From: Sanderia malayensis
Lineage: Eukaryota; Cnidaria; Scyphozoa; Semaeostomeae; Pelagiidae
DNA length: 64,000 bases
Assembly: GCA_013076295.1 (NCBI GenBank)
Contig: RQOL01000392.1
Coordinates: forward strand, 248,001-312,000
Reading direction: 5' to 3'
A program made the position numbers and the translations under genes. The notes beneath the pieces are model-generated. The model saw only the letters and a program-made list of their open reading frames with translations. It ran no database searches and had not been told where the DNA came from. This document shows, piece after piece, positions 1 to 64,000 of this stretch (positions within the stretch are counted from its first letter, which is position 1; each line of letters starts with the position of its first letter).

Positions 1-700
1 AATCGACTTTGATCATACTTTGTTTGTCTTCCGGAGTCCTTATCTACTGGATACCAACCCACAAAGACAGCATACGTGAAAAACTTTTCATCTCTACTTT
101 GTACATTGATGATTGCTTTTTTCACACTCAAGAGTCTTGGTGATGGTATGTATGATCCACCTTTGATTGGCTTGCAATTGAAGAAATGAATCTTATAATT
201 GACCACTGTTTCAAATGTCCAGCCACAACCCTTTTCTGTATATTCATTTAGATCTTCCTGGATTGGATCTTACCAATGGCTTCCATGACTTGGTCACTTA
301 TGTCTTCAATGCTAGCAATCCTTAATTGTGAAAGTACTTTCGATCTAAATACCGGAGGTAGATCAGTCTCAACATCACCAACTACTTTCTTGAAAACAAT
401 ATCAGTTTTAAGGTAATATTTTATTCTTTGATCATGTTGTTCTGACTCATTGTAGATTTAATCGATTATTTCAATTCTCGCCTGATCTCGTGACTGTTCT
501 CCTTTGATGAAAACTCGATAAGCTTCATCCTTTTTTTTTCACCCAGCACCAGATATTGTATTTTCTTGCTCATTGTGTTCTGTATGCATGTGGTGTTTTA
601 AATTTAGATGTCTCGTAAACTCCTTGAACAATTTTTAACATTGACTTTCTTTCTTCTTCTTAGACACGTAATCCAGATTTAATTCATTTAATCTCTTCAT
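1..700 (-). pseudogene. Polinton-type DNA polymerase B, N-terminal fragment (degraded)
   Basis: The minus strand encodes a degraded copy of the N-terminal region of the PolB-like protein also present at 57605-58388. Matching segments include a lysine-rich start, EFTRHLNL (remnant of a C2H2 finger whose cysteines are partly lost), a run ending KKKDEAYRVFI, YNESEQHDQ, and DIVFKKVVGDVETD. The likely ATG is at 698-700. In-frame stops lie after the lysine-rich start, in the AGxKKKD stretch and near IEIIDxIYNES. It runs off the left edge of the window. Proteins of this type belong to protein-primed family B polymerases of Polintons and adintoviruses. This piece carries no polymerase motif itself, so the assignment rests on similarity to the other copy. 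It is divergent from the Fic gene across a shared control region. Confidence 0.72.
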
Positions 701-997
701 GATGTGTGTTCTTGTCAAATGGGAACATGCGCTGATTGGTTGAAGATTACATCCTATTGGTGTCAAGATTCGAATTACAGTGCAACCAATGGTGGCGTAA
801 CCCATTTTTGATAGGCTAATGATTACATCATCGGCATTCGAAAGGAACATTCGAAAGGCAACGTAATCGAGTGCTGATTGGCTAATGATTACATCAATAT
901 TCGAAAGGAACTTGCAAATCTTGATGTAATCGGGTAGATGTTATTTTTCCTACAGGGTTTGGTTTGATGATGTTACTCATATTAAATACAATTAATA
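701..997. promoter_or_regulatory. Divergent intergenic control region between PolB fragment and Fic gene
   Basis: About 300 bp separate two divergent genes. A block reading GGCTAATGATTACATCA, then a gap, then ATTCGAAAGGAAC occurs twice (about 793-850 and 880-912). ATTGG boxes (reverse CCAAT) recur, as do TGATGTAATC-type motifs. The same vocabulary (TTCGAA, TGATGTAAT, CCAAT) recurs upstream of the Polinton genes at 28.1-28.28 kb and 33.05-33.25 kb. GGAACATTCG at 844-853 is only a two-pentamer heat-shock-like match. Promoter function is inferred from position and repetition. Confidence 0.5.
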
Positions 998-1294
998 ATG
1001 AATAAAGTTAACAAATCAGAATTTGCTGTAAGACCGAGAATAAAGATTTGGGGAGAAAACGTAAACTATTACAGTGAAGCTGAATTGATAGAGCAAGAAT
1101 TGAAAAAACTTCTAGAAGCTCATAAGGAAATTGAGATTGTGGATTTCTTAAGAACATGTTTGTGGATACATCCGTTTTCAGACGGAAATGGTAGACTTGC
1201 GAAATTATTGGCTTACTTTTTAACTGGTGCCTTAAAAGTATGGGATAAACAATTGGAGTTTATAGAGAGGTGCATTGAAATTGCGAAGGTTTGA
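998..1294 (+). CDS. Small Fic-domain protein (98 aa)
   Basis: The ORF has an ATG start and carries HPFSDGNGR at residues 58-66. This is the Fic/Doc active-site loop (HPFxxGNGR), with the catalytic His, acidic Asp, and Gly-Asn-Gly-Arg nucleotide-binding residues all present. It is followed by LAKLL, with Lys where Arg is usual. Fic enzymes transfer AMP or other nucleotide moieties to protein hydroxyls, but the substrate here is unknown. At 98 residues it is shorter than a usual Fic core (about 120-200 aa), lacks an obvious inhibitory S/TxxxEG/N motif, and has no signal peptide or membrane segment. It is intact and lies divergent to the PolB fragment. A second, frameshifted copy sits inside the main Polinton at 32664-33010, so the gene belongs to this element family rather than being a chance neighbour. 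The BEL element begins 59 bp downstream. Confidence 0.78.
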   Translation: MNKVNKSEFAVRPRIKIWGENVNYYSEAELIEQELKKLLEAHKEIEIVDFLRTCLWIHPFSDGNGRLAKLLAYFLTGALKVWDKQLEFIERCIEIAKV

Positions 1295-1353
1295 TGGAAG
1301 TGTTATGATGTAATCGACTGTGTAATAGACTATTGATTAGGTTATGGTGACAT

Positions 1354-1596
1354 TGTAAAGGTATTGAAGAAAAATCAAAATAAAAATTATAATTTATTCA
1401 CGTTTACCAATTTCTAGTTAATTTATCACTTTTAGTTCTGCCATTATGGCTACACCATGTTGTTCAGTTGGCATGACAACATGGTTTGTTTGTTGTTGTT
1501 TACTCGCATAAATAGGTGTGTCATTTCATTTTTGCCCTCTTGTCATCGATCACTCGACGTCTCAGATATATAATATGGCTGCTCACTCAATTTATG
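1354..1596 (+). repeat. 5' LTR of the BEL element (alignable part)
   Basis: This stretch matches 8098-8334 closely, with scattered substitutions and a 6-7-bp indel where the 5' copy has extra bases before AGGTGTGTCATTT. The true right end of the LTR cannot be fixed because the 3' copy is truncated. It could extend several hundred bases further, towards gag at 1939. It contains a TATATAATATGG stretch that may hold the promoter. Confidence 0.8.
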
Positions 1597-1938
1597 GTTT
1601 TGTAAACTAGAGCTGACATTCAATTACCTTACTAGCATTTACAGCACTTATAGCATTTTTTATTGGCCAGCTGGTAAGCTTCTTTCAGTGTTTCTTTTTC
1701 TTTTTTACATCTTGGACACACCTTAGGCTTAGGCCTAGGCTAGGTTTAGTAATGTTTCAAGTTTAGACTCATCTTGTTAGACTTTATACTTATAGCATTT
1801 TCATTTTGTATTTAGTTTGACGTTATTCAATATCAAAACGTACAAATACTTGTCAGTCAAAATGCTATGCTTGTGAGGTAACCCCACAGTCAAACAGAGA
1901 GTCAAGATTGTCAAACCGTTCAAATCAAACGATCATTG

Positions 1939-3634
1939 ATGTCATCAACCTCACGCAGATCAACTCGGAACACAACCAGAATTGATTATAATCTGTTCCA
2001 TTCGACTGGTGAACGAAACTCACACAAATCTTCACCTGAAGAATCTCCATGCAAGGAATTTTCACGCGAAGAACCTCCTACATCAATCGACTATACTGAT
2101 TTATCATCAACAATTATGCCTTCGAAATCTGAAGTAGAAGCAACCTTACTCATTCAGGAGGTTGACGATCTGATCGATGAGAATCCCATCTCACCAGATA
2201 CAATTGCAGATGTTGATGCAACTGTCACTAGGCTTTCAGAGCTACGCTCATCACTTAGAGGTCACAACTTATTGCTCAAAGCCGAAAACCTCAACAAAAA
2301 ATTGATCGATCAAATCTCTACAACGCTCGTGAACATCAAAGATTACATCAAAGCTTCGAAAAACTGCAAAACCAAGATTTCAATACAACAAGCCATGTAA
2401 ACCAACAACGCGGAGGCCCGAAAGGAGAGATTCATGCTATTCACCATCGCTGACGTAAGGCGACAAGCTGACAGATGCTGAATTCATCCAGGTCAAAACC
2501 GACAAGACGTATAAAGTTGACGCAGTCAACAAAATTGCTATGAAATATGAACTCATCTTGCAAACTCGATTCACCAATGAAGAACCAATAAAGGATATCA
2601 GAATCATCGGTGAATACTATAAACACATGACTTAATTGCGAACTGATTTTACTACAAGTCTTGAGTCACTTCTACATGAATGTGATGTGTACAAACAGAA
2701 ACTCTTTGCTGGATCAAAACTTAGCATCAATTTAGAGAAGTTTTCTGGTTCAGACTCAACAACAGACTTCTACACGTTCAAGGATAACTTCAACAAACTT
2801 CATGAACGATCAACACCAAAATACCTGCTTCCGGATTTATGGAAGAATAACTTCCTCAAAGGACCAGCACTCAGCATGGTGAAGAGTTTGACAGATATTG
2901 ATGAAATCTGGAAACAATTACAATTTGCATACGGAGACGTGAAGATGTTGCTTGCGAAGAAACTGAAGCACGTGTCTACTATGGACTCCTTGTCGAAATT
3001 CAAGGATGTCAATGCACTCGCTCACTCACTCAGTCGGATTATCACCTCTTTGAAGGAATTGGTCCACCTTGAAGAAAAGCACTGAATTGAAGACAACCTT
3101 TATTACAGCGATGGATTCCACAGAGTGTACAATCTGCTCGATGAAGGACGATTGACGCGTTGGCTGAGAAGCACTGCTGATGAAGATTTAGCTCAGAAGC
3201 AATCCTGGCTCAATTTCATCAAGTTCCTTGAAAAGGAACAAAAGCTGCAACAAATGAAACTAACCATATCGCAAACCTGTCTCGACAAGCCGTCTAAACC
3301 TCAAGATGGCACCAAAGACAAGACCAACAAACCAAACAGACAAGGCAGCTACCGATCATACCCAACTCAAGTAGCAATATGTTATATCTGCGACTCCGGG
3401 GGTGGTCAGAATAATCACTTGGTAACGTCCGGCCCTGCTGGTAAGAAGATTATTCAATACCACACGTGCCACAAATTTGCTGAGATGAGCCCTGCAAATC
3501 GCTTTGCAGTGCTGAAGGCCAACGGGTTTTGCTTCCAGTGTCTCTTCCCTGGTGCCTACATGTCATCTGGCAAACACAATGAGGGAAAGTGTCAAAGGGA
3601 TTTCAGTTGTCCTCATCCTTCCCATCAGAGATAG
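1939..3634 (+). pseudogene. BEL/Pao Gag, broken into several frames
   Basis: An ATG at 1939 opens a Ser/Arg-rich N-terminus, followed by a helical region (2100-2400). Other frames continue through 2470-2630 and 2636-3085. The last contains LEKFSGSD and DFYTFKDNF, typical of the DUF1759 Gag-like domain of BEL elements. A third segment (3125-3634) ends in a Cys/His-rich zinc-binding region with GFCFQC, KHNEGKC and CPHPSH, as in BEL nucleocapsid domains. Stops near 2398, 2634, 3083 and 3634 break the frame. Gag would form the virus-like particle and bind RNA. Confidence 0.75.
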
Positions 3635-3762
3635 CCAGTGCGCAAACATATCCTTGTTTGTGAAGAACACAAAGACACGGTGGAAAACAAAAACTTTCTC
3701 GAAACCTACAAGGCAAGATACATGAAGAATCCAAACCTTCCGTCATTTACAAAAACATCAGC

Positions 3763-4164
3763 TTGTCATTTCATGCAAACTCCTGCTTCAAATCAACACC
3801 AAAGTCAACACCACATATTGAAAGCAACGTCACTAGTCCAACTTCAACATCAAGTGACGAACAAGGCATCTACCTTCTGCAAAACGTCGTTATCAACAAG
3901 AAGGTCTTCACCATCTTCTTCGACAACAGCTGTAGTGACTTCCTAATCAAGCATGCTGCAGTCAAGATGTTGGGAAGTAAGGCAATAAAAGAATCATCGC
4001 AGATCACCTTTATTGGAGGTGTTGGAAACACTTCAACTCAATCAACACTTGGGTCATACACCGTTCCAATTCTGATGATTAATAGTCAAGTAGCATCACT
4101 CACTGGGACCTGCATTGAGGAAATCACGACAACATTTCCTCAATATCTGTTGACAGAAGTTTAG
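3763..4164 (+). pseudogene. BEL/Pao aspartic protease region
   Basis: The ORF contains IFFDNSCSD, which sits where BEL proteases have the catalytic Asp-Ser/Thr-Gly-like motif (DSGCSD type). The residue after Asp is Asn, so activity is doubtful. Downstream, ITFIGGVGNTST and YTVPILM fit the beta-rich retropepsin fold with its usual spacing. It lies between the Cys/His-rich Gag end and the RT domain, as expected. The ORF overlaps a different frame that carries the end of Gag and closes with a stop before the RT ORF. Confidence 0.6.
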
Positions 4165-4245
4165 GAAGAAATCTGTCAGATCTATCCTGGTGATCCTTCA
4201 GTTCTTCCGGTACCGTCAGCAAACGTTGGAGGAGACGTACATCTA

Positions 4246-6430
4246 ATGATCGGCATCAAGTATCTCAGGTATCACCCTAAACTTATATATCAATTGCCAT
4301 CTGGTCTCGCAATTTACCAATCCGTTTTCCGCAACAGTGATGGAGGCTCAGGGGTCATTGGCGGCCCACATCCGATATTCACTACGAATCAAAGCAACTT
4401 CTTCAATGATCCTGAGATGTTATCAGGATTCTTCAGCAATCAGCATCAGCTTTACAAGATGGAAGTCCAAGTCAATCCCGATGTGAAGCACCTCACACTC
4501 TCGTTTCCATCTTCAAGCATCAAACGTTTTGAAGATACAGAAGCTACAGGTTCACTGATCACGTATCGTTGTGTGAACTGCCGGCATTGTAAGGAATGCA
4601 AAAACTCAACACATCAGCGAGAAGTTAGCATCAAAGAAGGGGTAGAACAAAGCATAATCGACTCTTCAATCTACATCAACCTCGAGATTCAAACGATAAT
4701 AGCCAAACTACCATTCATTGATCAACCAACGAAGCTCTCTCCAAACAAGGATATTGCGTTGAAGGTTTACTACCAACAATTGAAGAAACTCAGTCGCCCC
4801 GAAAACCAACAAGATAAAGCTGACATCATTGCATCGGAGGCGAAATTGCAGAAACTTGGATTCGTTGATTTTGTTGACAACCTATCACCGGAACAACCAA
4901 CAACACTGAAGAACTCAGCTATTCAAAATTACATACCATGGCGTGCCGTTTGGAAGACAAGTTCCATCAGTACACCTTGTCGCATTGTGTACGACGCGTC
5001 ACACCCAACTTCATCCGGTCATAGTCTCAACGATCTTCTTGCGAAGGGACAAAATAAACTTAACAAGTTGCAAGAAATCCTTATCCGTTGGTCAGCGCAC
5101 AGGATTGGCATACATACAGACGTCCGAAAGATGTACAATACCATTCGCCTTGATGAGCAATATTGGCATTTTCAAAGGTACATTTGGCAGAACGACCTCG
5201 ATCCGGCGAAGATTCCCAAGGAAAAAGTAATCAAGACCCTCATTTACGGTATACATTCCAGTGGCAATCAAGCAGAATGTGGACTTCGATCAGTAGCCCA
5301 ACTTTGCCGTGAAGATTACCCAGAAGTTAGTCAAATCATTCAGAACGATGTTTATGTGGACGATTGCATTACTGGTGAATCATCTACAAAAGAAGCATTC
5401 AAACGAGCAGACGAGCTGGAGACCGTAACTAGTAGAGGTAGTTTCATACTCAAAGGCTTCACGTTTTCCAGAATTAAGCCATCAGAAGACCTCTCAGATT
5501 ACGGAGCCAGCATCGCTGTTGGGGGAATGAAATGGTTTCCTGAAACTGATGAACTCACACTCAATATCTCAGACCTCAATTTTTCAAAGAAGAGGAGGGG
5601 AAAGAAGTCTGCCAAAGCAACTAACATCATTCCTCAAAAGCTTACTTGTCGCGATTGTGCATCCAAGGTTGCAGAAATTTTCAACATCACCAGAAAAATG
5701 GCTCCAATCGTGCCATCAATGAAGCTTGATCTTAATGAATTGTCACTGCGGCAACTTGAGTGGGACGACTTAATACCTGAGGAGTTACGACCAAACTGGC
5801 TCAACAATTTCCAGATGATGAAGGAGCTTGGCAAAGTTCGGTTCAATCGAGCAATCATCCCAGAAGATGCAGTCAGCACTGACACTCAGGCGTTGGATTT
5901 TGGCAACGCAAGTAAATCTTTGGTTTGTGCATGCATCTATGCCCGCTTCCTTCGTAAAAACGGTGAATTCTCTTGTTAACTCGTGTTCGCAAGGACAAGA
6001 ACAGTACAGTACCAAAGGATCTATCCCTTCCAAGAGCAGAACTACTTGCCGCACTCATGAACACACACACAGGCGAAGTAGTTCGAAGATCATTTGGCAC
6101 ATTACACAAATCCTCCCTGAAGTTCACAGATAGCCAAATCACTTGCATTGGATATCTAACGATGACAAGCCATTGAAGTTGTGGGTACGCAATCGTGTCA
6201 TGGAAATCAATCGGTTCAAGACCAAGGAAAGCTGGTTCTACATTCAGACAAACAACATGATTGCAGACCTCGGTACAAGAAGAGGAGCGACCATTGCAGA
6301 TGTGGACAAAGAATCTCAGTGGATATATGGAATGGATTGGATGAAGCTACCAGAATCAGAATTCCCAATGAAGTCATCTGAAGATTTGAAGGTTTCTGAA
6401 TCTGACATCAAAGAAATTGATAAAGAATAA
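4246..6430 (+). pseudogene. BEL/Pao reverse transcriptase and RNase H region
   Basis: The main ORF (4246-5979, 577 codons) begins with a DUF1758-like linker (LPSGLAIYQSVF). The RT palm follows: RIVYDASHP, IHTDVRKMYNTI and the catalytic box VYVDDC near residue 375. The polymerase would copy the element RNA into cDNA. After 5979 the coding sequence continues in other frames, through a Pao-type peptidase/RNase H-like segment to 6430, where WFYIQTNNMIADLGTR matches the end of the RNase H domain. RT itself is uninterrupted, but the connection to RNase H has at least two frame changes. Confidence 0.85.
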
Positions 6431-6512
6431 ACAGTCCTTGTCCATCAGTCATCAGCAATGCCAGATCTAATTCAAATCGCTCGACAAAGGTATCAATTTT
6501 CTCAGTATTTGA

Positions 6513-8080
6513 TTGATCCGAATTGTCACAGATTCAGTTGTTGTACGAATACTGGCATATGTATTCCGATTCTTGTACAACTTGATTTCAAGAGTCAAAA
6601 ACAAGAACGTACTTCTTCAAAAATCTCAATCCAACATGCTCACCGAGGAGGAGATTGCCAGAGCTGAACGATACTTCTACAAGAGAGGCACAAGGGAAGT
6701 TCAGCATTTCTTGCGGAAATCTAAATACGAGAAGATATCCCAGCTCAAAAACGATGTTTTGATGTACACCAGTAGAATACTGCCAAACAAACAAGTTTCA
6801 GTTGTCGGGAGGATTACAGATACGATGAAAGTTTTGTCAGCAACCACCTTCTTTGTTCCTGTCCTAGACAATAACTCTCCAGTTGCATACAGCATCGCAT
6901 CAGATGTTCACTGGTACGATCCATCGGTTCAACACTGTGGCATTGAAACAACACTCCGATACGTTTTGAAGAAATGCTTCATAATCAATGGACGAAATCT
7001 CATCAAACAAATCAAGAGATCCTGCCACAGATGTCGATTCCATGAGAAGCGAACCGTCGAAATGGCAATGGGACCTGTATCAGCTTGCAATCTGATGATC
7101 ACACCTGCTTTCTATTTTACACAACTAGATCTGTCAGGTCCGTACATGTCTTACTCACCTCAACTTAAAAGAACTACGATCAAAATATGGCTCATTGTGC
7201 TTTGATGTTGTTCGACAAGTGCTATCAACATCAAGACGATGGACGACTACTCCATGACAGCTTTTATTCAAGCAATTACAAGATTTGCTGTCGATCACGG
7301 TTTCCCGAAACGTCTGATTTGTGACGAAGGCAGCCAACTCATCAAGGGTTGTAAAGAAATGAAGATCAACATACTAGACGTTCAACAGAAGCTGCATCGA
7401 GGTCGAGTAGACTTTCATGTGTGTGTCCTGTCCAAGGACACAATATGAATGGAAAAGTGGAACGAAAAATCAAGGAAATAAACAGCTCTATCAAGAAGAC
7501 CCTCTACAACCAACGACTTTCGTTACTTCAGTGGGAACCACTATCAGCAGTCATTGCAAATCAGATCAACAATCTACCTTTGGCTATTGGAGATGTTTCT
7601 GGTGATTTCGAATGCCTTGATCTCATCACCCCGACTCGCCTGCTACTTGGTAGAATCAACGACAGAGCCATTGATGGACTGATTTTGTGTGATAATCCAA
7701 CCAAAATCATCAAAGATAACGAGAAAGCGTTCGACACCTGTTTTGATGTATGGCTCACAGTTCATGTTCCAAAGCTGATGAAGCAATCGAAATGGTACCG
7801 CAGTAATGAAATCGATGTTGGTGATGTTGTGTTGTTCGTAAAACACAACTCGACAATTTCAAAAAAATACACGTATGGCATCGTAAAAGAACTCGAGTAT
7901 GGAGAAGACGTGCTGCCACGAAGGGCAAAAGTTCAGTATCGTAACGAAAATGAATCTGGTTTACGTGAAACGTATCGTTCTCTACGTGGACTTATCATTA
8001 TTCATTATGTGCACGAATCTGATTATTTGTATGAACTTGGCTCGATTGCCAAAAATATCGATTTGAACTCGAAATTATAA
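6513..8080 (+). pseudogene. BEL/Pao integrase with C-terminal DUF5641-like domain
   Basis: The N-terminal zinc-binding part (HCGIETTLRY then CHRCRFHEKR) is followed by QLDLSGPY with the first catalytic Asp. Other frames carry RLICDEGSQ with the second Asp and GKVERKIKEI with the Glu. The last ORF (7421-8080) ends with KYTYGIVKELEYGED and QYRNENESG, as in the DUF5641 tail of BEL integrases. Breaks at about 7205 and 7448 disconnect the three catalytic residues. Confidence 0.8.
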
Positions 8081-8097
8081 TTTTCATTTGGGGGGAG

Positions 8098-8334
8098 TGT
8101 AAAGGTATTTAAGAAAAATAAAAATAAAAATTATTATTTATTCACGTTTACTAATTTCTAGTTAATTTATCATTTTTAGTTCTGCCATTATGGCTACACC
8201 ATGCTGTTCAGTTGGCATGACAACATGGTTTGTTTGTTGTTGTTTACTCGCTAGGTGTGTCATTTCATTTTTGCCCTCTTGTCATCTATCACTAAACGTC
8301 TCAGATATATAATATGGCTGCTCACTCAATTTAT
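8098..8334 (+). repeat. 3' LTR of the BEL element, truncated
   Basis: It starts TGTAAAGGTATTTAAG directly after the polypurine tract and is alignable to 1354-1596. After TCAATTTATG the sequence departs from the 5' LTR and turns back on itself as an inverted copy of its last 19 bases. Confidence 0.8.
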
Positions 8335-8352
8335 GAGTGAGCAGCCATATTA
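8310..8352. repeat. Perfect 19-bp stem, 5-nt loop hairpin at the end of the 3' LTR
   Basis: TAATATGGCTGCTCACTCA (8310-8328), ATTTA, then its exact reverse complement (8334-8352). The left arm is normal LTR sequence and the right arm is absent from the 5' LTR. This is a snap-back end, most simply from a template switch during reverse transcription or repair. Confidence 0.85.
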
Positions 8353-9178
8353 TTTAAAGCCATATTTAAATGAGGAAAATTGTGCAAATAGCGCCTGAAA
8401 AATTCATAACTTTGACTTTGTTTTCATTGGGCCTAAGCCTTGCAAGCATGCCTAAGCAACGCCTACTACCAAAAACAACAACTATTTCAACTTAAAATAC
8501 AAAAAAAGCTATCACCTGTGTTTTCTATTGTTTCCTGCAACTCTCCAGGGTCTTTGAAACAAATAGCAGCTTTTTGCAAAGATTATTCAGGTGGTAAAAC
8601 ACTTTGAAAGGCACCCTTTGTGTGCAAAACAAAAACACACGTCTTCTCCAAAAAAGTACCTGCTGCAACCGAGGGCGAATAACGAAAAACAACCGAAAAT
8701 TCACATGGGTCGCCTGCAAGCCGAGGGCGAAAAACAAAAAACGATCCACAACCCACGTGGGTAGCGCAAAAAGAGCCAATCAAATTGCAGGAAAACGCGA
8801 AACAGGTCACATGAACAGCGAATACTCTGTTCGAAAATGGAGTTTTCAACACGAATTTGGAAGTTTTGCCAGCGTAAACCGTAGTTTTTTCGTGATAGCA
8901 CAATTAGCAGAATAATTAGTGGAATAATTCAATAATTTGGGAGAAATTCGAAAAACAAAATCCATTAACCTGGTTAAAACAATAAACTAAACATTCAGTG
9001 TGAATTTCATTGCCATATATCCGCATACAAAGAAACCTTTGTGATCACACGGTTCGCCGTTTCGGCCCATTGTTTTGGGGCGTTCAGCCTATTGTTTCGG
9101 GTCGAATCTATTGTTTTTGGCATGAAAGTGCGTCATCACGTGACCTCCGCAGAAGTAATATTAGATAATATGCGGGTT
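8353..9178. other. No recognisable gene
   Basis: AT-rich DNA without a credible coding frame. Two similar purine-rich stretches (GAGGGCGAATAACGAAAAAC near 8670, GAGGGCGAAAAACAAAAAAC near 8720) suggest a small internal duplication. Three imperfect copies of a CCTATTGTTTTGGG-type motif lie at about 9065-9120. Confidence 0.4.
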
Positions 9179-9382
9179 CTGGCGCACTATCACGTGACGT
9201 ATGACGTCATCATAATTAATTACTATGACATCACGTGACGTTTTTATAGTTCTTGTAACATCATGTGATCAACGTGGCTTCTGGCACACTATGACGTGAC
9301 GTATGACGTCATTATAATTAACTATTCTTGCATCACGTGACGTCGTTATAGATCTTGTAACATCATGTGATCAACCTCGTTT
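9179..9382. repeat. Two-copy 102-bp tandem duplication rich in CACGTG and TGACGTCA
   Basis: Copies begin CTGGCGCACTAT (9179) and CTGGCACACTAT (9281). Each contains GTGACGTATGACGTCAT, ATAATTAA, CATCACGTGACGT and TAACATCATGTGATCAAC. E-box (CACGTG) and CRE-like (TGACGTCA) palindromes are therefore present twice each. It lies just outside the left target duplication of the outer MULE. Confidence 0.75.
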
Positions 9383-9415
9383 TGGTCTGAGATGCACAAG
9401 GTTAAGTAGACAAGA

Positions 9416-9461
9416 GGTGCCCACTTCATGCCATCCCTCAGAATTACCTTCCTGACATCAC
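9416..9461 (+). repeat. Left TIR of the outer MULE
   Basis: About 46 bp starting GGTGCCCACTTCATGCCATC are the reverse complement of 22222-22267 with two or three mismatches. They directly follow the TSD TAGACAAGA. Confidence 0.88.
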
Positions 9462-10211
9462 CTTTATTTTCATCCCGACCGAGTATATTTTTTATTTACG
9501 CACGATTGTGCGATGCGAGGGAACAGCACCGACGGAGCTGCACAAACTTTCGCAATGGCGGTGGATTTTTTGTCATTTTACTTCCACTACTAAGCAAGAC
9601 AAGAACAAGTTCAGCGCAATTGATGCTAGCAATAAGGTATGAGAGCAAAGTTGCTGATTTTTTGGCCAAAAATAGCTGGCTAGGCCTAGCTTAGCCAGTC
9701 ACAAAAGATAGGTAGGCCAGCAGGCTCAGGGGATTTGCTCAATGTGTGACTAGCTAGGCCCTACAAGCCTAGCTACTGTAGTAGATAGGACACTTCAATT
9801 TTTTATCAAAACCTGGAAAACGACTTAATACTATTATATATACAGTCTGTACCCTAAAACCATACTGAAAAATTTTTGCACGGAACCTATCAAAAACTGC
9901 AAAACAACCCATCTGTGTGCATCATGAAACATAAATTAGTTCAGCTCCTCTGAAACCCTTGCACAAACCCTATCAAAACTAGAAAATGACCATTGTCAGC
10001 CATAAAACTTCACAAATTAAATCTACTGAAAGGCTTCTGCACAAAGCCTTCAAGAAATAAAAAACAACCATCTGTATGTAAGTTAAAACATATTTTTAAA
10101 AAGAATCATTCAAAAACCAGATAATGTCTGTATAATGTTCCCAATGTTCCCAATTGAAAAACCCAATGTTCCATATAATGTCTTTGATTTTTTATTTTAT
10201 TGCTTTTAGTT
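9462..10211. repeat. Non-coding left flank of the outer MULE with three degenerate 76-85-bp tandem units
   Basis: No gene is seen. Units begin CTGAAA at about 9865, 9950 and 10026. Each contains TGCAC-AAA, CTATCAAAA-like and ACCATCTGT-like blocks. They lie just past the 3' end of the Ulp1-like region and may belong to its 3' untranslated sequence. Confidence 0.5.
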
Positions 10212-11172
10212 TTATCTTCTACACTCTTCACATTCGTAAAATCTGCCACCATTAAAAAAATCGATTGATATCATAGCACAACCACGATGATAGAATCTAT
10301 GACAAGCGTAACACTCTGCCAATTTCTGCAAGGGGTTGCTATCATCTTCTTTGAAGTCTGGAAGGCGACAAATGCGGCACTTGATTTCAAAAACGAAAAC
10401 TTCCTTTGTGCATTTTTGGTGTACCATGTTTTTGTCTGTTGGAAAAGGGACAATCTTTTTGTTTTGTATGCATGAAAAAAGATGCTGTCTCAGTTGGCTC
10501 TCATCATAGTTCACACTTGCAGCGTTAAGTCCAAAAAGAATGGAAGTTGCATTAGCAATTACAAGTAAACCACAGTTGGTCCCGTTCGTTTGTTGCTGGA
10601 CGGGAACAACTTCGATGTATACTTCTGGGCCTGTGTGGTGGACAATAGAGCATACCTGCTTTGTGACATGTGAAAGAAAGCACCCATGGTACAGACTGTT
10701 GTAAAGCTTAATATGGCCTTTTTTGCACCCAATGGGTGATATGCATACCCAATGCAGAGCTCCGGTGTGAAGGATTTGCAAAAAAATCACCTCTCTGGAT
10801 GGAGAACTGCAGATATGGCCCAAGTGTTGTATCCTCTAAGCCTTGAGCATCTGGGAACTGCACATGTAACAAATTTTGTGATATGTTAATTAAATTGTCA
10901 GTCAGCATTTGATTGTTTGTTATTGAGTCCATGTCATCATTTGTAGTTTTTCTGTTCTTTCGTTTTGAGTATTTTCCCATGCTTGATCCAGTAACAATGA
11001 CCTCCTCAGATTCTCTTGTATTTGGCGGTTCATTTCCTTCCAATTCTTTGCCCATTGGCAGTGATGGTCTTTCCACTTTGATCATATCCCCTTTTATTTT
11101 CTTTTTTTTCCTGAAAATTGTTGGAGAATTTCCTTTGCGACGAGTCGTTTTTTTGCTGCAGAAATTCCACAT
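10212..11172 (-). pseudogene. Ulp1-like (C48) cysteine protease plus PHD-type zinc finger
   Basis: The upstream frame (11172 to about 10780) is lysine-rich with possible nuclear localisation signals, then LTDNLINISQNLL and FPDAQGLED, the usual lead-in of transposon Ulp1 domains. A one-base shift near 10800 moves to the frame with ILHTGALHWVCIS (catalytic His, residues about 17-23), IKLYNSLY (Asn where Asp is usual) and QQQTNGTNCGLLVIA (catalytic Cys). The C-terminus has CRIC, CYACHRFYHRGC and CEECRR, a C4HC3 PHD-like pattern. Ulp1 domains cleave SUMO-like conjugates and are often captured by MULEs. It follows the SWIM exon on the same strand and may have been the C-terminus of one polyprotein. 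The Asp-to-Asn change and the frameshift suggest loss of function. Confidence 0.75.
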
Positions 11173-14100
11173 CTTTTGTCTTCAGTAGATCTCTTACGTT
11201 TGTAGGGAAGCGAAAATATTTTCCTTTAACGGTACGTTGTTGCCTCCATCTTGCGTTTCCAGCTTATTTTGCTGTTTTTTCGCAGGGGCAAACCTTCGCA
11301 AGACCGGGGAAGGACTTCTTCTACTTTATCGCATGCTTTTTAGAGATATCCCTTGAGAAAATTTAACTGATCAAAGTTGTCCATGTCTTATGTGGCTGAT
11401 ATCAGTCTTCTTGCAAGCACTCGGCATGTCTCCGCAACGGCATAGCAGTTGAAAGTAGACAGTTTCTTTATTTCCATTTTTTTTCGTGTTTTCCATTTCT
11501 TCTTCAGCTTTTTCTTTTTCGTTTTTTTTGTCGTTGGAAAATTCATGACAGTTATTTGCTTGCTCCTCAATTTCCGTCACTTGTGTGTTGTCTTGTGCTG
11601 CCGATGCGTGATCATTGAAGACAAGAAGCACATCATTATCCAGGGTGAAGAAAGGATTTTCGGTGTATGATGATGGTAGTTGAGACCATGTTAGAGCAGA
11701 ATATTTTTCAAAAAGGTAAAAAAAGTGCTTACACGGCAGGCGGGTGCGGGAAAAGTCTGGACATGTACAATGCGGCCTGCTTCCAACACTGTTGAATTGC
11801 AACTCAAATTGAATCCTATCATTTGTAGACGATTGAAGTTGGAAAGTTTTTTTATCCATGTCAGCAGATAGCACTAGATTCTTTCGCATATCTGATGCAT
11901 TGTCCATCCTATTCATGCAGTGATTTACAAATGACCTTGGACGATTGTGCAAATATTTGGGATCTTGCCGCTATATCGCCTGAACAAAGAGCTGTACCTG
12001 GTATTCAACTCTACGTAGCTGCAAAGAAAAACAAATGATGTCCATTCCGATTGAATATCACAAAACAGAGAAATTTAATTGTAGATAGTCATATTTAAAT
12101 GCTTTACGTTATACTGTCTAACATCATATCTTATTGTGACATTTTACATGGACTTACAAAACAATCCTACCTCTTGTAACTGCTCGGCAAGAAGTCATTT
12201 ACAAGAACGGCCAACATTCCGCTCAATGTTTTATTGCAGTTGCGCTTTAGGTGGTCATATTTAAATGCCTCGTTTTGCCGTTCAACTCCGTTGTTGGTGT
12301 TCACACCGATGAGAAACAGGTCCTTTCTGAAACACCAGGCCCATCGCTAGCAAAATAATATAATATATGAAACAAAGCTGTTTCATTAGATAGTGATAAA
12401 TTGAAATGGTAGGTGGCCAAAAGCGACATATTACAAAAAAGTATCAATTAAAAAACGCTGACCTCTTTAACTGGCAGCCAGTATTTGGTAAACCACTCTC
12501 TAAGTTTTTCGCTTATTTTTTGGCTCCACAACGCAGACAGCTGGAAAACTTTGAGGCATTCCGTAAACGCTTTAGGATCAGATGCGGTAGCTATCTTCCG
12601 AAGCTGTGTCAACACACTTTCTTTGATACATGCTACTCCATTTGCTGCTGTATTGCACCACCTCAGCCATGCTTGCTCTCGGTGAAAATCGCATATTAAG
12701 ACCCTGCAATCTGAAAGATCGTTGCTTTTGATTTATATAGTTTTGAAATACTACAAATTTTTACTACGAAATACGAAAATACTTTGAAATACGAAAATTT
12801 TTACATGTGTCCCCCATTTACACAGAAACACTTTTTTTACAATCGACCCAAAATTATGTATTTACCTGTAAACACAGATTCTACAGCCATGATTTCTTCT
12901 TTGCAGTAATCTGTCATGAAGCATTTTGGTTTCCATTCAGGATTCCAAATCTTAAACAAATTCATTGCTTCAATGATCCAGTTTGTCTTTTCGTCTTGTA
13001 TGATCAAAGAGCCCACAACGATGTAGCTGACATTGGTTTTCACGGCCAAAAAGAAAAGAGGCAGCGAGTACTTTGTAGTACGATATGTTGCGTCAAGTAA
13101 GCACAAGTCATTGCCATATCTTTGAAGAAGCCTCTTTTGCCAGCCAGATTGATAAGCAAACAGGAACTTTTTGATTGTGTTGCTTGTAATTGGTCTTATG
13201 TCATCCTCTGATTCTGAGTTTTCATCATCTCCTCGATCAATGTCGTGGTCTTTTTCGTCGACGGATTGGCACTGAAATGAGGATGTTTTGCTTCCACTAC
13301 TTTTGTTGTCCAGCTCATACAACCGTAAATGGTAAGACGCTGAAGGATCCTGCAGTTGCCATTGTTTGACTTGTGCTTCGACATTTTCCTGATCAAGCTT
13401 TGAAAAACGTAATTTAACGGAAACCTTGTACATATTATTGTGAACGTCCACTTTTTGCGGGTAGTACTGACGATTCAGGGTGCTAGGAAGCGGTCGATCT
13501 TTGAAAAGAACATTTTCCGTATATGACTTGAGATGTCTTCTCATTTCGTTCACATTTCTAACACCCTCCTCAACCAAGCGATATATCTCAGTGATAATGC
13601 GAGCATCTACTTTTTGGTGGAAGGCGTTTCCCTGCAATAAAACCAATTTCATTGAATAGACCTTTCCGGATTGAATTTATGAAACTCGAAAACTAGTGAT
13701 TTTTTCAGCGTGTTTTAAATAATTATGCTCTCTGTGAGAGTGCAGGCTTAAGCGCTATCTTCGGAACTTTTCCTTTTCCATTCTGGGAACATTCCAAACG
13801 ATAAAGATGTTTAATTGGATTAACAATCAATTAGTAATTGGAAAACAAATAGATTTTTATAGTTTCTAAGTAATGTTTTTCATTAGAGTGAAAGACTTGA
13901 TAATTCTAAAACATCTCTGGAAACTCAGTGAAACCAAACACCTTTAATAATAATAACACCTTTAATTACTTTGCACTGTAATTGCAAAAATCATAATTAC
14001 GTGGTTGGTGGGATGATTGTGTTCGTCATTGGATGGAAATAGGACCCATATCTTCCTTTCAAAATTCATTTCCGAGTCATGGGAAGCATCTGCAATCATA

Positions 14101-14694
14101 TTTCTGAGTTTTTTTGAGGCAGTATTTCGTCTCTTCACAGAATCTTGAGTGATCTTTTAGTAATAAAAGATGGTATAAATACATGGATACGTCATTTTAC
14201 AGCAATAATGATGAAAATAATAATTTGTGTGTCATGATTACAATGCACACATTTTGTAATTGTGTAATGGTTACAATGCGCAGGTGTAAAAGGTTGTTAC
14301 CTTAAAATCAGGAAACTTTACAATCTCTCGCATCAAAATTTGTGCTTTACAGCCAAATTTTATTGAGTCTTGCACTATATTCCTTGGCTTCACTTGAATG
14401 TGATCTGTTGCCTGGCAGTCAATTTGAAATAAATAACTAAATGAAAATGAAGATCAAATATATACTGAATAAGAAGTTAGATAATTAATTTAATGAAAGA
14501 AATAACAGATCACTCAAAAAAGCAAAGGCAAAAAGTGAAGACCTTTTTTGACTGCATTTTTTTCTTCTGTGCAGTTTTTCGGTCAGCACCATGTTGACAG
14601 TCAAGTTCCTTCCTCGATAACACCAGGTACGGAATACCATCATATATAATATGTTTGTCTTTCCACAAAACATCATGTTTTCCACCTTTAACAG

Positions 14695-15310
14695 CTAAAA
14701 TTTAATTGGAAATTGAAATCACTGAGTGTTTCATGAATTAACTTTTGTAAACTTAGACTTTATCAAATATTATTTGTGGAATAAATTTTTGTGGAAAGAC
14801 TCAAAATTTAGAAACATTCTGCCTTTTGTGATGAATTAGTTTTGGAGTTATGCAACTCCATCAAATTTTCCTTTTAAAGTCCCCTTGACAGGGAATTGTC
14901 AATCTAAAAATGTGTATTTTCACAAGTATACATGCATTGCTAGATATACTGTGATACTATGCATGTACATGTAGTAATTTTTGATGATTTTTACAATTCA
15001 CAGTTAATAACATTTTTAACTGGCATTGAAATGAATCTAGCAGCTAGTGAAACATAACATGGTAGGAAAGCCAGCTTTTAAAACCAAGCCTGGTTTTTAT
15101 TCTTGACCTGTCTACACTTTTATATTTACATAGATTATCTGGTATAGCAGCTTTCCATTTAGCATAAATTATATACTGTAAAAATAAATGTAAAATGTAA
15201 TTTTTGTTTAACAAAGCCTTATTGTTTTAATATTTAAATAGAAAGAAATTGGGTAATAATTGCGACATTGCTAAGAAAGTTTCAGTACGCGGGTGGGGTC
15301 GTTCTGAACT
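14695..15310. other. Outer-MULE sequence between exon 2 and the inner MULE; no gene seen
   Basis: AT-rich intronic-type sequence with no coding frame that I can support. Near its right edge the minus strand reads on from the broken first exon before reaching a stop at about 15271. Confidence 0.5.
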
Positions 15311-15320
15311 TTCTTACAAA

Positions 15321-15525
15321 CGTCGTTACTAAAAAGCGGAACAACCCAGAACAAGCCAGAACAAGCCAGCACAAGCCATAACAAGCCAGAACAACCCAGA
15401 ACAAGCCAAGAACAAGCCAAGAACAAGCGGAACAACCCAAGAACAAGCCAGGAACAGGTTGAACAACCCGAGAACAAACCAGAACAAGGAGACAGTTTAG
15501 ATTCTTATGTTATTCAGAGAGATTA
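15321..15525 (+). repeat. Left TIR of the inner MULE (minisatellite-bearing)
   Basis: 205 bp made mostly of AACAAGCC / AACAACCC minisatellite units, bounded by ACTAAAAAGCGG outside and GAGACAGTTTAGATTCTTAT inside. It is the inverted copy of 21538-21722. Confidence 0.9.
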
Positions 15526-16071
15526 AACTAATTTTATCGCTGAATTTGATCCATTCTCGGTTGCTAAACAGTTTGTTTTCTCTCTGGTGAAAGAATATGA
15601 CCACTCCCAAGAGAGCGATTTCTTTGGGACAGGAATTCCATATGATAAACCTCTACGGGGGAATTTCTAGACAGGAATTTAGTTTTATTTTTCTGTTCAC
15701 AAAGAACTCATTACCTACATTGTCCTAGGTGCCATTTGCCTTCTTTGAAGCTCCCTCTTAGCGTATTCATTTTGTTGTTTAAAAATATGTTTTACAATAG
15801 TATTTTAAGGTTTAAGTTTCTTAATATTTTTCATCCCCAGTACTGAATTTTTCTTAAAATAAAATGTAGCAATTCCACTGCTGGACTGCTCCAGTATGAT
15901 TTTCTTATAAAAACCTTTCTTATACAAAAAGAGTGTACGCAACTTGACAAAGAATATAATTTTTAAAACCAGTTAAAGAACAGAACACTTTAAAACATAA
16001 CAGGTAGACATTACCATGTGACTATGAAGTTTTTGAGCAACAAAAAATTAGCTTTGAATGAGTCAGAATAG
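15526..16071. other. Inner MULE 3' flank; no gene seen
   Basis: AT-rich sequence between the left TIR and the end of the inner transposase. I see no supported gene or repeat in it. Confidence 0.5.
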
Positions 16072-18809
16072 TCATTTTTCAATTATACATCCTTTACTGC
16101 TGAACTTCTCTGCCGCATCAGGAGGAAGGTGCGCCAGAGTCGACTTGGGAACAGTTACCATGGAAAATTCAAAGCCCTGTTGGTATTCGATAAGACAGGA
16201 TCGCAAATAATGAAGGTAGATATTGCCACAACTTGAATTCTGTTTTCCGTTGGGAGCAGTCCACTCTCTGACCCCTTCCGTTCTGACAACTACCCAGTCG
16301 GCTGCAGTAAACATTCTCTTGCAACTTTGGCATCTTTTTACTGAGCTCGGGCAGTTTTTTGAGTCCAACCGATGTACTAAAAGAAATTGCTTTTCCAAAC
16401 GGCGATTGGGGTTCAAAGGATCAACTCTTCCACCATTGGCACTGCTGTTGCGTGGAGCAACGCTCCATGCTTGCTGGCTGACATCCGTTTTTGAGGCATT
16501 TTTGGTCAATTTGATAGGAGTCACCTTTTGACTCCTATCTTCAGGAAAATCTGTGGTCCGCTCCAAAAAAACTTGTGGCTCTTCTTTCTCTACCCTTCTC
16601 TGTGTTCGGGGCGCCTTTTTCAAACCAGCAGAAGCAGGCTTCTTGTAATGCTGGCTTTGTGATGGAACATAATTGTAAAATTGATCAGTATGTTGCTGTC
16701 TTCGTTGTGGGCTCCACTGGTTCCACTTTGATGGCTCAACAAAAAACTTTTCATAGCCATCTGCAAGTCGGTATCTTCCCATGCCTCGTAAAGCTCGTAC
16801 GCTGAATAGAATTCCTCCACCCATTGACTGAGGAACTTGTTGACCTCTAATACGTTTGATGAGTGCTCTCCTTCATCTGTCAGAAACTTCTTTTGCAGTC
16901 TATGACCACTTTCCAGACCATTGGTATAAAATCTCCCTTTGATATTCAATTGACTACGTGCACTAACCACCAAATTCTCCTTGAATACCTTTGATCGTCT
17001 GGCAACGAACCATGCATGGAAGTTGGGAAGTAGGCCATCCCATACCACTTTCAGGCTTGCAAGCTTTGCATCGAAATCGTCCGGATCTGAAGCATCTGCT
17101 AGACCAAGTTCTTCCACAATTCCGTGCTGGGTCCCATAAATGTCTGCCATAATTCGTCTGATCGTCCTCACATTAGCTCCCTTCTCTTTCAGGTGTCTCT
17201 CGTCCGCTTTTTGCAAATGCTCTGTGCAATAAAGTCTTTCTGCGCTCCTGAAAATATCAGTCAGACCATTACCAACGGCATTGCCAAGGTCGTGACCCAC
17301 TTTCTTTATCAGAAGGAGTTCAGGTTTTTCATTGATCATTTCAGCTGCAAAGCGTCTAAAACGAAGTTAAAGTATGAATAAGTAAGGTGTGAGTACTATG
17401 CAAAAAATTTATTAACTAGGTATATATTTAGAGAGAAAACCTGAATTACAAAAAATGGAAAAAATATAAACTGGTGGTACCTGTATACCCCTTGGTTCTT
17501 TTTAAAGTGCCACATGTATGGTCCAGGAAAGATGGGATGCTCTCCATTTTCTTTCAGCAGAGCTTCGTAGTTGAATGAGCTGTCTGTCAACCATCACCCC
17601 TCAGACAATTCAAAAGTAGTATCTACCATGAAGACACTATTTCCATTGATACAGAAGCGGCCAACATCTTTCAACATCTGCTCTGTTGCGTTGTAATGTA
17701 ATGTAATGTTCAGGCACAAGCACCACACTTCGAATGTTAGACTTATCCATCCGCATTTGCTGAACAAGACCCTCGCATTCAGGGAGGCCAGCAGCAACAC
17801 ATTGTTTAGGCTCAGCTAGTCTTGCTTTCATGTTGTGCACGAATTTTGGGTTACTTGGCTCCTCCCCAGGCATCTAAAATGGGGAAAGACACACACATTT
17901 TCAGTTGAATACAGTTTATTCATTTTCAAGTGCACTTAAAAATAAAGGCAATGGTCAAGTGCATTACTGCTTTTATGACATGCCAGGCTTATGGTGTTTC
18001 TTGTTGAATTCAAAGACAAAAAAGAACATTCCTACCTTTGCTTCTTTGAATAAATTGCGGTATACTTTTGCACAGGGCAGGTCTTTCTGTAGCAATTCAA
18101 TTGCCTTCTTTTTTGCTGCTGGATTTTGTCGTATATATGTAGCTGAGTGGGGTCGCTTGGCATTACCGTGTCTTGAAACCAAAAACTTTTCACCTCCATT
18201 TTCAGTTCCATCTGTCCAGCGGTATGACATGAAATAGTATGGCATTGGCTCTTTCGAGTCAGCTCGTCTTGCTATTGCAAACATTTGCACAAAGCTCTTG
18301 TTGTGTTTGTTTTGTCTATAATTTCTTGTTAGATGGTATACCTGAGAGGCAGGCACAAACTTCTTCTCATATTTTGAACCAATTCTTTCATTGATATAAA
18401 ATTCACCGTTTTCTTGCCTTGCCGTGATGCACTTCCATCCATTGTTTGCAGAAACATAATAAAAACGTTTGGGATTTCCACTGTTAATGTAGGCACCATT
18501 ATCATCAGCCCTGGCCCGCTCCATTGGGACAACTTCATGGTTAAAAGTACACACAAAGTTTGTACGGATACCTGAAGGTCCCTGTTTTCTTTCAAAATCT
18601 GACGGATTGCACAGGAGTACATTCAAAATAGCATCAGCAGCATCCACATTTTTATCATCTGTCGCATTGTTCTCATTACTCTGCAAGTGCACGCTTGGTT
18701 CCGCAATTGGCTCCTCGGCTACCATCTTCTCGTTATCCTGCAAGGGCAGATTTGGTTCTTCAAAGGAAGCTTCATCCAAAAAATTGTCACCCGAGTCATC
18801 CTCATCCTG

Positions 18810-19155
18810 CTGATATAAAAACATTGCATAACATACTTTTTCGTCGAATTTATGACGATATTTGCCTTTACATTATGCGCATGTGTGGCTTTTTTCGAGC
18901 AACTTTTTTGTGCAGTATATACTTAATCTCGCGCAAAAAATATTACAGTGCTAACTTAAATACACCTAAGGTATAAACGGAGACAATCATTTTTGGCAAT
19001 GCATGAAAAAGTCTTGTTCAGTTTGAGAGCATCCAGGGCAATGCACGCTCTGGACGTTAGATCTGGAGGATAATTATGAATTTGAATAGAACACACCCTA
19101 TAGGAAATATTGTAGAGAAATTATGTAAAATTAGTTAAAAAGAAAAATTTCTCAC
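18810..19155. other. Intron 2 of the inner MULE transposase
   Basis: It runs from the GTGAGA donor after exon 2 to the tandem acceptor CAGCAG of exon 3 on the minus strand. No other gene or repeat is seen. Confidence 0.6.
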
Positions 19156-19513
19156 CGAGTAATCCATAAAGACATTAACTACAGTAGCAGGACAGTCTGA
19201 AAGATCCATCATTTCAGCAGCTTCTGCATATCGTGGCACATCGAAATTAAACACAATCATTCGTGGTGTCGCAAATTTTCTTTCTCTAGCTGCAGTTCTC
19301 ACCAAGTGCATGTCTTCAAACACATTGAAAACGTAAGTTTCTGATAAGTACATCAACCTCCTTTGCATATGATATGGCACTTCATCGAAATATTTTGACA
19401 GTGGCCCATAAGGTGGTCTTGTAAGCTGCAAAATAATATTTCTCCATCAATTCAAAATACTGTTTATGTTAGATTTAACTTTTAGGTATATTAGATTTAA
19501 ATTTTGTGCATGT

Positions 19514-20402
19514 CAGGGCCTTTTTTAAGGATTTTCAAGTGGGGGGCCAAAACTTGAAGGGGACCTATATTTTCAGAAAAGCGGTCGGGTCAGGGGGAGC
19601 ACATTAAAAAAAGTTTGGGGGTGTGACATACTTGGGAACGACTTTTGCATGAACATTTCTTTGAAAACCTTCAAATAATTTTGACTACCTGAGGCGGCAC
19701 CATGGTTGCCGCCGAAGGGGAAATTTTTCAAATTTAGTGCCTCAGATATCGCTGAAAAATGTATTTTTTTTATAATCAAATTTTCTCCAAAGATTATCTT
19801 TCCCAGTCGGTCCACATTTTTTCCAAGAGCTACAACACAAATCTACTATTAGTGGCCAATACCACTTTAAATTAGGCAGCCAGTTGAACTTAAATGCACC
19901 TATTGTTTGAGATTCGTGAAGCTGGACTCTTTAAAAACAATTTTTAGGGCAGGATTGATTTTAATATTAATTTAGGACCAACTTTTTGGACCGACTCAGA
20001 AATCATTCGGAGTATCTTCCCCCCCCCCCCCTACACCCCCTATTGTGCGCCCCTAGTATTTCTACATTCGGTTATAACGGACAGAACGGATCACAGTTTT
20101 TCAACATTGAAGAAAGGACAGCAAAAAACTCGTTTGTGTATTATTGATATAATCAACAAGTCAAACTACACTTGTAAATAATATCAATAGGACTGGAAGC
20201 AAGCTAGATACTTTGTGGAAGATACCATTGAAAACACAGTGGAGTTAGCTTTCACACACAACGAGTCATTTGAATCATCATGATTGCAAATTGAAATTAA
20301 GTTGAAAAGATTTAACTGGGGGGGCACTTTTGTTGACTGGGGGGGCACCACGAGGGCTGGGGGGCCAAGGCCCCCCCAGTCTGTGTGTTAAAAAAGGCCC
20401 TG
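19514..20402. mobile_element. hAT-like non-autonomous element (889 bp)
   Basis: Ends are CAGGGCCTTTTTTAA and TTAAAAAAGGCCCTG, flanked by the exact 8-bp duplication GTGCATGT (19506-19513 and 20403-20410). The CAGGG end and 8-bp duplication are typical of hAT. Subterminal G-rich and C-rich tracts (GTGGGGGGCC, CCAAGGCCCCCCC) are present. There is no transposase. It lies in intron 1 of the inner MULE transposase. Confidence 0.88.
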
Positions 20403-20623
20403 GTGCATGTCAAATCGAGATCTACTGAACAATAATTAATTAACAATCATGCAACCATACAACACTTACTTGGGTCTTCAAGTCCTTCAGTAAAATTTCC
20501 ATCTTGACTGCCAATCTTTTAAAACCAAGTCTTTGGCGTGCAGTTCAAAAGATAAAGCGCCCAAAAAGCTTTTTGAATAACAACATGCCACAAAAAGCTA
20601 CTGTCGCTATTATTATGCTATAG

Positions 20624-20949
20624 TTTTGAATCACAGTTACTGTTCGTCGAATAGCTAGTGATAACCAATAATAAGGCAAGAATTCGCGTGTCTTTGCTTC
20701 AAGAATCGAGAGCAAGAAAATATTCGTGTGCGTTGTGTGAAAACTATGATCTAACTGATTCATTAAACTTTGTACATAAAACTAACAATCAAAATAAAAT
20801 CAGGTGCGAATATCAGAAGAAAGAGAATGATAGGTGATGATGAGAAGTTATTTATCGACAGGATGGATTAGGGAGAAAAGACGTTAGTGTAAAGGTGTTA
20901 GAATTTTGATTACAATTGTCGTTGTCAATGATGATATTGAAGCGCTACA
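20624..20949 (-). repeat. Solo LTR of the gypsy-2 family
   Basis: 326 bp on the minus strand, starting TGTAGCGCTTCAATATC and matching the LTRs of the gypsy element at 43316-46358; its length equals that element's 5' LTR. A 4-bp duplication ATAG flanks it (20620-20623 and 20950-20953). It is the product of LTR-LTR recombination and lies 120 bp upstream of exon 1 of the inner transposase. Confidence 0.88.
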
Positions 20950-20953
20950 ATAG

Positions 20954-21537
20954 TATATAGTCAATTCATTACATTTTGTCATTCATTAACTTTCTTGAAT
21001 ATTTTCTTCTGTTAAAATAAGGAATCCCCAATTCGTCATTCGCAGCGTGCCTGCATTTTAGGTCATTCCCTAACCACATGAATCACAACAATACATGCCC
21101 GAACTTAATCATGTTTACATTTACTTAACCTATGTGTTTTTAGCATATTTCCACTACTCGCATAGCCTATCCTTTTCCGTATTATTCACAATTTACGTAA
21201 AACCAAATTATATTCCGTTTCCTTAAACCAATTATAAATATTCAATGTACGATAGTAGTTAGTAAGTTGAGGAATATAGTGATAGAAAAAGCTTGATCAC
21301 CGTTGTGTTCACTCGCAAGAGAAACTCTTCGACAACTCGTACTAGACTCACTTTGGAATTGTTCTCGTAAGCCTTAAGCTCAAGCCTTCGTAAGTCAGCT
21401 TCATCGAGAACAACCCTCGATTTATTAGTGAATACAGAATTTACAACATTTACTAAAATGCCGCTCCCTCCCCCGATTACAACAATCAGTCCGATACTCC
21501 AATTTTGGTCACATGATCCTACTGTTGGGACTTTTGT
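20954..21537. other. Inner MULE 5' flank; no gene seen
   Basis: AT-rich sequence between the solo LTR and the right TIR, upstream of the inner transposase. Its original promoter probably lay here before the LTR inserted. Confidence 0.4.
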
Positions 21538-21722
21538 TAATCTCTCTGAATAACATAAGAATCTAAACTGTCTCCTTGTTCTGGTTTGTTCTCGGGTTGT
21601 TCAACCTGTTCCTGGCTTGTTCTTGGGTTGTTCCGCTTGTTCTTGGCTTGTTCTTGGCTTGTTCTGGGTTGTTCTGGCTTGTTCTGGCTTGTTCTGGGTT
21701 GTTCCGCTTTTTAGTAACGACG
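21538..21722 (-). repeat. Right TIR of the inner MULE
   Basis: 185 bp, the inverted copy of 15321-15525. It is about 20 bp shorter because of fewer GGCTTGTTCT units. Confidence 0.9.
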
Positions 21723-22221
21723 TTCTTACAAAATAAAAAACGTGTACCTGTATCCCCAAAATTCTTCTCATGTCTGTACACTGCAAAAGTTGCAGTCTCT
21801 TTCTCTTGATACTGTTTTACAGCATTTGTGGCCAACCCAACGTTGTCAAAAAATTCAAAAACAGCTCCTTCTTCCATCACCCCTCTCACACATTAGCCAC
21901 AGATGGGCACAAAAGGCCTAACTTTAATATAGTCTGTAGTGTAGCTCTTAAAGTGATTAAAATTCCAGGAAAAATAAATAACTGATATTTATAGCAATAA
22001 TAAAATTCTAAAAACCAAACATGAATTGAGAAAAACTGCAGCTGTCAACATGCATTTTTTAGTTCCCGCCAATTGTCAAAAATATTCCCGCCAAATTTTG
22101 AATTTTTTATAGGTGAGGTCATAGCTCAGGCCGAATCCCCGAGAAAGAAATTGTCGGCCACGTGATGGCCGTCGGTTATCCGTCGGTAATCGACAGGAAA
22201 TTTTCGTATTCGCTTTTTTCA

Positions 22222-22267
22222 ATGACGTCACGAAGGTAATTCTGAGGGATGGCATGAAGTGGGCACC
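22222..22267 (-). repeat. Right TIR of the outer MULE
   Basis: Ends ...ATGGCATGAAGTGGGCACC, directly followed by the duplication TAGACAAGA at 22268-22276. Confidence 0.88.
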
Positions 22268-22334
22268 TAGACAAGAAAACACAGGAGTACTTACATTAAC
22301 TTAATTCAATTCAATTTAGGTGGTAGACCTGCAT

Positions 22335-23147
22335 TTCAATGGGAATTTTGATCAAAATTGCCAAAAAAATTGTTTTAATGAAATTGTTAGTTTAACTTCT
22401 GCTCATTACGTCAAGCTTTGTTAAATTGCCGAAATGTATTCATTTTTCTAAAAAATTAGAGGTTTTGTAGGTCAGGTGCAAAAAATTTTTCTTAGCAACG
22501 CCATATCAACAATAAAACATCACTGTTACCTTTACATTTTGTGGAATTTTGGGAAAAATATTGCCCCTACCCCTTAACTTCTTATTGCTTGTTTCCCTGT
22601 GGTATACGAGAGGTTTTTACATCAGGTACTTAAAGGTAAAAAGCGTGCTTTGTCAAGCCAAACAAGAATCATGGTAGATGATTTTTAGGATGCATCGAAA
22701 CCGATCTGCTCGTACACAACTTTTTCGTTTTACGACGAAGTAGACCACCGAGCGAATACCGAGAATCGATCTTCACGAATAAAGCGGCGAGAATGCTTTG
22801 AGCTGGGATGTGCTGGTGATCGTTTTGGAAATGCTTTCGGCCTAACTTCATTTGTATCCCTTGCATTGAATAGGTACCCAAAATACAACAACCCATAGGT
22901 CCAACAAATTGATTTGTTTTAGATATGGCGTCTTTTACTATGTGGATACCTAATACTTTAGACTCAGATACTTTTTATGTCCAAGTCAACAAAGATCAGG
23001 GATCCTGGACATTCGAGCATAAGTTTGTCTGTTTTATTTTTCACTATTCCAAAAATAAGACAAACAAAAATCGTGCGGAGCAATTAATAAAACTAAAACA
23101 TTAAACAAAGTTCAAGGAAAATTTAGATTGGTCCACAAAAGTCTATA
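22335..23147. other. Non-coding part of the third element, with an inverted partner at 25000-25115
   Basis: GATGATTTTTAGGATGCATC at about 22678 is the reverse complement of sequence at about 25075-25095. The similarity continues less perfectly over roughly 130 bp (GATCTGCTCGTACAC... TACGACGA). No gene is seen. Confidence 0.55.
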
Positions 23148-24320
23148 CCGTAAATCCTCGAATAAGCCCCCACGTTCGAATAAGCCCCCCCTTGATTCAT
23201 GATTTGAGCCTTCCGTTTACATTTTTTTCTGCATTGAACAACCTGAATATTATATCGGTTAGACCAGGTTTAACCGCAGTTAATACCACCCGGGCGAAGT
23301 GTCACTGTTGCTGGGGAGGGCGGTAGTGTGTCCACTTGTATTATCACGAGGTCACAGCGGGTGACACCATGCTATCTAACTTGCTAGATCCCTTGAGATT
23401 ATTCTGTTTAGCTTTCACGCCTAAAAATTAGAGCTGACCATTTCGTCCCCACCCTGGGTCCCCCCCCTTTCTTTACATTCTGCTGTGTTCTATTCCTTCT
23501 TTATCTTAACTTTTGCATAATTCTCGACTCTATCCTTTTCTTTTCCTTTCTCCTTTTTCTTCCTCCTTATCCCGCAGTTTTTCGCTGCGGTGACAGGTGC
23601 GTTGGCAGGAAAAGTGTTTTCCTGGGCAATCACCGACCTTAAGGCTAGTTTTTGCTCAGGCAGTTTAAGGGCTAACGCACGAACGCCCACTTCCTGAGAC
23701 AGGTGAGTATTAAATATCGGTAAGTCATTAGTTTACCCTGAGACAGGTGAGTATTAACTTTCCATTACTGAAAATCCTCACAACAGCGGCCTTGAAAATT
23801 CAAAATTAGCTTAAAAGGAATGTGCAAAGATATAAGGCTCTGTTTAAAAATAGATCGAAGCTCATTTCAATATAGACATGCGCAGTATACCGTCACATAA
23901 ACTGATCACATGAACATTTTGAGATCAGTGATGAGAACCGGAAGAGAATGCAAAATGGCAACAACAACAGGCCTAATTTTCACGTGAAAAAATTACAGCT
24001 TCCCTTTACGCTTCTCTGATTGGTTAATAAACCAAATCTATTTTTAGCAGTTGCGAAAGCACGCCTTTTAACCTTGCACATTCCCTTTAATTAAACCAAA
24101 ATTCTAGAAATAGCCAAATTAAGCCAAATTTCAGCTCTAAGCCAAATAAAATTTTCTAAGGCAAGCACTTTTCAAGAAAGCCAAGTTTCTGGAATTTGGC
24201 TTAGAAAAAGCCAATATGGCAACCCTGTCAGTCGTCGAATTGCCCCCCCCCCCCACTCCCTGCAATAAGCTCCCTCCAAAAATAAATAAGCCCCCAGGGG
24301 GCTAATTCGAGGATTTACGG
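23148..24320. repeat. Foldback element with CCGTAAATCCTCGAAT ends
   Basis: CCGTAAATCCTCGAATAAGC at 23148 and the inverted GCTAATTCGAGGATTTACGG ending 24320 bound a 1.17-kb non-coding segment rich in C-tracts next to the ends. I cannot read a target duplication. A 21-bp direct repeat CTGAGACAGGTGAGTATTAA occurs at about 23694 and 23738. A smaller TTAA element is nested at 23815-24086. Confidence 0.6.
23815..24086. mobile_element. TTAA-flanked MITE (272 bp, piggyBac-like)
   Basis: Ends AAGGAATGTGCAA and TTGCACATTCCCT, flanked by TTAA at 23811-23814 and 24087-24090. Non-coding. Target choice and size suggest a piggyBac-mobilised MITE. Confidence 0.65.
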
Positions 24321-24643
24321 CATGCAGATTGTGAATTTTGCTGTCACCAAAATTTAAATCTCAACCGGAAGTTTACTTTTATGATGTTATTTTGACAAGT
24401 TTGGTGACTCCACACAAGTGTCAGCTTTGAGTTTTGTTGATGCTATTGATTTTCTGTGACGTCATCAATCATATGAATTAACAGAAACTCGATACAGGGA
24501 TGAGATTTAGTCATTAAATTTTTTTATGCACAAAATGACTTGGCTCGATAGCTCTTCTGAGTTTTTTCAAGTGCCCTGAACTTGCCCAATTATATTTTTA
24601 TATCCCTAATAGTATATTGTAATTAAAAAGTTTAAATTTGAAT

Positions 24644-24699
24644 AAATGAAATGAAATGAAATGAAATGAAATGAAATGAAATGAAATGAAATGAAATGA
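24644..24699. repeat. (AAATG)n microsatellite
   Basis: About eleven uninterrupted AAATG units. Confidence 0.95.
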
Positions 24700-25167
24700 G
24701 AACATAATAAATCATTCTAAATTCTCCTTTATTTTCTCTCAAAGGTATTGTGTATTGATTATCAAGTCAACTTCCAGTTTACCGACGGTATTCAGATATG
24801 TAAAGTGACACAATATCTTTTTAATCGCCCAAAAGATATCATAGCACATTGTATGCAGAATATAACATCTGCAGGAAACATCAATAATGCTAGCATTATC
24901 ATGAAAATCTACTGGCATGTCAATTTACTCAGCAAGAGAACCAATTTCTCTCTGCCATTCATATCTGCTGCCATGCAAAGTCAACTCCGACGAAAACGAT
25001 ACTCTTTGTTCGTCGCACCGTTCGGTTGGATTATCGTCATACGACGAGAACTTGGTGTACGAGCAGATCGGTTTCGATGCATCCTAAAAATCATCTACCA
25101 AGAATCATAAATTTTGCTCAGTTGTGAGTTTGGAAAACGACACTCTTGATTTAACAAGCAGATAAGA

Positions 25168-27026
25168 TGGCTAAAGGGAAAAAAGTAACCAATGCCGAAA
25201 AAGGAAAAGACAATACTATGGAAATCAGCATGATTGTTTAAAAGAAAACACAACTGCTTTGTCAAGTAACGATTCGCAACCCGTTGTTCTTGTTGAATTG
25301 CCAAGGACAGTTCAAGATGGCCATCAAGCAAAACATGATGGGGAAGAGAGTCACTGTTCCAGTGCAAAAAAACTTAAACTGGATGGGTTTTTGGCATATT
25401 TTGACCAAACAGATTTTAATTTAATAATTAATTTCAAAATTTTAAAGGAAGTTTTTGAATTTGTTGGATTTTGCCCAGATTGCAAGAGTGCTCTCACACT
25501 GCAAGATGACCGCAAAGCAAGAGCTGGCTTTGTCCACAAGTTATCTCTTAGATGCTGCAAATGCAATTGGATAAAAAGATTTTTCACATCAGCACTTGTA
25601 CAGAAAGACCACTCAGAGCCATCAACAGGCAGAACCAGATTTGATTTGAATGTGAGATCAGTTCTTGCTTTCAGAGAAATTGGAAAAGGACATGATGGAA
25701 TGCAGACACTTGCGACATTTATGAATTTATTTCCTCCTGTTTCAAAATCTAGTTATCATGCTATTAAAAGAAGTGTTCATCTTGCACTGACAAAAACAGC
25801 AGTCGAAAGTTGTCAAAATGCTGCAAGAGAAACAAAAGAATCATTGAGTTTCAAAGATGATGATGGCCCTCAAGACTGCCAAGTTTCTGTCGATGGAAGC
25901 TTGCAAAAAAGGGGTCACATCTCATTGAATGGAGTGGTGACGCTGATTTCTAGAGAAAATGGAAAGTGTCTGGATTACACTATCATGTCAAAAAAATGCA
26001 AAAGCTGTCAATTCTGGAAAACAAGGACAAATGATCCTGGATATGCTGCTTGGTATGCACACCATGCATGTCAAAGTAACCATAATCGATCAGCTGGAGC
26101 GATGGAAAGTGCCGGGGCAGTAATGATGTTTAGAAGATCGATAGAAAAACACCAATTGAGATACACATCTTACATAGGGGATGGTGACAGTTCTTCATAT
26201 GGTGATGTGGCAAGTTCGCAGCCTTATGGTGAGGGAATACAAATTGAGAAAAAGGAATGTATTGGCCACGTACAAAAACGAATGGCTTCAAGGTGTAGGG
26301 GTTTACGCCAGTCACTCAAGGTTGTCAAATTATCGGATGGCAAAAAAATAAATGGTAAAGGAAGGCTAACTGACAAAGCCATTAATACTATGCAAAATCA
26401 GTATGGTATGGCAATCAGGCAGAATATAGCCAAATTATATGAAATGAAGAAGTCTATCATTGCAATCTTGCATCATTCTTCTGCAATTGATGATGATCTT
26501 GAGCGTCACAAGTATTGTCCAAGAACCAATGTAAGCTGGTGTAAATGGTGGCTGGATAATATGAACAATACTAGCACATATAAAGGCAATAAGAGAAAAA
26601 CTTAAGCCAATATTCATGGATCTCAGCTCTGACGATTTACTAAAAAAATGCCTTCATGGGCAGACTCAAAATGAAAACGAGTGTCTAAACTCAGTTACAT
26701 GGAAAAAATGCCCCAAGGATGTTTTTGTTGGAAGGAGAGTCTTAGAGTTAGGAGTTAGCTATGCAGTTATCAATTTCAACAATGGGAGTAGTGGAATGAT
26801 GGAGGTTTATAGGAAACTGGGACTTGTAGCAGGTAAACAAACTGCAGATGGTTGCAAACGAAAAGACAAACAGCGTCTTAAACACAATGTTGTTCAGTCA
26901 AGTGAAAAGGCCAAAAAAGAAGAAAAAACTCAGAAGTTTGAGAAAAGGCTATACAGACAAAGAAGAAAAGGAAGAAGGGGGCAAATCATACTTATCTGGA
27001 GCTCACTGACTGTAAATTACAAGTAA
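25168..27026 (+). pseudogene. Mutator-like transposase of the PF20700 type
   Basis: Three adjoining frames. An ATG at 25168 opens a short basic start. The main frame (25259-26605) has CPDCKSAL and CCKCNWIKRF (zinc ribbon), QVSVDGSLQKRGHISLNG (first catalytic Asp), CLDYTIMSKKCKSC, GAMESAGAVMMFRRS and YIGDGDSSSYGDV (second Asp). The last frame (26616-27026) has LHGQTQNENECLNSVTWKKC then a lysine-rich tail. The order fits the Mutator-like transposase domain common in animals and distinct from SWIM MULEs. One-base shifts near 25235 and 26590 break it. The ends at 22319 and 27557 probably belong to it. Confidence 0.8.
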
Positions 27027-27541
27027 TTGTTTCCTGGAATTGTTTTTAGCAATTTCCGAAAACTTTGTTTTTAGACTAATAGAGATTGTATTATCAAAAT
27101 ATCTCCATCATTGTGAGCCCGAATCCAACCAAATTTGGCAGATATGTTCAGTTTAGCCTCAGCCACAAAATAGACCTCTGCAGTATTGTTTACCTGTTGT
27201 TGAGCTTTGACTAAAGGAAGTTTTATGCTGGGATGTTTCCAGCAAGTGTCGCAAAGTCAATAAAATGTGGTTTTTTAGTTATAAATCATGCAGCAGACCA
27301 TTTCAAAAGAGGTCTGTTTTGTACTCCAGGCGGTAATAAATAATTTGGTCAAAATTTGGGTTGATTATCATGTATGGTTTTGTAGATAATTTGATAAGCG
27401 CAAAATTCAAATATTTTCAAGATGGTACCATTTTCTCTATATTCAAGCATGAAAATGTCAAATTTGTATCCTTTTGAGATGCTAGGATCCTTTTGAGCAA
27501 TATTGTAGCCAAAACATGCACAGAATTTGACTTTTTAGGTA
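27027..27541. other. 3' flank of the Mutator-like element; no gene seen
   Basis: AT-rich, without a coding frame. GGTCTGTTTTGTACTCCAGG near 27320 and AGGTCTACCGCC at 27546 do not form larger repeats that I can support. Confidence 0.5.
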
Positions 27542-27749
27542 ATGCAGGTCTACCGCCTATGTTTAAGAAGATTTTTTAATTGATTCTAATAACATATTAT
27601 CTCATTCTCGGGCTCATGTGTCATCGCTTTTCGAACGCCTAAAAGTTCAAAATTAAGTGAACGTACATTAAGTCTGTTTGCTAATATCCTTTCGATTGAT
27701 CCACCTTTATAAAATGTAACATTACAATAGTTCCACAACAATATTTCCT

Positions 27750-27998
27750 TCACAAATTCTTCAACACTTCACATCTGTAGAACTTAGATGTTGGATTATA
27801 TGGTAGTTTGTGCAGATTGTGTAAACAGTGGCGATAAGTTTTTTTGTACTTCTCATCCAAATCTCGAAATTGAATACCTGGTGTGAATTCTCTTGTAAAA
27901 ACTGTTGTTCTATCATTCAAGAGGATTGCAAGTTTTCGGTAACATTGATGACTTCTACTTGCTTGTATGTATTCACAATCAAGAATACAACAGCTCAC
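27750..27998 (-). CDS. Conserved small Polinton-associated protein (82 aa)
   Basis: The ORF contains LDCEYIQ near the start, CYRKLAILLNDRT, REFTPGIQFRDL, then YKKTYRHCLHNLHKLPYNP. I recall similar proteins encoded near the PolB side of animal Polintons, but I do not know their function. No transmembrane or signal segment. It starts about 285 bp upstream of, and divergent from, the gene at 28284. Intact as an ORF. Confidence 0.5.
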   Translation of the reverse strand: MSCCILDCEYIQASRSHQCYRKLAILLNDRTTVFTREFTPGIQFRDLDEKYKKTYRHCLHNLHKLPYNPTSKFYRCEVLKNL

Positions 27999-28080
27999 CT
28001 TCTTTTCCCTTTAATTTTCGATGTCTTTGTAGTATCGATGATTGTTACAACTAATAATCAATGTCATCACACCTAAATAT

Positions 28081-28283
28081 ATAATCACTAATTACGCTAC
28101 GATTCGACTTTCGAACGCTAACATCACCTTTCAATAATGACTACAACATTAGAAAGAACATTCGAGAACATTTAAATGATGATGTAATTATTAACCAATC
28201 AAAACGCATCTTCATCAACGTTCGAAGGGAATTCGAGTAATCTATAAAAACGATGGATTTCACTTATTATCTCAGTAGCAAAG
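28081..28283. promoter_or_regulatory. Divergent Polinton control region with heat-shock-like element
   Basis: Between divergent ORFs. AGAAC-ATTCG-AGAAC at 28155-28169 is three perfect alternating NGAAN/NTTCN pentamers, followed by an imperfect fourth (ATTTA). It also holds TGATGTAATTATTAACCAAT (GATGTAAT plus CCAAT), TTCGAA-like sites and CTATAAAAAC at about 28240. The block CTAACA-CACCTTTCAATAATGACTA also occurs at 33108-33133. Confidence 0.55.
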
Positions 28284-28685
28284 ATGTTATTAACATTAGC
28301 TCGCATTATAATTAACACCTTTAGATCATTTCTACGAAGAACAAAAAAAGATTTGCTCTTAGTCTATTTGAAGGAACATTTTAGAGATGCAATGAGCATT
28401 AATACAAAGGTTCAAGTTCGACGCATATATCTTAGGAAAGTATACAAGAATTTGCACAAGTTTATGAGATTTGCTCGAATAAGCGTTAATTTGGGTAATC
28501 TATCGCAAGTAAAGGATGCTGGAGATGGGTTGCTGATTAAAGAATCTCCGGTGAATGAAGATGAATGGAAAAAGAGGATCAATGATACCTTGAAAACACT
28601 ATTCAAAGAAAGTTTTTCTAATGGAAATGGAAACTTGGGAAGGTTTGCTGTGATACTCCTTTGGATAGAGAAGCAAATTATCTAG
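28284..28685 (+). CDS. Possible Bcl-2-like protein (BH1-like motif), unproven
   Basis: 133 codons, helical and basic, with FRSFLRRTKKD near the start. Near the C-terminus LFKESFSNGNGNLGRFAVIL resembles the BH1 signature of Bcl-2 proteins (F-x-DG-x-NWGR-V/I-A). Bcl-2 homologues are reported in some animal dsDNA viruses including adintoviruses. The ORF ends soon after the motif, so the BH2 helix is missing, or the protein is truncated. It is the first plus-strand gene after the heat-shock-like control region. Alternative: an unrelated helical virion or host-interaction protein. Confidence 0.35.
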   Translation: MLLTLARIIINTFRSFLRRTKKDLLLVYLKEHFRDAMSINTKVQVRRIYLRKVYKNLHKFMRFARISVNLGNLSQVKDAGDGLLIKESPVNEDEWKKRINDTLKTLFKESFSNGNGNLGRFAVILLWIEKQII

Positions 28686-28866
28686 CACCACACAAAGAAA
28701 CAATACAACATTAGTAGTTTATGGGTGGATTGTTTACTTTATAACATTAAATATCATGGTGTTCTTAGAGAATGGGGAGATGTTGAAATTACACAAAATG
28801 ATATCCTCATGTGAAATGCGTGTTTTTATTTGTATGCATGGGTTTATATAAGGAATCTGCTCCATG

Positions 28867-29184
28867 AAAATAATGAAAATGGCACAAGGTCGGAGGGGAA
28901 GGAAGCGAATACATACAGGGAAGGGGAAGTCTAACAGGAAGCGATCTAGGACGCTTGTAGGTAAGGGGCTCTTTAAGAATATACAAAATTGGATTGTGAA
29001 AACAGCTATTGCCACAACACCACTACCAGGATTAGAGCGAGAGTTGAAACCAACAATATGGAAAAAGGGTTGGAAAAATCCAAAAACCCTACAATTCATC
29101 CCTAGAGAATATTGGAGAGCTGCCGGAGTACCGAAAAAACAACGTGATAAATGGGTATATGCAGATGAAGAATTTAAGAAATAG
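28867..29184 (+). CDS. Small basic protein (about 106 aa), virion core type
   Basis: Very basic N-terminus (GRRGRKRIHTGKGKSNRKR), then a segment with IQNWIVKTAIATTPLPGLE and WRAAGVPKKQRDKW. Composition and position next to other short basic ORFs resemble DNA-condensing core proteins of adenovirus and adintovirus relatives. No family motif that I can name. Intact. Confidence 0.5.
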   Translation, partial: KIMKMAQGRRGRKRIHTGKGKSNRKRSRTLVGKGLFKNIQNWIVKTAIATTPLPGLERELKPTIWKKGWKNPKTLQFIPREYWRAAGVPKKQRDKWVYADEEFKK

Positions 29185-29304
29185 ATTATAAAAGAAGGAG
29201 GAACGCTACAATTTAATAGCTATGATATAATCATGGCTAGTAAAGCAGCAAGTGTTGTAGCATCAATGCTGATAGACAATATGCTGAAGGATGATGGTGG
29301 AGTT

Positions 29305-29433
29305 TGTAGTGTTCACATGTCCACTCACGTGTTAGGTAACATGATACTATATTATGCAATCATTTTAGAAATATAGAAGCATGTAATATTAGACTGGTAA
29401 TGGTATGAACGAACCATCTTACGAAACACCACA
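29305..29433 (+). repeat. 5' LTR of gypsy-1
   Basis: 129 bp, starts TGTAGTGTTCACATG and ends CGAAACACCACA. Unusually short for an LTR. Confidence 0.92.
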
Positions 29434-29458
29434 CTGGCGATGAGGATCAACAAAAATC

Positions 29459-30295
29459 ATGGCAATCAGCTTACCAACCTTCCCAGGGTTTGAAGTTCAC
29501 ATCGACAACAACGCAGGACCCCGTTGGGAGAAATGGCTTTCGAGATTTCAGAGACTTCTCATGGCAATGAAGATCACCCACGACACGCAAAAGCGAGCTA
29601 TGCTACTACACTACGCTGGACCCGACAGTGACGAAATATTCGACACCCTGCCAGACACTGGCAATGACAAAGACTACAAGAAAGCAGTAGAAAAACTAAA
29701 CGAATACTTCCAGCAGACAACGAACACAACATACGAAGTTTTTAACTTCAGACAGGCAAAACAAAACCACGGCGAATCACTGGATAATTTCCATATGTGT
29801 CTTAGACAACTGTTCAAACATTGCCAGTTTCCGGATGCTGACAAAGAACTCAAAGAACAAATCATTTTAAACTGTACGTCGAACGCACTTCGAAAAAAAG
29901 CCCTCCGTGAGGATCTTGACCTAAAAAATCTTCTCAAGGCTGGAAGAGCGCTGGAATTGAGCGAATCACAAGCGAAAGAAGTGGAACACGAACAACCCGA
30001 AAGAGCAACCAACGCGATAAGGTCAAGCAAAGGGTCATCCACACCACGCAGAGGAAGCCACAACAGGCAATCATCACACAACATGCCTAACAATGACCAA
30101 TCAAAACAATGTGGACTTTGTGGTGGTAAATACCCGCATAACGATGGTCCGTGCAAAGCCATGGGCAAAACTTGCAATTCTTGTGGCAAGCTAAATCACT
30201 TTGCTAAAGTTTGCCGCTCAAAGCCACCGCTGAAACAGAACGTTAGAGCCGTCCGCAAGGACAGGAAAACGTCACGGAAAACAATAAGGAAGTAG
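29459..30295 (+). CDS. gypsy-1 Gag
   Basis: 278 codons from an ATG 25 bp after the LTR. N-terminal capsid-like helical domain (WEKWLSRFQRLL, YFQQTTNTTYEVFNFR, LRQLFKHCQF), then a Ser/Arg-rich linker. Two Cys-His zinc knuckles follow: CGLCGGKYPHNDGPC and CNSCGKLNHFAKVC. It binds RNA and forms particles. The frame is open throughout. Confidence 0.88.
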   Translation: MAISLPTFPGFEVHIDNNAGPRWEKWLSRFQRLLMAMKITHDTQKRAMLLHYAGPDSDEIFDTLPDTGNDKDYKKAVEKLNEYFQQTTNTTYEVFNFRQAKQNHGESLDNFHMCLRQLFKHCQFPDADKELKEQIILNCTSNALRKKALREDLDLKNLLKAGRALELSESQAKEVEHEQPERATNAIRSSKGSSTPRRGSHNRQSSHNMPNNDQSKQCGLCGGKYPHNDGPCKAMGKTCNSCGKLNHFAKVCRSKPPLKQNVRAVRKDRKTSRKTIRK

Positions 30296-30345
30296 AGGGT
30301 TATCTGTTCACCATCAGAGACCCCAAAGAAGGCAAGAGATCGCCC

Positions 30346-31833
30346 ATGTGTGAGATCGACATAGATGAGACGAAAGTCAAAGTAATGATCGACTCTGGTT
30401 CTACAGTGATCATTATCGACGAAGCGACCTTCGAGAGGATAAACAACGCATCACGCAAGCATCTTCAACCAACCAATCATCGTATCTATGCCTATGGTAC
30501 CAAGACACCACTACCATTAGCAGGAACTTTCGAAGCGACATTTGAATCTAACAATCGCATCAAAGTGAACACTGTCAATGGAAATGGAAATCATGGTAAC
30601 CTACTTGGCCTTGACACCGCTCTCGAGCTGGGCGTGCTCCAACTTGTCAATCAAACAGTCTCAATGAAAAGCCCAGAGACTTGTATCAGTGATGAATATC
30701 AGTGCCTTTTCGAAGGAATAGGAAAGGTCAAAGACAAGGTTGTAAAACTACACATTGACACAGAAGTACAACCCAAGCAGCAACAGCATCGCAGGGTCCC
30801 TTTCCACATCAGAAAGGATATCGAAAAGGAACTCAAAAGACTTGAAGATCTTGATATAATCGAAGAAGTTAGCGGTCCAGCCCCCTGGGTGAGCCCTGTC
30901 GTACCAGTCTCCAAGAAATCTGGAGAGGTACGCATTTGCTTCGACATGAGGGAAGCAAACAAGGCTTTAAGGAGAGAAAAGCACTGATGCCAACTATAGA
31001 TGATCTGATTGCTGATCTCAATGGCGCAACCATCTTCAACAAACTTGACCTGTCTTCAGGATACCATCAACTGGAGCTTCACCCCGACAGCCGCCATATA
31101 ACGACGTTCAGCATTCATGTTGGATTACGACAGTACAAGCGACTGATGTTTGGCATAAACGCAGCCTCAGAATCTTCCAGAATGCAATCGAGCAGATCCT
31201 TACAGGCCTTCCAGGGTGCAGAAACATATCTGATGATATGATCATCTACGGAAAGACCCAGGAAGAACACAACCGCAACCTACAGCAAGTACTAGAAAGG
31301 CTTAAAGAACATGGAGTTCGTTTGAACAAAGACAAGTGTGTCTTCTCCAAGAGCGAAATCAGTTTCTACGGTCACATCTTCTGCAGCAAAGGCGTCCGGC
31401 CCGACCCAAGCAAGATAGAAGCCATCGTGACAATGACACAACCGACCACCGTCAGCGAGGTCAGATCCCAGCTAGGACACTACTTCAGAGCCGTAGAAAG
31501 TGCCATCAAGCCCGGTGAAACAGTGCTTGTAAAGCAACCGAACACGTCGAAGCTATGGACGCCTTACAGCCCCAAGCCCATGGTGGTAGAAGATGTCAAA
31601 TGCAGTATGGTTACGAAAAAACCGTAACTCGCAACTCATCTCACTTCAAAGCCATCAACAGCGAAACCGTCCCAACGACAGCAAAAGGCGACTCTCACGA
31701 GCTGTTGGATCATGAGGACAAGGATGCAAGGGACACCCAGTCTTCTGAGACGACAAGACCAGCCAGAAACAGAAAGCAACCTAGCTGGTTAAATGACTAT
31801 GTAACAAGCTACACTGTAAGTATTGAACATTGA
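30346..31833 (+). pseudogene. gypsy-1 protease, partial reverse transcriptase and integrase tail
   Basis: Protease: VMIDSGSTVIIID with the catalytic DSG. RT: SPVVPVSKKSGEVRICFDMR, then in new frames LDLSSGYHQLELHPD and SDDMIIYGKTQ (the DD of the active site). After YGHIFCSKGVRPDPSKI the sequence jumps near 31470 to KPGETVLVKQPNTSKLWTPY, characteristic of the region after a gypsy integrase core. RNase H and integrase catalytic domains are deleted. Frame changes lie near 30985, 31230 and 31620. Confidence 0.82.
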
Positions 31834-31939
31834 TTCTACTGAACACTTACCATATGGAGCGTTACAGTTTTGTTGATTATTTGATTATATTACTTGATTT
31901 TAATTATTTCAGTTCAAATCAATCCAAGTTGGGGAGGGA

Positions 31940-32068
31940 TGTAGTGTTCACATGTCCACTCACGTGTTATGTAACATGATACTTTATTATGCAATCATTT
32001 TAGAGATATAGAAGCATGTAATATTAGACTGGTAATGGTATGAACGAACCATCTTACGAAACACCACA
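31940..32068 (+). repeat. 3' LTR of gypsy-1
   Basis: 129 bp, nearly identical to 29305-29433, preceded by GGGGAGGGA. Confidence 0.92.
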
Positions 32069-32663
32069 GAGTTGATGCGACTAAACTAATGACTGGTGAA
32101 GGAAAGTATAACAGGGATAGAATACGAAAACGTGAAAGGAGAGGAGAGAGGAAATCAACAAACATGGGTTCCGCGATAGCATGTGTTGCAGCTAGACAAG
32201 CTATTAAACAAGCTGTAAGACAGGGTGGCAGAGCGATAGCAAAACGAGTTAGTAAACAAGGTGTTAAGAAGATAGCATTGCGAGGTGCTAAGAAAGCTGC
32301 AAAGGGTGGAGCAATCGTTGCAGCTGGATATGGTTTAGACACAGCTGTGAGGAAAATGCAAGGTGGTCGAAACGGGAGAATGCGAAGGAAGCTGGTTCAA
32401 AAGAAGCATATGAAAGGTAGACGAAGTGGGACTGGATCTATAAAAATAGTAAGAGTAAGAACCTAATATTTTAAATGAACAAAATTGAAAGATATAGATG
32501 AAGGAATCTCAGACAAAAGCTCATTTCCAATAAGAAGTTCGTGAAGATAGGAGCTCGAGAATAATTCATAATGAATCGAGTATACAGAACTAATGTTGAT
32601 GAAGTAGAAAGAAAGATGTTACATTCTATTTTTAAATAAGAAGGTGACGTTGAATGTATAAGC

Positions 32664-33010
32664 ATGACAAATTTAGAGGATGCATATGTATATCTAAGAA
32701 CGATAAGAGAGGTTGTGCTTGATAGAAATTACATTACTCGATTTACAATCGACACAAACATGGTAAAAGAAACACATGAATTTATTTTACTTGAATATCA
32801 TGGTAAATTTGCAACTAATGTAAGATGTGCACGCATGAGTGAAACAGAGATAATGGAATATTGTAAACCTGATCAAATAGAAATTTTATTGTACCAATTA
32901 ATAAAGAGGCAGCATTACTATAATCTAATAGAATATATAGCAACCATCCTTTTCCTGACGGAAATAGAAGGTTGGCGAAGTTACTGTATTATTATTTAAC
33001 TGGAGAATGA
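32664..33010 (+). pseudogene. Second Fic-domain gene, frameshifted
   Basis: The ATG frame (32664-32999) encodes about 90 residues (TNLEDAYVYLRTIREVVL...), then shifts near 32935. The other frame carries HPFPDGNRRLAKLLYYYL and stops at 33008-33010. This is the Fic loop HPFxxGNGR with Gly-to-Arg at the second glycine, so both the frame and the motif are damaged. The neighbourhood is plus-strand Polinton genes. It pairs with the intact copy at 998-1294, which has the same LAKLL continuation. Confidence 0.7.
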
Positions 33011-33059
33011 CACTGAAGTGATATGATTAAAGCTTAAACAGAAATTGTAGAAAAATTTA

Positions 33060-33330
33060 CCTCAAGCACTTTCAAAAGAAAGTTCTAGAACATTCGAACT
33101 TCAAATGCTAACACCACCTTTCAATAATGACTAGAAATTTCGAAAGAAGGTTCGAGAAATTTCCTAAGAAGGTTCTAGAGCATTCAAACGATGATGTAAT
33201 CGATTGTTGATTGGTTAATGAAAGTGTTGGTAGAGAATATAAAGAGAAGAATCTCAAAGAAAAGTTCATTCAAACAAGACGTTCGTGGAGATAATAGCTC
33301 AAGAATAATTCACAAAGGAACTAATATCCA
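33060..33330. promoter_or_regulatory. Control region with three heat-shock-like elements
   Basis: AGAAA-GTTCT-AGAAC-ATTCG (33077-33096) and AGAAG-GTTCG-AGAAA-TTTCC (33145-33164) are each four perfect alternating NGAAN/NTTCN units. AGAAG-GTTCT-AGAGC-ATTCA (33167-33186) has one mismatch. TGATGTAATCGATTGTTGATTGG follows at about 33194, then ATATAAAGAG near 33238 (TATA-like). About 70 bp further, GTTCGTGGAGATA-TAGCTCAAGAATAATTCA duplicates 32536-32572, the leader of the Fic copy. Confidence 0.65.
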
Positions 33331-33410
33331 GAACTGGTGGAGATGGCCTAGTCACAACCTCCCTTTACATAAAGAAACTCATTGATGATAAATATGCTCT
33401 AACTCTGTAG

Positions 33411-35321
33411 GTGAATAGTAAAGAAAAGGTTTTCACAAAGAGCGTACAATTTTTAGAAATTACGCTGAAACGTTTGTTATCTATAATCAAAGGTCATCTT
33501 TCTGTGAGTGAAGATGGGCGGGTTGAATTTGAAGGAAAGGATTCGAAGAGTCTACTGGAATCAATGAAGGTGAATGTTATATCTAAGCAATATGCTAGAG
33601 TAACAACAAAGTTTCTATCACTATACACAGAAGTGTTAGAAAGTCGTCCAGATGTTGTTGGCGATGGCATGGTTAAAGGGCTTATGCAGCCAAAAGTGAC
33701 ATATCGTTTTTTTTGCTGAAATGGAGAGAATGTAACGTGCTTAGAAGCATGCTGCAAAGAGAGTTTTGTAGTTTGTAGTTTCTGAGTTATTCATTGCCAA
33801 AGTAAGCATTTTGGACAACCTTTTGTAGAAACTGTTACATCACAGTGATGCGCGATCTCAGCAGACGCCCACCTGCGAACCACGGTCAACAAAGCGCTGA
33901 TCGGAGTGAAAATTTTCGACAACAGACACAGCATTGCTTTCTTGGGCCTTGCAGATCAATAAAATAGGATAAAATAAAATGACTGCTCTGTAATAAAATG
34001 AAGTTTAGTAACTGCCGTGGACTTCTCAATGACAATATACACTAACTATTCATCAACAGAACTTTCATTTTCAAAGCGGACATCAATCTTTTGAAGGGAT
34101 AGGCCGTCACGTGCAGAATTTTCATCGCCGTAGTCGACTCCAGGTCTGGCGAGGGGCTCTTTCGTACGCGCTTTGAGCATGCACACTAACTACAGATTAG
34201 TTTTCGTCTTGTTCGCTGCTATTAGGACTATTTCTTGTTTTTTTTGGTTCGTTGTCCGAGGCAGAACTGGTATAATCAAAGCTATCCGACAATTTGAAAT
34301 ATATGAAAAGTTTCACTTCCAGCCTCATACTGTTTCTCGCGTCTGCGTTTCTTGTGCAGAGAACAATAACCTGGTTCAATGTGACCTCACAGAAAACCAA
34401 AATCACGAAAATTTTACTATTTTCAAAAATTTGTTATAAATTTCGTATTTGATCAAAAGCCACGGAAATTAGCTCATAATATGAGAAAAACATCGGGAAT
34501 GTTGCCACTGGTTAGAGAATCAATATTGCCCTGCGCTATCTCAAGTTATTAAAACAATTGTGACGCAAGGTCGAAATTTCCCATACAAACCCCATGGAAA
34601 CTCGATTCTCGTGTCATCACTGTGACGTCATCAGTTTCTACAGACATGGGTGGGTTTGAGCCTAAATAAAACATACCTATACTCGTCAGAAAACACTCAA
34701 AATAGGTTCATGGTGATACTCAGATCTTTTTCTCTCCATTTCAGCAAAAAAACGATAGGTCATTTTTGGCTGCATGGGCCCTTTAAGATGGAAACTTGCA
34801 TTCAACAAAATGGAGATAAACCACAACAATTTTGTCTGAGTGTGAGAAGGTGGAAATGTGAGAAACCAACTAAGATTGGAGTTAATCTCAATGAAGAAAC
34901 GATAAAGTCACTGCTCAATTGGCTACTTTATGATGTTGAAGACACACCTAAAAGGAAGGATGATTATGATGATCTACCCAGTGATGAGTTAGCAGTCAAA
35001 TCAACCAAAAGGAAGGGTGATGATGAATCAGTAGTGAAATCATCTAAAAGAAAAAGACCTTTCAACATGAAGTTATCAATGGAACAACTGTCAAATGATA
35101 AAATTCAAGAAGCATATTCAGCAATCTTCCTGAATTACATTTCAAGAAAAGCAAAGGAGTATTGTAAGAGGTGTTTCAAATCTACTATTGATCCTCATAT
35201 TGAACAGAGTGCAAACTGTATGGCAGCAAATGCATTCAAGTTCATAACATTTCACATTGATTATGCAAATACAAACATGTTAGCTGAGGGGAAGGAATCA
35301 TTCAAAAAAAGCAATGCTTGA
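33411..35321 (+). pseudogene. Polinton gene with a possible PC4-like segment, split by a TTAA element
   Basis: The first part (33411-33676) is helical and hydrophilic (SVQFLEITLKRLLSIIKGHL, EGKDSKSLLESMKV). The second (34783-35321) resumes in the same frame after the TTAA site. The segment FCLSVRRWKCEKPTKIGVNL resembles the strand-turn of PC4 single-strand DNA-binding/coactivator domains (R-x-W/Y ... PTKKGISL). This is tentative. Two KSTKRKG/KSSKRKRP stretches are likely nuclear localisation signals. The start is uncertain: it begins with GTG in the open frame and has a stop close upstream. It follows the heat-shock-like control region. Confidence 0.45.
33677..34782. mobile_element. TTAA-flanked element (1106 bp, piggyBac-like MITE)
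   Basis: Ends AGGGC-TATGCAGCCAAAA and its inverted copy TTTTTGGCTGCATGGGCCCT continue inward for about 55 bp (ATATCGTTTTTTTTGCTGAA...). TTAA lies at 33673-33676 and 34783-34786. Interior non-coding. Removing it and one TTAA restores one continuous frame in the host Polinton gene. Confidence 0.82.
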
Positions 35322-35559
35322 CGAATTGAATGAACATAAACAACATTCCGATCACAATGATCAGCTTGAAAGATTATGCAATAAAATGTTAAGTGGAGAA
35401 TCTCTAGAAAGATCTAAATAGTTATTACAAACTCTGAGTAAGATGGTTTTGAGACTATGTGAAACAGCACTCCCTTGAACGTTATAAGAACGTCACAAAT
35501 TCCGATGTTTAATTAATTGTAAAAGTTCCAATGTTGTTATATAGGGAGTATGATGCTGG

Positions 35560-36244
35560 TTGAAATGTCTTATAAAAATCACTTATGATCTGAGATTCAA
35601 AGCGCCTTTTTTTCTAATATTTTCTGGTGTCAGTGGAAGTGGTAAGACGACTTGGGTGGAAAACCTACTACAAAACTTTAGAGCTATCGTCGACAAAGGC
35701 AGACAATATCCACACCTGTGGTGGATCTCTGGGACGAAACAACCAGGACTATTTGAACGCATTGAGAACGTTTTTCCATGTAATTGCGGATTTATTGCTG
35801 ACTTACCTGAAAACTGGTATGAGGAAATCAAAAATCAAAGAAAAGGATAAACATCGGTGTTGATGATTTAATGCTATAATAGCAAACTTTAAAGACCTTG
35901 GGAAGTTATTTACAAAGGGTAGGTCTCACCTTAACATAAATGTAATTGTAATGATGCAGAATCCTTTTCCAAGAGGTAGCGAAATGAGAAATCTTGCTCT
36001 AAACGCACAATATCAAGTTCTATATAAAAATGCAAGAGATAGAAATCAAATCAGATTTCCTGTACAGGAAATCGTGCCATCTTCCCCAAAAACATTTATT
36101 AATATCTACAATGACGCCACTTCTAGATTATATGGATATTTACTCTGTGATTTCACCCAATCCACTGATGAAGATGTGAGATTTAGAACGAACATCTTTC
36201 CGCGTGAAGCTCCAATGATCATATTCAAACCAAAAAAGCTATAA
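35560..36244 (+). pseudogene. A32-type (FtsK/HerA) genome-packaging ATPase
   Basis: First frame: FLIFSGVSGSGKTTWVENLL, a Walker A with GxxGxGKT/S, then YPHLWWISGTKQPG. After a frame change near 35848 the sequence INIGVDDLML gives the Walker B (hydrophobic strand plus DD). A third frame (35951-36244) has VIVMMQNPFPRGSEMRN (strand and sensor-like Asn/Arg region) and ends with CDFTQSTDED. The family pumps viral DNA into capsids in Polintons, adintoviruses and nucleocytoplasmic viruses. Two breaks inactivate it. Confidence 0.85.
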
Positions 36245-36275
36245 ATAGGATTGAAGGCTAAAACGTAAGTAATAG

Positions 36276-36533
36276 ATGGTGATGATGGACTATGAAAAAT
36301 TGATCATGCTTTCAAGTGAACCAGAACCTGAGAAGGAAATCTCAGGCAAGCTTCCACCAACGAAAAAGAAGGTTATAAGTATAAGAAAGAAGAAAAAGAG
36401 TGTATCATCAAAGATGGGTGGAGATGAAAGGAAGGTTATAAAAACAACACCACATGATTTGAAATGGAGGAGGCGAAGAAAGAAACGATGTTCTAACGTT
36501 AAACTAATGCAGATGTTAATTGACTTAATATGA
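36276..36533 (+). CDS. Small very basic protein (85 aa)
   Basis: It has an acidic start (SSEPEPEKE), then PTKKKVISIRKKKKS and WRRRRKKRCSN, suggesting DNA binding or a nuclear signal. Its stop overlaps the integrase start (ATGA at 36530-36533), so the two are translationally adjacent. No family recognised. Confidence 0.5.
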   Translation: MVMMDYEKLIMLSSEPEPEKEISGKLPPTKKKVISIRKKKKSVSSKMGGDERKVIKTTPHDLKWRRRRKKRCSNVKLMQMLIDLI

Positions 36534-37518
36534 ATATTGGAAAGTTATATTCTGATTCTTCTGTGCCTGATTCTCTAGGGGGCTTAAATAAAACATACAG
36601 GGAATTTAAGAAGTTGATTCCTGATTTTAAAAGGAAAGATATCGAAGAATGGAACAAAACTAGTTAGGCATATTCATTACATAAACCTAGTAGGAGGAAT
36701 TTCAAACTTGAGAGAATAATTACGAATAATGTAGACTATTTGTGGGAATGCGATCTTGTTGATATGAGTTATTTGAAGAAGGAGAATGACAACGTTACAT
36801 TCCTATTAACTTGTATCGATACGCTCAGGAAGTATGCTTGGGTGAAACCTCTGAAGAGGAAAACATCAGGAGAAATTGTAAGAACCTTTCAAGATATCTT
36901 GCTTGAAAGAGGGCCACAAAAGGTGAGATGAGGTAAAGGGAGTGAATTCATGAATAAAGATTTTCAAGAATTGCTGAAGAAAGACAACATTGGGTTCTAC
37001 ACAGCTAACAATGAAGTAAAAGCAGCCATTGTAGAGAGGTTTAATAGGACGCTAAAAGGTCGCATGTATCGATACTTTACCGCAAGAAACACTCCCAGAT
37101 ACATCAATAATTTACAAGAGTTTGTTCATTCCTATAACAACCCCCACCATCGATCCATCGCTATGCGACCATCAGCTGTCAATAAAAGCAACGCCAATAT
37201 CGTTAGAAAGAAGTTGTTTGGAAAGCCGATGAGAAGGAGACAAGTCAACTTCAAAATTGGTGATTACGTTAGTTTGAGTCTGAAAAAGAGGTTGTTCAAG
37301 AAAGGTTATTTACAAAATTATACTGAAGAAATTAGATTACGAAATTAGCAAATTAGCAAATTAGCAAAGAAAAAAGATTAGCAAAGTTTTTAAAGAAAGG
37401 CTACCAAGAATGTATGAAGTTGAAGGGAAAAGGGAAAAACGTCTATTTAATAAGAGGGCGAGGCTATCTACCACAGTTTGATGAGTGGGTTGATGAAGCA
37501 GAATTGGAGGCGATATGA
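36530..37518 (+). pseudogene. Polinton integrase (retroviral type) with C-terminal chromodomain
   Basis: After an N-terminal region (YREFKKLIPDF) come WECDLVDM (first catalytic Asp), GKGSEFMN and VERFNRTLKGRMYRYFT (catalytic Glu). In GKGSEF the usual second Asp of DKGSEF is Gly. Then a beta-barrel-like part (FKIGDYVSLS). In another frame the C-terminus has VYLIRGRGYLPQFDEWVDEA, a chromodomain as in other Polinton integrases. In-frame stops: TAG at 36665-36667 and TGA at 36929-36931. A TTAGCAAA triplet repeat near 37345 accompanies the frameshift. It would insert the element DNA and give 6-bp duplications. Its TGA overlaps the next gene's ATG (37515). Confidence 0.88.
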
Positions 37519-38517
37519 TTGGTGAGGAATTTGATTTGGTCCTTCCTTCAGGATTCACCACTGATAAAAACAAGTTAGTTCATTATATGGTAACTTTACC
37601 TCGTGTATTCAACTTGGATAGCAAGAGAAAGTGGGAAATGGGATTATTACAAATGACTCTATCAGATAGAGAAGAGCAAGGATTGTATGATCAATATTGG
37701 TTTTCAATTTCAAATGAGTATTCCGTGATCACAGGTAAAGATGGTAACATGATAAACTGCGGAGTATATGGATTTTTTTTATGAGAAAGTTTTTCTCAAT
37801 GAAAACATCATCAAGACGAGAGATAACACTCTCGTGTACTATGAATTCAAGAGATTATTCAATGACATGTTATTGGAATTTCCTGATTTTGGTTATCAGT
37901 TAAAGAATATGTTATCAGTTTCCTTGATTGAAGGAAAGGTAGAGTTTAAAATGAAGGATGTTTTAAGATCATTAGGATACTACGAACCAGAGAAAACAAC
38001 ACAAACTAGTTCGTTGTTCATTAGATTTTCAAGGCCCCTAGCATATTTCCTTGGATTAGAAGAGGATTTGACTAATACGTTGGAAGAACATAATGGGTCA
38101 TACATTAAGTATCGATGTAATTATAAAATAGGAGATGTGGTGCGACCTCTGCAATGTATGGATTTGATCATATACAAAAAGAAAGCTGATGGGGGTTCAG
38201 TTAAAGGAGGGAAGATCAAATGTTTAACGAGAATCAAAGATGGTGTACATGTAAATCCACATACAGCTATAAATGTGAAATGTGATCTTCTAGAAAGCAA
38301 CTATCTTGGTGGAATTGAAAAGAAACGAGTATTGAGAAAGCTGTCATTTTATGATGTACATCTTGATACCTATCTGCGATATTTTGCTCCAAAGAGCATA
38401 GTGTTTGCTCCCTTGGAGAAACTACAATTCCAACAAATATCTATCAAGTTGGATAATGATTATGATAATCCTATAAATCCAACACTCTTCTATTCATCTA
38501 AACAATATACTGGTTAG
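37515..38517 (+). pseudogene. Polinton protein of unknown function (about 330 aa), one frameshift
   Basis: The N-terminal frame (MIGEEFDLVLPSGF..., YMVTLPRVFNL, KWEMGLLQM) changes in a run of eight T at about 37771-37779. The second frame runs to 38517 (GYYEPEKTTQTSSLFIRF, LSFYDVHLDTYLRYFAPK, LDNDYDNPINPTLFY). The layout (strand-rich, LP...L.L.G.WE-like start, ending with a beta region) loosely resembles the penton gene two genes down, so it may be a second capsid component. It sits between integrase and penton. Confidence 0.55.
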
Positions 38518-38555
38518 ACATCTATTACCGTAAGGATCAGACCTGTAATTTGAAT

Positions 38556-38912
38556 ATGTACATAACACTAACCAATAGAAGGGTAGCGTTAACTCAACCA
38601 CTAATGGGTGTTACAAAATGCAGAAGGATTGGATGTACATTATTCCGAAAGGATGTCAGCCTAAATCACGATGTCTTTGCCGTTTGTTGTAACTTTATTA
38701 TAAGTAGAGACATTTTTCCACTATTGGGATTGGTGGTTTATGATGATGATAGGAAAGACACCATTTACAAAGTAGCTATCAACCCACCCTCATATGATGT
38801 TATAACTTCGAACATAAAGTCAATCAACATTAGAATCTACGATTGGGAAACACTACAGGATATATCTAATCAGTTTGAAGAAAAGTGCCGGATCGACTTA
38901 CAATTCAGTTAA
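38556..38912 (+). CDS. Hypothetical Polinton protein (118 aa)
   Basis: ATG at 38556, strand-rich with paired cysteines (KCRRIGCTLF, FAVCCNF) and a C-terminal EEKCRIDLQF. It lies directly before the penton gene, whose ATG follows 2 bp after its stop. Intact; no family recognised. Confidence 0.5.
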   Translation: MYITLTNRRVALTQPLMGVTKCRRIGCTLFRKDVSLNHDVFAVCCNFIISRDIFPLLGLVVYDDDRKDTIYKVAINPPSYDVITSNIKSINIRIYDWETLQDISNQFEEKCRIDLQFS

Positions 38913-38978
38913 GATGATCAATGATTTCTACTTAACATGTTCACTTGATAGTGACTTTAATCCAACAATAAAGCTTAA

Positions 38979-40163
38979 AGGAGAACCGACATGCCAAAAT
39001 AATTTTGCCTAAATCGGGAGAAACAATGCCGGAGATTTCAAATATCAACTTCGTTTTTCCAAAAAATCATTCAATTTCGAGTTACAGCCCTTCCAAAAAC
39101 TCGGAAATTGCCGATTATTTTGCAATTTTCGCAACCCTTTCGGTGATAATTTTACTGACGTCACAAATACCATGTTGAAATCAACGTGAAGCAATAACAC
39201 AGTGAGTCATGTCTCCAGTCTCCGGGGAGGGGATGAAAACTCTCTATTAAAATGATTCCTGGGTTTTTATTTATCAGTTAAACATTGTAAAAATGGTTGT
39301 ATGTTCTGCCTATAACTGTAGTGGCACTGGAAAAGCACTTTTCATGTTTTCTTCTTACAAAATTGTTCGCAAACGATGCATAGAAAAAATGCGTTTACTA
39401 AACCTTTTAGGCCTACCAAAGCTTCCAGCCTGTGCGAAAGTCACTTCAAGGAAACATGTTTCCAAAGAAATCCACACTTGATCAAGGTGACAGAAGTGAA
39501 ATTCAAGCTTGCATTGAAGCCAGATGCCATTCCCATTCCACAGTTGATTTGACTTTTTTTCGCCAAAGAGGAAGTGTCATGTGAGATTTATGACGAGCAA
39601 TTCAAGACAGAATAAGGAAAGATTTGGTTCAAAGAAACGGCAAATATACACAAAAATGTCCTGCAAATCTCTATTTGCAATCCTTTCGATGTTAAAATCA
39701 TCATCTTCATGATCGTTCACCCAATCATCATTAGACTCACTTGCTGCCATTGCTGCCTCAGGATTAGGCTCAAACATGAAAATGGCTGAATCGCTTCACC
39801 TTCGAGAATATCCGGGTAGTGAAAGTCATGACTTAAGTCTTTCAGACATTTCTTATTAATTATAAACCTTCTTCCGAGCTGATTAAACACAGAAATGCCT
39901 TCTAAAGCAAGAATAAAAATATCGAAGTGCCTTTTCCTTGTGTTTTGATCATCGTGGCCGAGACAACATGGTATTTGTGACATCACACGCTCTCGGTGGC
40001 TCTCGCTCAAACTCGGTGAAATTCTCGGGATTTTGAAATTCGTATTTCAACTGCCTGTAACTCGAAATTGAATAATTTTTTGGAAAAACGAAGTTGATAT
40101 TTGAAATCTCCAGCATTGTTTCTCCCGATTTAGACAAAATTATTTTGGCGTGTCGGTTCTCCT
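38979..40163. mobile_element. TTAA-flanked element (1185 bp) carrying a THAP remnant
   Basis: Long TIRs (AGGAGAACCGACATGCCAAA and inverse) extend over about 110 bp, with TTAA at 38975-38978 and 40164-40167. It interrupts the penton gene exactly at TTAA. The interior contains a decayed THAP zinc-finger sequence. Confidence 0.85.
39293..39550 (+). pseudogene. THAP-type zinc finger remnant inside the TTAA element
   Basis: The first frame begins VVCSAYNCSGTG and ALFMFSSYK, matching the C-x4-C start and following loop of THAP domains. After a shift the other frame carries CESHFKETCFQRNPHL and LKPDAIP, the C-x2-H half and the AVPTIF-like end. THAP fingers are DNA-binding modules of P-type transposases and host factors. 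Here it is a fragment with at least one frameshift. A minus-strand ORF (39577-40010) nearby has no recognised identity. Confidence 0.6.
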
Positions 40164-41093
40164 TTAAAGAACCATTGCATCTTCATGGGAAATGGGAAGT
40201 GGCTTTAGTAGAAATGTTATATGAGCTGAGTGATAGGATTGAAATTGATAAAAATTCCATCGGAAACTTCTGGAAAATGGCATGTATCTTTAGGATTGGA
40301 ACGGACAAGGTTGGATTCAGTGATTTAATGCTAATACAAAAATATAGCAATGAATATACTACCACATGGCACCTAGCAACAGATAAGAGAGAATATAATT
40401 TTGTATTATACAACCTGGGCTATCGAGTCTTTAAAAGTGAAGAAGTTCAAAAGATGACGGTACGAGAAATAGTCTCTATAATAAACCAACACATAGCTTC
40501 TCCCGAAGATGCTTTTAAGAGACATGTTGCAGAGCTGGGATTACCATTTGAATATTTACCAGAGTTTTCCATCGTTGATTCTAAAGTGAAGATTAAATTT
40601 CCAAAGTATGTGAAAAGAATGATCTTAGGTAAAGAGCTATGCAACATCCTCGGTTTTGTTAATTATTTTGAAGAATATAGTGATAGTATGAATAATGTAT
40701 ACGTGAGAGATACGAGATGGATCCCATGCCCACTTGATGGTGAATATAACGGTGAACCATTATCTAATTACACTTATAAGGAGATCGAAAGAACAACTGA
40801 CGCAGTAGGTGATGAAGATTTTCAAGTTAATGCAAATGGGAAAAACTTGTTTATATATTGCTCACTGTTAGATTATAGAGTAGTTGGTAACGTTAGCACA
40901 CCAGTACTACGGTTTGCACCTCTAACCATCGAGAAGCATAGTGTGAAGTTGGTTGAATTTGAGAACTTGTTCTATTATCCATTATTTTACAACGACGTCA
41001 ACGATTTTGCTATAAAAGTGTTGAATGAGCTGGGTCAACCTATAAAGTTCTATAAGACAAAGCCATCGTTTTTACTTCATTTCAGAAGGAAAC

Positions 41094-41633
41094 ATGTATG
41101 CTCGACCAGTATACAAGTCAAACCTCAGATCATTATATGATTTCCCAATTTACAAGATCACCCCACCTCCATCTTATTATCCCAGACAGAGTGGTCGTGG
41201 CGTTGGTACAATCATAAAGAGAGCAGCACCTGTAATGAAAAGAATCTTGAAACTTATTGCACCAAAAATAGGAATAGCTGCTATGAGGGTAGCACTTCCA
41301 GTCATCAAAGAACATGGAGACAAAGCTCTCAAGCGCATAGCTGCTGGAGAGAATGTGAAGAAAGTAACAAAGGAGATGGAAAAATCCTTCCTTCGTGGTA
41401 TCAAGCGGACCGCAGCTGATGAGGTTGTGAATGTTATGAACAAGGATCTTTTGAATGATGTGAAGAAACAAGCTACGGAGGAGCTAGTTAATACCATGAA
41501 AGGAATATTCGTGCCAAATATAGCTATAAAAAGGGAGAAGGTCTCTCATAAGAGAAGACGCTCGCAGAGTAAGAATAATAATAAGAAGATTTTACTGAAG
41601 AAACTTTTGAAGAATAGTCTCGCAAGAAAATGA
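41094..41633 (+). CDS. Basic amphipathic virion protein (179 aa), pX/pVI-like by character
   Basis: The N-terminus MYARPVYK is followed by a Pro/Tyr-rich stretch. Then RGVGTIIKRAAPVMKRILKL opens an amphipathic helix region, and the long helical body ends with a Lys/Arg tail (KREKVSHKRRRSQSKNN). The GxxxxKRAAP context resembles adenovirus pX/core and pVI-like membrane-active proteins found beside capsid genes. It overlaps penton upstream and the capsid gene downstream (ATGA at 41630). Intact. Confidence 0.6.
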   Translation: MYARPVYKSNLRSLYDFPIYKITPPPSYYPRQSGRGVGTIIKRAAPVMKRILKLIAPKIGIAAMRVALPVIKEHGDKALKRIAAGENVKKVTKEMEKSFLRGIKRTAADEVVNVMNKDLLNDVKKQATEELVNTMKGIFVPNIAIKREKVSHKRRRSQSKNNNKKILLKKLLKNSLARK

Positions 41634-42936
41634 GCATCAAGACAAGCCACGTAGAATGTCCAAGTGAAAACGTGGACTTATTCTGTCAACCGGTCATTCA
41701 AAATGATATTCTCTACTTTAAGGACGTTGAATATTTTCCACGGACAGCTACTCTAAATGCTTCTAAACAGACAGTCGTTTTCGACATTGCAGCACAGTCG
41801 GATCGTATTATTGATTTGAATCATTCATACTTCATTTCAACTCTATCAATTAAAGAAGCAGATGGAACAGACATTGGAAAAAAAACGGGGGATTTCGTTG
41901 GAGTAATCAATATTATTGGTCAATCATTGTGGAAACAAATTGAGTTGCTGTTGAATGACACTCCTGTGACGGAGTCGAATGGTATGTATGCTTATCAATC
42001 ATACCTGGAAACAATTCTCACATATGATGAAACGAGAGCTAAGAATTACTTGAAGATGGCAAATTGGGTGAGTGATACTCCAGGGAAAGAAAGTGCTGGA
42101 TATCCCACTACTGATTCTACCAAAAACCCAGGATTAAATGAGAGGTCAGCGCCATTTGATAACAGTGCAACCGTTAAAGTGATGAAAAAGCCACACGTGA
42201 ATATCTGTAACCAACTCAAATACCTACTACCTGGAGTTCACCTTCAATTGAGATTGAGTCCAAACAGTAATGCTTTTTGTTTAATTATTTAAAATGGTGT
42301 TGCAGTGAACCTACATATAAAAGAAGTTAAACTGGTACTGCGACATATACACATCAAGGATGCCATCTTAAAGGGTATAGAAATGACTCTGATGAAATCT
42401 CCAGCCATGTATCCAGTCTGTCAACCACACATGGTGACTGATCTAATCCCTAGTAGTATAACTAGCTGGGTACAGGATGATTTTTTCAATGGGGAAGTTC
42501 CGAATAGGTTGTTCTTTGGAATCGTTGAAAATACTGCATGTAATGGAGTTCCTAAACAAAGTCCATTCAATTTCGAACATAATAATGTTTCTGCCGTACA
42601 AGTAACTGTTGGTAATCAAGAGATTACACCTCCTCTCAGCTTAAACTTGATGATGATTATTTGGATGCTTACAGTCGTTTGGTGTCTACACTCAACAATT
42701 CCCCTAGCTTGATTGATTACAACACATTCAAGCAAAGAGCCCCAATCTATGGTTTTGATTTGACTTCAAAGGGAAATTGTGAGAATGAGGAATATCTATT
42801 GAAACGAAAGGGCAAGCCTAGGACAAGCATAAACTTTGCAGATGCTGTGGACTCTCTAATAAACTTTGTCATCTTAGGAGAGTTTGATAGAGTAATTAAT
42901 ATTGATGCTCACAAAAACGTCATCCGTGATTGGTAA
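41630..42936 (+). pseudogene. Major capsid protein (double jelly-roll), two breaks
   Basis: The start region (ECPSENVDLFCQPVIQNDIL) is followed by IIGQSLWKQIELLLNDTPVT and YAYQSYLETILTYDE, the conserved capsid signature of Polinton major capsid proteins (W...V.V.LNG..V, YPY.AYLETLL). An in-frame TAA lies at 42290-42292. A frameshift near 42650 separates the final part (LDAYSRLVSTLNNSP ... INIDAHKNVIRDW). Total about 435 codons. Its TAA overlaps the protease ATG (TAATG, 42934-42938). Confidence 0.85.
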
Positions 42937-42954
42937 TGGATGATGTTACATTTA

Positions 42955-43277
42955 GAGGCCCTTTACATGAGAAATTTCAACCCGGGTTGAGGCTGTTGTT
43001 ATCCCACAATGCAATATCCGATATCCTACAATGCAACGCTTTGATTTCAACTCGCCCCGAGTTGAAAATATTTTGCGTTTACATGCGATTTTGCAGTAAT
43101 TTCAACCCGGGTTGAAATTTCAACACTGGTTGAGTTGCCGAGTTGAGTTCAACCCGTGTTGAGTTTCAACTCGGCTTCCTTCATGTAAACGCGATGAAGG
43201 CTTACACCCTCAGCCGAGTTGAAACTCAACCCGTGTTGAACTCAACCCTGGTTGAGATTTCTCATGTAAAGGGCCTC
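42955..43277. mobile_element. TTA-flanked MITE made of TCAACCCGGGTTGA palindromes (323 bp)
   Basis: Ends GAGGCCCTTTACATGAGAAA and inverse, with TTA on both sides (42952-42954, 43278-43280), the size and sequence typical of PIF/Harbinger targets. The interior carries repeated TCAACCCGGGTTGA-like and GTTGAAACTCAAC palindromes, so it could fold extensively. It interrupts codon 6-7 of the protease gene. Confidence 0.8.
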
Positions 43278-43315
43278 TTAATAACTTGTTAGCAAAGAAG
43301 GAAAAACTTCCATAT

Positions 43316-43641
43316 TGTAGCGTTTCAATATCAACATTGACAACGACAATTGTAATCAAAATTCTAACACCTCTACACTAACGTCTTTTCTCCCCAATCC
43401 ATCCTGTTGGTAAATAACTTCTCAGCATCGCCTTGTCTTTCTCTTTCCTCTGATATTCGCACCTGATTTATTTTCAGTGTGAGTTTCATGTACAAAGTTT
43501 AATGAATCAGTTAGATCATAGTTATCACACAACGCACACATATATTTTCTTGCTCTCGATTCTTCAAGCAAAGACACGCGATTTCTTGCCTTATTATTTG
43601 TTATCACTAGCTATTCGACCAACACTAACCGTGATACCAAA
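43316..43641 (+). repeat. 5' LTR of gypsy-2
   Basis: Starts TGTAGCGTTTCAATATC and ends GTGATACCAAA, directly before TTGGTGACC. The exact last bases are uncertain by one or two. Confidence 0.88.
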
Positions 43642-43835
43642 TTGGTGACCACAACGTTACCATTCTTCACTCGTCATATATTCGAATATCTTCATGCAAG
43701 TTTATATATTTTTTATATTTTGTAATCACGTTTTCAAACGACACGATCAAGTCACAAAACAACAGTGCACCAACAGCCAGCGCAAGTTCTTCACAGGCTA
43801 CAGCAGCACCACAACCATCATGAGAACCACCTTCT

Positions 43836-44630
43836 GTGTCTGGTTATAGTGTAAAATTACCGCCATTCTGGCCAATCGACCCAGTAGTTTGGTTCGCGCA
43901 AGTCGAAGCTTTGTTCAGCACACGATGCATCACCACGCAGACAACAAAGTTTTCGTTCGTTATTTCCTCATTGCCACCAGAGATTGCACAAAAAATACGT
44001 GATCTCCTCATACAGCCGCCAGCAGATGAACCGTACGAGCATCTCAAAACCGAACTCATCAAACGAGCATCGGCATCCGAGCAAAAGCGATCACATCAAT
44101 TGCTGATCTCGGAGGAACTCGGTGAGACGAAGCCTTCGCAATTATTACAACGAATGCGACAACTTCTCGGCGACAGTCATTTAGAAGACAAACTTTTTCG
44201 CCAATTGTTCTTGCAACATGTTCCTACCAACGCACAGTTGATTTTGGCATTATCAGCAGACAACGTATCAATTGAGCAACTGGCTTCATTGGCTGATAAA
44301 ATTTTGGAAGTCGCTCTACCAGGCAATTCTGTCTCCGCCATGTTAACAACAGTTGCGCCTACACCATCGAGAGACATCCAAAACCTGCAAGCACAGATTT
44401 CTGCTTTGACAACACAGATGCAGTGCTTAGTGCAACAGATGTCTCACCCACGTGGTCGCAGCAAGAGTTCTTCTCGTTCACCGTGCCATCCTTCAGCTTT
44501 TTGCAATGGCCCTGGACAATGCTGGTATCATTGGAAATTCGGTTTGCAAGCGCAAAAATGCAACCCTCCATGCTCCTTCGCAGCCACACCACAAACACCG
44601 GCTTCGGAAAACTTCAATGCCAGCGACTAG
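43836..44630 (+). CDS. gypsy-2 Gag
   Basis: About 264 codons with PPFWPIDPVVWFAQVEALF and KFSFVISSLPPEIAQKI, typical of gypsy Gag capsid domains. SEELGETKPSQLLQRMR and QLFLQHVPTNAQLIL follow. The C-terminus is Ser/Arg-rich with a Cys/His segment (CWYHWKFGLQAQKCNPPC) acting as a zinc knuckle. The open frame lacks an ATG near its start, so the N-terminus is altered or the initiation is upstream. Confidence 0.82.
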   Translation: MSGYSVKLPPFWPIDPVVWFAQVEALFSTRCITTQTTKFSFVISSLPPEIAQKIRDLLIQPPADEPYEHLKTELIKRASASEQKRSHQLLISEELGETKPSQLLQRMRQLLGDSHLEDKLFRQLFLQHVPTNAQLILALSADNVSIEQLASLADKILEVALPGNSVSAMLTTVAPTPSRDIQNLQAQISALTTQMQCLVQQMSHPRGRSKSSSRSPCHPSAFCNGPGQCWYHWKFGLQAQKCNPPCSFAATPQTPASENFNASD

Positions 44631-45740
44631 AGGCGACAAGTCTTCCCGGCAACAACAAAACAAGTTGTCTATTTTATGTGACAGACAGTACCACTGGTAC
44701 ACGTTTCTTGGTCGACACAGGTGCCAACGTCAGTGCTCTACCGCCAACTCGTTCCGCTCGTCAAAATGTCTCGTCTCTAAAATTACAAGCCGTTAACCAA
44801 TCCTCAATTCAAACTTACGGTGAACAATCTATGCCCTTAGATATCGGACTTCGTCGTATGTTTCATTGGATTTTCATCTTGGCTGATGTTCCAACTGCTA
44901 TCGTGGGAGATGATTTCCTGGCTCATTTCCACTTGAAGGTCTACTTTCGTCAACGCAAGCCACGAATCAACATCACTTAACCTCCAAGCCGTACCTCTTC
45001 CTTTCTCTACCGGATCAATCATTTGCGATGTTTCTACACCCCATCCTCGTCCTTACGTTCCAACCTCGTATCGCTGTCGCATCTTCGACCATTTACATTC
45101 GCCATCGCATCCTGGAGTCCGTGCAACACAACAAATCATCACCAACAGATTTGTATGGCCTAATGTCAACAAAGACATTCATAACTAGGCGAAATTCTGC
45201 ATTGCATGTCAAAAAGCTAAGATACACCGGCATACTGTCTCTCCGATGGCAACATTCAGCACTCCTGATGCACGTTTTGACCACGTCCATATCGATCTGG
45301 TTGGCCCTTTACCGCCCTCATCTGGCTATCGCTCTCCACTCACGTGCATTTATCGTTTTATGCTTGGCCCGAAGCCATTCCAATCTCGGATATTACCGCT
45401 GAAACAGTAGCGCACACATTTATCTCTCGCTTGATTGCTGTCTTCCGTGTTCCATCAAGCGTCACAACAGACCGTGGTGCGCAATGCGAATCAGCATTGT
45501 TTCAAGCACTCACCTCCATGCTTGGTTCGAAACGGATTCGCACTACATTTTAGCATCCTTGCGCCAACGGGATGGTCGAACGCTTCCATCGCACATTAAA
45601 AGCATCATTCAAGGCTCAAACAGATGCTAACAATTGGGTTGAAACACTGCCACTCATTCTCCTCCACCTTCGTACCACCCTCAAGGCTGATCTCAATTGT
45701 ACCCCTGCTGAACTCGTCTTTGGATCCACTCTCTGACTTC
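44423..45740 (+). pseudogene. gypsy-2 protease and integrase region (RT deleted)
   Basis: Protease: TGTRFLVDTGANVSALPP with the DTG. From about 45000 the sequence jumps to an integrase zinc region (HLHSPSHPGV... CIACQKAKI in a broken frame) and core. DHVHIDLVGPLPPSSGY carries the first Asp, VTTDRGAQCESALFQALT the second Asp, and MVERFHRTLKASFKAQT the Glu, each in a different frame. RT and RNase H are absent. Confidence 0.75.
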
Positions 45741-46038
45741 CGGCAGAATTTGTTAACCGGCCGTAAACCGGCCCACCTCGAAACAAATATTTTACTCGCT
45801 CCTCCGAAGACTTCTGTCACGCCTCCGCAACCATCTCCAGCATCCAATATATCGACAACACCACCAGACACTCGAACACTTGCAAGCCAACCACGCACTA
45901 CTCGTTCTTGTCCTCATTTGGATTTGATTTGACTGAATCGAAATTTTTTTAACTTGCTCATATAGTTAGCATTTTAATGTTTTGTTTTTTGTATCGAATT
46001 CCAGTTTATTTTACACTTGCATTCTAGGGGGGGAGTAC

Positions 46039-46358
46039 TGTAGCGTTTCAATATCAACATTGACAACGACAATTGTAATCAAAATTCTAACACCTCTACA
46101 CTAATGTCTTCTCTCCCTAATCCATCCTGTCGGTAAATAGCTTCTCATCATCACCTTGTCTTTCTCTTTCCTCTGATTTTCGCACCTGATTTATTTTGAT
46201 TGTTAGTTTTATGTACAAAGTTTAATGAATCAGTTAGATCATAGTTATCACACAATGCACACGAATATTTTCTTGCTCTCGATTCTTCAAGCAAAGACAC
46301 GCGATTTTTTGCCTTATTATTTGTTATCACTAGCTATTCGACGACCAGTGATACCAAA
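46039..46358 (+). repeat. 3' LTR of gypsy-2
   Basis: 320 bp, alignable with the 5' LTR but lacking a few bases near the end (ACGACCAGTGATACC). Followed by ATAT. Confidence 0.88.
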
Positions 46359-46784
46359 ATATTTCCATGGTGCCTTCGGAAAGGATGAAATTAAGAACAT
46401 CAATATACATTCACTTCCCTGTTGATTCATTTTCAATGAGGATAACTTCACTGGTAAGGGCACGCATTGGGTAGCCATCTATATTAATGAAGATAGAAAT
46501 CTGGAATTTTCCTTTGGTAGAAAGCCTGCCTTAAAAGAGTTCAAGCGATTCGTTCAACCCTACAACTTGGTTTATAATGATACACAGATTCAATCATATG
46601 AGAGTGACACATGTGGGCAACATTGTATATTTTTCCACATTAATAGAAGAAAAAACAACTTACAATGAACGTGTTAATAAGTAGATATTTTAATGTTAAT
46701 AATAAGTTACAAAATGATGTATATGTTCAACAACATGTTCAAAGAAGATATAGTTTACAATAAATTATTATATAACGTCTCTTT

Positions 46785-49262
46785 CTATGTAGTTATTACT
46801 GTTTCAATAAATAGTGTCCATATGGTAGTGTTCGTATCCCATCTTCTAGTATGTAGCTTATCATCGAAAGGTGCTAGAGATGTCTTTTTCTGCTTCACAC
46901 CATACGTCATTTGATTCTTTGAGATTATATTAGGTTGTTCATGAACAAAAACTTGATGCAACGATAAACATTCTTTGTAATCTTCATGGTTTATCTGCTT
47001 CTTCACCACAAGTTTCTTAACTCCCTTTGCTTTCCTTATAGAATTTCCTCCTGTTATTTTACATGAGTACATCTTTGGCAGCAAACCAATGAAGTCCTCC
47101 ATTGCTTTTTCCTCCAACTCATCCTTCATTTTTGCAATAACTTTCTTGTTGGTTGTAGAGTAATTAGGATGTTATTTAGGATAGTTGCTGAAATCAAAGA
47201 GATGGGAGCTTTCGTTCATGATTTGATGAACTTCTTCGAGTGGACGTTGTATTTCGTAGATGAAACTGTCAGTATCCATATAACAAAGTTTTGCATTCGG
47301 AAAGGCATGTTTCGCATAGTTGTAGTGATAATCATACATGTGCTCTTTACTGAGATCTAAAATACTGAAACCGAGGTAGATTGGTTTGTTTAGATACACT
47401 GTTTTCAATTTTCTCTGCACGATCAATGTATCTTCATTGACGTTAATCACTTCATAGAACTGAGGAAAATGAACCCATTTCGCTAATCTCTCACCTCTTG
47501 TACACACCTCAAACTTTCTATGATTTCGTACATTTTCCATCGTCTTCCCAAACACAGCATTGGTCATCAATTTGAAGAAATCCTTCTCAAAGTCATTTTG
47601 TGCATTACTTCGTTTGATGGTGTTGAAAACAATATACTTTTTCAACCAATTACTTTGATTGAATTCGACGACATTGTGTATTTTGGTAAGTTTTAAACCA
47701 AGATCTAAACACTTCTTGTCCAAGAGTGTCGGTATTAACTTTGGTGTGGTGGAAAAGGTCTTGTCATAAACTTCCTGATACATTTCTTTTTGCAGTGGTG
47801 ATAGCCATCCTTCTTTAACTTTAACTCTCCCAGGAGCAAAGGGTAGATTTGCATGCTTATCATGTAATTCATGAGGATTATTCTAGATCCACTCGAAAAA
47901 TGTAACCTTTTCCTGACGAATATCACATCTTTGAATCTCTTCAGAACTTAGCAGTCTGAAACCATCAATTGGGAGATCTTGTGACATTGCATGTCCATAT
48001 AGGTTGTTCGCATCCTTGTATATGATTGAGTGTTCTGTAGTCTCTACATGTCGCTTCATCACGATCGATACATCTCCTCGTATAGCTCTTTCCAGTAACA
48101 AATAAATATCCTTCTTCTCTTCAGTTAATAATTCCAGCTTGATACCTGTCATCTTCAACATTGCATCCCACGCAAATTCTGGTAGTGATATGTACCATGC
48201 AGGATCTAAACCATAATAATCGAGTCCAAGCTTGCGAAATGACTCAAAAACATCAGCGAGTAGGAGAACGTCAGTTACCAAGTAGAGCTCATGATAATCC
48301 TTGAAGGTGTTATATCTAAAGAATCGCCAAACGTTTTGAGCATGTTCATAATCATCATCACTGATCCCACAATCGTTCAGTTCATTATAGAATTCTTCTT
48401 GTGAAGGTAATGATGTTGCATGCATCTTTTCTGCACTATCTACCCAATCATATGGATAGACCCCTTTCTTTCTCAATAATCTGAATCCTTCATCAAAATC
48501 TACATTATTCCATGTTCTTCTTAGATAATCATTTACTAGCATTAAATCATCATCAGGTACGTTGTTTGCAAGTTCCGCCAAACCTCTACTTAAGAACGCA
48601 AAGGAACCAGTGTACCTTATTCCACCAGGAAGCCAATTTCTTTTAACATCATCATCATTATCATCATCAGAATGACTTGCTGATTCGATGGAAGCTGTTA
48701 CGATCTTTTCGGATGAGTTTGCAATGACTCGCACATTTCTCTGACCGAGATTTCCCATTATATGATGCAGGTCGTAGCCTTTCAAGTTAGTGAACACTGC
48801 TGGAATGAGGTGAGATTTTGCGATGATGTTCAAGTGGTTCCGATTGCAATACTCGCATTCTGCACCTCTATATTCGCCTGTGATGTGACAATGATCTCGA
48901 ACTTTCTTTCCAAATTTCTTCTTCCAACAGAAACAGTCTGTTGCTTCATCATCTTGACGTTGTTGTTCTTGTGTGAGTGCCTTCATTGGTATTGTTACTT
49001 TGAATATCTCTCGTATGTGTTCATTCAACTCATCCATCCTATTCATAAATTTCAACATGCAATCCTCACCAGTGTAAACTTCTGGTCCAATATTCAAGCG
49101 TCTATCAATCGAATTTACATTTACACCATAACAAATCGGCATATGTTTCTAATACTTGGAAGGATCATCCATCTTCTCAAGAATACATTCAAAATCAGCA
49201 TATATTACAAATGGGAGGAGCATTTGCTTCTTGAAGTTGCTAAAGTGTAACGATTGGTGTTT
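46785..49262 (-). pseudogene. Polinton DNA polymerase B, exonuclease-to-C-terminus part
   Basis: Reading on the minus strand: PFVIYADFECIL (exonuclease motif I), then an endonuclease-VII-like block KKVRDHCHITGEYRGAECEY with flanking cysteines. Next are FTNLKGYDLHHIM (exonuclease region), YKDANNLYGHAMSQDLP (polymerase D-x2-SLYP-equivalent motif) and CYMDTDSFIYE (D-T-D catalytic motif). The C-terminus has KAKGVKKLVVKK and LAPFDDKLHTRR. Three in-frame stops (49149-49151, 47883-47885, 47172-47174) but no frameshift in this part. Such enzymes replicate the linear element by protein priming. The N-terminal region is missing here and is found at 57605-58388. Opposite strand to the capsid genes. Confidence 0.88.
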
Positions 49263-49362
49263 AAAGCTTCTGTCGATAATTATTTAATCCTCGTAATGTA
49301 TCTGTTTCTCCATCGAATCCTGTTGTGTTGAACCTTGTGATATTGTCATTTCCGTGTTTTGT

Positions 49363-49416
49363 ATCTATATATATAAAACAGAACTGTTTGTATGTATGTT
49401 TGTGGCTATGTCCGCT
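49363..49416 (+). mobile_element. Left fragment of a Helitron-like element
   Basis: TCTATATATATAAAACAGAA followed by CTGTTTGTATGTATGTTTGT and GGCTATGTCCGCT looks like the leading end of many animal Helitrons. The continuation TATAACTTAAGAACCACT is found right of the palindrome at 56768. So the palindrome is inserted in this element. No Rep/helicase gene is present. The assignment rests on remembered end sequence. Confidence 0.45.
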
Positions 49417-49889
49417 AGTAGGAGAGGAAATAGGCGTCCTGGCCCACCTGGCCCACGCATGCGCAGTAGAATGTGTTAAAATCACGCATGCGCGAGAGTC
49501 TTCGAGAATTGAAAAGAGCATGAACAGTAAAAAAATAATCGAAAACGACAGGTTGTGGAAAGTTAGTTTAAAGTTGCAACACATCGCCAAAGCTGATAAA
49601 AAACCCATAAAAAGCTAAATAACTAAAAAACGGTTTTGTTTATGAAAAAGATTATTACACCAATAAAAAGAAAATCTCTTGGTTATATTGAATGAATTGT
49701 TTCATATTTTTCATGCACTTATAAGATGATAAGAATTTGTTAAATAAATCGCAAGAAAACACAAAAATATTGAGGAACTGGCAAATTCACGTTCTCGGCT
49801 CGAGATTGAATTCAAAAAACCAATCAGAAACTTTTGAATGCGACGTTCGAATGTACGCGTCAAATCTCTCTCATGAGAAATGAGAAATC

Positions 49890-49904
49890 AGAAACTTCTA
49901 GAAC
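49890..49904. promoter_or_regulatory. Heat-shock-like element in the palindrome arm
   Basis: AGAAA-CTTCT-AGAAC is three perfect alternating pentamers, mirrored at 56274-56288 in the right arm. It lies downstream of the C2H2 gene, towards the element end. Confidence 0.45.
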
Positions 49905-50158
49905 TTTTCCGAGGGGAAATCCCCTGACGTCACATTGAAAGATTTTTCTAGAAACAGAAAATCTCTGCAATCTGATTGGCTGATAGCCAAGATTTCGAGT
50001 CACTTTAAAACAAAACTTGAAATGGACATTATTCAAAACAAAATGTGCAAGCTGTTCAAGAAACTATTTTAACACGTTTCAAGAAGAAAGACGCCATGAA
50101 AAAGAGGCCATTTTCTGCATTAGCAAACAATAATATCTAAACTTTTTTATAAGCATTG

Positions 50159-50659
50159 TTATATCCTACTATATGGAAATGCTGGATTACTATTAAATAC
50201 AAGTTCATTCACCGCAGCATCCTCAGAATCACTGCCTTCCTCTTCTTCGTCATTCTTTGCTTGACGTATGATGAGATATTTTCTTTTCTCAATAGCATAA
50301 TCTAAGGCCTCTTGCATATCCATATCATCTTCCCTCTGTGCTTTTTGCATCGTTGCTATAACTGCAGTTACAACAGCATCATTTTCAAAACTTCTATTAT
50401 ATAAAAATCTACGTTTGAAAACTTGCAATATGTTTTCATCTTCATCCACTTCCTTACGCATAGAAGGCCATACATTCCCTAAAGGAAGATCCTCATCAGT
50501 GTTGACAGTTTCATCATTATCATGATCACTTTCAACTTCTATCTCATGATCTGAGTCAGACTCTTCACTGCTCTCCTCGTGCATCTCTTCTCCATGTCGT
50601 GTAACATTACTTTTATACTTGCAAGAAAATTCACATTGATCACATTTATACTGTCTCAT
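50159..50659 (-). CDS. C2H2 zinc-finger, acidic protein of the palindrome (left copy)
   Basis: 166 codons from the ATG at 50657-50659 (the frame is open a little upstream). An N-terminal C2H2 finger YKCDQCEFSCKYKSNVTRHG plus EEMH is followed by a long acidic Ser/Glu/Asp stretch. Then NVWPSMRKEVDEDENILQVF and MDMQEALDYAIEKRKYLI come, and an acidic tail ending PAFPYSRI. I recall similar acidic proteins with the KRKYLI-type end near the termini of animal Polintons; that link is a recollection. A nuclear DNA-binding role is likely. The satellite begins about 100 bp upstream. Confidence 0.75.
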   Translation of the reverse strand: MRQYKCDQCEFSCKYKSNVTRHGEEMHEESSEESDSDHEIEVESDHDNDETVNTDEDLPLGNVWPSMRKEVDEDENILQVFKRRFLYNRSFENDAVVTAVIATMQKAQREDDMDMQEALDYAIEKRKYLIIRQAKNDEEEEGSDSEDAAVNELVFNSNPAFPYSRI

Positions 50660-50759
50660 GGCTAGCTGTTTACTTATAATTACCAACTAACTCTTAAATC
50701 CCTGAATTCTAGAGTCTCAACTCGCTTAATTTTATAGATAAGTTCCTCCATTCAATATG

Positions 50760-52990
50760 ATACGGGAGAGGGACTGAAAGATATTTCCGAATAAAGAGAA
50801 CTTAATCCTTGGATAATGCTAACTAATCCTGATTAATGACTACTCCATTCTAGCTAATCATTCCTAGTCATTACCTTCTCAATACTTCATCCTCAATACA
50901 TCCTTGATTATCATTCCTAATCATTACCTGATCATTAGTTGATCCTTCACTGGTCCTTACTAATCCTTACCAATCATACCTATTCATTACTTGATCATCA
51001 GTAGATCCTTAACTGATCCTTGATAATCTTTACCGTCACTATTGATCATCAGTTGATCCTTAACTGATCCTTTCTAATCCTAACTAATCATTCCTAATCA
51101 TTACCTTATCATTACTTGATCCTTAACTGATCCTCACTAATCCTAACTAATCATCCCTAATCATTACCTTATCATTACTTGATCCTTAACTGATCCTCAC
51201 TAATCCTAACTAATCATCCCTAATCATTACCTTATCATTACTTGATCCTTAACTGATCCTCACTAATCCTAACTAATCATTCCTAATCATTACCTTATCA
51301 TTACTTGATCCTTAACTGATCCTCACTAATCCTAACTAATCATTCCTAATCATTACCTTATCATTACTTGATCCTTAACTGATCCTCGCTAATCCTAACT
51401 AATCATCCCTAATCATTACATTATCACTACTTGATCCTTAACTGATCCTCGCTAATCCTAACTAATCATTCCTAATCATTACCTTATCATTACTTGATCC
51501 TTAAATGATCCTCACTAGTCCTAACTAATCATCCCTAATCATTACCTTATCATTACTTGATCCTTAACTGATCCTTTCTAATCCTAACTAATCATTCCTA
51601 ATCATTACCTTATCATTACTTGATCCTGAACTGATCGTCACTAATTCTAACTAATCATTCCTAATCATTACCTTATCATTACTTAATCCTTAACTGATCC
51701 TCACTAATCCTAACTAATCATTCCTAATCATTACCTTATCATTACTTGATCCTTAAGTGATCCTCACTAATCCTAACTAATCATCCCTAATCATTACTTT
51801 ATCATTACTTGATCCTTAACTGATCCTCACTAATCAAAACTAATCATCCCTAATCATTACCTTATCATTACTTGATCCTTAACTGATCCTCACTAATCCT
51901 AACTAATCATTCCTAATCATTACCTTATCATTACTTGATCCTTAACTGATCCTCACTAATCCTAACTAATCATCCCTAATCATTACCTTATCATTACTTG
52001 ATCCTTAACTGATCCTTTCTAAACCTAACTAATCATTCCTAATCATTACCTTATCATTACTTAATCCCTAACTGATCCTTACTAATCCTAACTAATCATC
52101 CCTAATCAGTACCTTATTATTACTTGATCCTTAACTGATCCTCACTAATCCTAAATAATCATTCCTAATCATTACCTTATCATTACTTGATCCTTAACTG
52201 ATCCTCACTAATCCTAACTAATCATCCCTAATCATTACCTTATCATTACTTGATCCTTAACTGATCCTCACTAATCCTAACTAATCATCCCTAATCATTA
52301 CCTTATCATTACTTGATCCTTAACTGATCCTCACCAATCCTTACCAATCATACATAATCATTACCTGATCATCAGTAGATCTTTTACTGATCCTTGATAA
52401 TCCTAGCCAATCATACCTAATCATTAGCTGATCATGAGGTCATCCTTAACTGATCCTCAGTGATCCTTATAGTCATTCATAGTCATTACTGATCATCAGC
52501 TGATCCTTAGCTGATCCTCACCAATCCTTACCAATTATACATAATCATTACCTGATCATCAGTTGATCCTTAGCTGATCCTCATTAATCCTTACCAATCA
52601 TACTTAATCATTAGCAGATCATCAGGTGATCATTAACTGATCCTTGCTAGTCCTTATCAATCTTTCCTAATCATCATCTGATCATCTGTTGATCCTTACT
52701 AGTCCTTACCAATCATTCCTTATCACTACCTGATCCTTAGTTGTCCTTAACTAATCCTTACGAATCCTTACTAATCATTCTTAATCATAACCTCATCATT
52801 AGTTGATCCTTAACAGATCCTTCTAATCCTAACTATTCATTACTATTCATAGCTAGTCATTACATAATCATTAGTTGATCTTTAACTGATCCTGGCTTTA
52901 TCCATTCAACATTTATCCTTACTAATCCTGACTAATAATTTCTTGTCATAACCCAATCCTTATTAATCCTTGCCTAGATTTTATTAATCT
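50760..52990. repeat. 63-bp satellite array, left arm
   Basis: Core unit of 63 bp (CCTAACTAATCATCCCTAAT ... GATCCTCACTAAT) made of six 10-11-bp subunits with TAATC/TGATC at the same place. Central units from about 51060 to 52330 are near-identical. Towards both ends (50870-51050, 52330-52990) they diverge. No ORF. Confidence 0.92.
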
Positions 52991-52994
52991 TCAG

Positions 52995-53026
52995 TTGATC
53001 CCGAGTGAACACCCTCTACAGTACTG
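52995..53026. other. 32-bp unpaired centre of the palindrome
   Basis: The only part between the arms, ending GAACACCCTCTACAGTACTG. The inverted copies meet at CTTCAG (52989-52994) and CTGAAG (53027-53032). Confidence 0.8.
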
Positions 53027-53029
53027 CTG

Positions 53030-55330
53030 AAGATTAATAAAATCTATCAAGGATTAATAAGGATTGGGTTATGATAAGAAAATGTTAGTCAGGATTAGTA
53101 AGGATAAATGTTGAATGGATAAAGCCAGGATCAGTTAAAGATCAACTAATGATTATGTAATGACTAGCTATGATTAGTAATGAATAGTTAGGTTTAGAAG
53201 GATCTGCTAAGGATCACCTATTGATGAAGTTATGATTAAGAATGATTAGTAAGGATTCGTAAGGATTAGTTAAGCAACAACTAAGGATCAGGTAGTGATT
53301 AGGAATGATTGGTAAGGACTAGTAAGGATCAACAGATGATCAGATGATGATTAGGAAAGATTGATAAGGACTAGCAAGGATCAGTTAAGGATCAACTGAT
53401 GATCTGCTAATGATTAAGTATGATTGGTAAGGATTAATGAGGATCAGCTGAGGATCAACTGATGATCAGGTAATGATTGTGTATAATTGGTAAGGATTGG
53501 TGAGGATCAGCTAAGGATCAGCTGATGATCAGTAATGACTATGAATGACTATAAGGATCACTGAGGATCAGTTAAGGATGACCTCATGATCAGCTAATGA
53601 TTAGGTATGATTGGCTAGGATTATCAAGGATCAGTAAAAGATCTACTGATGATCAGGTAATGATTATGTATGATTGGTAAGGATTAGTGAGGATCAGTTA
53701 AGGATCAAGTAATGATAAGGTAATGATTAGGAATGATTAGTTAGGATTAGTGAGGATCAGTTAAGGATCAAGTAATGATATGGTAATGATTAGGGATGAT
53801 TACTTAGGATTAGTGAGGATCAGTTAAGGATCAAGTAATGATAAGGTAATGATTAGGAATGATTATTTAGGATTAGTGAGGATCAGTTAAGGATCAAATA
53901 ATGATAAGGTAATGATTAGGGATGATTAGTTAGGATTAGTGAGGATCAGTTAAGGATCAAGTAATGATAAGGTAATGATTAGGAATGATTAGTTAGGATT
54001 AGTGAGGATCAGTTCAGGATCAAGTAATGATAAGGTAATGATTAGGGATGATCAGTTAGGATTAGAAAGGATCAGTTAGGGATCATGTAATGATAAGGTA
54101 ATGATTAGGGATGATTAGTTAGGATTAGTGAGGATCAGTTAAGGATCAAGTAATGATATAATGATTAATGTATTAGGAATGGATAGTAATGATTAGTTAG
54201 GATTAGTGATAGTGAGGATCAGTTAAGGATCAAGTAATGATAAGGTAATGATTAGGATGATTAGTTAGGATTAGTGAGGATCAGTTAGGATCAAGTAATG
54301 ATAAGTAATGATTAGGAATGATTAGTTAGGATTAGTGAGGATCAGTTAAGGATCAAGTAATGATAAAGTAATGATTAGGGATGATTAGTTAGGATTAGTG
54401 AGGATCACTTAAGGATCAAGTAATGATAAGTAATGATTAGGAATGATTAGTTAGGATTAGTGAGGATCAGAATATAAGAAGATAAAAGTAAAATAGATCA
54501 AGTAATGATAAGTATGATTAGGATGATTAGTTAGATTAGTGAGGATCAGTTAAGGATCAAGTAATGATAAGGTAATGATTAGGAATGATTAGTTAGGATT
54601 AGTGAGGATCAGTTAAGGATAAGTAATGATAAGTAATGATTAGGAATGATTAGTTAGGATTAGTGAGGATCAGTTAAGGATCAGGTAATGATAAGGTAAT
54701 GATTAGGAATGATTAGTTAGGATTAGGGAGGATCAGTTAAGGATTAAGTAATGATAAGGTAATGATTAGGGATGATTAGTTAGGATTAGTAAGGATCAGT
54801 TAGGGATCAAGTAATGATAAGGTAATGATTAGGAATGATTAGTTAGGATTAGAAAGGATCAGTTAAGGATCAAGTAATGATAAGGTAATGATTAGGGATG
54901 ATTAGTTAGGACTAGTGAGGATCAGTTAAGGATCAAGTAATGATAAGGTAATGATTAGGGATGATTAGTTAGGATTAGTGAGGATCAGTTAAGGATCAAC
55001 TAATGATAAGGTAATGATTAGGAATGATTAGTTAGGATTTGTGAGGATCTCTTAAGGATCAAGTAATGATAAGGTAATAATTAGGGATGATTAGCTAGGA
55101 TTAGTGAGGATCAGTTAAGGATCAAGTAATGATCAGTAGTGACGGTAAAGATTATCAAGGATCAGTTAAGGATCTACTGATGATCAGGTAATGAATAGGT
55201 ATGATTGGTAAGGATTAGTAAGGATCAGTGAAGGATCAACTAATGATCAGGTAATGACTAGGAATGATAATCAAGGATGTATTGAGGATCAAGTATTGAG
55301 AAGGTAATGACTAGGAATGATTAGCTAGAA
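53030..55330. repeat. 63-bp satellite array, right arm
   Basis: Same satellite on the opposite strand (GGATTAGTGAGGATCAGTTA, AGGATCAAGTAATGATAAGG). Most 63-bp units are regular from about 53690 to 55130. Degenerate units flank them. Confidence 0.92.
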
Positions 55331-55518
55331 TGGAGTAGTCATTAATCAGGATTAGTTAGCATTATCCAAGGATTAAGTTCTCTTTATTCGGTAATATCTT
55401 TCAGTCCCTCTCCCGTATCATATTGAATGGAGGAACTTATCTTTAAAATCAAGCGAGTTGAGACTCTAGAATTCAGGGATGTAAGAGTTTGTTGGTAATT
55501 ATAAGTAAACAGCTAGCC

Positions 55519-56019
55519 ATGAGTCAGTATAAATGTGATCAATGTGAATTTTCTTACAAGTATAAAAGTAATGTTACACGACATGGAGAAGAGATGCACG
55601 AGGAGAGCAGTGAAGAGTCTGACTCAGAGGGTGAGATAGAAGTTGAAAGTGATCATGATAATGATGAAACTGTCAACACTGATGAGGATCTTCCTTTAGG
55701 GAATGTATGGCCTTCTATGCGTAAGGAAGTGGATGAAGATGAAAACATATTGCAAGTTTTCAAACGTAGATTTTTATATAATAGAAGTTTTGAAAATGAT
55801 GCTGTTGTAACTGCAGTTATAGCAACGATGCAAAAAGCACAGAGGGAAGATGATATGGATATGCAAGAGGCCTTAGATTATGCTATTGAGAAAAGAAAAT
55901 ATCTCATCATACGTCAAGCAAAGAATGACGAAGAAGAGGAAGCCAGTGATTCTGAGGATGCTGCTGTGAATGAACTTGTATTTAATAGTACTCCAGCATT
56001 TCCATATAGTAGGATATAA
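55519..56019 (+). CDS. C2H2 zinc-finger, acidic protein of the palindrome (right copy)
   Basis: 166 codons. It differs from the left copy at about seven residues (for example CEFSYKY for CEFSCKY, SDSEGE for SDSDHE, NSTPAF for NSNPAF). The finger cysteines/histidines and the KRKYLI segment are unchanged. Both copies are open, so selection, recent duplication or gene conversion keeps them intact. Transcribed away from the centre, towards the element end. Confidence 0.75.
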   Translation: MSQYKCDQCEFSYKYKSNVTRHGEEMHEESSEESDSEGEIEVESDHDNDETVNTDEDLPLGNVWPSMRKEVDEDENILQVFKRRFLYNRSFENDAVVTAVIATMQKAQREDDMDMQEALDYAIEKRKYLIIRQAKNDEEEEASDSEDAAVNELVFNSTPAFPYSRI

Positions 56020-56767
56020 CAATGCTTATAAAAAAGTTTAGATATTATTGTTTGCTAATGCAGAAAATGGCCTCTTTTTCATGGCGTCTTTCTTCTTGAA
56101 ACGTGTTAAAATAGTTTCTTGAACAGCTTGCACATTTTGTTTTGAATAATGTCCATTTCAAGTTTTGTTTTAAAGTGACTCGAAATCTTGGCAATCAGCC
56201 AATCAGATTGCAGAGATTTTCTGTTTCTAGAAAAATCTTTCAATGTGACGTCAGGGGATTTCCCCTCGTAAAAGTTCTAGAAGTTTCTGATTTCTCATTT
56301 CTCATGAGAGAGATTTGACGCGTACATTCGAACGTCGCATTCGAAAGTTTCTGATTGGTTCTTTGAATCCAATCTCGAGCCGAGAACGTGAATTTGCCAG
56401 TTCCTCAATATTTTTGTGTTTTCTTGCGATTTATTTAACAAATTCTTATCATCTTATAAGTGCATGAAAAATATGAAACAATTCATTCAATATAACCAAG
56501 AGATTTTCTTTTTATTGGTGTAATAATCTTTTTCATAAACAAAACCGTTTTTTAGTTATTAAGCTTTTTATGGGTTTTTTATCAGCTTTGGCGATGTGTT
56601 GCAACTTTAAACTAACTTTCCACAACCTGTCGTTTTCGATTATTTTTTTACTGTTCATGCTCTTTTCAATTCTCGAAGACTCTCGCGCATGCGTGATTTT
56701 AACACATTCTACTGCGTATGCGTGTGCCAGGTGGGCCAGGACGCCTATTTCCTCTCCTACTTCCGCT

Positions 56768-57604
56768 TATAACTTAAGAACCACTCCACAGATCGCAAAA
56801 TGAAAGGTATCTATGTAACCGGAATTTATCTTGGAGTGTCCTCAGCGAAAAATGTTTTACAAAACGTTCAGAATTAAGAAAGTAAAACCAGAGAAGTAAC
56901 GGGTAGATGAAATAAAATGTGACGGAATTTTCGATTTCTCAGATCTATTGTGACATCAAATAAATCACCAGTCTGTATCTGTGTGGTTGTGGGATACATG
57001 TTTCTTGATTCAATTCGAAGTACACAGTTCAAAAAAGTTAATTAAAATCTGATATTCATTCCAAGTACACAGTTCATTAATATAGCGCGAAGAGGCGCGA
57101 AGCGCTGAGGAAATGGACGATACTAAATCGCGAAGCGCAGAGCGCTGAGGAAGTGGATACCGAAACAGAATAAGAAATGTATGATCGGCTGGCATGTACG
57201 TCAGCTAATTTTTTCCTACGTAACACTACGTAACTGGATTACGTACTAGATTCATCATATTTTTGCGTTTAATTTTTAATAGGTTTAGGACTTCGGGCAA
57301 ACGCACTCTCTACACGCTATGAAAGGACCTGAGCGTAAACACCCTAAACGCTACAAAAGGATAGTTGGGCATCTTTTTCGGTTGGGAATGTAACGGCTTG
57401 ACTTTCATTCCGTTTGCAAATATCGTATGTGTTTGTTAAGAGATTCTTGTGTGTTACATGAACTGAGACAGAAATGACAGTAGAAGGTCCAGCAAGTAGT
57501 CGGCTCAATCTCGTTATTCAACAGTAATGCGAGTTACCATTATCATCCATCAATAACCATAGGTCGAGATGTTTCTCCTTCGATTGATTGGTTAGCCTTC
57601 CGGG
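56768..57604. other. Right fragment of the Helitron-like element and unassigned sequence
   Basis: It begins TATAACTTAAGAACCACTCC and GGTATCTATGTAACCGG, continuing the fragment that ends at 49416. GCGCGAAG motifs near 57084-57145 form short hairpins. From about 57250 to 57600 I see nothing identifiable. No gene is supported. Confidence 0.4.
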
Positions 57605-58388
57605 CTAAACTTCATCATCTTCATAATAAAAAATGTTGATGGATACATTGTTGTTATCCTCGAATTTTTTTATTAAGTTGGAATTTGTGGGATTCACTGG
57701 AAATTTCAAACCATCCATATTCAATCGACTTTGATCATACTTTGTTGTTCTATCATAATCCTTACCTACTGGGTACAAACCAGACAAGACAACCCAGCGA
57801 AACACTTGTCATCTCTATTTTGTACGTTAATGATTGCTTTCTTCGCACTCAAGAGTTTTGGTGTTGGTATGTATGATCCGCCTTTAATTGGTTTATAATT
57901 GAAGAAGTGATTCTTATAATTGAACACTCTTTCCAATGTCCATCCGCTACCGCTTTCTCTATATTCACTTATATCTTCATAGATTTTATCAATAGCTTCT
58001 GTGACTTGATCTCTAATATCTTCAATGTTGGTAATTCTTAATTGAGATAGGATTTTCGATCTGAACACTGGAGGTGGATCAGTTTCAACATCACCAATTA
58101 TTTTCTTGAAAACAATCTCTGTGCTAAGGTAATACTTTATTCCCTGATCGTGTTCTTCTAACTCATTATAGATTTGTCCAGCTATTTCACGTCTCGCTTG
58201 ATCTAGCGACTGTTCTTCGTTGATGAAAACTGGATAAGCTTCATCCTTCTTCTTCTTCCTTCCAGCACCAGATAAGGTATTTCTTTGATCATCATGTGCT
58301 GTGTGCTTGTGATGTTCTAAATTTAAATGCCTTGTAAACTCCTTTGAACATTCTGAACATTTAAATTTTTTTCTTTTTAGGCTCATAA
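57605..58388 (-). pseudogene. Polinton DNA polymerase B, N-terminal region
   Basis: On the minus strand: a C2H2 finger (FKCSECSKEFTRHLNLEHH), Lys-rich linker, YNELEEHDQGIKYYL, then GGSYIPTPKLLSAKKAIINV and QNRDDKCFA, a conserved block upstream of the polymerase in these elements. A frame change near 57790 leads to WVVLSGLYPVGKDYDRTTKY and to the stop at 57605. Together with 46785-49262 it would supply most of one polymerase, separated by the palindrome and a missing segment of perhaps 60-80 residues. Confidence 0.75.
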
Positions 58389-58389
58389 T

Positions 58390-58625
58390 CTGAATTAGAT
58401 CGGAAGAGGCCGTTAAGATCTTCTCTGATGAGTTTGCAATGATCCGTACATTCCTTCGGCCGAGATTTGACATTATATGGTGCATGTCATATCCTTCCAA
58501 TTTGTGAAAAGCTGCGAGAATGAGGTTGGTATTTGCGATGATATTCAAATTGTTTAGATTGCAATACTCACATGCAGCACCTCTATATTCTCCTGTGATG
58601 TGATAATGATCTCGAACCTTTTTTC
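58390..58625 (-). pseudogene. Permuted internal PolB piece
   Basis: HITGEYRGAACEYCNLNN and FHKLEGYDMHHIMSNLGRRN match the endonuclease-VII-like/exonuclease part of PolB, which belongs after, not before, the N-terminal region that follows at 58388. The order is therefore permuted, as expected if two copies in tandem lost the sequence between them. It ends at a C-tract (58627-58640) next to a gypsy fragment. Confidence 0.7.
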
Positions 58626-58639
58626 CAAACCCCCCCCCC

Positions 58640-59560
58640 CTAACACCATTGGGTGATTCTCTGAAAATGTGGCTGAAGGTGGTATGGAATTTGTCTGCAT
58701 GGATGGCTCAATTACTGGTTTGGCATTTTGTGGTAGGTGTACAGGGTTTGCTTTCAGCCTGCCTAGGCAAGTGAAGACATCTTCATACTCTGATAAGATG
58801 TTTGCTACTGCTGGCTGTGCTTTGGATTTCAGAGTTTGAAAGTAATTGTTCTGATGTCGATGTTCATCAGCTATGCTTGGTACAGCATCAATTTTAGCAA
58901 AGCTCTGGAATGAAATGATGCCTACAGATTCAGGCAGTTTGTAAGAGATCAGATTACGGCGGCTGCCATCGAGATCTTTGTCATCGATTACAGCCAATTT
59001 TGCCTTCCTTGTTGTGTTATGACATGTCGTGTTCAGAGTAATGTGACCTCTTGGAGTAATGATTTCACTTTCATATGGTTGCATTGTGACTTAGGTGCGA
59101 AAAATTCTCTTGATATGCTTTGGGGCATTGCTTTTTAGAAGGACATTAACCTCTGCCCAAGTGTCCTTGGGTGCCTCAATTGGTGTTCGGTTACTGATCA
59201 CGTTTATCTATTTATGACTGCTTGAAATAGTGTGAATTTCCTTGGGTATGTCAATTCCTTCTGTAGTTGTCCAGCAGACTGAAGAAAAGTGCCCTTTCTT
59301 CCCACAGCCATTAAAAAGGCATTCTTTGCAGCGTAGGTTTGGTCTCGATCGCAGTTGCTTTTGCCGTATCCAGTACAACACATGATTTTATTTGAACCAT
59401 ACCATTGTCTTAGAAATTTTTCCTTCTCTGGAATTTTTGAGATTATTTCCCTCTTTTTTCCTGTTTTATTTACGGATATTTGGGGGGTTTCATCTTCAAC
59501 ATCAACACGACTTCAGGTCAGGTCAGGTTGTAAGCCTGCTATGAGTAAAATGTAACCTCG
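58640..59560 (-). pseudogene. Fragment of a third Ty3/gypsy element
   Basis: Minus-strand matches to the region between protease and RT of gypsy elements: ESEIITPRGHITLN, KLAVIDDKDLDG, YEDVFTCLGRLKANPVHL. Farther upstream in broken frames is a degenerate zinc knuckle (CCTGYGKSNC, GRKGTF). No LTRs found. It is cut on one side by the PolB piece and on the other by the LINE 5' end. Confidence 0.7.
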
Positions 59561-59645
59561 CATTACCTGCCTCATAGTCCTGCGTCCTTGGGAAACCAAG
59601 GATGTAGGCAACTCACCAATCCGCACTGAACCAGCGTGGTGAGTT

Positions 59646-60326
59646 ATGGTTCACACCCAAAACATGGACACACTGAAAACACAATGGCCCTCAGTCCCCG
59701 GCAGCCGCAAGGCAAAGGGTGCTAAGAATCCCCGGGTTTCCAGAGTGCAACTGAATGTTTGCACTTATAACGTAAGAACACTGAAAGATCCAGAGAAAGA
59801 GGAGGAACTAGAACAAGAACTGACTGGTTTCAAGTGGGACAACATTGGACTTTCAGAAACAAGAAAGAAAGGAGAGCAACTAAAAGAGTTGCAAAGTGGA
59901 CATGTGCTGTACACAAGAGGAGAGAACGAATCTGTTGGAGGAGTTGGTTTTCTGGTTAACAAGAACATCAAGGACAGAGTTGTACAGTACGAAGGAGAGA
60001 GCAGCAGAGTGACATCGCTTACACTAAAAGTCAACAGCAAATACCAACTACAAGTTATACAAGTGTATGCACCAACATCGAGTCACAGCGATGAAGAAGT
60101 TGAAGAGTTGTATGAGGAAATTGGAAAATCAATGGAGAAGAACAAAAGTCAATACAAGATCGTGATGGGTGACTTTAATGCAAAGGTTGGACAGCATCAC
60201 CGGAGCGATGGAGCAACAGTCGGGAAGTTTGGCCTAGGAGAAAGGAATGAGAGGGGAACCAGACTGGTGCAATTTGCAAAATCGAAGGGCTTGAAGATTG
60301 CAAATACCTTTAGACAGGGCATATAG
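59646..60326 (+). pseudogene. LINE apurinic/apyrimidinic-type endonuclease, first part
   Basis: LNVCTYNVRTLKDPEKEEEL has the Asn of the APE active site, IGLSETRKKG the Glu, and QVIQVYAPTSS and KIVMGDFNAKVG the Asp-x-Asn. The endonuclease nicks target DNA. The LINE coding stops at about 60312 where the TA element is inserted; the residues after NTF belong to the insert. Confidence 0.85.
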
Positions 60327-60852
60327 TCTAACAATCTAACAAAGTGCCTAATGTTTGTTCTCTCGATTGATTCTGATAGATATGATGGTAAGCTTCAAAA
60401 TTACACTTGGTACCTTTCCGAAAATTGCCCCAAAGTCACATGACTGATGACGTCATTTTTCGGAAAATTTTTGGGCCTAATCGTTCATAACTTTTTTGTT
60501 GTTCTTCTTAGGTCAAAATAAATTTCTGTTATAGGCTCTACGTTGGAAGAGCTTTCGAATGATATATAGTTTTTATATTTTGCCGATATTTATATTTTGT
60601 TCACGTGACCTGGTCAATAACTCTAATAATCGCAAAAATTGCAATTCACGCTCAAACCACGGTTTCCAATGGAGGAATTTTTATTTATGTAAAAGTACCC
60701 CCGTGGTGGTATATTGACGCATCTGGCTCTGTATGGCAGATTGACTCTTCAGTAGCTTGGTCGGCTTTCCTGTATTTCTTCTTATATCATATATCGTAGA
60801 AAGGCTTCGAGAAAATGTTTGTCAGGTGCTTCCTCAGTTGCGCGCAATAAAT

Positions 60853-61473
60853 AGGGAGTTTAAGCAACCACAACGCTAACGTAAACGTTAACGTTAGCTC
60901 CCAAATTTCCCGCATTGCGCAAGCGCAAAGGGACATCCCCAATTCTGCTAACGTTTTGGGCAGCAGTCTGTGTCCTTAGGTCAGCATCCGTAACGTTTTG
61001 TCAAAACGTTAACTTCTTTTTGCATTTTCTGTTTGGAAAGATTGTTTATTGTATTTATATGGATTCTCAGGGAACTGTGTCGACCTTATAGAAGGCTAGT
61101 AGATAAATTATATGGTATTAAACTGCTATATTTTTGTTTAACTCGTGAAAATACATGCGTTCAATTTTCGATAAAATTTAGGCCTAAAACTCATCAACAG
61201 CGATGGCAGTGTTAATGTCATATATTTGAGATATTTGGTTATAATTTTCATTTGAGTTGCTAAGAATGACTAACAAATGTGAATTTATTCAATGAAGACA
61301 TTTAAGTGGTTGAGAAACCCTGGTTATTCATTGATAAAAGAAGTTTTGGCTTCAGTGTTTTACGGCTTTAAAAACCGGGAAGCGTGGAAGCGGGAGGGAA
61401 GTGCAAACAATTTCTGAAAACGTTAGCAGCTAACGTTAACGTTAATGTTTAGGTTGCGCGTGCTTAAACTCCC
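60853..61473. mobile_element. Nested MITE (621 bp) with AACGTTAACGTT-rich ends
   Basis: Ends GGGAGTTTAAGC and GCTTAAACTCCC, with TA (or AAT) on both sides at 60851-60852 and 61474-61475. Subterminal GCTAACGTTAACGTTAGC palindromes. Non-coding. Confidence 0.72.
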
Positions 61474-61933
61474 TAATGGCGGCGACACGACAGCATATAA
61501 ATTAAATATCGGAAGGATTAGAATTTTTAAGGAAATCGCAAAGAATAAAAAATTTTTAGAATCAATTGAAAACTTAAGCAAATCAAAAGACTTTTGTGAA
61601 AGCGTCGTTGATGCAAAGCAATTCACGCAAATCATTATGTACAGTGGGCAAGAAAACGAAAGCCATGTTGACACACGAGTTCACTTATACAAAAACATGA
61701 AAATAAAATCATCTGCATCCATACTGGTGGATCCAGATTCCATGACGGTGAAAATTAAGTTCGTACACATGCAGTTAAGAATTTTTGAAATGTTACATCA
61801 TTCCAATCATTACATATGGTTCCGAGTGCTGGACAGTATCTTCTACGATGATGAGGAAGCGAATCGAAGCTTCAGAAATGTGGATTATTGGACGAATGCT
61901 AACAATATCCTGGATATGACATGTCAGCAATGA
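61445..61933 (+). CDS. Unrecognised ORF (162 codons)
   Basis: It begins within the MITE end and continues LPNGGDTTAYKLNIGRIRIF, FCESVVDAKQFTQIIMYSG, HVDTRVHLYKNMKIKSSASI and YIWFRVLDSIFYDD. Its composition looks like real protein, so it may be a captured exon or a fragment of another element. The visible start comes from the MITE, so the true N-terminus is unknown. I do not recognise the family. Confidence 0.4.
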   Translation: MFRLRVLKLPNGGDTTAYKLNIGRIRIFKEIAKNKKFLESIENLSKSKDFCESVVDAKQFTQIIMYSGQENESHVDTRVHLYKNMKIKSSASILVDPDSMTVKIKFVHMQLRIFEMLHHSNHYIWFRVLDSIFYDDEEANRSFRNVDYWTNANNILDMTCQQ

Positions 61934-61939
61934 GGACAC

Positions 61940-62202
61940 ACTGCAGATAGCAAAAACGCAAAGATCGTTGTGGAAAGACATTAGAGAAAGGAAAAGAAAG
62001 TTTATAGGTCATGTGATACGGAAAGAAGAGTTGGAACAAATTGTAATGACAGGAAAGATTCAAGGCAAGAAAGCGAGAGGAAGGCAGATAAAAATGATGT
62101 TACCATCCATGGCAAAGGATTATATGATGACAACAAATGGCATTCTACATGCGGCAAAATATCGAAGAAAAAAGGAAGACCATGACCACTTAAGCCCATG
62201 AT
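61940..62202 (+). pseudogene. LINE reverse transcriptase C-terminal tail fragment
   Basis: RKRKFIGHVIRKEELEQIVM and GKIQGKKARGRQIKM match the tail after the RT domain in RTE/CR1-type LINEs (GHV.R...L....L.GK..GKR.RGR). Isolated fragment in the TA element. Confidence 0.6.
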
Positions 62203-62880
62203 GGTCATGGTACCTAGAGAGAGGCACATGCAGTGCTACTCGTACCTTCGATGCTTAGACGCACAGGTACCTCGATTAGCCGACCAAGCTACTGAAGAGT
62301 CAATCTGCCATACAGAGCCAGATGCCTCAATATACCACCACGGCGAAAAAAAATCGATAGTTGATATGCCTTTCTGATATGCCGAGCGAGGAATCTACTG
62401 CGCTCAAAGCTGGACATGTATCTAGCACCATTGATAGCGAAAGGCTATCGGGGTAGCAAAGCGACGTTTCTACAACAGACAGTCAATTGATCACTTCTTC
62501 AGATAACGACTACATGCCATGAGCGTGAAATTTTTTTGACGGAGATAAAAAAAGTGATATACTGAAATTTCGCACATTTATAGGCATACACCGGGTGCAC
62601 AAGGAAAAGTAGAGACATTTGCAGAGCTATTTCTCAACATCTTTACAACAGAAAGTTGGACTTATTTCCCAAACGCATTGTCCAAAGAGCAAACTTAAAG
62701 CTTGGGGTATCTTAAAAACACATTAGATAATGTCTAGTAAAGTTAGATGTCCAAAAACCGAAATTGGCATCACCATGTTTCTTCAAACGTGTATATTATG
62801 TTCTGGCGCACCCGGTAATTTCAATTATCTGACATTTGTCATCGCGCCAGCCGCATGTCTATGGCCTGATGGAAGTGTAC
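62203..62880. other. Non-coding interior of the TA element
   Basis: It contains the inverted partner (about 62270-62345) of 60700-60775 (CCATACAGAGCCAGATGC). No gene seen. From about 62880 the right TIR begins. Confidence 0.5.
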
Positions 62881-63285
62881 CCACAGCTATTTGAGGGTAC
62901 TTTTACATAAATAAAAATTCCTCCATTGGAAACCGTGGTTTGAGCGTGAATTGCAATTTTTGCGATTATTAGAGTTATTGACCAGGTCACGTGACCAAAA
63001 TATAAATATCGGCAAAATATAAAAAACTATATATCATTCGAAAGCTCTTCCAACGTAGAGCCTATAACAGAAATTTATTTTGACCTAAGATGAACAACAA
63101 AAAAGTTATGAACGATTAGGCCCAAAAATATTCCGGAAAATGACGTCATCAGTCATGTGACTTTGGGGCAATTTTCGGAAAGGTACCAAGTGTAATTTTG
63201 AAGCTTACCATCATATCTATCAGAATCAAGCGAGAAAACAAACATTAGGCACTTTGTTATATTGTTAGACTATATGCCCTGTCTA

Positions 63286-64000
63286 CTTCTACAGAAAGAG
63301 GAAGATTAGAAAATGGACATGGAGAAGTCCAAACGGCGAAACCAGGAATGAGATCAACTATATTTTGGCAAACAAGAACATGATCCAGAATGTTAATGTC
63401 ATCAAAAGAGTAAACATCGGCAGTGATCACAGAATGGTTAGAAGCAGGATCAAAATGAATACAAGACTGGAACGAATGAAAATGATGAGGCCAAAAGGTG
63501 TGAAAGTAAACATGAATGCCCTGAAGCAAAAAGAGAATGAATTCCAAGTGAAGTTGCAAAACCGCTTCGAAACCTTGCAAGAAGACAGTTTGGAGGAAAT
63601 GGCCCTTAACATCGCAAAGACCATCAAGGAATGCGCCATGGAAACAGCTGGAAAAGAGAAAAGACAGCGAGAGGAGAAGCTGAAGCCTGAGACAAAAGAA
63701 CTTTTGAAAGAAAGAAGAGCAATGGCAAAGAAAGATCTGAATGACCGAGAAAGAACAGAGTACAATAAATTGTGTCAAACCATCAGGAAAAGATTGAGAA
63801 AAGACCTCAGAGAGCATAACACCATGCGAGTGAAGGAAGCCATCGAGAGTGGGAAAGGAATGACGAGAGCAAAAGAAAAAGAAGGCTGCAAGGTTCTTAT
63901 ACCAGCTTTACAAGAACGAGATGGAACTGTCATCACCAATAGAGAGAGAATTCCTGAAAGGTGCGCAGAATTCTATGAAACCCTATACGAAGATGCAGCC
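63286..64000 (+). pseudogene. LINE endonuclease end and linker, second part
   Basis: KWTWRSPNGETRNEINYIL followed by NIGSDHRMVRSRIKMNT gives the final endonuclease motif (SDH). Then a Lys/Arg/Glu-rich linker runs open to the window edge (CAEFYETLYEDAA), the usual approach to the RT domain. The frame is one base off from the first part after removing the insert, so this copy is broken. Confidence 0.8.

What the first reader, a model, noticed from the sequence alone, without database searches (positions are those of the whole stretch)
49417..56761. TIR-only Polinton: a 7.3-kb near-perfect palindrome with satellite arms
Two inverted arms of about 3.6-3.7 kb meet at a 32-bp centre. Seen directly: AG...CT termini, an exact 6-bp TCCGCT duplication, one C2H2 gene and about 2.2 kb of 63-bp satellite per arm, and no capsid, polymerase or integrase genes. 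Known: Polintons have 5'-AG ends and 6-bp duplications, but reported TIRs are usually 0.1-1 kb or so. Inference: an element that lost its core by recombination or hairpin formation at the inner TIR borders, was still moved by a trans-acting integrase, and kept a gene inside each TIR. I know of no described element of this shape.
Basis: partly seen in the sequence, partly recalled or inferred. Interest (0 to 1): 0.9.

Follow-up and report, generated by a model that had tools for sequence, protein, structure and literature searches.

The report
Palindromic gene-bearing satellite of Polintons
This is one member of a family of mobile DNA mirror-images that carry the end sequences of virus-like Polinton elements and one small gene in each half, but none of the Polinton machinery, and so appear to spread by borrowing it.

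Summary
Confirmed: 49417-56761 is a 7,345-bp palindrome with AG...CT ends, exact 6-bp TCCGCT flanks, one C2H2 gene and about 2 kb of 63-bp satellite per arm, and a 31-nt asymmetric loop. It is a real insertion: the joined flanks match 40 uninterrupted places of another repeat in the same genome, and 23 of 34 family members examined have exact 6-bp duplications. It is not a one-off wreck of a Polinton. Polintons with core genes in the genome share only its outer ~487 bp (91-95% at six of seven ends read) and lack the gene and satellite; no listed integrase or capsid match lies inside any of 38 gene pairs. Gene, satellite and loop form a separate family (117 gene copies, 32 exact loops). Mutations private to one element often sit in both arms (28 cases, 7 of 12 elements), so the arms get copied from each other. 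Best reading: a gene-bearing fold-back satellite of Polintons, integrated in trans by their integrase and probably replicated through a hairpin, as recalled for protein-primed linear plasmids. Trans integration is strongly inferred; hairpin replication and the protein's role are hypotheses. No such element turned up in the paper searches made; repeat databases were not available. Host: unnamed eukaryote.

The parts
49411..49416 (.). left 6-bp target-site duplication TCCGCT
   Evidence: single TCCGCT in the uninterrupted paralogous site L112
56762..56767 (.). right 6-bp target-site duplication TCCGCT
49417..49903 (+). left Polinton-type terminal repeat (487 bp homologous to the TIR of core-bearing Polintons)
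   Evidence: 94.5% and 93.4% to the two ends of C878:23714-40877
56275..56761 (-). right Polinton-type terminal repeat, mirror of the left one
50162..50659 (-). C2H2 / acidic protein gene, 166 aa from the internal ATG, left arm, reading outward
55519..56016 (+). same gene, right arm, reading outward
50910..52850 (.). 63-bp satellite, left arm (31.2 copies); the unit holds six ATC triplets about 10.5 bp apart
53170..55291 (.). 63-bp satellite, right arm (33.6 copies)
52995..53025 (.). 31-nt asymmetric central loop, conserved across the family, between arms ending AATCTTCAG / GCTGAAGATT

Best explanation
The element is a non-autonomous, gene-bearing fold-back satellite of Polintons. Its outer ~490 bp are homologous to the ends of Polintons that live in the same genome, so the Polinton integrase (rve plus chromodomain), and probably the protein-primed polymerase, act on it in trans, and it is inserted with a 6-bp duplication. 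The palindrome is inherited. In the course of its cycle one arm is copied onto the other, most simply because a displaced single strand folds into a full-length hairpin around the 31-nt loop and is turned back into a palindromic duplex. The C2H2 protein is probably a DNA-binding factor that helps the element exploit the helper, or marks its own satellite. Shown: the anatomy, the insertion, shared ends, absence of listed core genes from the family, common descent of loop, gene and satellite, and arm-to-arm copying. Inferred: trans integration and the hairpin step. Conjecture: the protein's role.
For: Ends: 487 bp at 94.5% and 93.4% to the two ends of a core-bearing 17.2-kb copy with its own exact 6-bp duplication; over all seven Polinton ends read, six match at 91-95% and one over only 83 bp at 79%. 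Core proteins of these copies match rve plus Chromo, poxvirus A32-type ATPase, Endonuclease_7 and, below cut-off, adenovirus protease. Insertions: exact 6-bp duplications in 11 of 14 elements read whole and 12 of 20 further pairs; the other 11 are told under evidence against. Empty site: flanks joined with one TCCGCT match 40 places that cross the junction, 87-98% identical (L112). Separate family: 117 gene copies on 45 contigs, 38 divergent pairs under 9 kb; 0 of the 83 integrase or capsid rows on contigs with such pairs fall inside one of 39 pairs, C788 included. 32 of 32 exact loop sites lie within 3.1 kb of a gene copy. Arm copying: 28 variants private to one element are in both its arms, in 7 of 12 elements, against 42 in one arm only. 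No fixed left/right difference in 10 elements except one at the loop edge. Outer arms are identical over 1,300 bp in L010 and L015, against a between-element mean of 95.7%. L015 is 99.6% self-complementary over its whole 6.7 kb, satellite included. Shared machinery: ends of Polintons and palindromes interleave in a tree (one clade rejected, p-AU 6e-6).
Against: No replication intermediate, expression or movement was observed. Arm copying could be gene conversion inside chromosomes. The window element itself has no private variant in both arms (0, against 7 in one arm). Arm identity over whole arms ranges from about 89 to 99.9% and does not by itself sort elements by age. Within this genome the gene shows no significant purifying selection (singletons 73 nonsynonymous: 22 synonymous; variants in three or more elements 14:7; neutral 3.67:1), and four pairs show stops in both copies, so the protein seems not to be needed in cis. 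Eleven of 34 examined lack an exact duplication: two are 5 of 6, two copies of one duplicated locus are 4 of 6, one has inverted flanks, and in six one or both ends were not recovered. 41 of 117 gene copies are not in a divergent pair under 9 kb. The tree of ends uses short, recombining sequence and its bootstrap had not settled. The helper's polymerase was not confirmed by a polymerase profile (only its Endonuclease_7 part was); a related ORF in the window was.
Confidence: 0.75

Rival explanations
1. One reading: each palindrome is a recent wreck of a complete Polinton whose core was lost between long TIRs.
For: Ends and duplication size are those of Polintons.
Against: The core-bearing copies read have inverted repeats of ~0.6 kb (two of three) or ~0.13 kb, without gene or satellite. 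The elements share one loop, which recurrent independent loss would not give. No integrase or capsid row lies inside a pair.
Confidence: 0.07
2. The arms are kept alike by gene conversion between arms inside chromosomes, and the element moves as an ordinary DNA transposon without any hairpin replication.
For: Arm-to-arm copying is shown but its place is not; long palindromes can convert (recalled, not tested). Elements with exact duplications also include ones with arms of only 91-93% over their whole length.
Against: The two elements with an imperfect 5-of-6 duplication have the most one-arm variants in 901 bp (L019 15, L011 10), against 0-7 in the ten with exact duplications, five of which have none or whole identity there. 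That suggests arms are alike at insertion and then drift apart.
Confidence: 0.3
3. A host-side silencer: read-through of the palindrome makes long double-stranded RNA carrying Polinton ends and feeds small-RNA silencing of Polintons, like the inverted Mu derivative Mu killer in maize (recalled).
For: The architecture would give hairpin RNA including 487 bp of Polinton TIR.
Against: Dozens of copies with their own duplications look selfish; nothing was tested on RNA.
Confidence: 0.05
4. Assembly artefact (inverted read or collapsed repeat).
For: One relative, L009, has flanks that are themselves inverted; the window's right satellite looks poorly polished.
Against: Different flanks, exact duplications, an empty site in paralogous repeats, diverged arms, and 23 exact-duplication elements at different places.
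Confidence: 0.02

Closest known systems
Polinton/Maverick elements
   Same: 5'-AG ends, 6-bp duplications, homologous terminal ~487 bp; intact vertebrate Mavericks have 6-bp duplications, AGT/AG end motifs and TIRs of 46-1,447 bp (PMC8097293: section 7 and passages read)
   Different: No core genes; TIR-like arms fill the whole element; own C2H2 gene, satellite and loop
Fold-back elements (Galileo; Foldback and sea-urchin TU recalled)
   Same: Arms make up nearly the whole element and hold tandem repeats; Galileo copies made only of long TIRs led to a Foldback-like label, and its longest TIRs are in non-autonomous copies (PMC3573991, passages)
   Different: Galileo belongs to the P-element superfamily (same passages); here the ends and 6-bp duplication are Polinton-type, and each arm carries a gene
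Hairpin derivatives of protein-primed linear plasmids (Kikuchi 1985; only the title seen, in the reference list of PMC4443254)
   Same: Palindrome or hairpin made from one end of a linear, protein-primed genome (recalled)
   Different: Those are cytoplasmic yeast plasmids (recalled); here a family integrated in chromosomes
Defective inverted-duplication genomes of adenovirus and other helper-dependent viruses (recalled; a search for them found no paper)
   Same: Share the helper's ends, lack its genes, depend on it
   Different: This one is a long-lived lineage with a gene of its own

Membership tests
Polinton/Maverick (autonomous) | 5'-AG...CT-3' termini in inverted repeats | tested here: met
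Polinton/Maverick (autonomous) | 6-bp target-site duplication | tested here: met
   exact here; 11 of 14 elements (this one included) and 12 of 20 further pairs
Polinton/Maverick (autonomous) | pPolB, integrase, ATPase, protease and capsid genes between the TIRs | tested here: not met
   no such ORF inside; 0 of 83 integrase/capsid rows inside 39 pairs; polymerase, ATPase and protease were not searched genome-wide
non-autonomous Polinton derivative | ends homologous to those of core-bearing elements in the same genome | tested here: met
   487 bp at 91-95% at six of seven ends
non-autonomous Polinton derivative | moved in trans by the Polinton integrase | not testable with these tools
   inferred from ends and duplication size
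non-autonomous Polinton derivative | interior derived from the interior of a Polinton | tested here: inconclusive
   the arm beyond ~491 finds no match in seven loci of four copies, one only partly read; the gene has no relative in 827 ORFs of those loci and the window other than itself; other Polintons were not read
fold-back element | long inverted repeats making up most of the element, with internal tandem repeats | tested here: met
Foldback/Galileo families proper | sequence homology to those families and their transposase | not tested
   no sequence comparison was made
MITE | short element without coding capacity | tested here: not met
   4-8 kb with an ORF per arm in 12 of 14
hairpin-replicating palindrome | arms copied from each other around a loop | tested here: met
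   28 private variants in both arms, no fixed arm difference but at the loop edge; the route of copying is open
hairpin-replicating palindrome | physical hairpin intermediate | not testable with these tools
   needs DNA from the organism

The most novel reading that the evidence does not exclude
A Polinton virus has its own satellite virus: a palindromic genome with a dedicated gene, which replicates through a self-complementary hairpin with the helper's protein-primed polymerase, is integrated by the helper's integrase, and swaps ends with it, so that integration into chromosomes records each hairpin round as a near-perfect palindrome.
Probability: 0.35. Interest if true: 0.85.

Novelty: new variant of a known kind. 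Interest (0 to 1): 0.72.

Why it matters
Polintons are thought to be viruses that also live as transposons, but whether they have parasites of their own is, as far as I know, little explored. A gene-bearing palindromic family that shares their ends would be a parasite of a Polinton and a natural record of how protein-primed genomes replicate and recombine. The re-copied arms make the hairpin idea testable from genome sequence and from extrachromosomal DNA.

Tried and rejected
Core loss between long TIRs: rejected, since the core-bearing copies read lack the gene and satellite. Element with 12 kb between its genes (C788) as a possible complete form with long TIRs: it is a palindrome with other sequence, bearing unrelated ORFs, inside one satellite arm. 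Relatives of the gene elsewhere in the genome with a distant relative (P0019, 37% to the window protein) as query: 130 matches, the same family except two weak places at E 0.01 and 0.49 (compared by eye). Viral contigs (gene, capsid, distant relative) and prokaryote genomes: no relatives. PHROGs: none; solved structures: only zinc-finger chains at E 0.2 or worse. Purifying selection within the genome: dN/dS 0.50-0.64 by bin of dS, not separable from neutrality in the variant test. First alignment of arms was misaligned in the repeats and was replaced. Structure prediction of the protein: mean pLDDT 48, too poor for a fold search. COX1 to name the host: no hit. Literature: the listings (25 of 32 papers; 3; 20 of 44; 15 of 22; 3 papers, not opened) show no title or abstract start that describes a palindromic or non-autonomous Polinton; two searches found no paper. 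Repbase and Dfam could not be searched, so an entry there may exist. An earlier count said 13 of 20 further duplications; the recount gives 12 of 20.
Full report
What is there. The stretch 49417-56761 is a palindrome of 7,345 bp. It begins AGTAGGAGAGG and ends with the reverse complement, and is flanked by TCCGCT on both sides. From the outside in, each arm has a Polinton-type end of about 487 bp, a 166-aa C2H2 gene that reads outward, and about 2 kb of a 63-bp satellite. The arms meet at a 31-nt asymmetric loop, 52995-53025. The 63-bp unit holds six ATC triplets spaced 10, 11, 11, 11, 10 and 10 bases, a mean of 10.5, which equals the helical repeat of DNA (the link is my inference). Self-match of the array is raised at shifts of 10 and 11 (0.465 against 0.306 expected) but not at 31-32, so the sub-units are only partly alike. 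A 39-base piece of the satellite occurs 1,339 times in the genome at up to 3 mismatches, reversed control 0; only 100 places are listed.

It is a real insertion. The genome is held as 184.0 Mb in 918 contigs, and the window is C323:248001-312000. Joining the flanks with a single TCCGCT and searching the genome gives 46 matches from 40 scored candidates of 116. In 40 places the match crosses the junction, at 87-98%, and the best one, L112, holds the site with one TCCGCT. The element sits in a copy of another dispersed repeat.

It is one of a family. The 20-base end occurs 71 times with up to 2 mismatches (reversed control 0) and 143 times with up to 3 (control 18; only the first places are listed). 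The window element and 13 other close +/- pairs were read whole: 11 of 14 have exact 6-bp duplications, two match at 5 of 6, and one (L009) has inverted flanks. Two of the 14 (L009, L020) keep the gene in one arm only. Of 20 further pairs chosen by their C2H2 genes, 12 have exact duplications. Two copies of one duplicated locus match at 4 of 6, and in six one or both ends were not recovered in the 541 bases fetched. Together that is 23 exact of 34, with 22 different hexamers.

The C2H2 gene. One search gives 143 matches, which merge into 117 copies on 45 contigs. 79 are single-piece and near full length, and 72 of these have no stop. 38 neighbouring pairs under 9 kb are divergent, as in the window; 41 copies are not in such a pair; two neighbours are convergent and seven on one strand. 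Relatives in public protein sets are 97, 86, 83 and 74% identical. Four more distant ones are at 33-39%, and three of these, aligned, keep the four zinc ligands and an EALDYAI-KR--LI motif, which suggests constraint over long times. Within this genome selection cannot be shown: 73 nonsynonymous to 22 synonymous singletons, 14:7 for variants in three or more of 34 elements, neutral 3.67:1. Four pairs carry stops in both copies. This fits a protein that works in trans or is needed only now and then.

The helper. Core-bearing Polintons are present. C878:23714-40877 (17.2 kb, duplication AGCACA) and C303:2933176-2947131 (duplication CATGTG) have matching 6-bp duplications; C569:6536017-6554635 does not. 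Some of their ORFs are broken. Core proteins from these and from the partly read C317 copy match rve plus Chromo, A32-type ATPase, Endonuclease_7 and, below cut-off, adenovirus protease. The ORF I call capsid has no Pfam or PDB hit, and no polymerase profile matched the piece given; both labels rest on recalled Polinton anatomy, and a related window ORF does match DNA_pol_B_2. The inverted repeats of the C878 copy are 597 bp at 97%, those of the C569 copy about 0.6 kb at 91%, those of the C303 copy only about 0.13 kb at 82%. The window arm matches 487 bp of the C878 ends at 94.5% and 93.4%; over all seven ends read, six match at 91-95% and one over 83 bp at 79%; nothing further in matches. 139 integrase and 123 capsid matches exist genome-wide (best candidates only). 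83 of these rows lie on contigs that hold a C2H2 pair, and none falls inside one of 39 pairs.

Shared ends. In a tree of 49 ends (22 of palindromes, 27 labelled Polinton by nearby core matches and absence of the C2H2 gene), the palindromes are not one clade (p-AU 6e-6), and palindromes L015 and L018 group with four Polinton ends. Three Polinton ends are of a distant type. Six of 28 palindrome ends, truncated or divergent, were left out before the tree. The simplest reading is exchange of ends between the two kinds of element; bootstrap support had not settled.

The palindrome is inherited and re-copied. The loop is recognisable in the 11 elements compared, 10 of them by the strict motif; L020 has no such centre. 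An exact-match pattern finds 32 loops in the genome, all within 3.1 kb of a C2H2 copy. Over 330 bp on either side of the loop, 10 elements show no fixed difference between left and right arm except one at the loop edge. In 901 bp of gene region over 12 elements, 28 variants private to one element stand in both arms (7 elements; none in the window element) and 42 in one arm only. Two independent arms would almost never share private changes. Over the outer 1,300 bp the arms are identical in L010 and L015 and at least 97.8% alike in 9 of 10, with L016 at 93.2%, while different elements share 95.7% on average. L015 is 99.6% self-complementary over its whole length, satellite included. The two elements with 5-of-6 duplications have the most one-arm variants (15 and 10, against 0-7 in the ten with exact ones). 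Over whole arms the picture is less clean: some elements with exact duplications are only 91-93% alike, mostly in the satellite. I read this as arms that are alike when inserted and drift afterwards.

How it works. Shown: insertion with 6-bp duplication, Polinton ends, no listed core gene in the family, one descent, arm copying. Inferred: the Polinton integrase inserts it in trans. Hypothesis: protein-primed strand displacement frees a single strand that folds on itself around the loop and is restored as a palindrome; hairpin plasmids from protein-primed yeast plasmids are a precedent (recalled; title seen in a reference list). In vertebrate Mavericks, repeated end motifs are said to serve the jumping-back step of protein-primed replication (PMC8097293, passages). 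The protein may bind the phased satellite or the ends; nothing tests this.

Known kinds. Intact vertebrate Mavericks have TIRs of 46-1,447 bp, and most have accessory regions at both flanks of the core (PMC8097293 section 7). The founder may have been the end of a Polinton with the C2H2 gene as an accessory gene, but no such Polinton was found here. Galileo shows that TIR-only copies, some with internal tandem repeats, occur in number (PMC3573991, passages). Searches for non-autonomous, miniature or palindromic Polintons gave no described case in the listings seen; the library is partial, and repeat databases were not available.

Limits. Copy counts are lower bounds. Single-base deletions in the window's right satellite suggest local consensus errors.

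The duplication-against-age argument now rests on one-arm variants instead of whole-arm identity; the range of end identities and TIR lengths is given for all copies read; and the search for core genes inside pairs was repeated.

Noticed in passing
window 36530-37336 and 41630-42631: Remnants of an older, different Polinton: integrase 73% and capsid 72% identical to the helper family, with stops.
   Followed up: partly
window 47883-49142 and 57766-58548 (-): ORFs on both sides of the palindrome that look like pieces of Polinton DNA polymerase; the left one matches DNA_pol_B_2, the right one has no Pfam hit and was judged by eye.
   Followed up: partly
C323:237138-242689 (L019), about 5 kb before the window starts: Another palindrome of the family on the same contig, with a 5-of-6 duplication.
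   Followed up: yes
C432:107697-127932 (L029, L030, L031): Four head-to-tail units of about 4.88 kb and one inverted end. The one unit junction read (L030) repeats the same host flank as the outer left end, and the outermost flanks share ACCCTT: a tandem amplification of an inserted palindrome.
   Followed up: partly
L009 (C496:11772-16339): A one-armed relative whose right end is a 215-bp inverted copy of its left end, with about 100 bp of host flank inverted too (a few differences): a rearrangement or an assembly fold-back.
   Followed up: partly
window 15339-15488 and 21575-21704: Two minisatellites of 10-base units in opposite orientation, about 6 kb apart: perhaps the arms of another element with repeat-bearing inverted ends.
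   Followed up: no
C788:98651-113072: A palindrome of the family with other sequence inserted in one satellite arm, and an intact TACACA duplication.
   Followed up: yes
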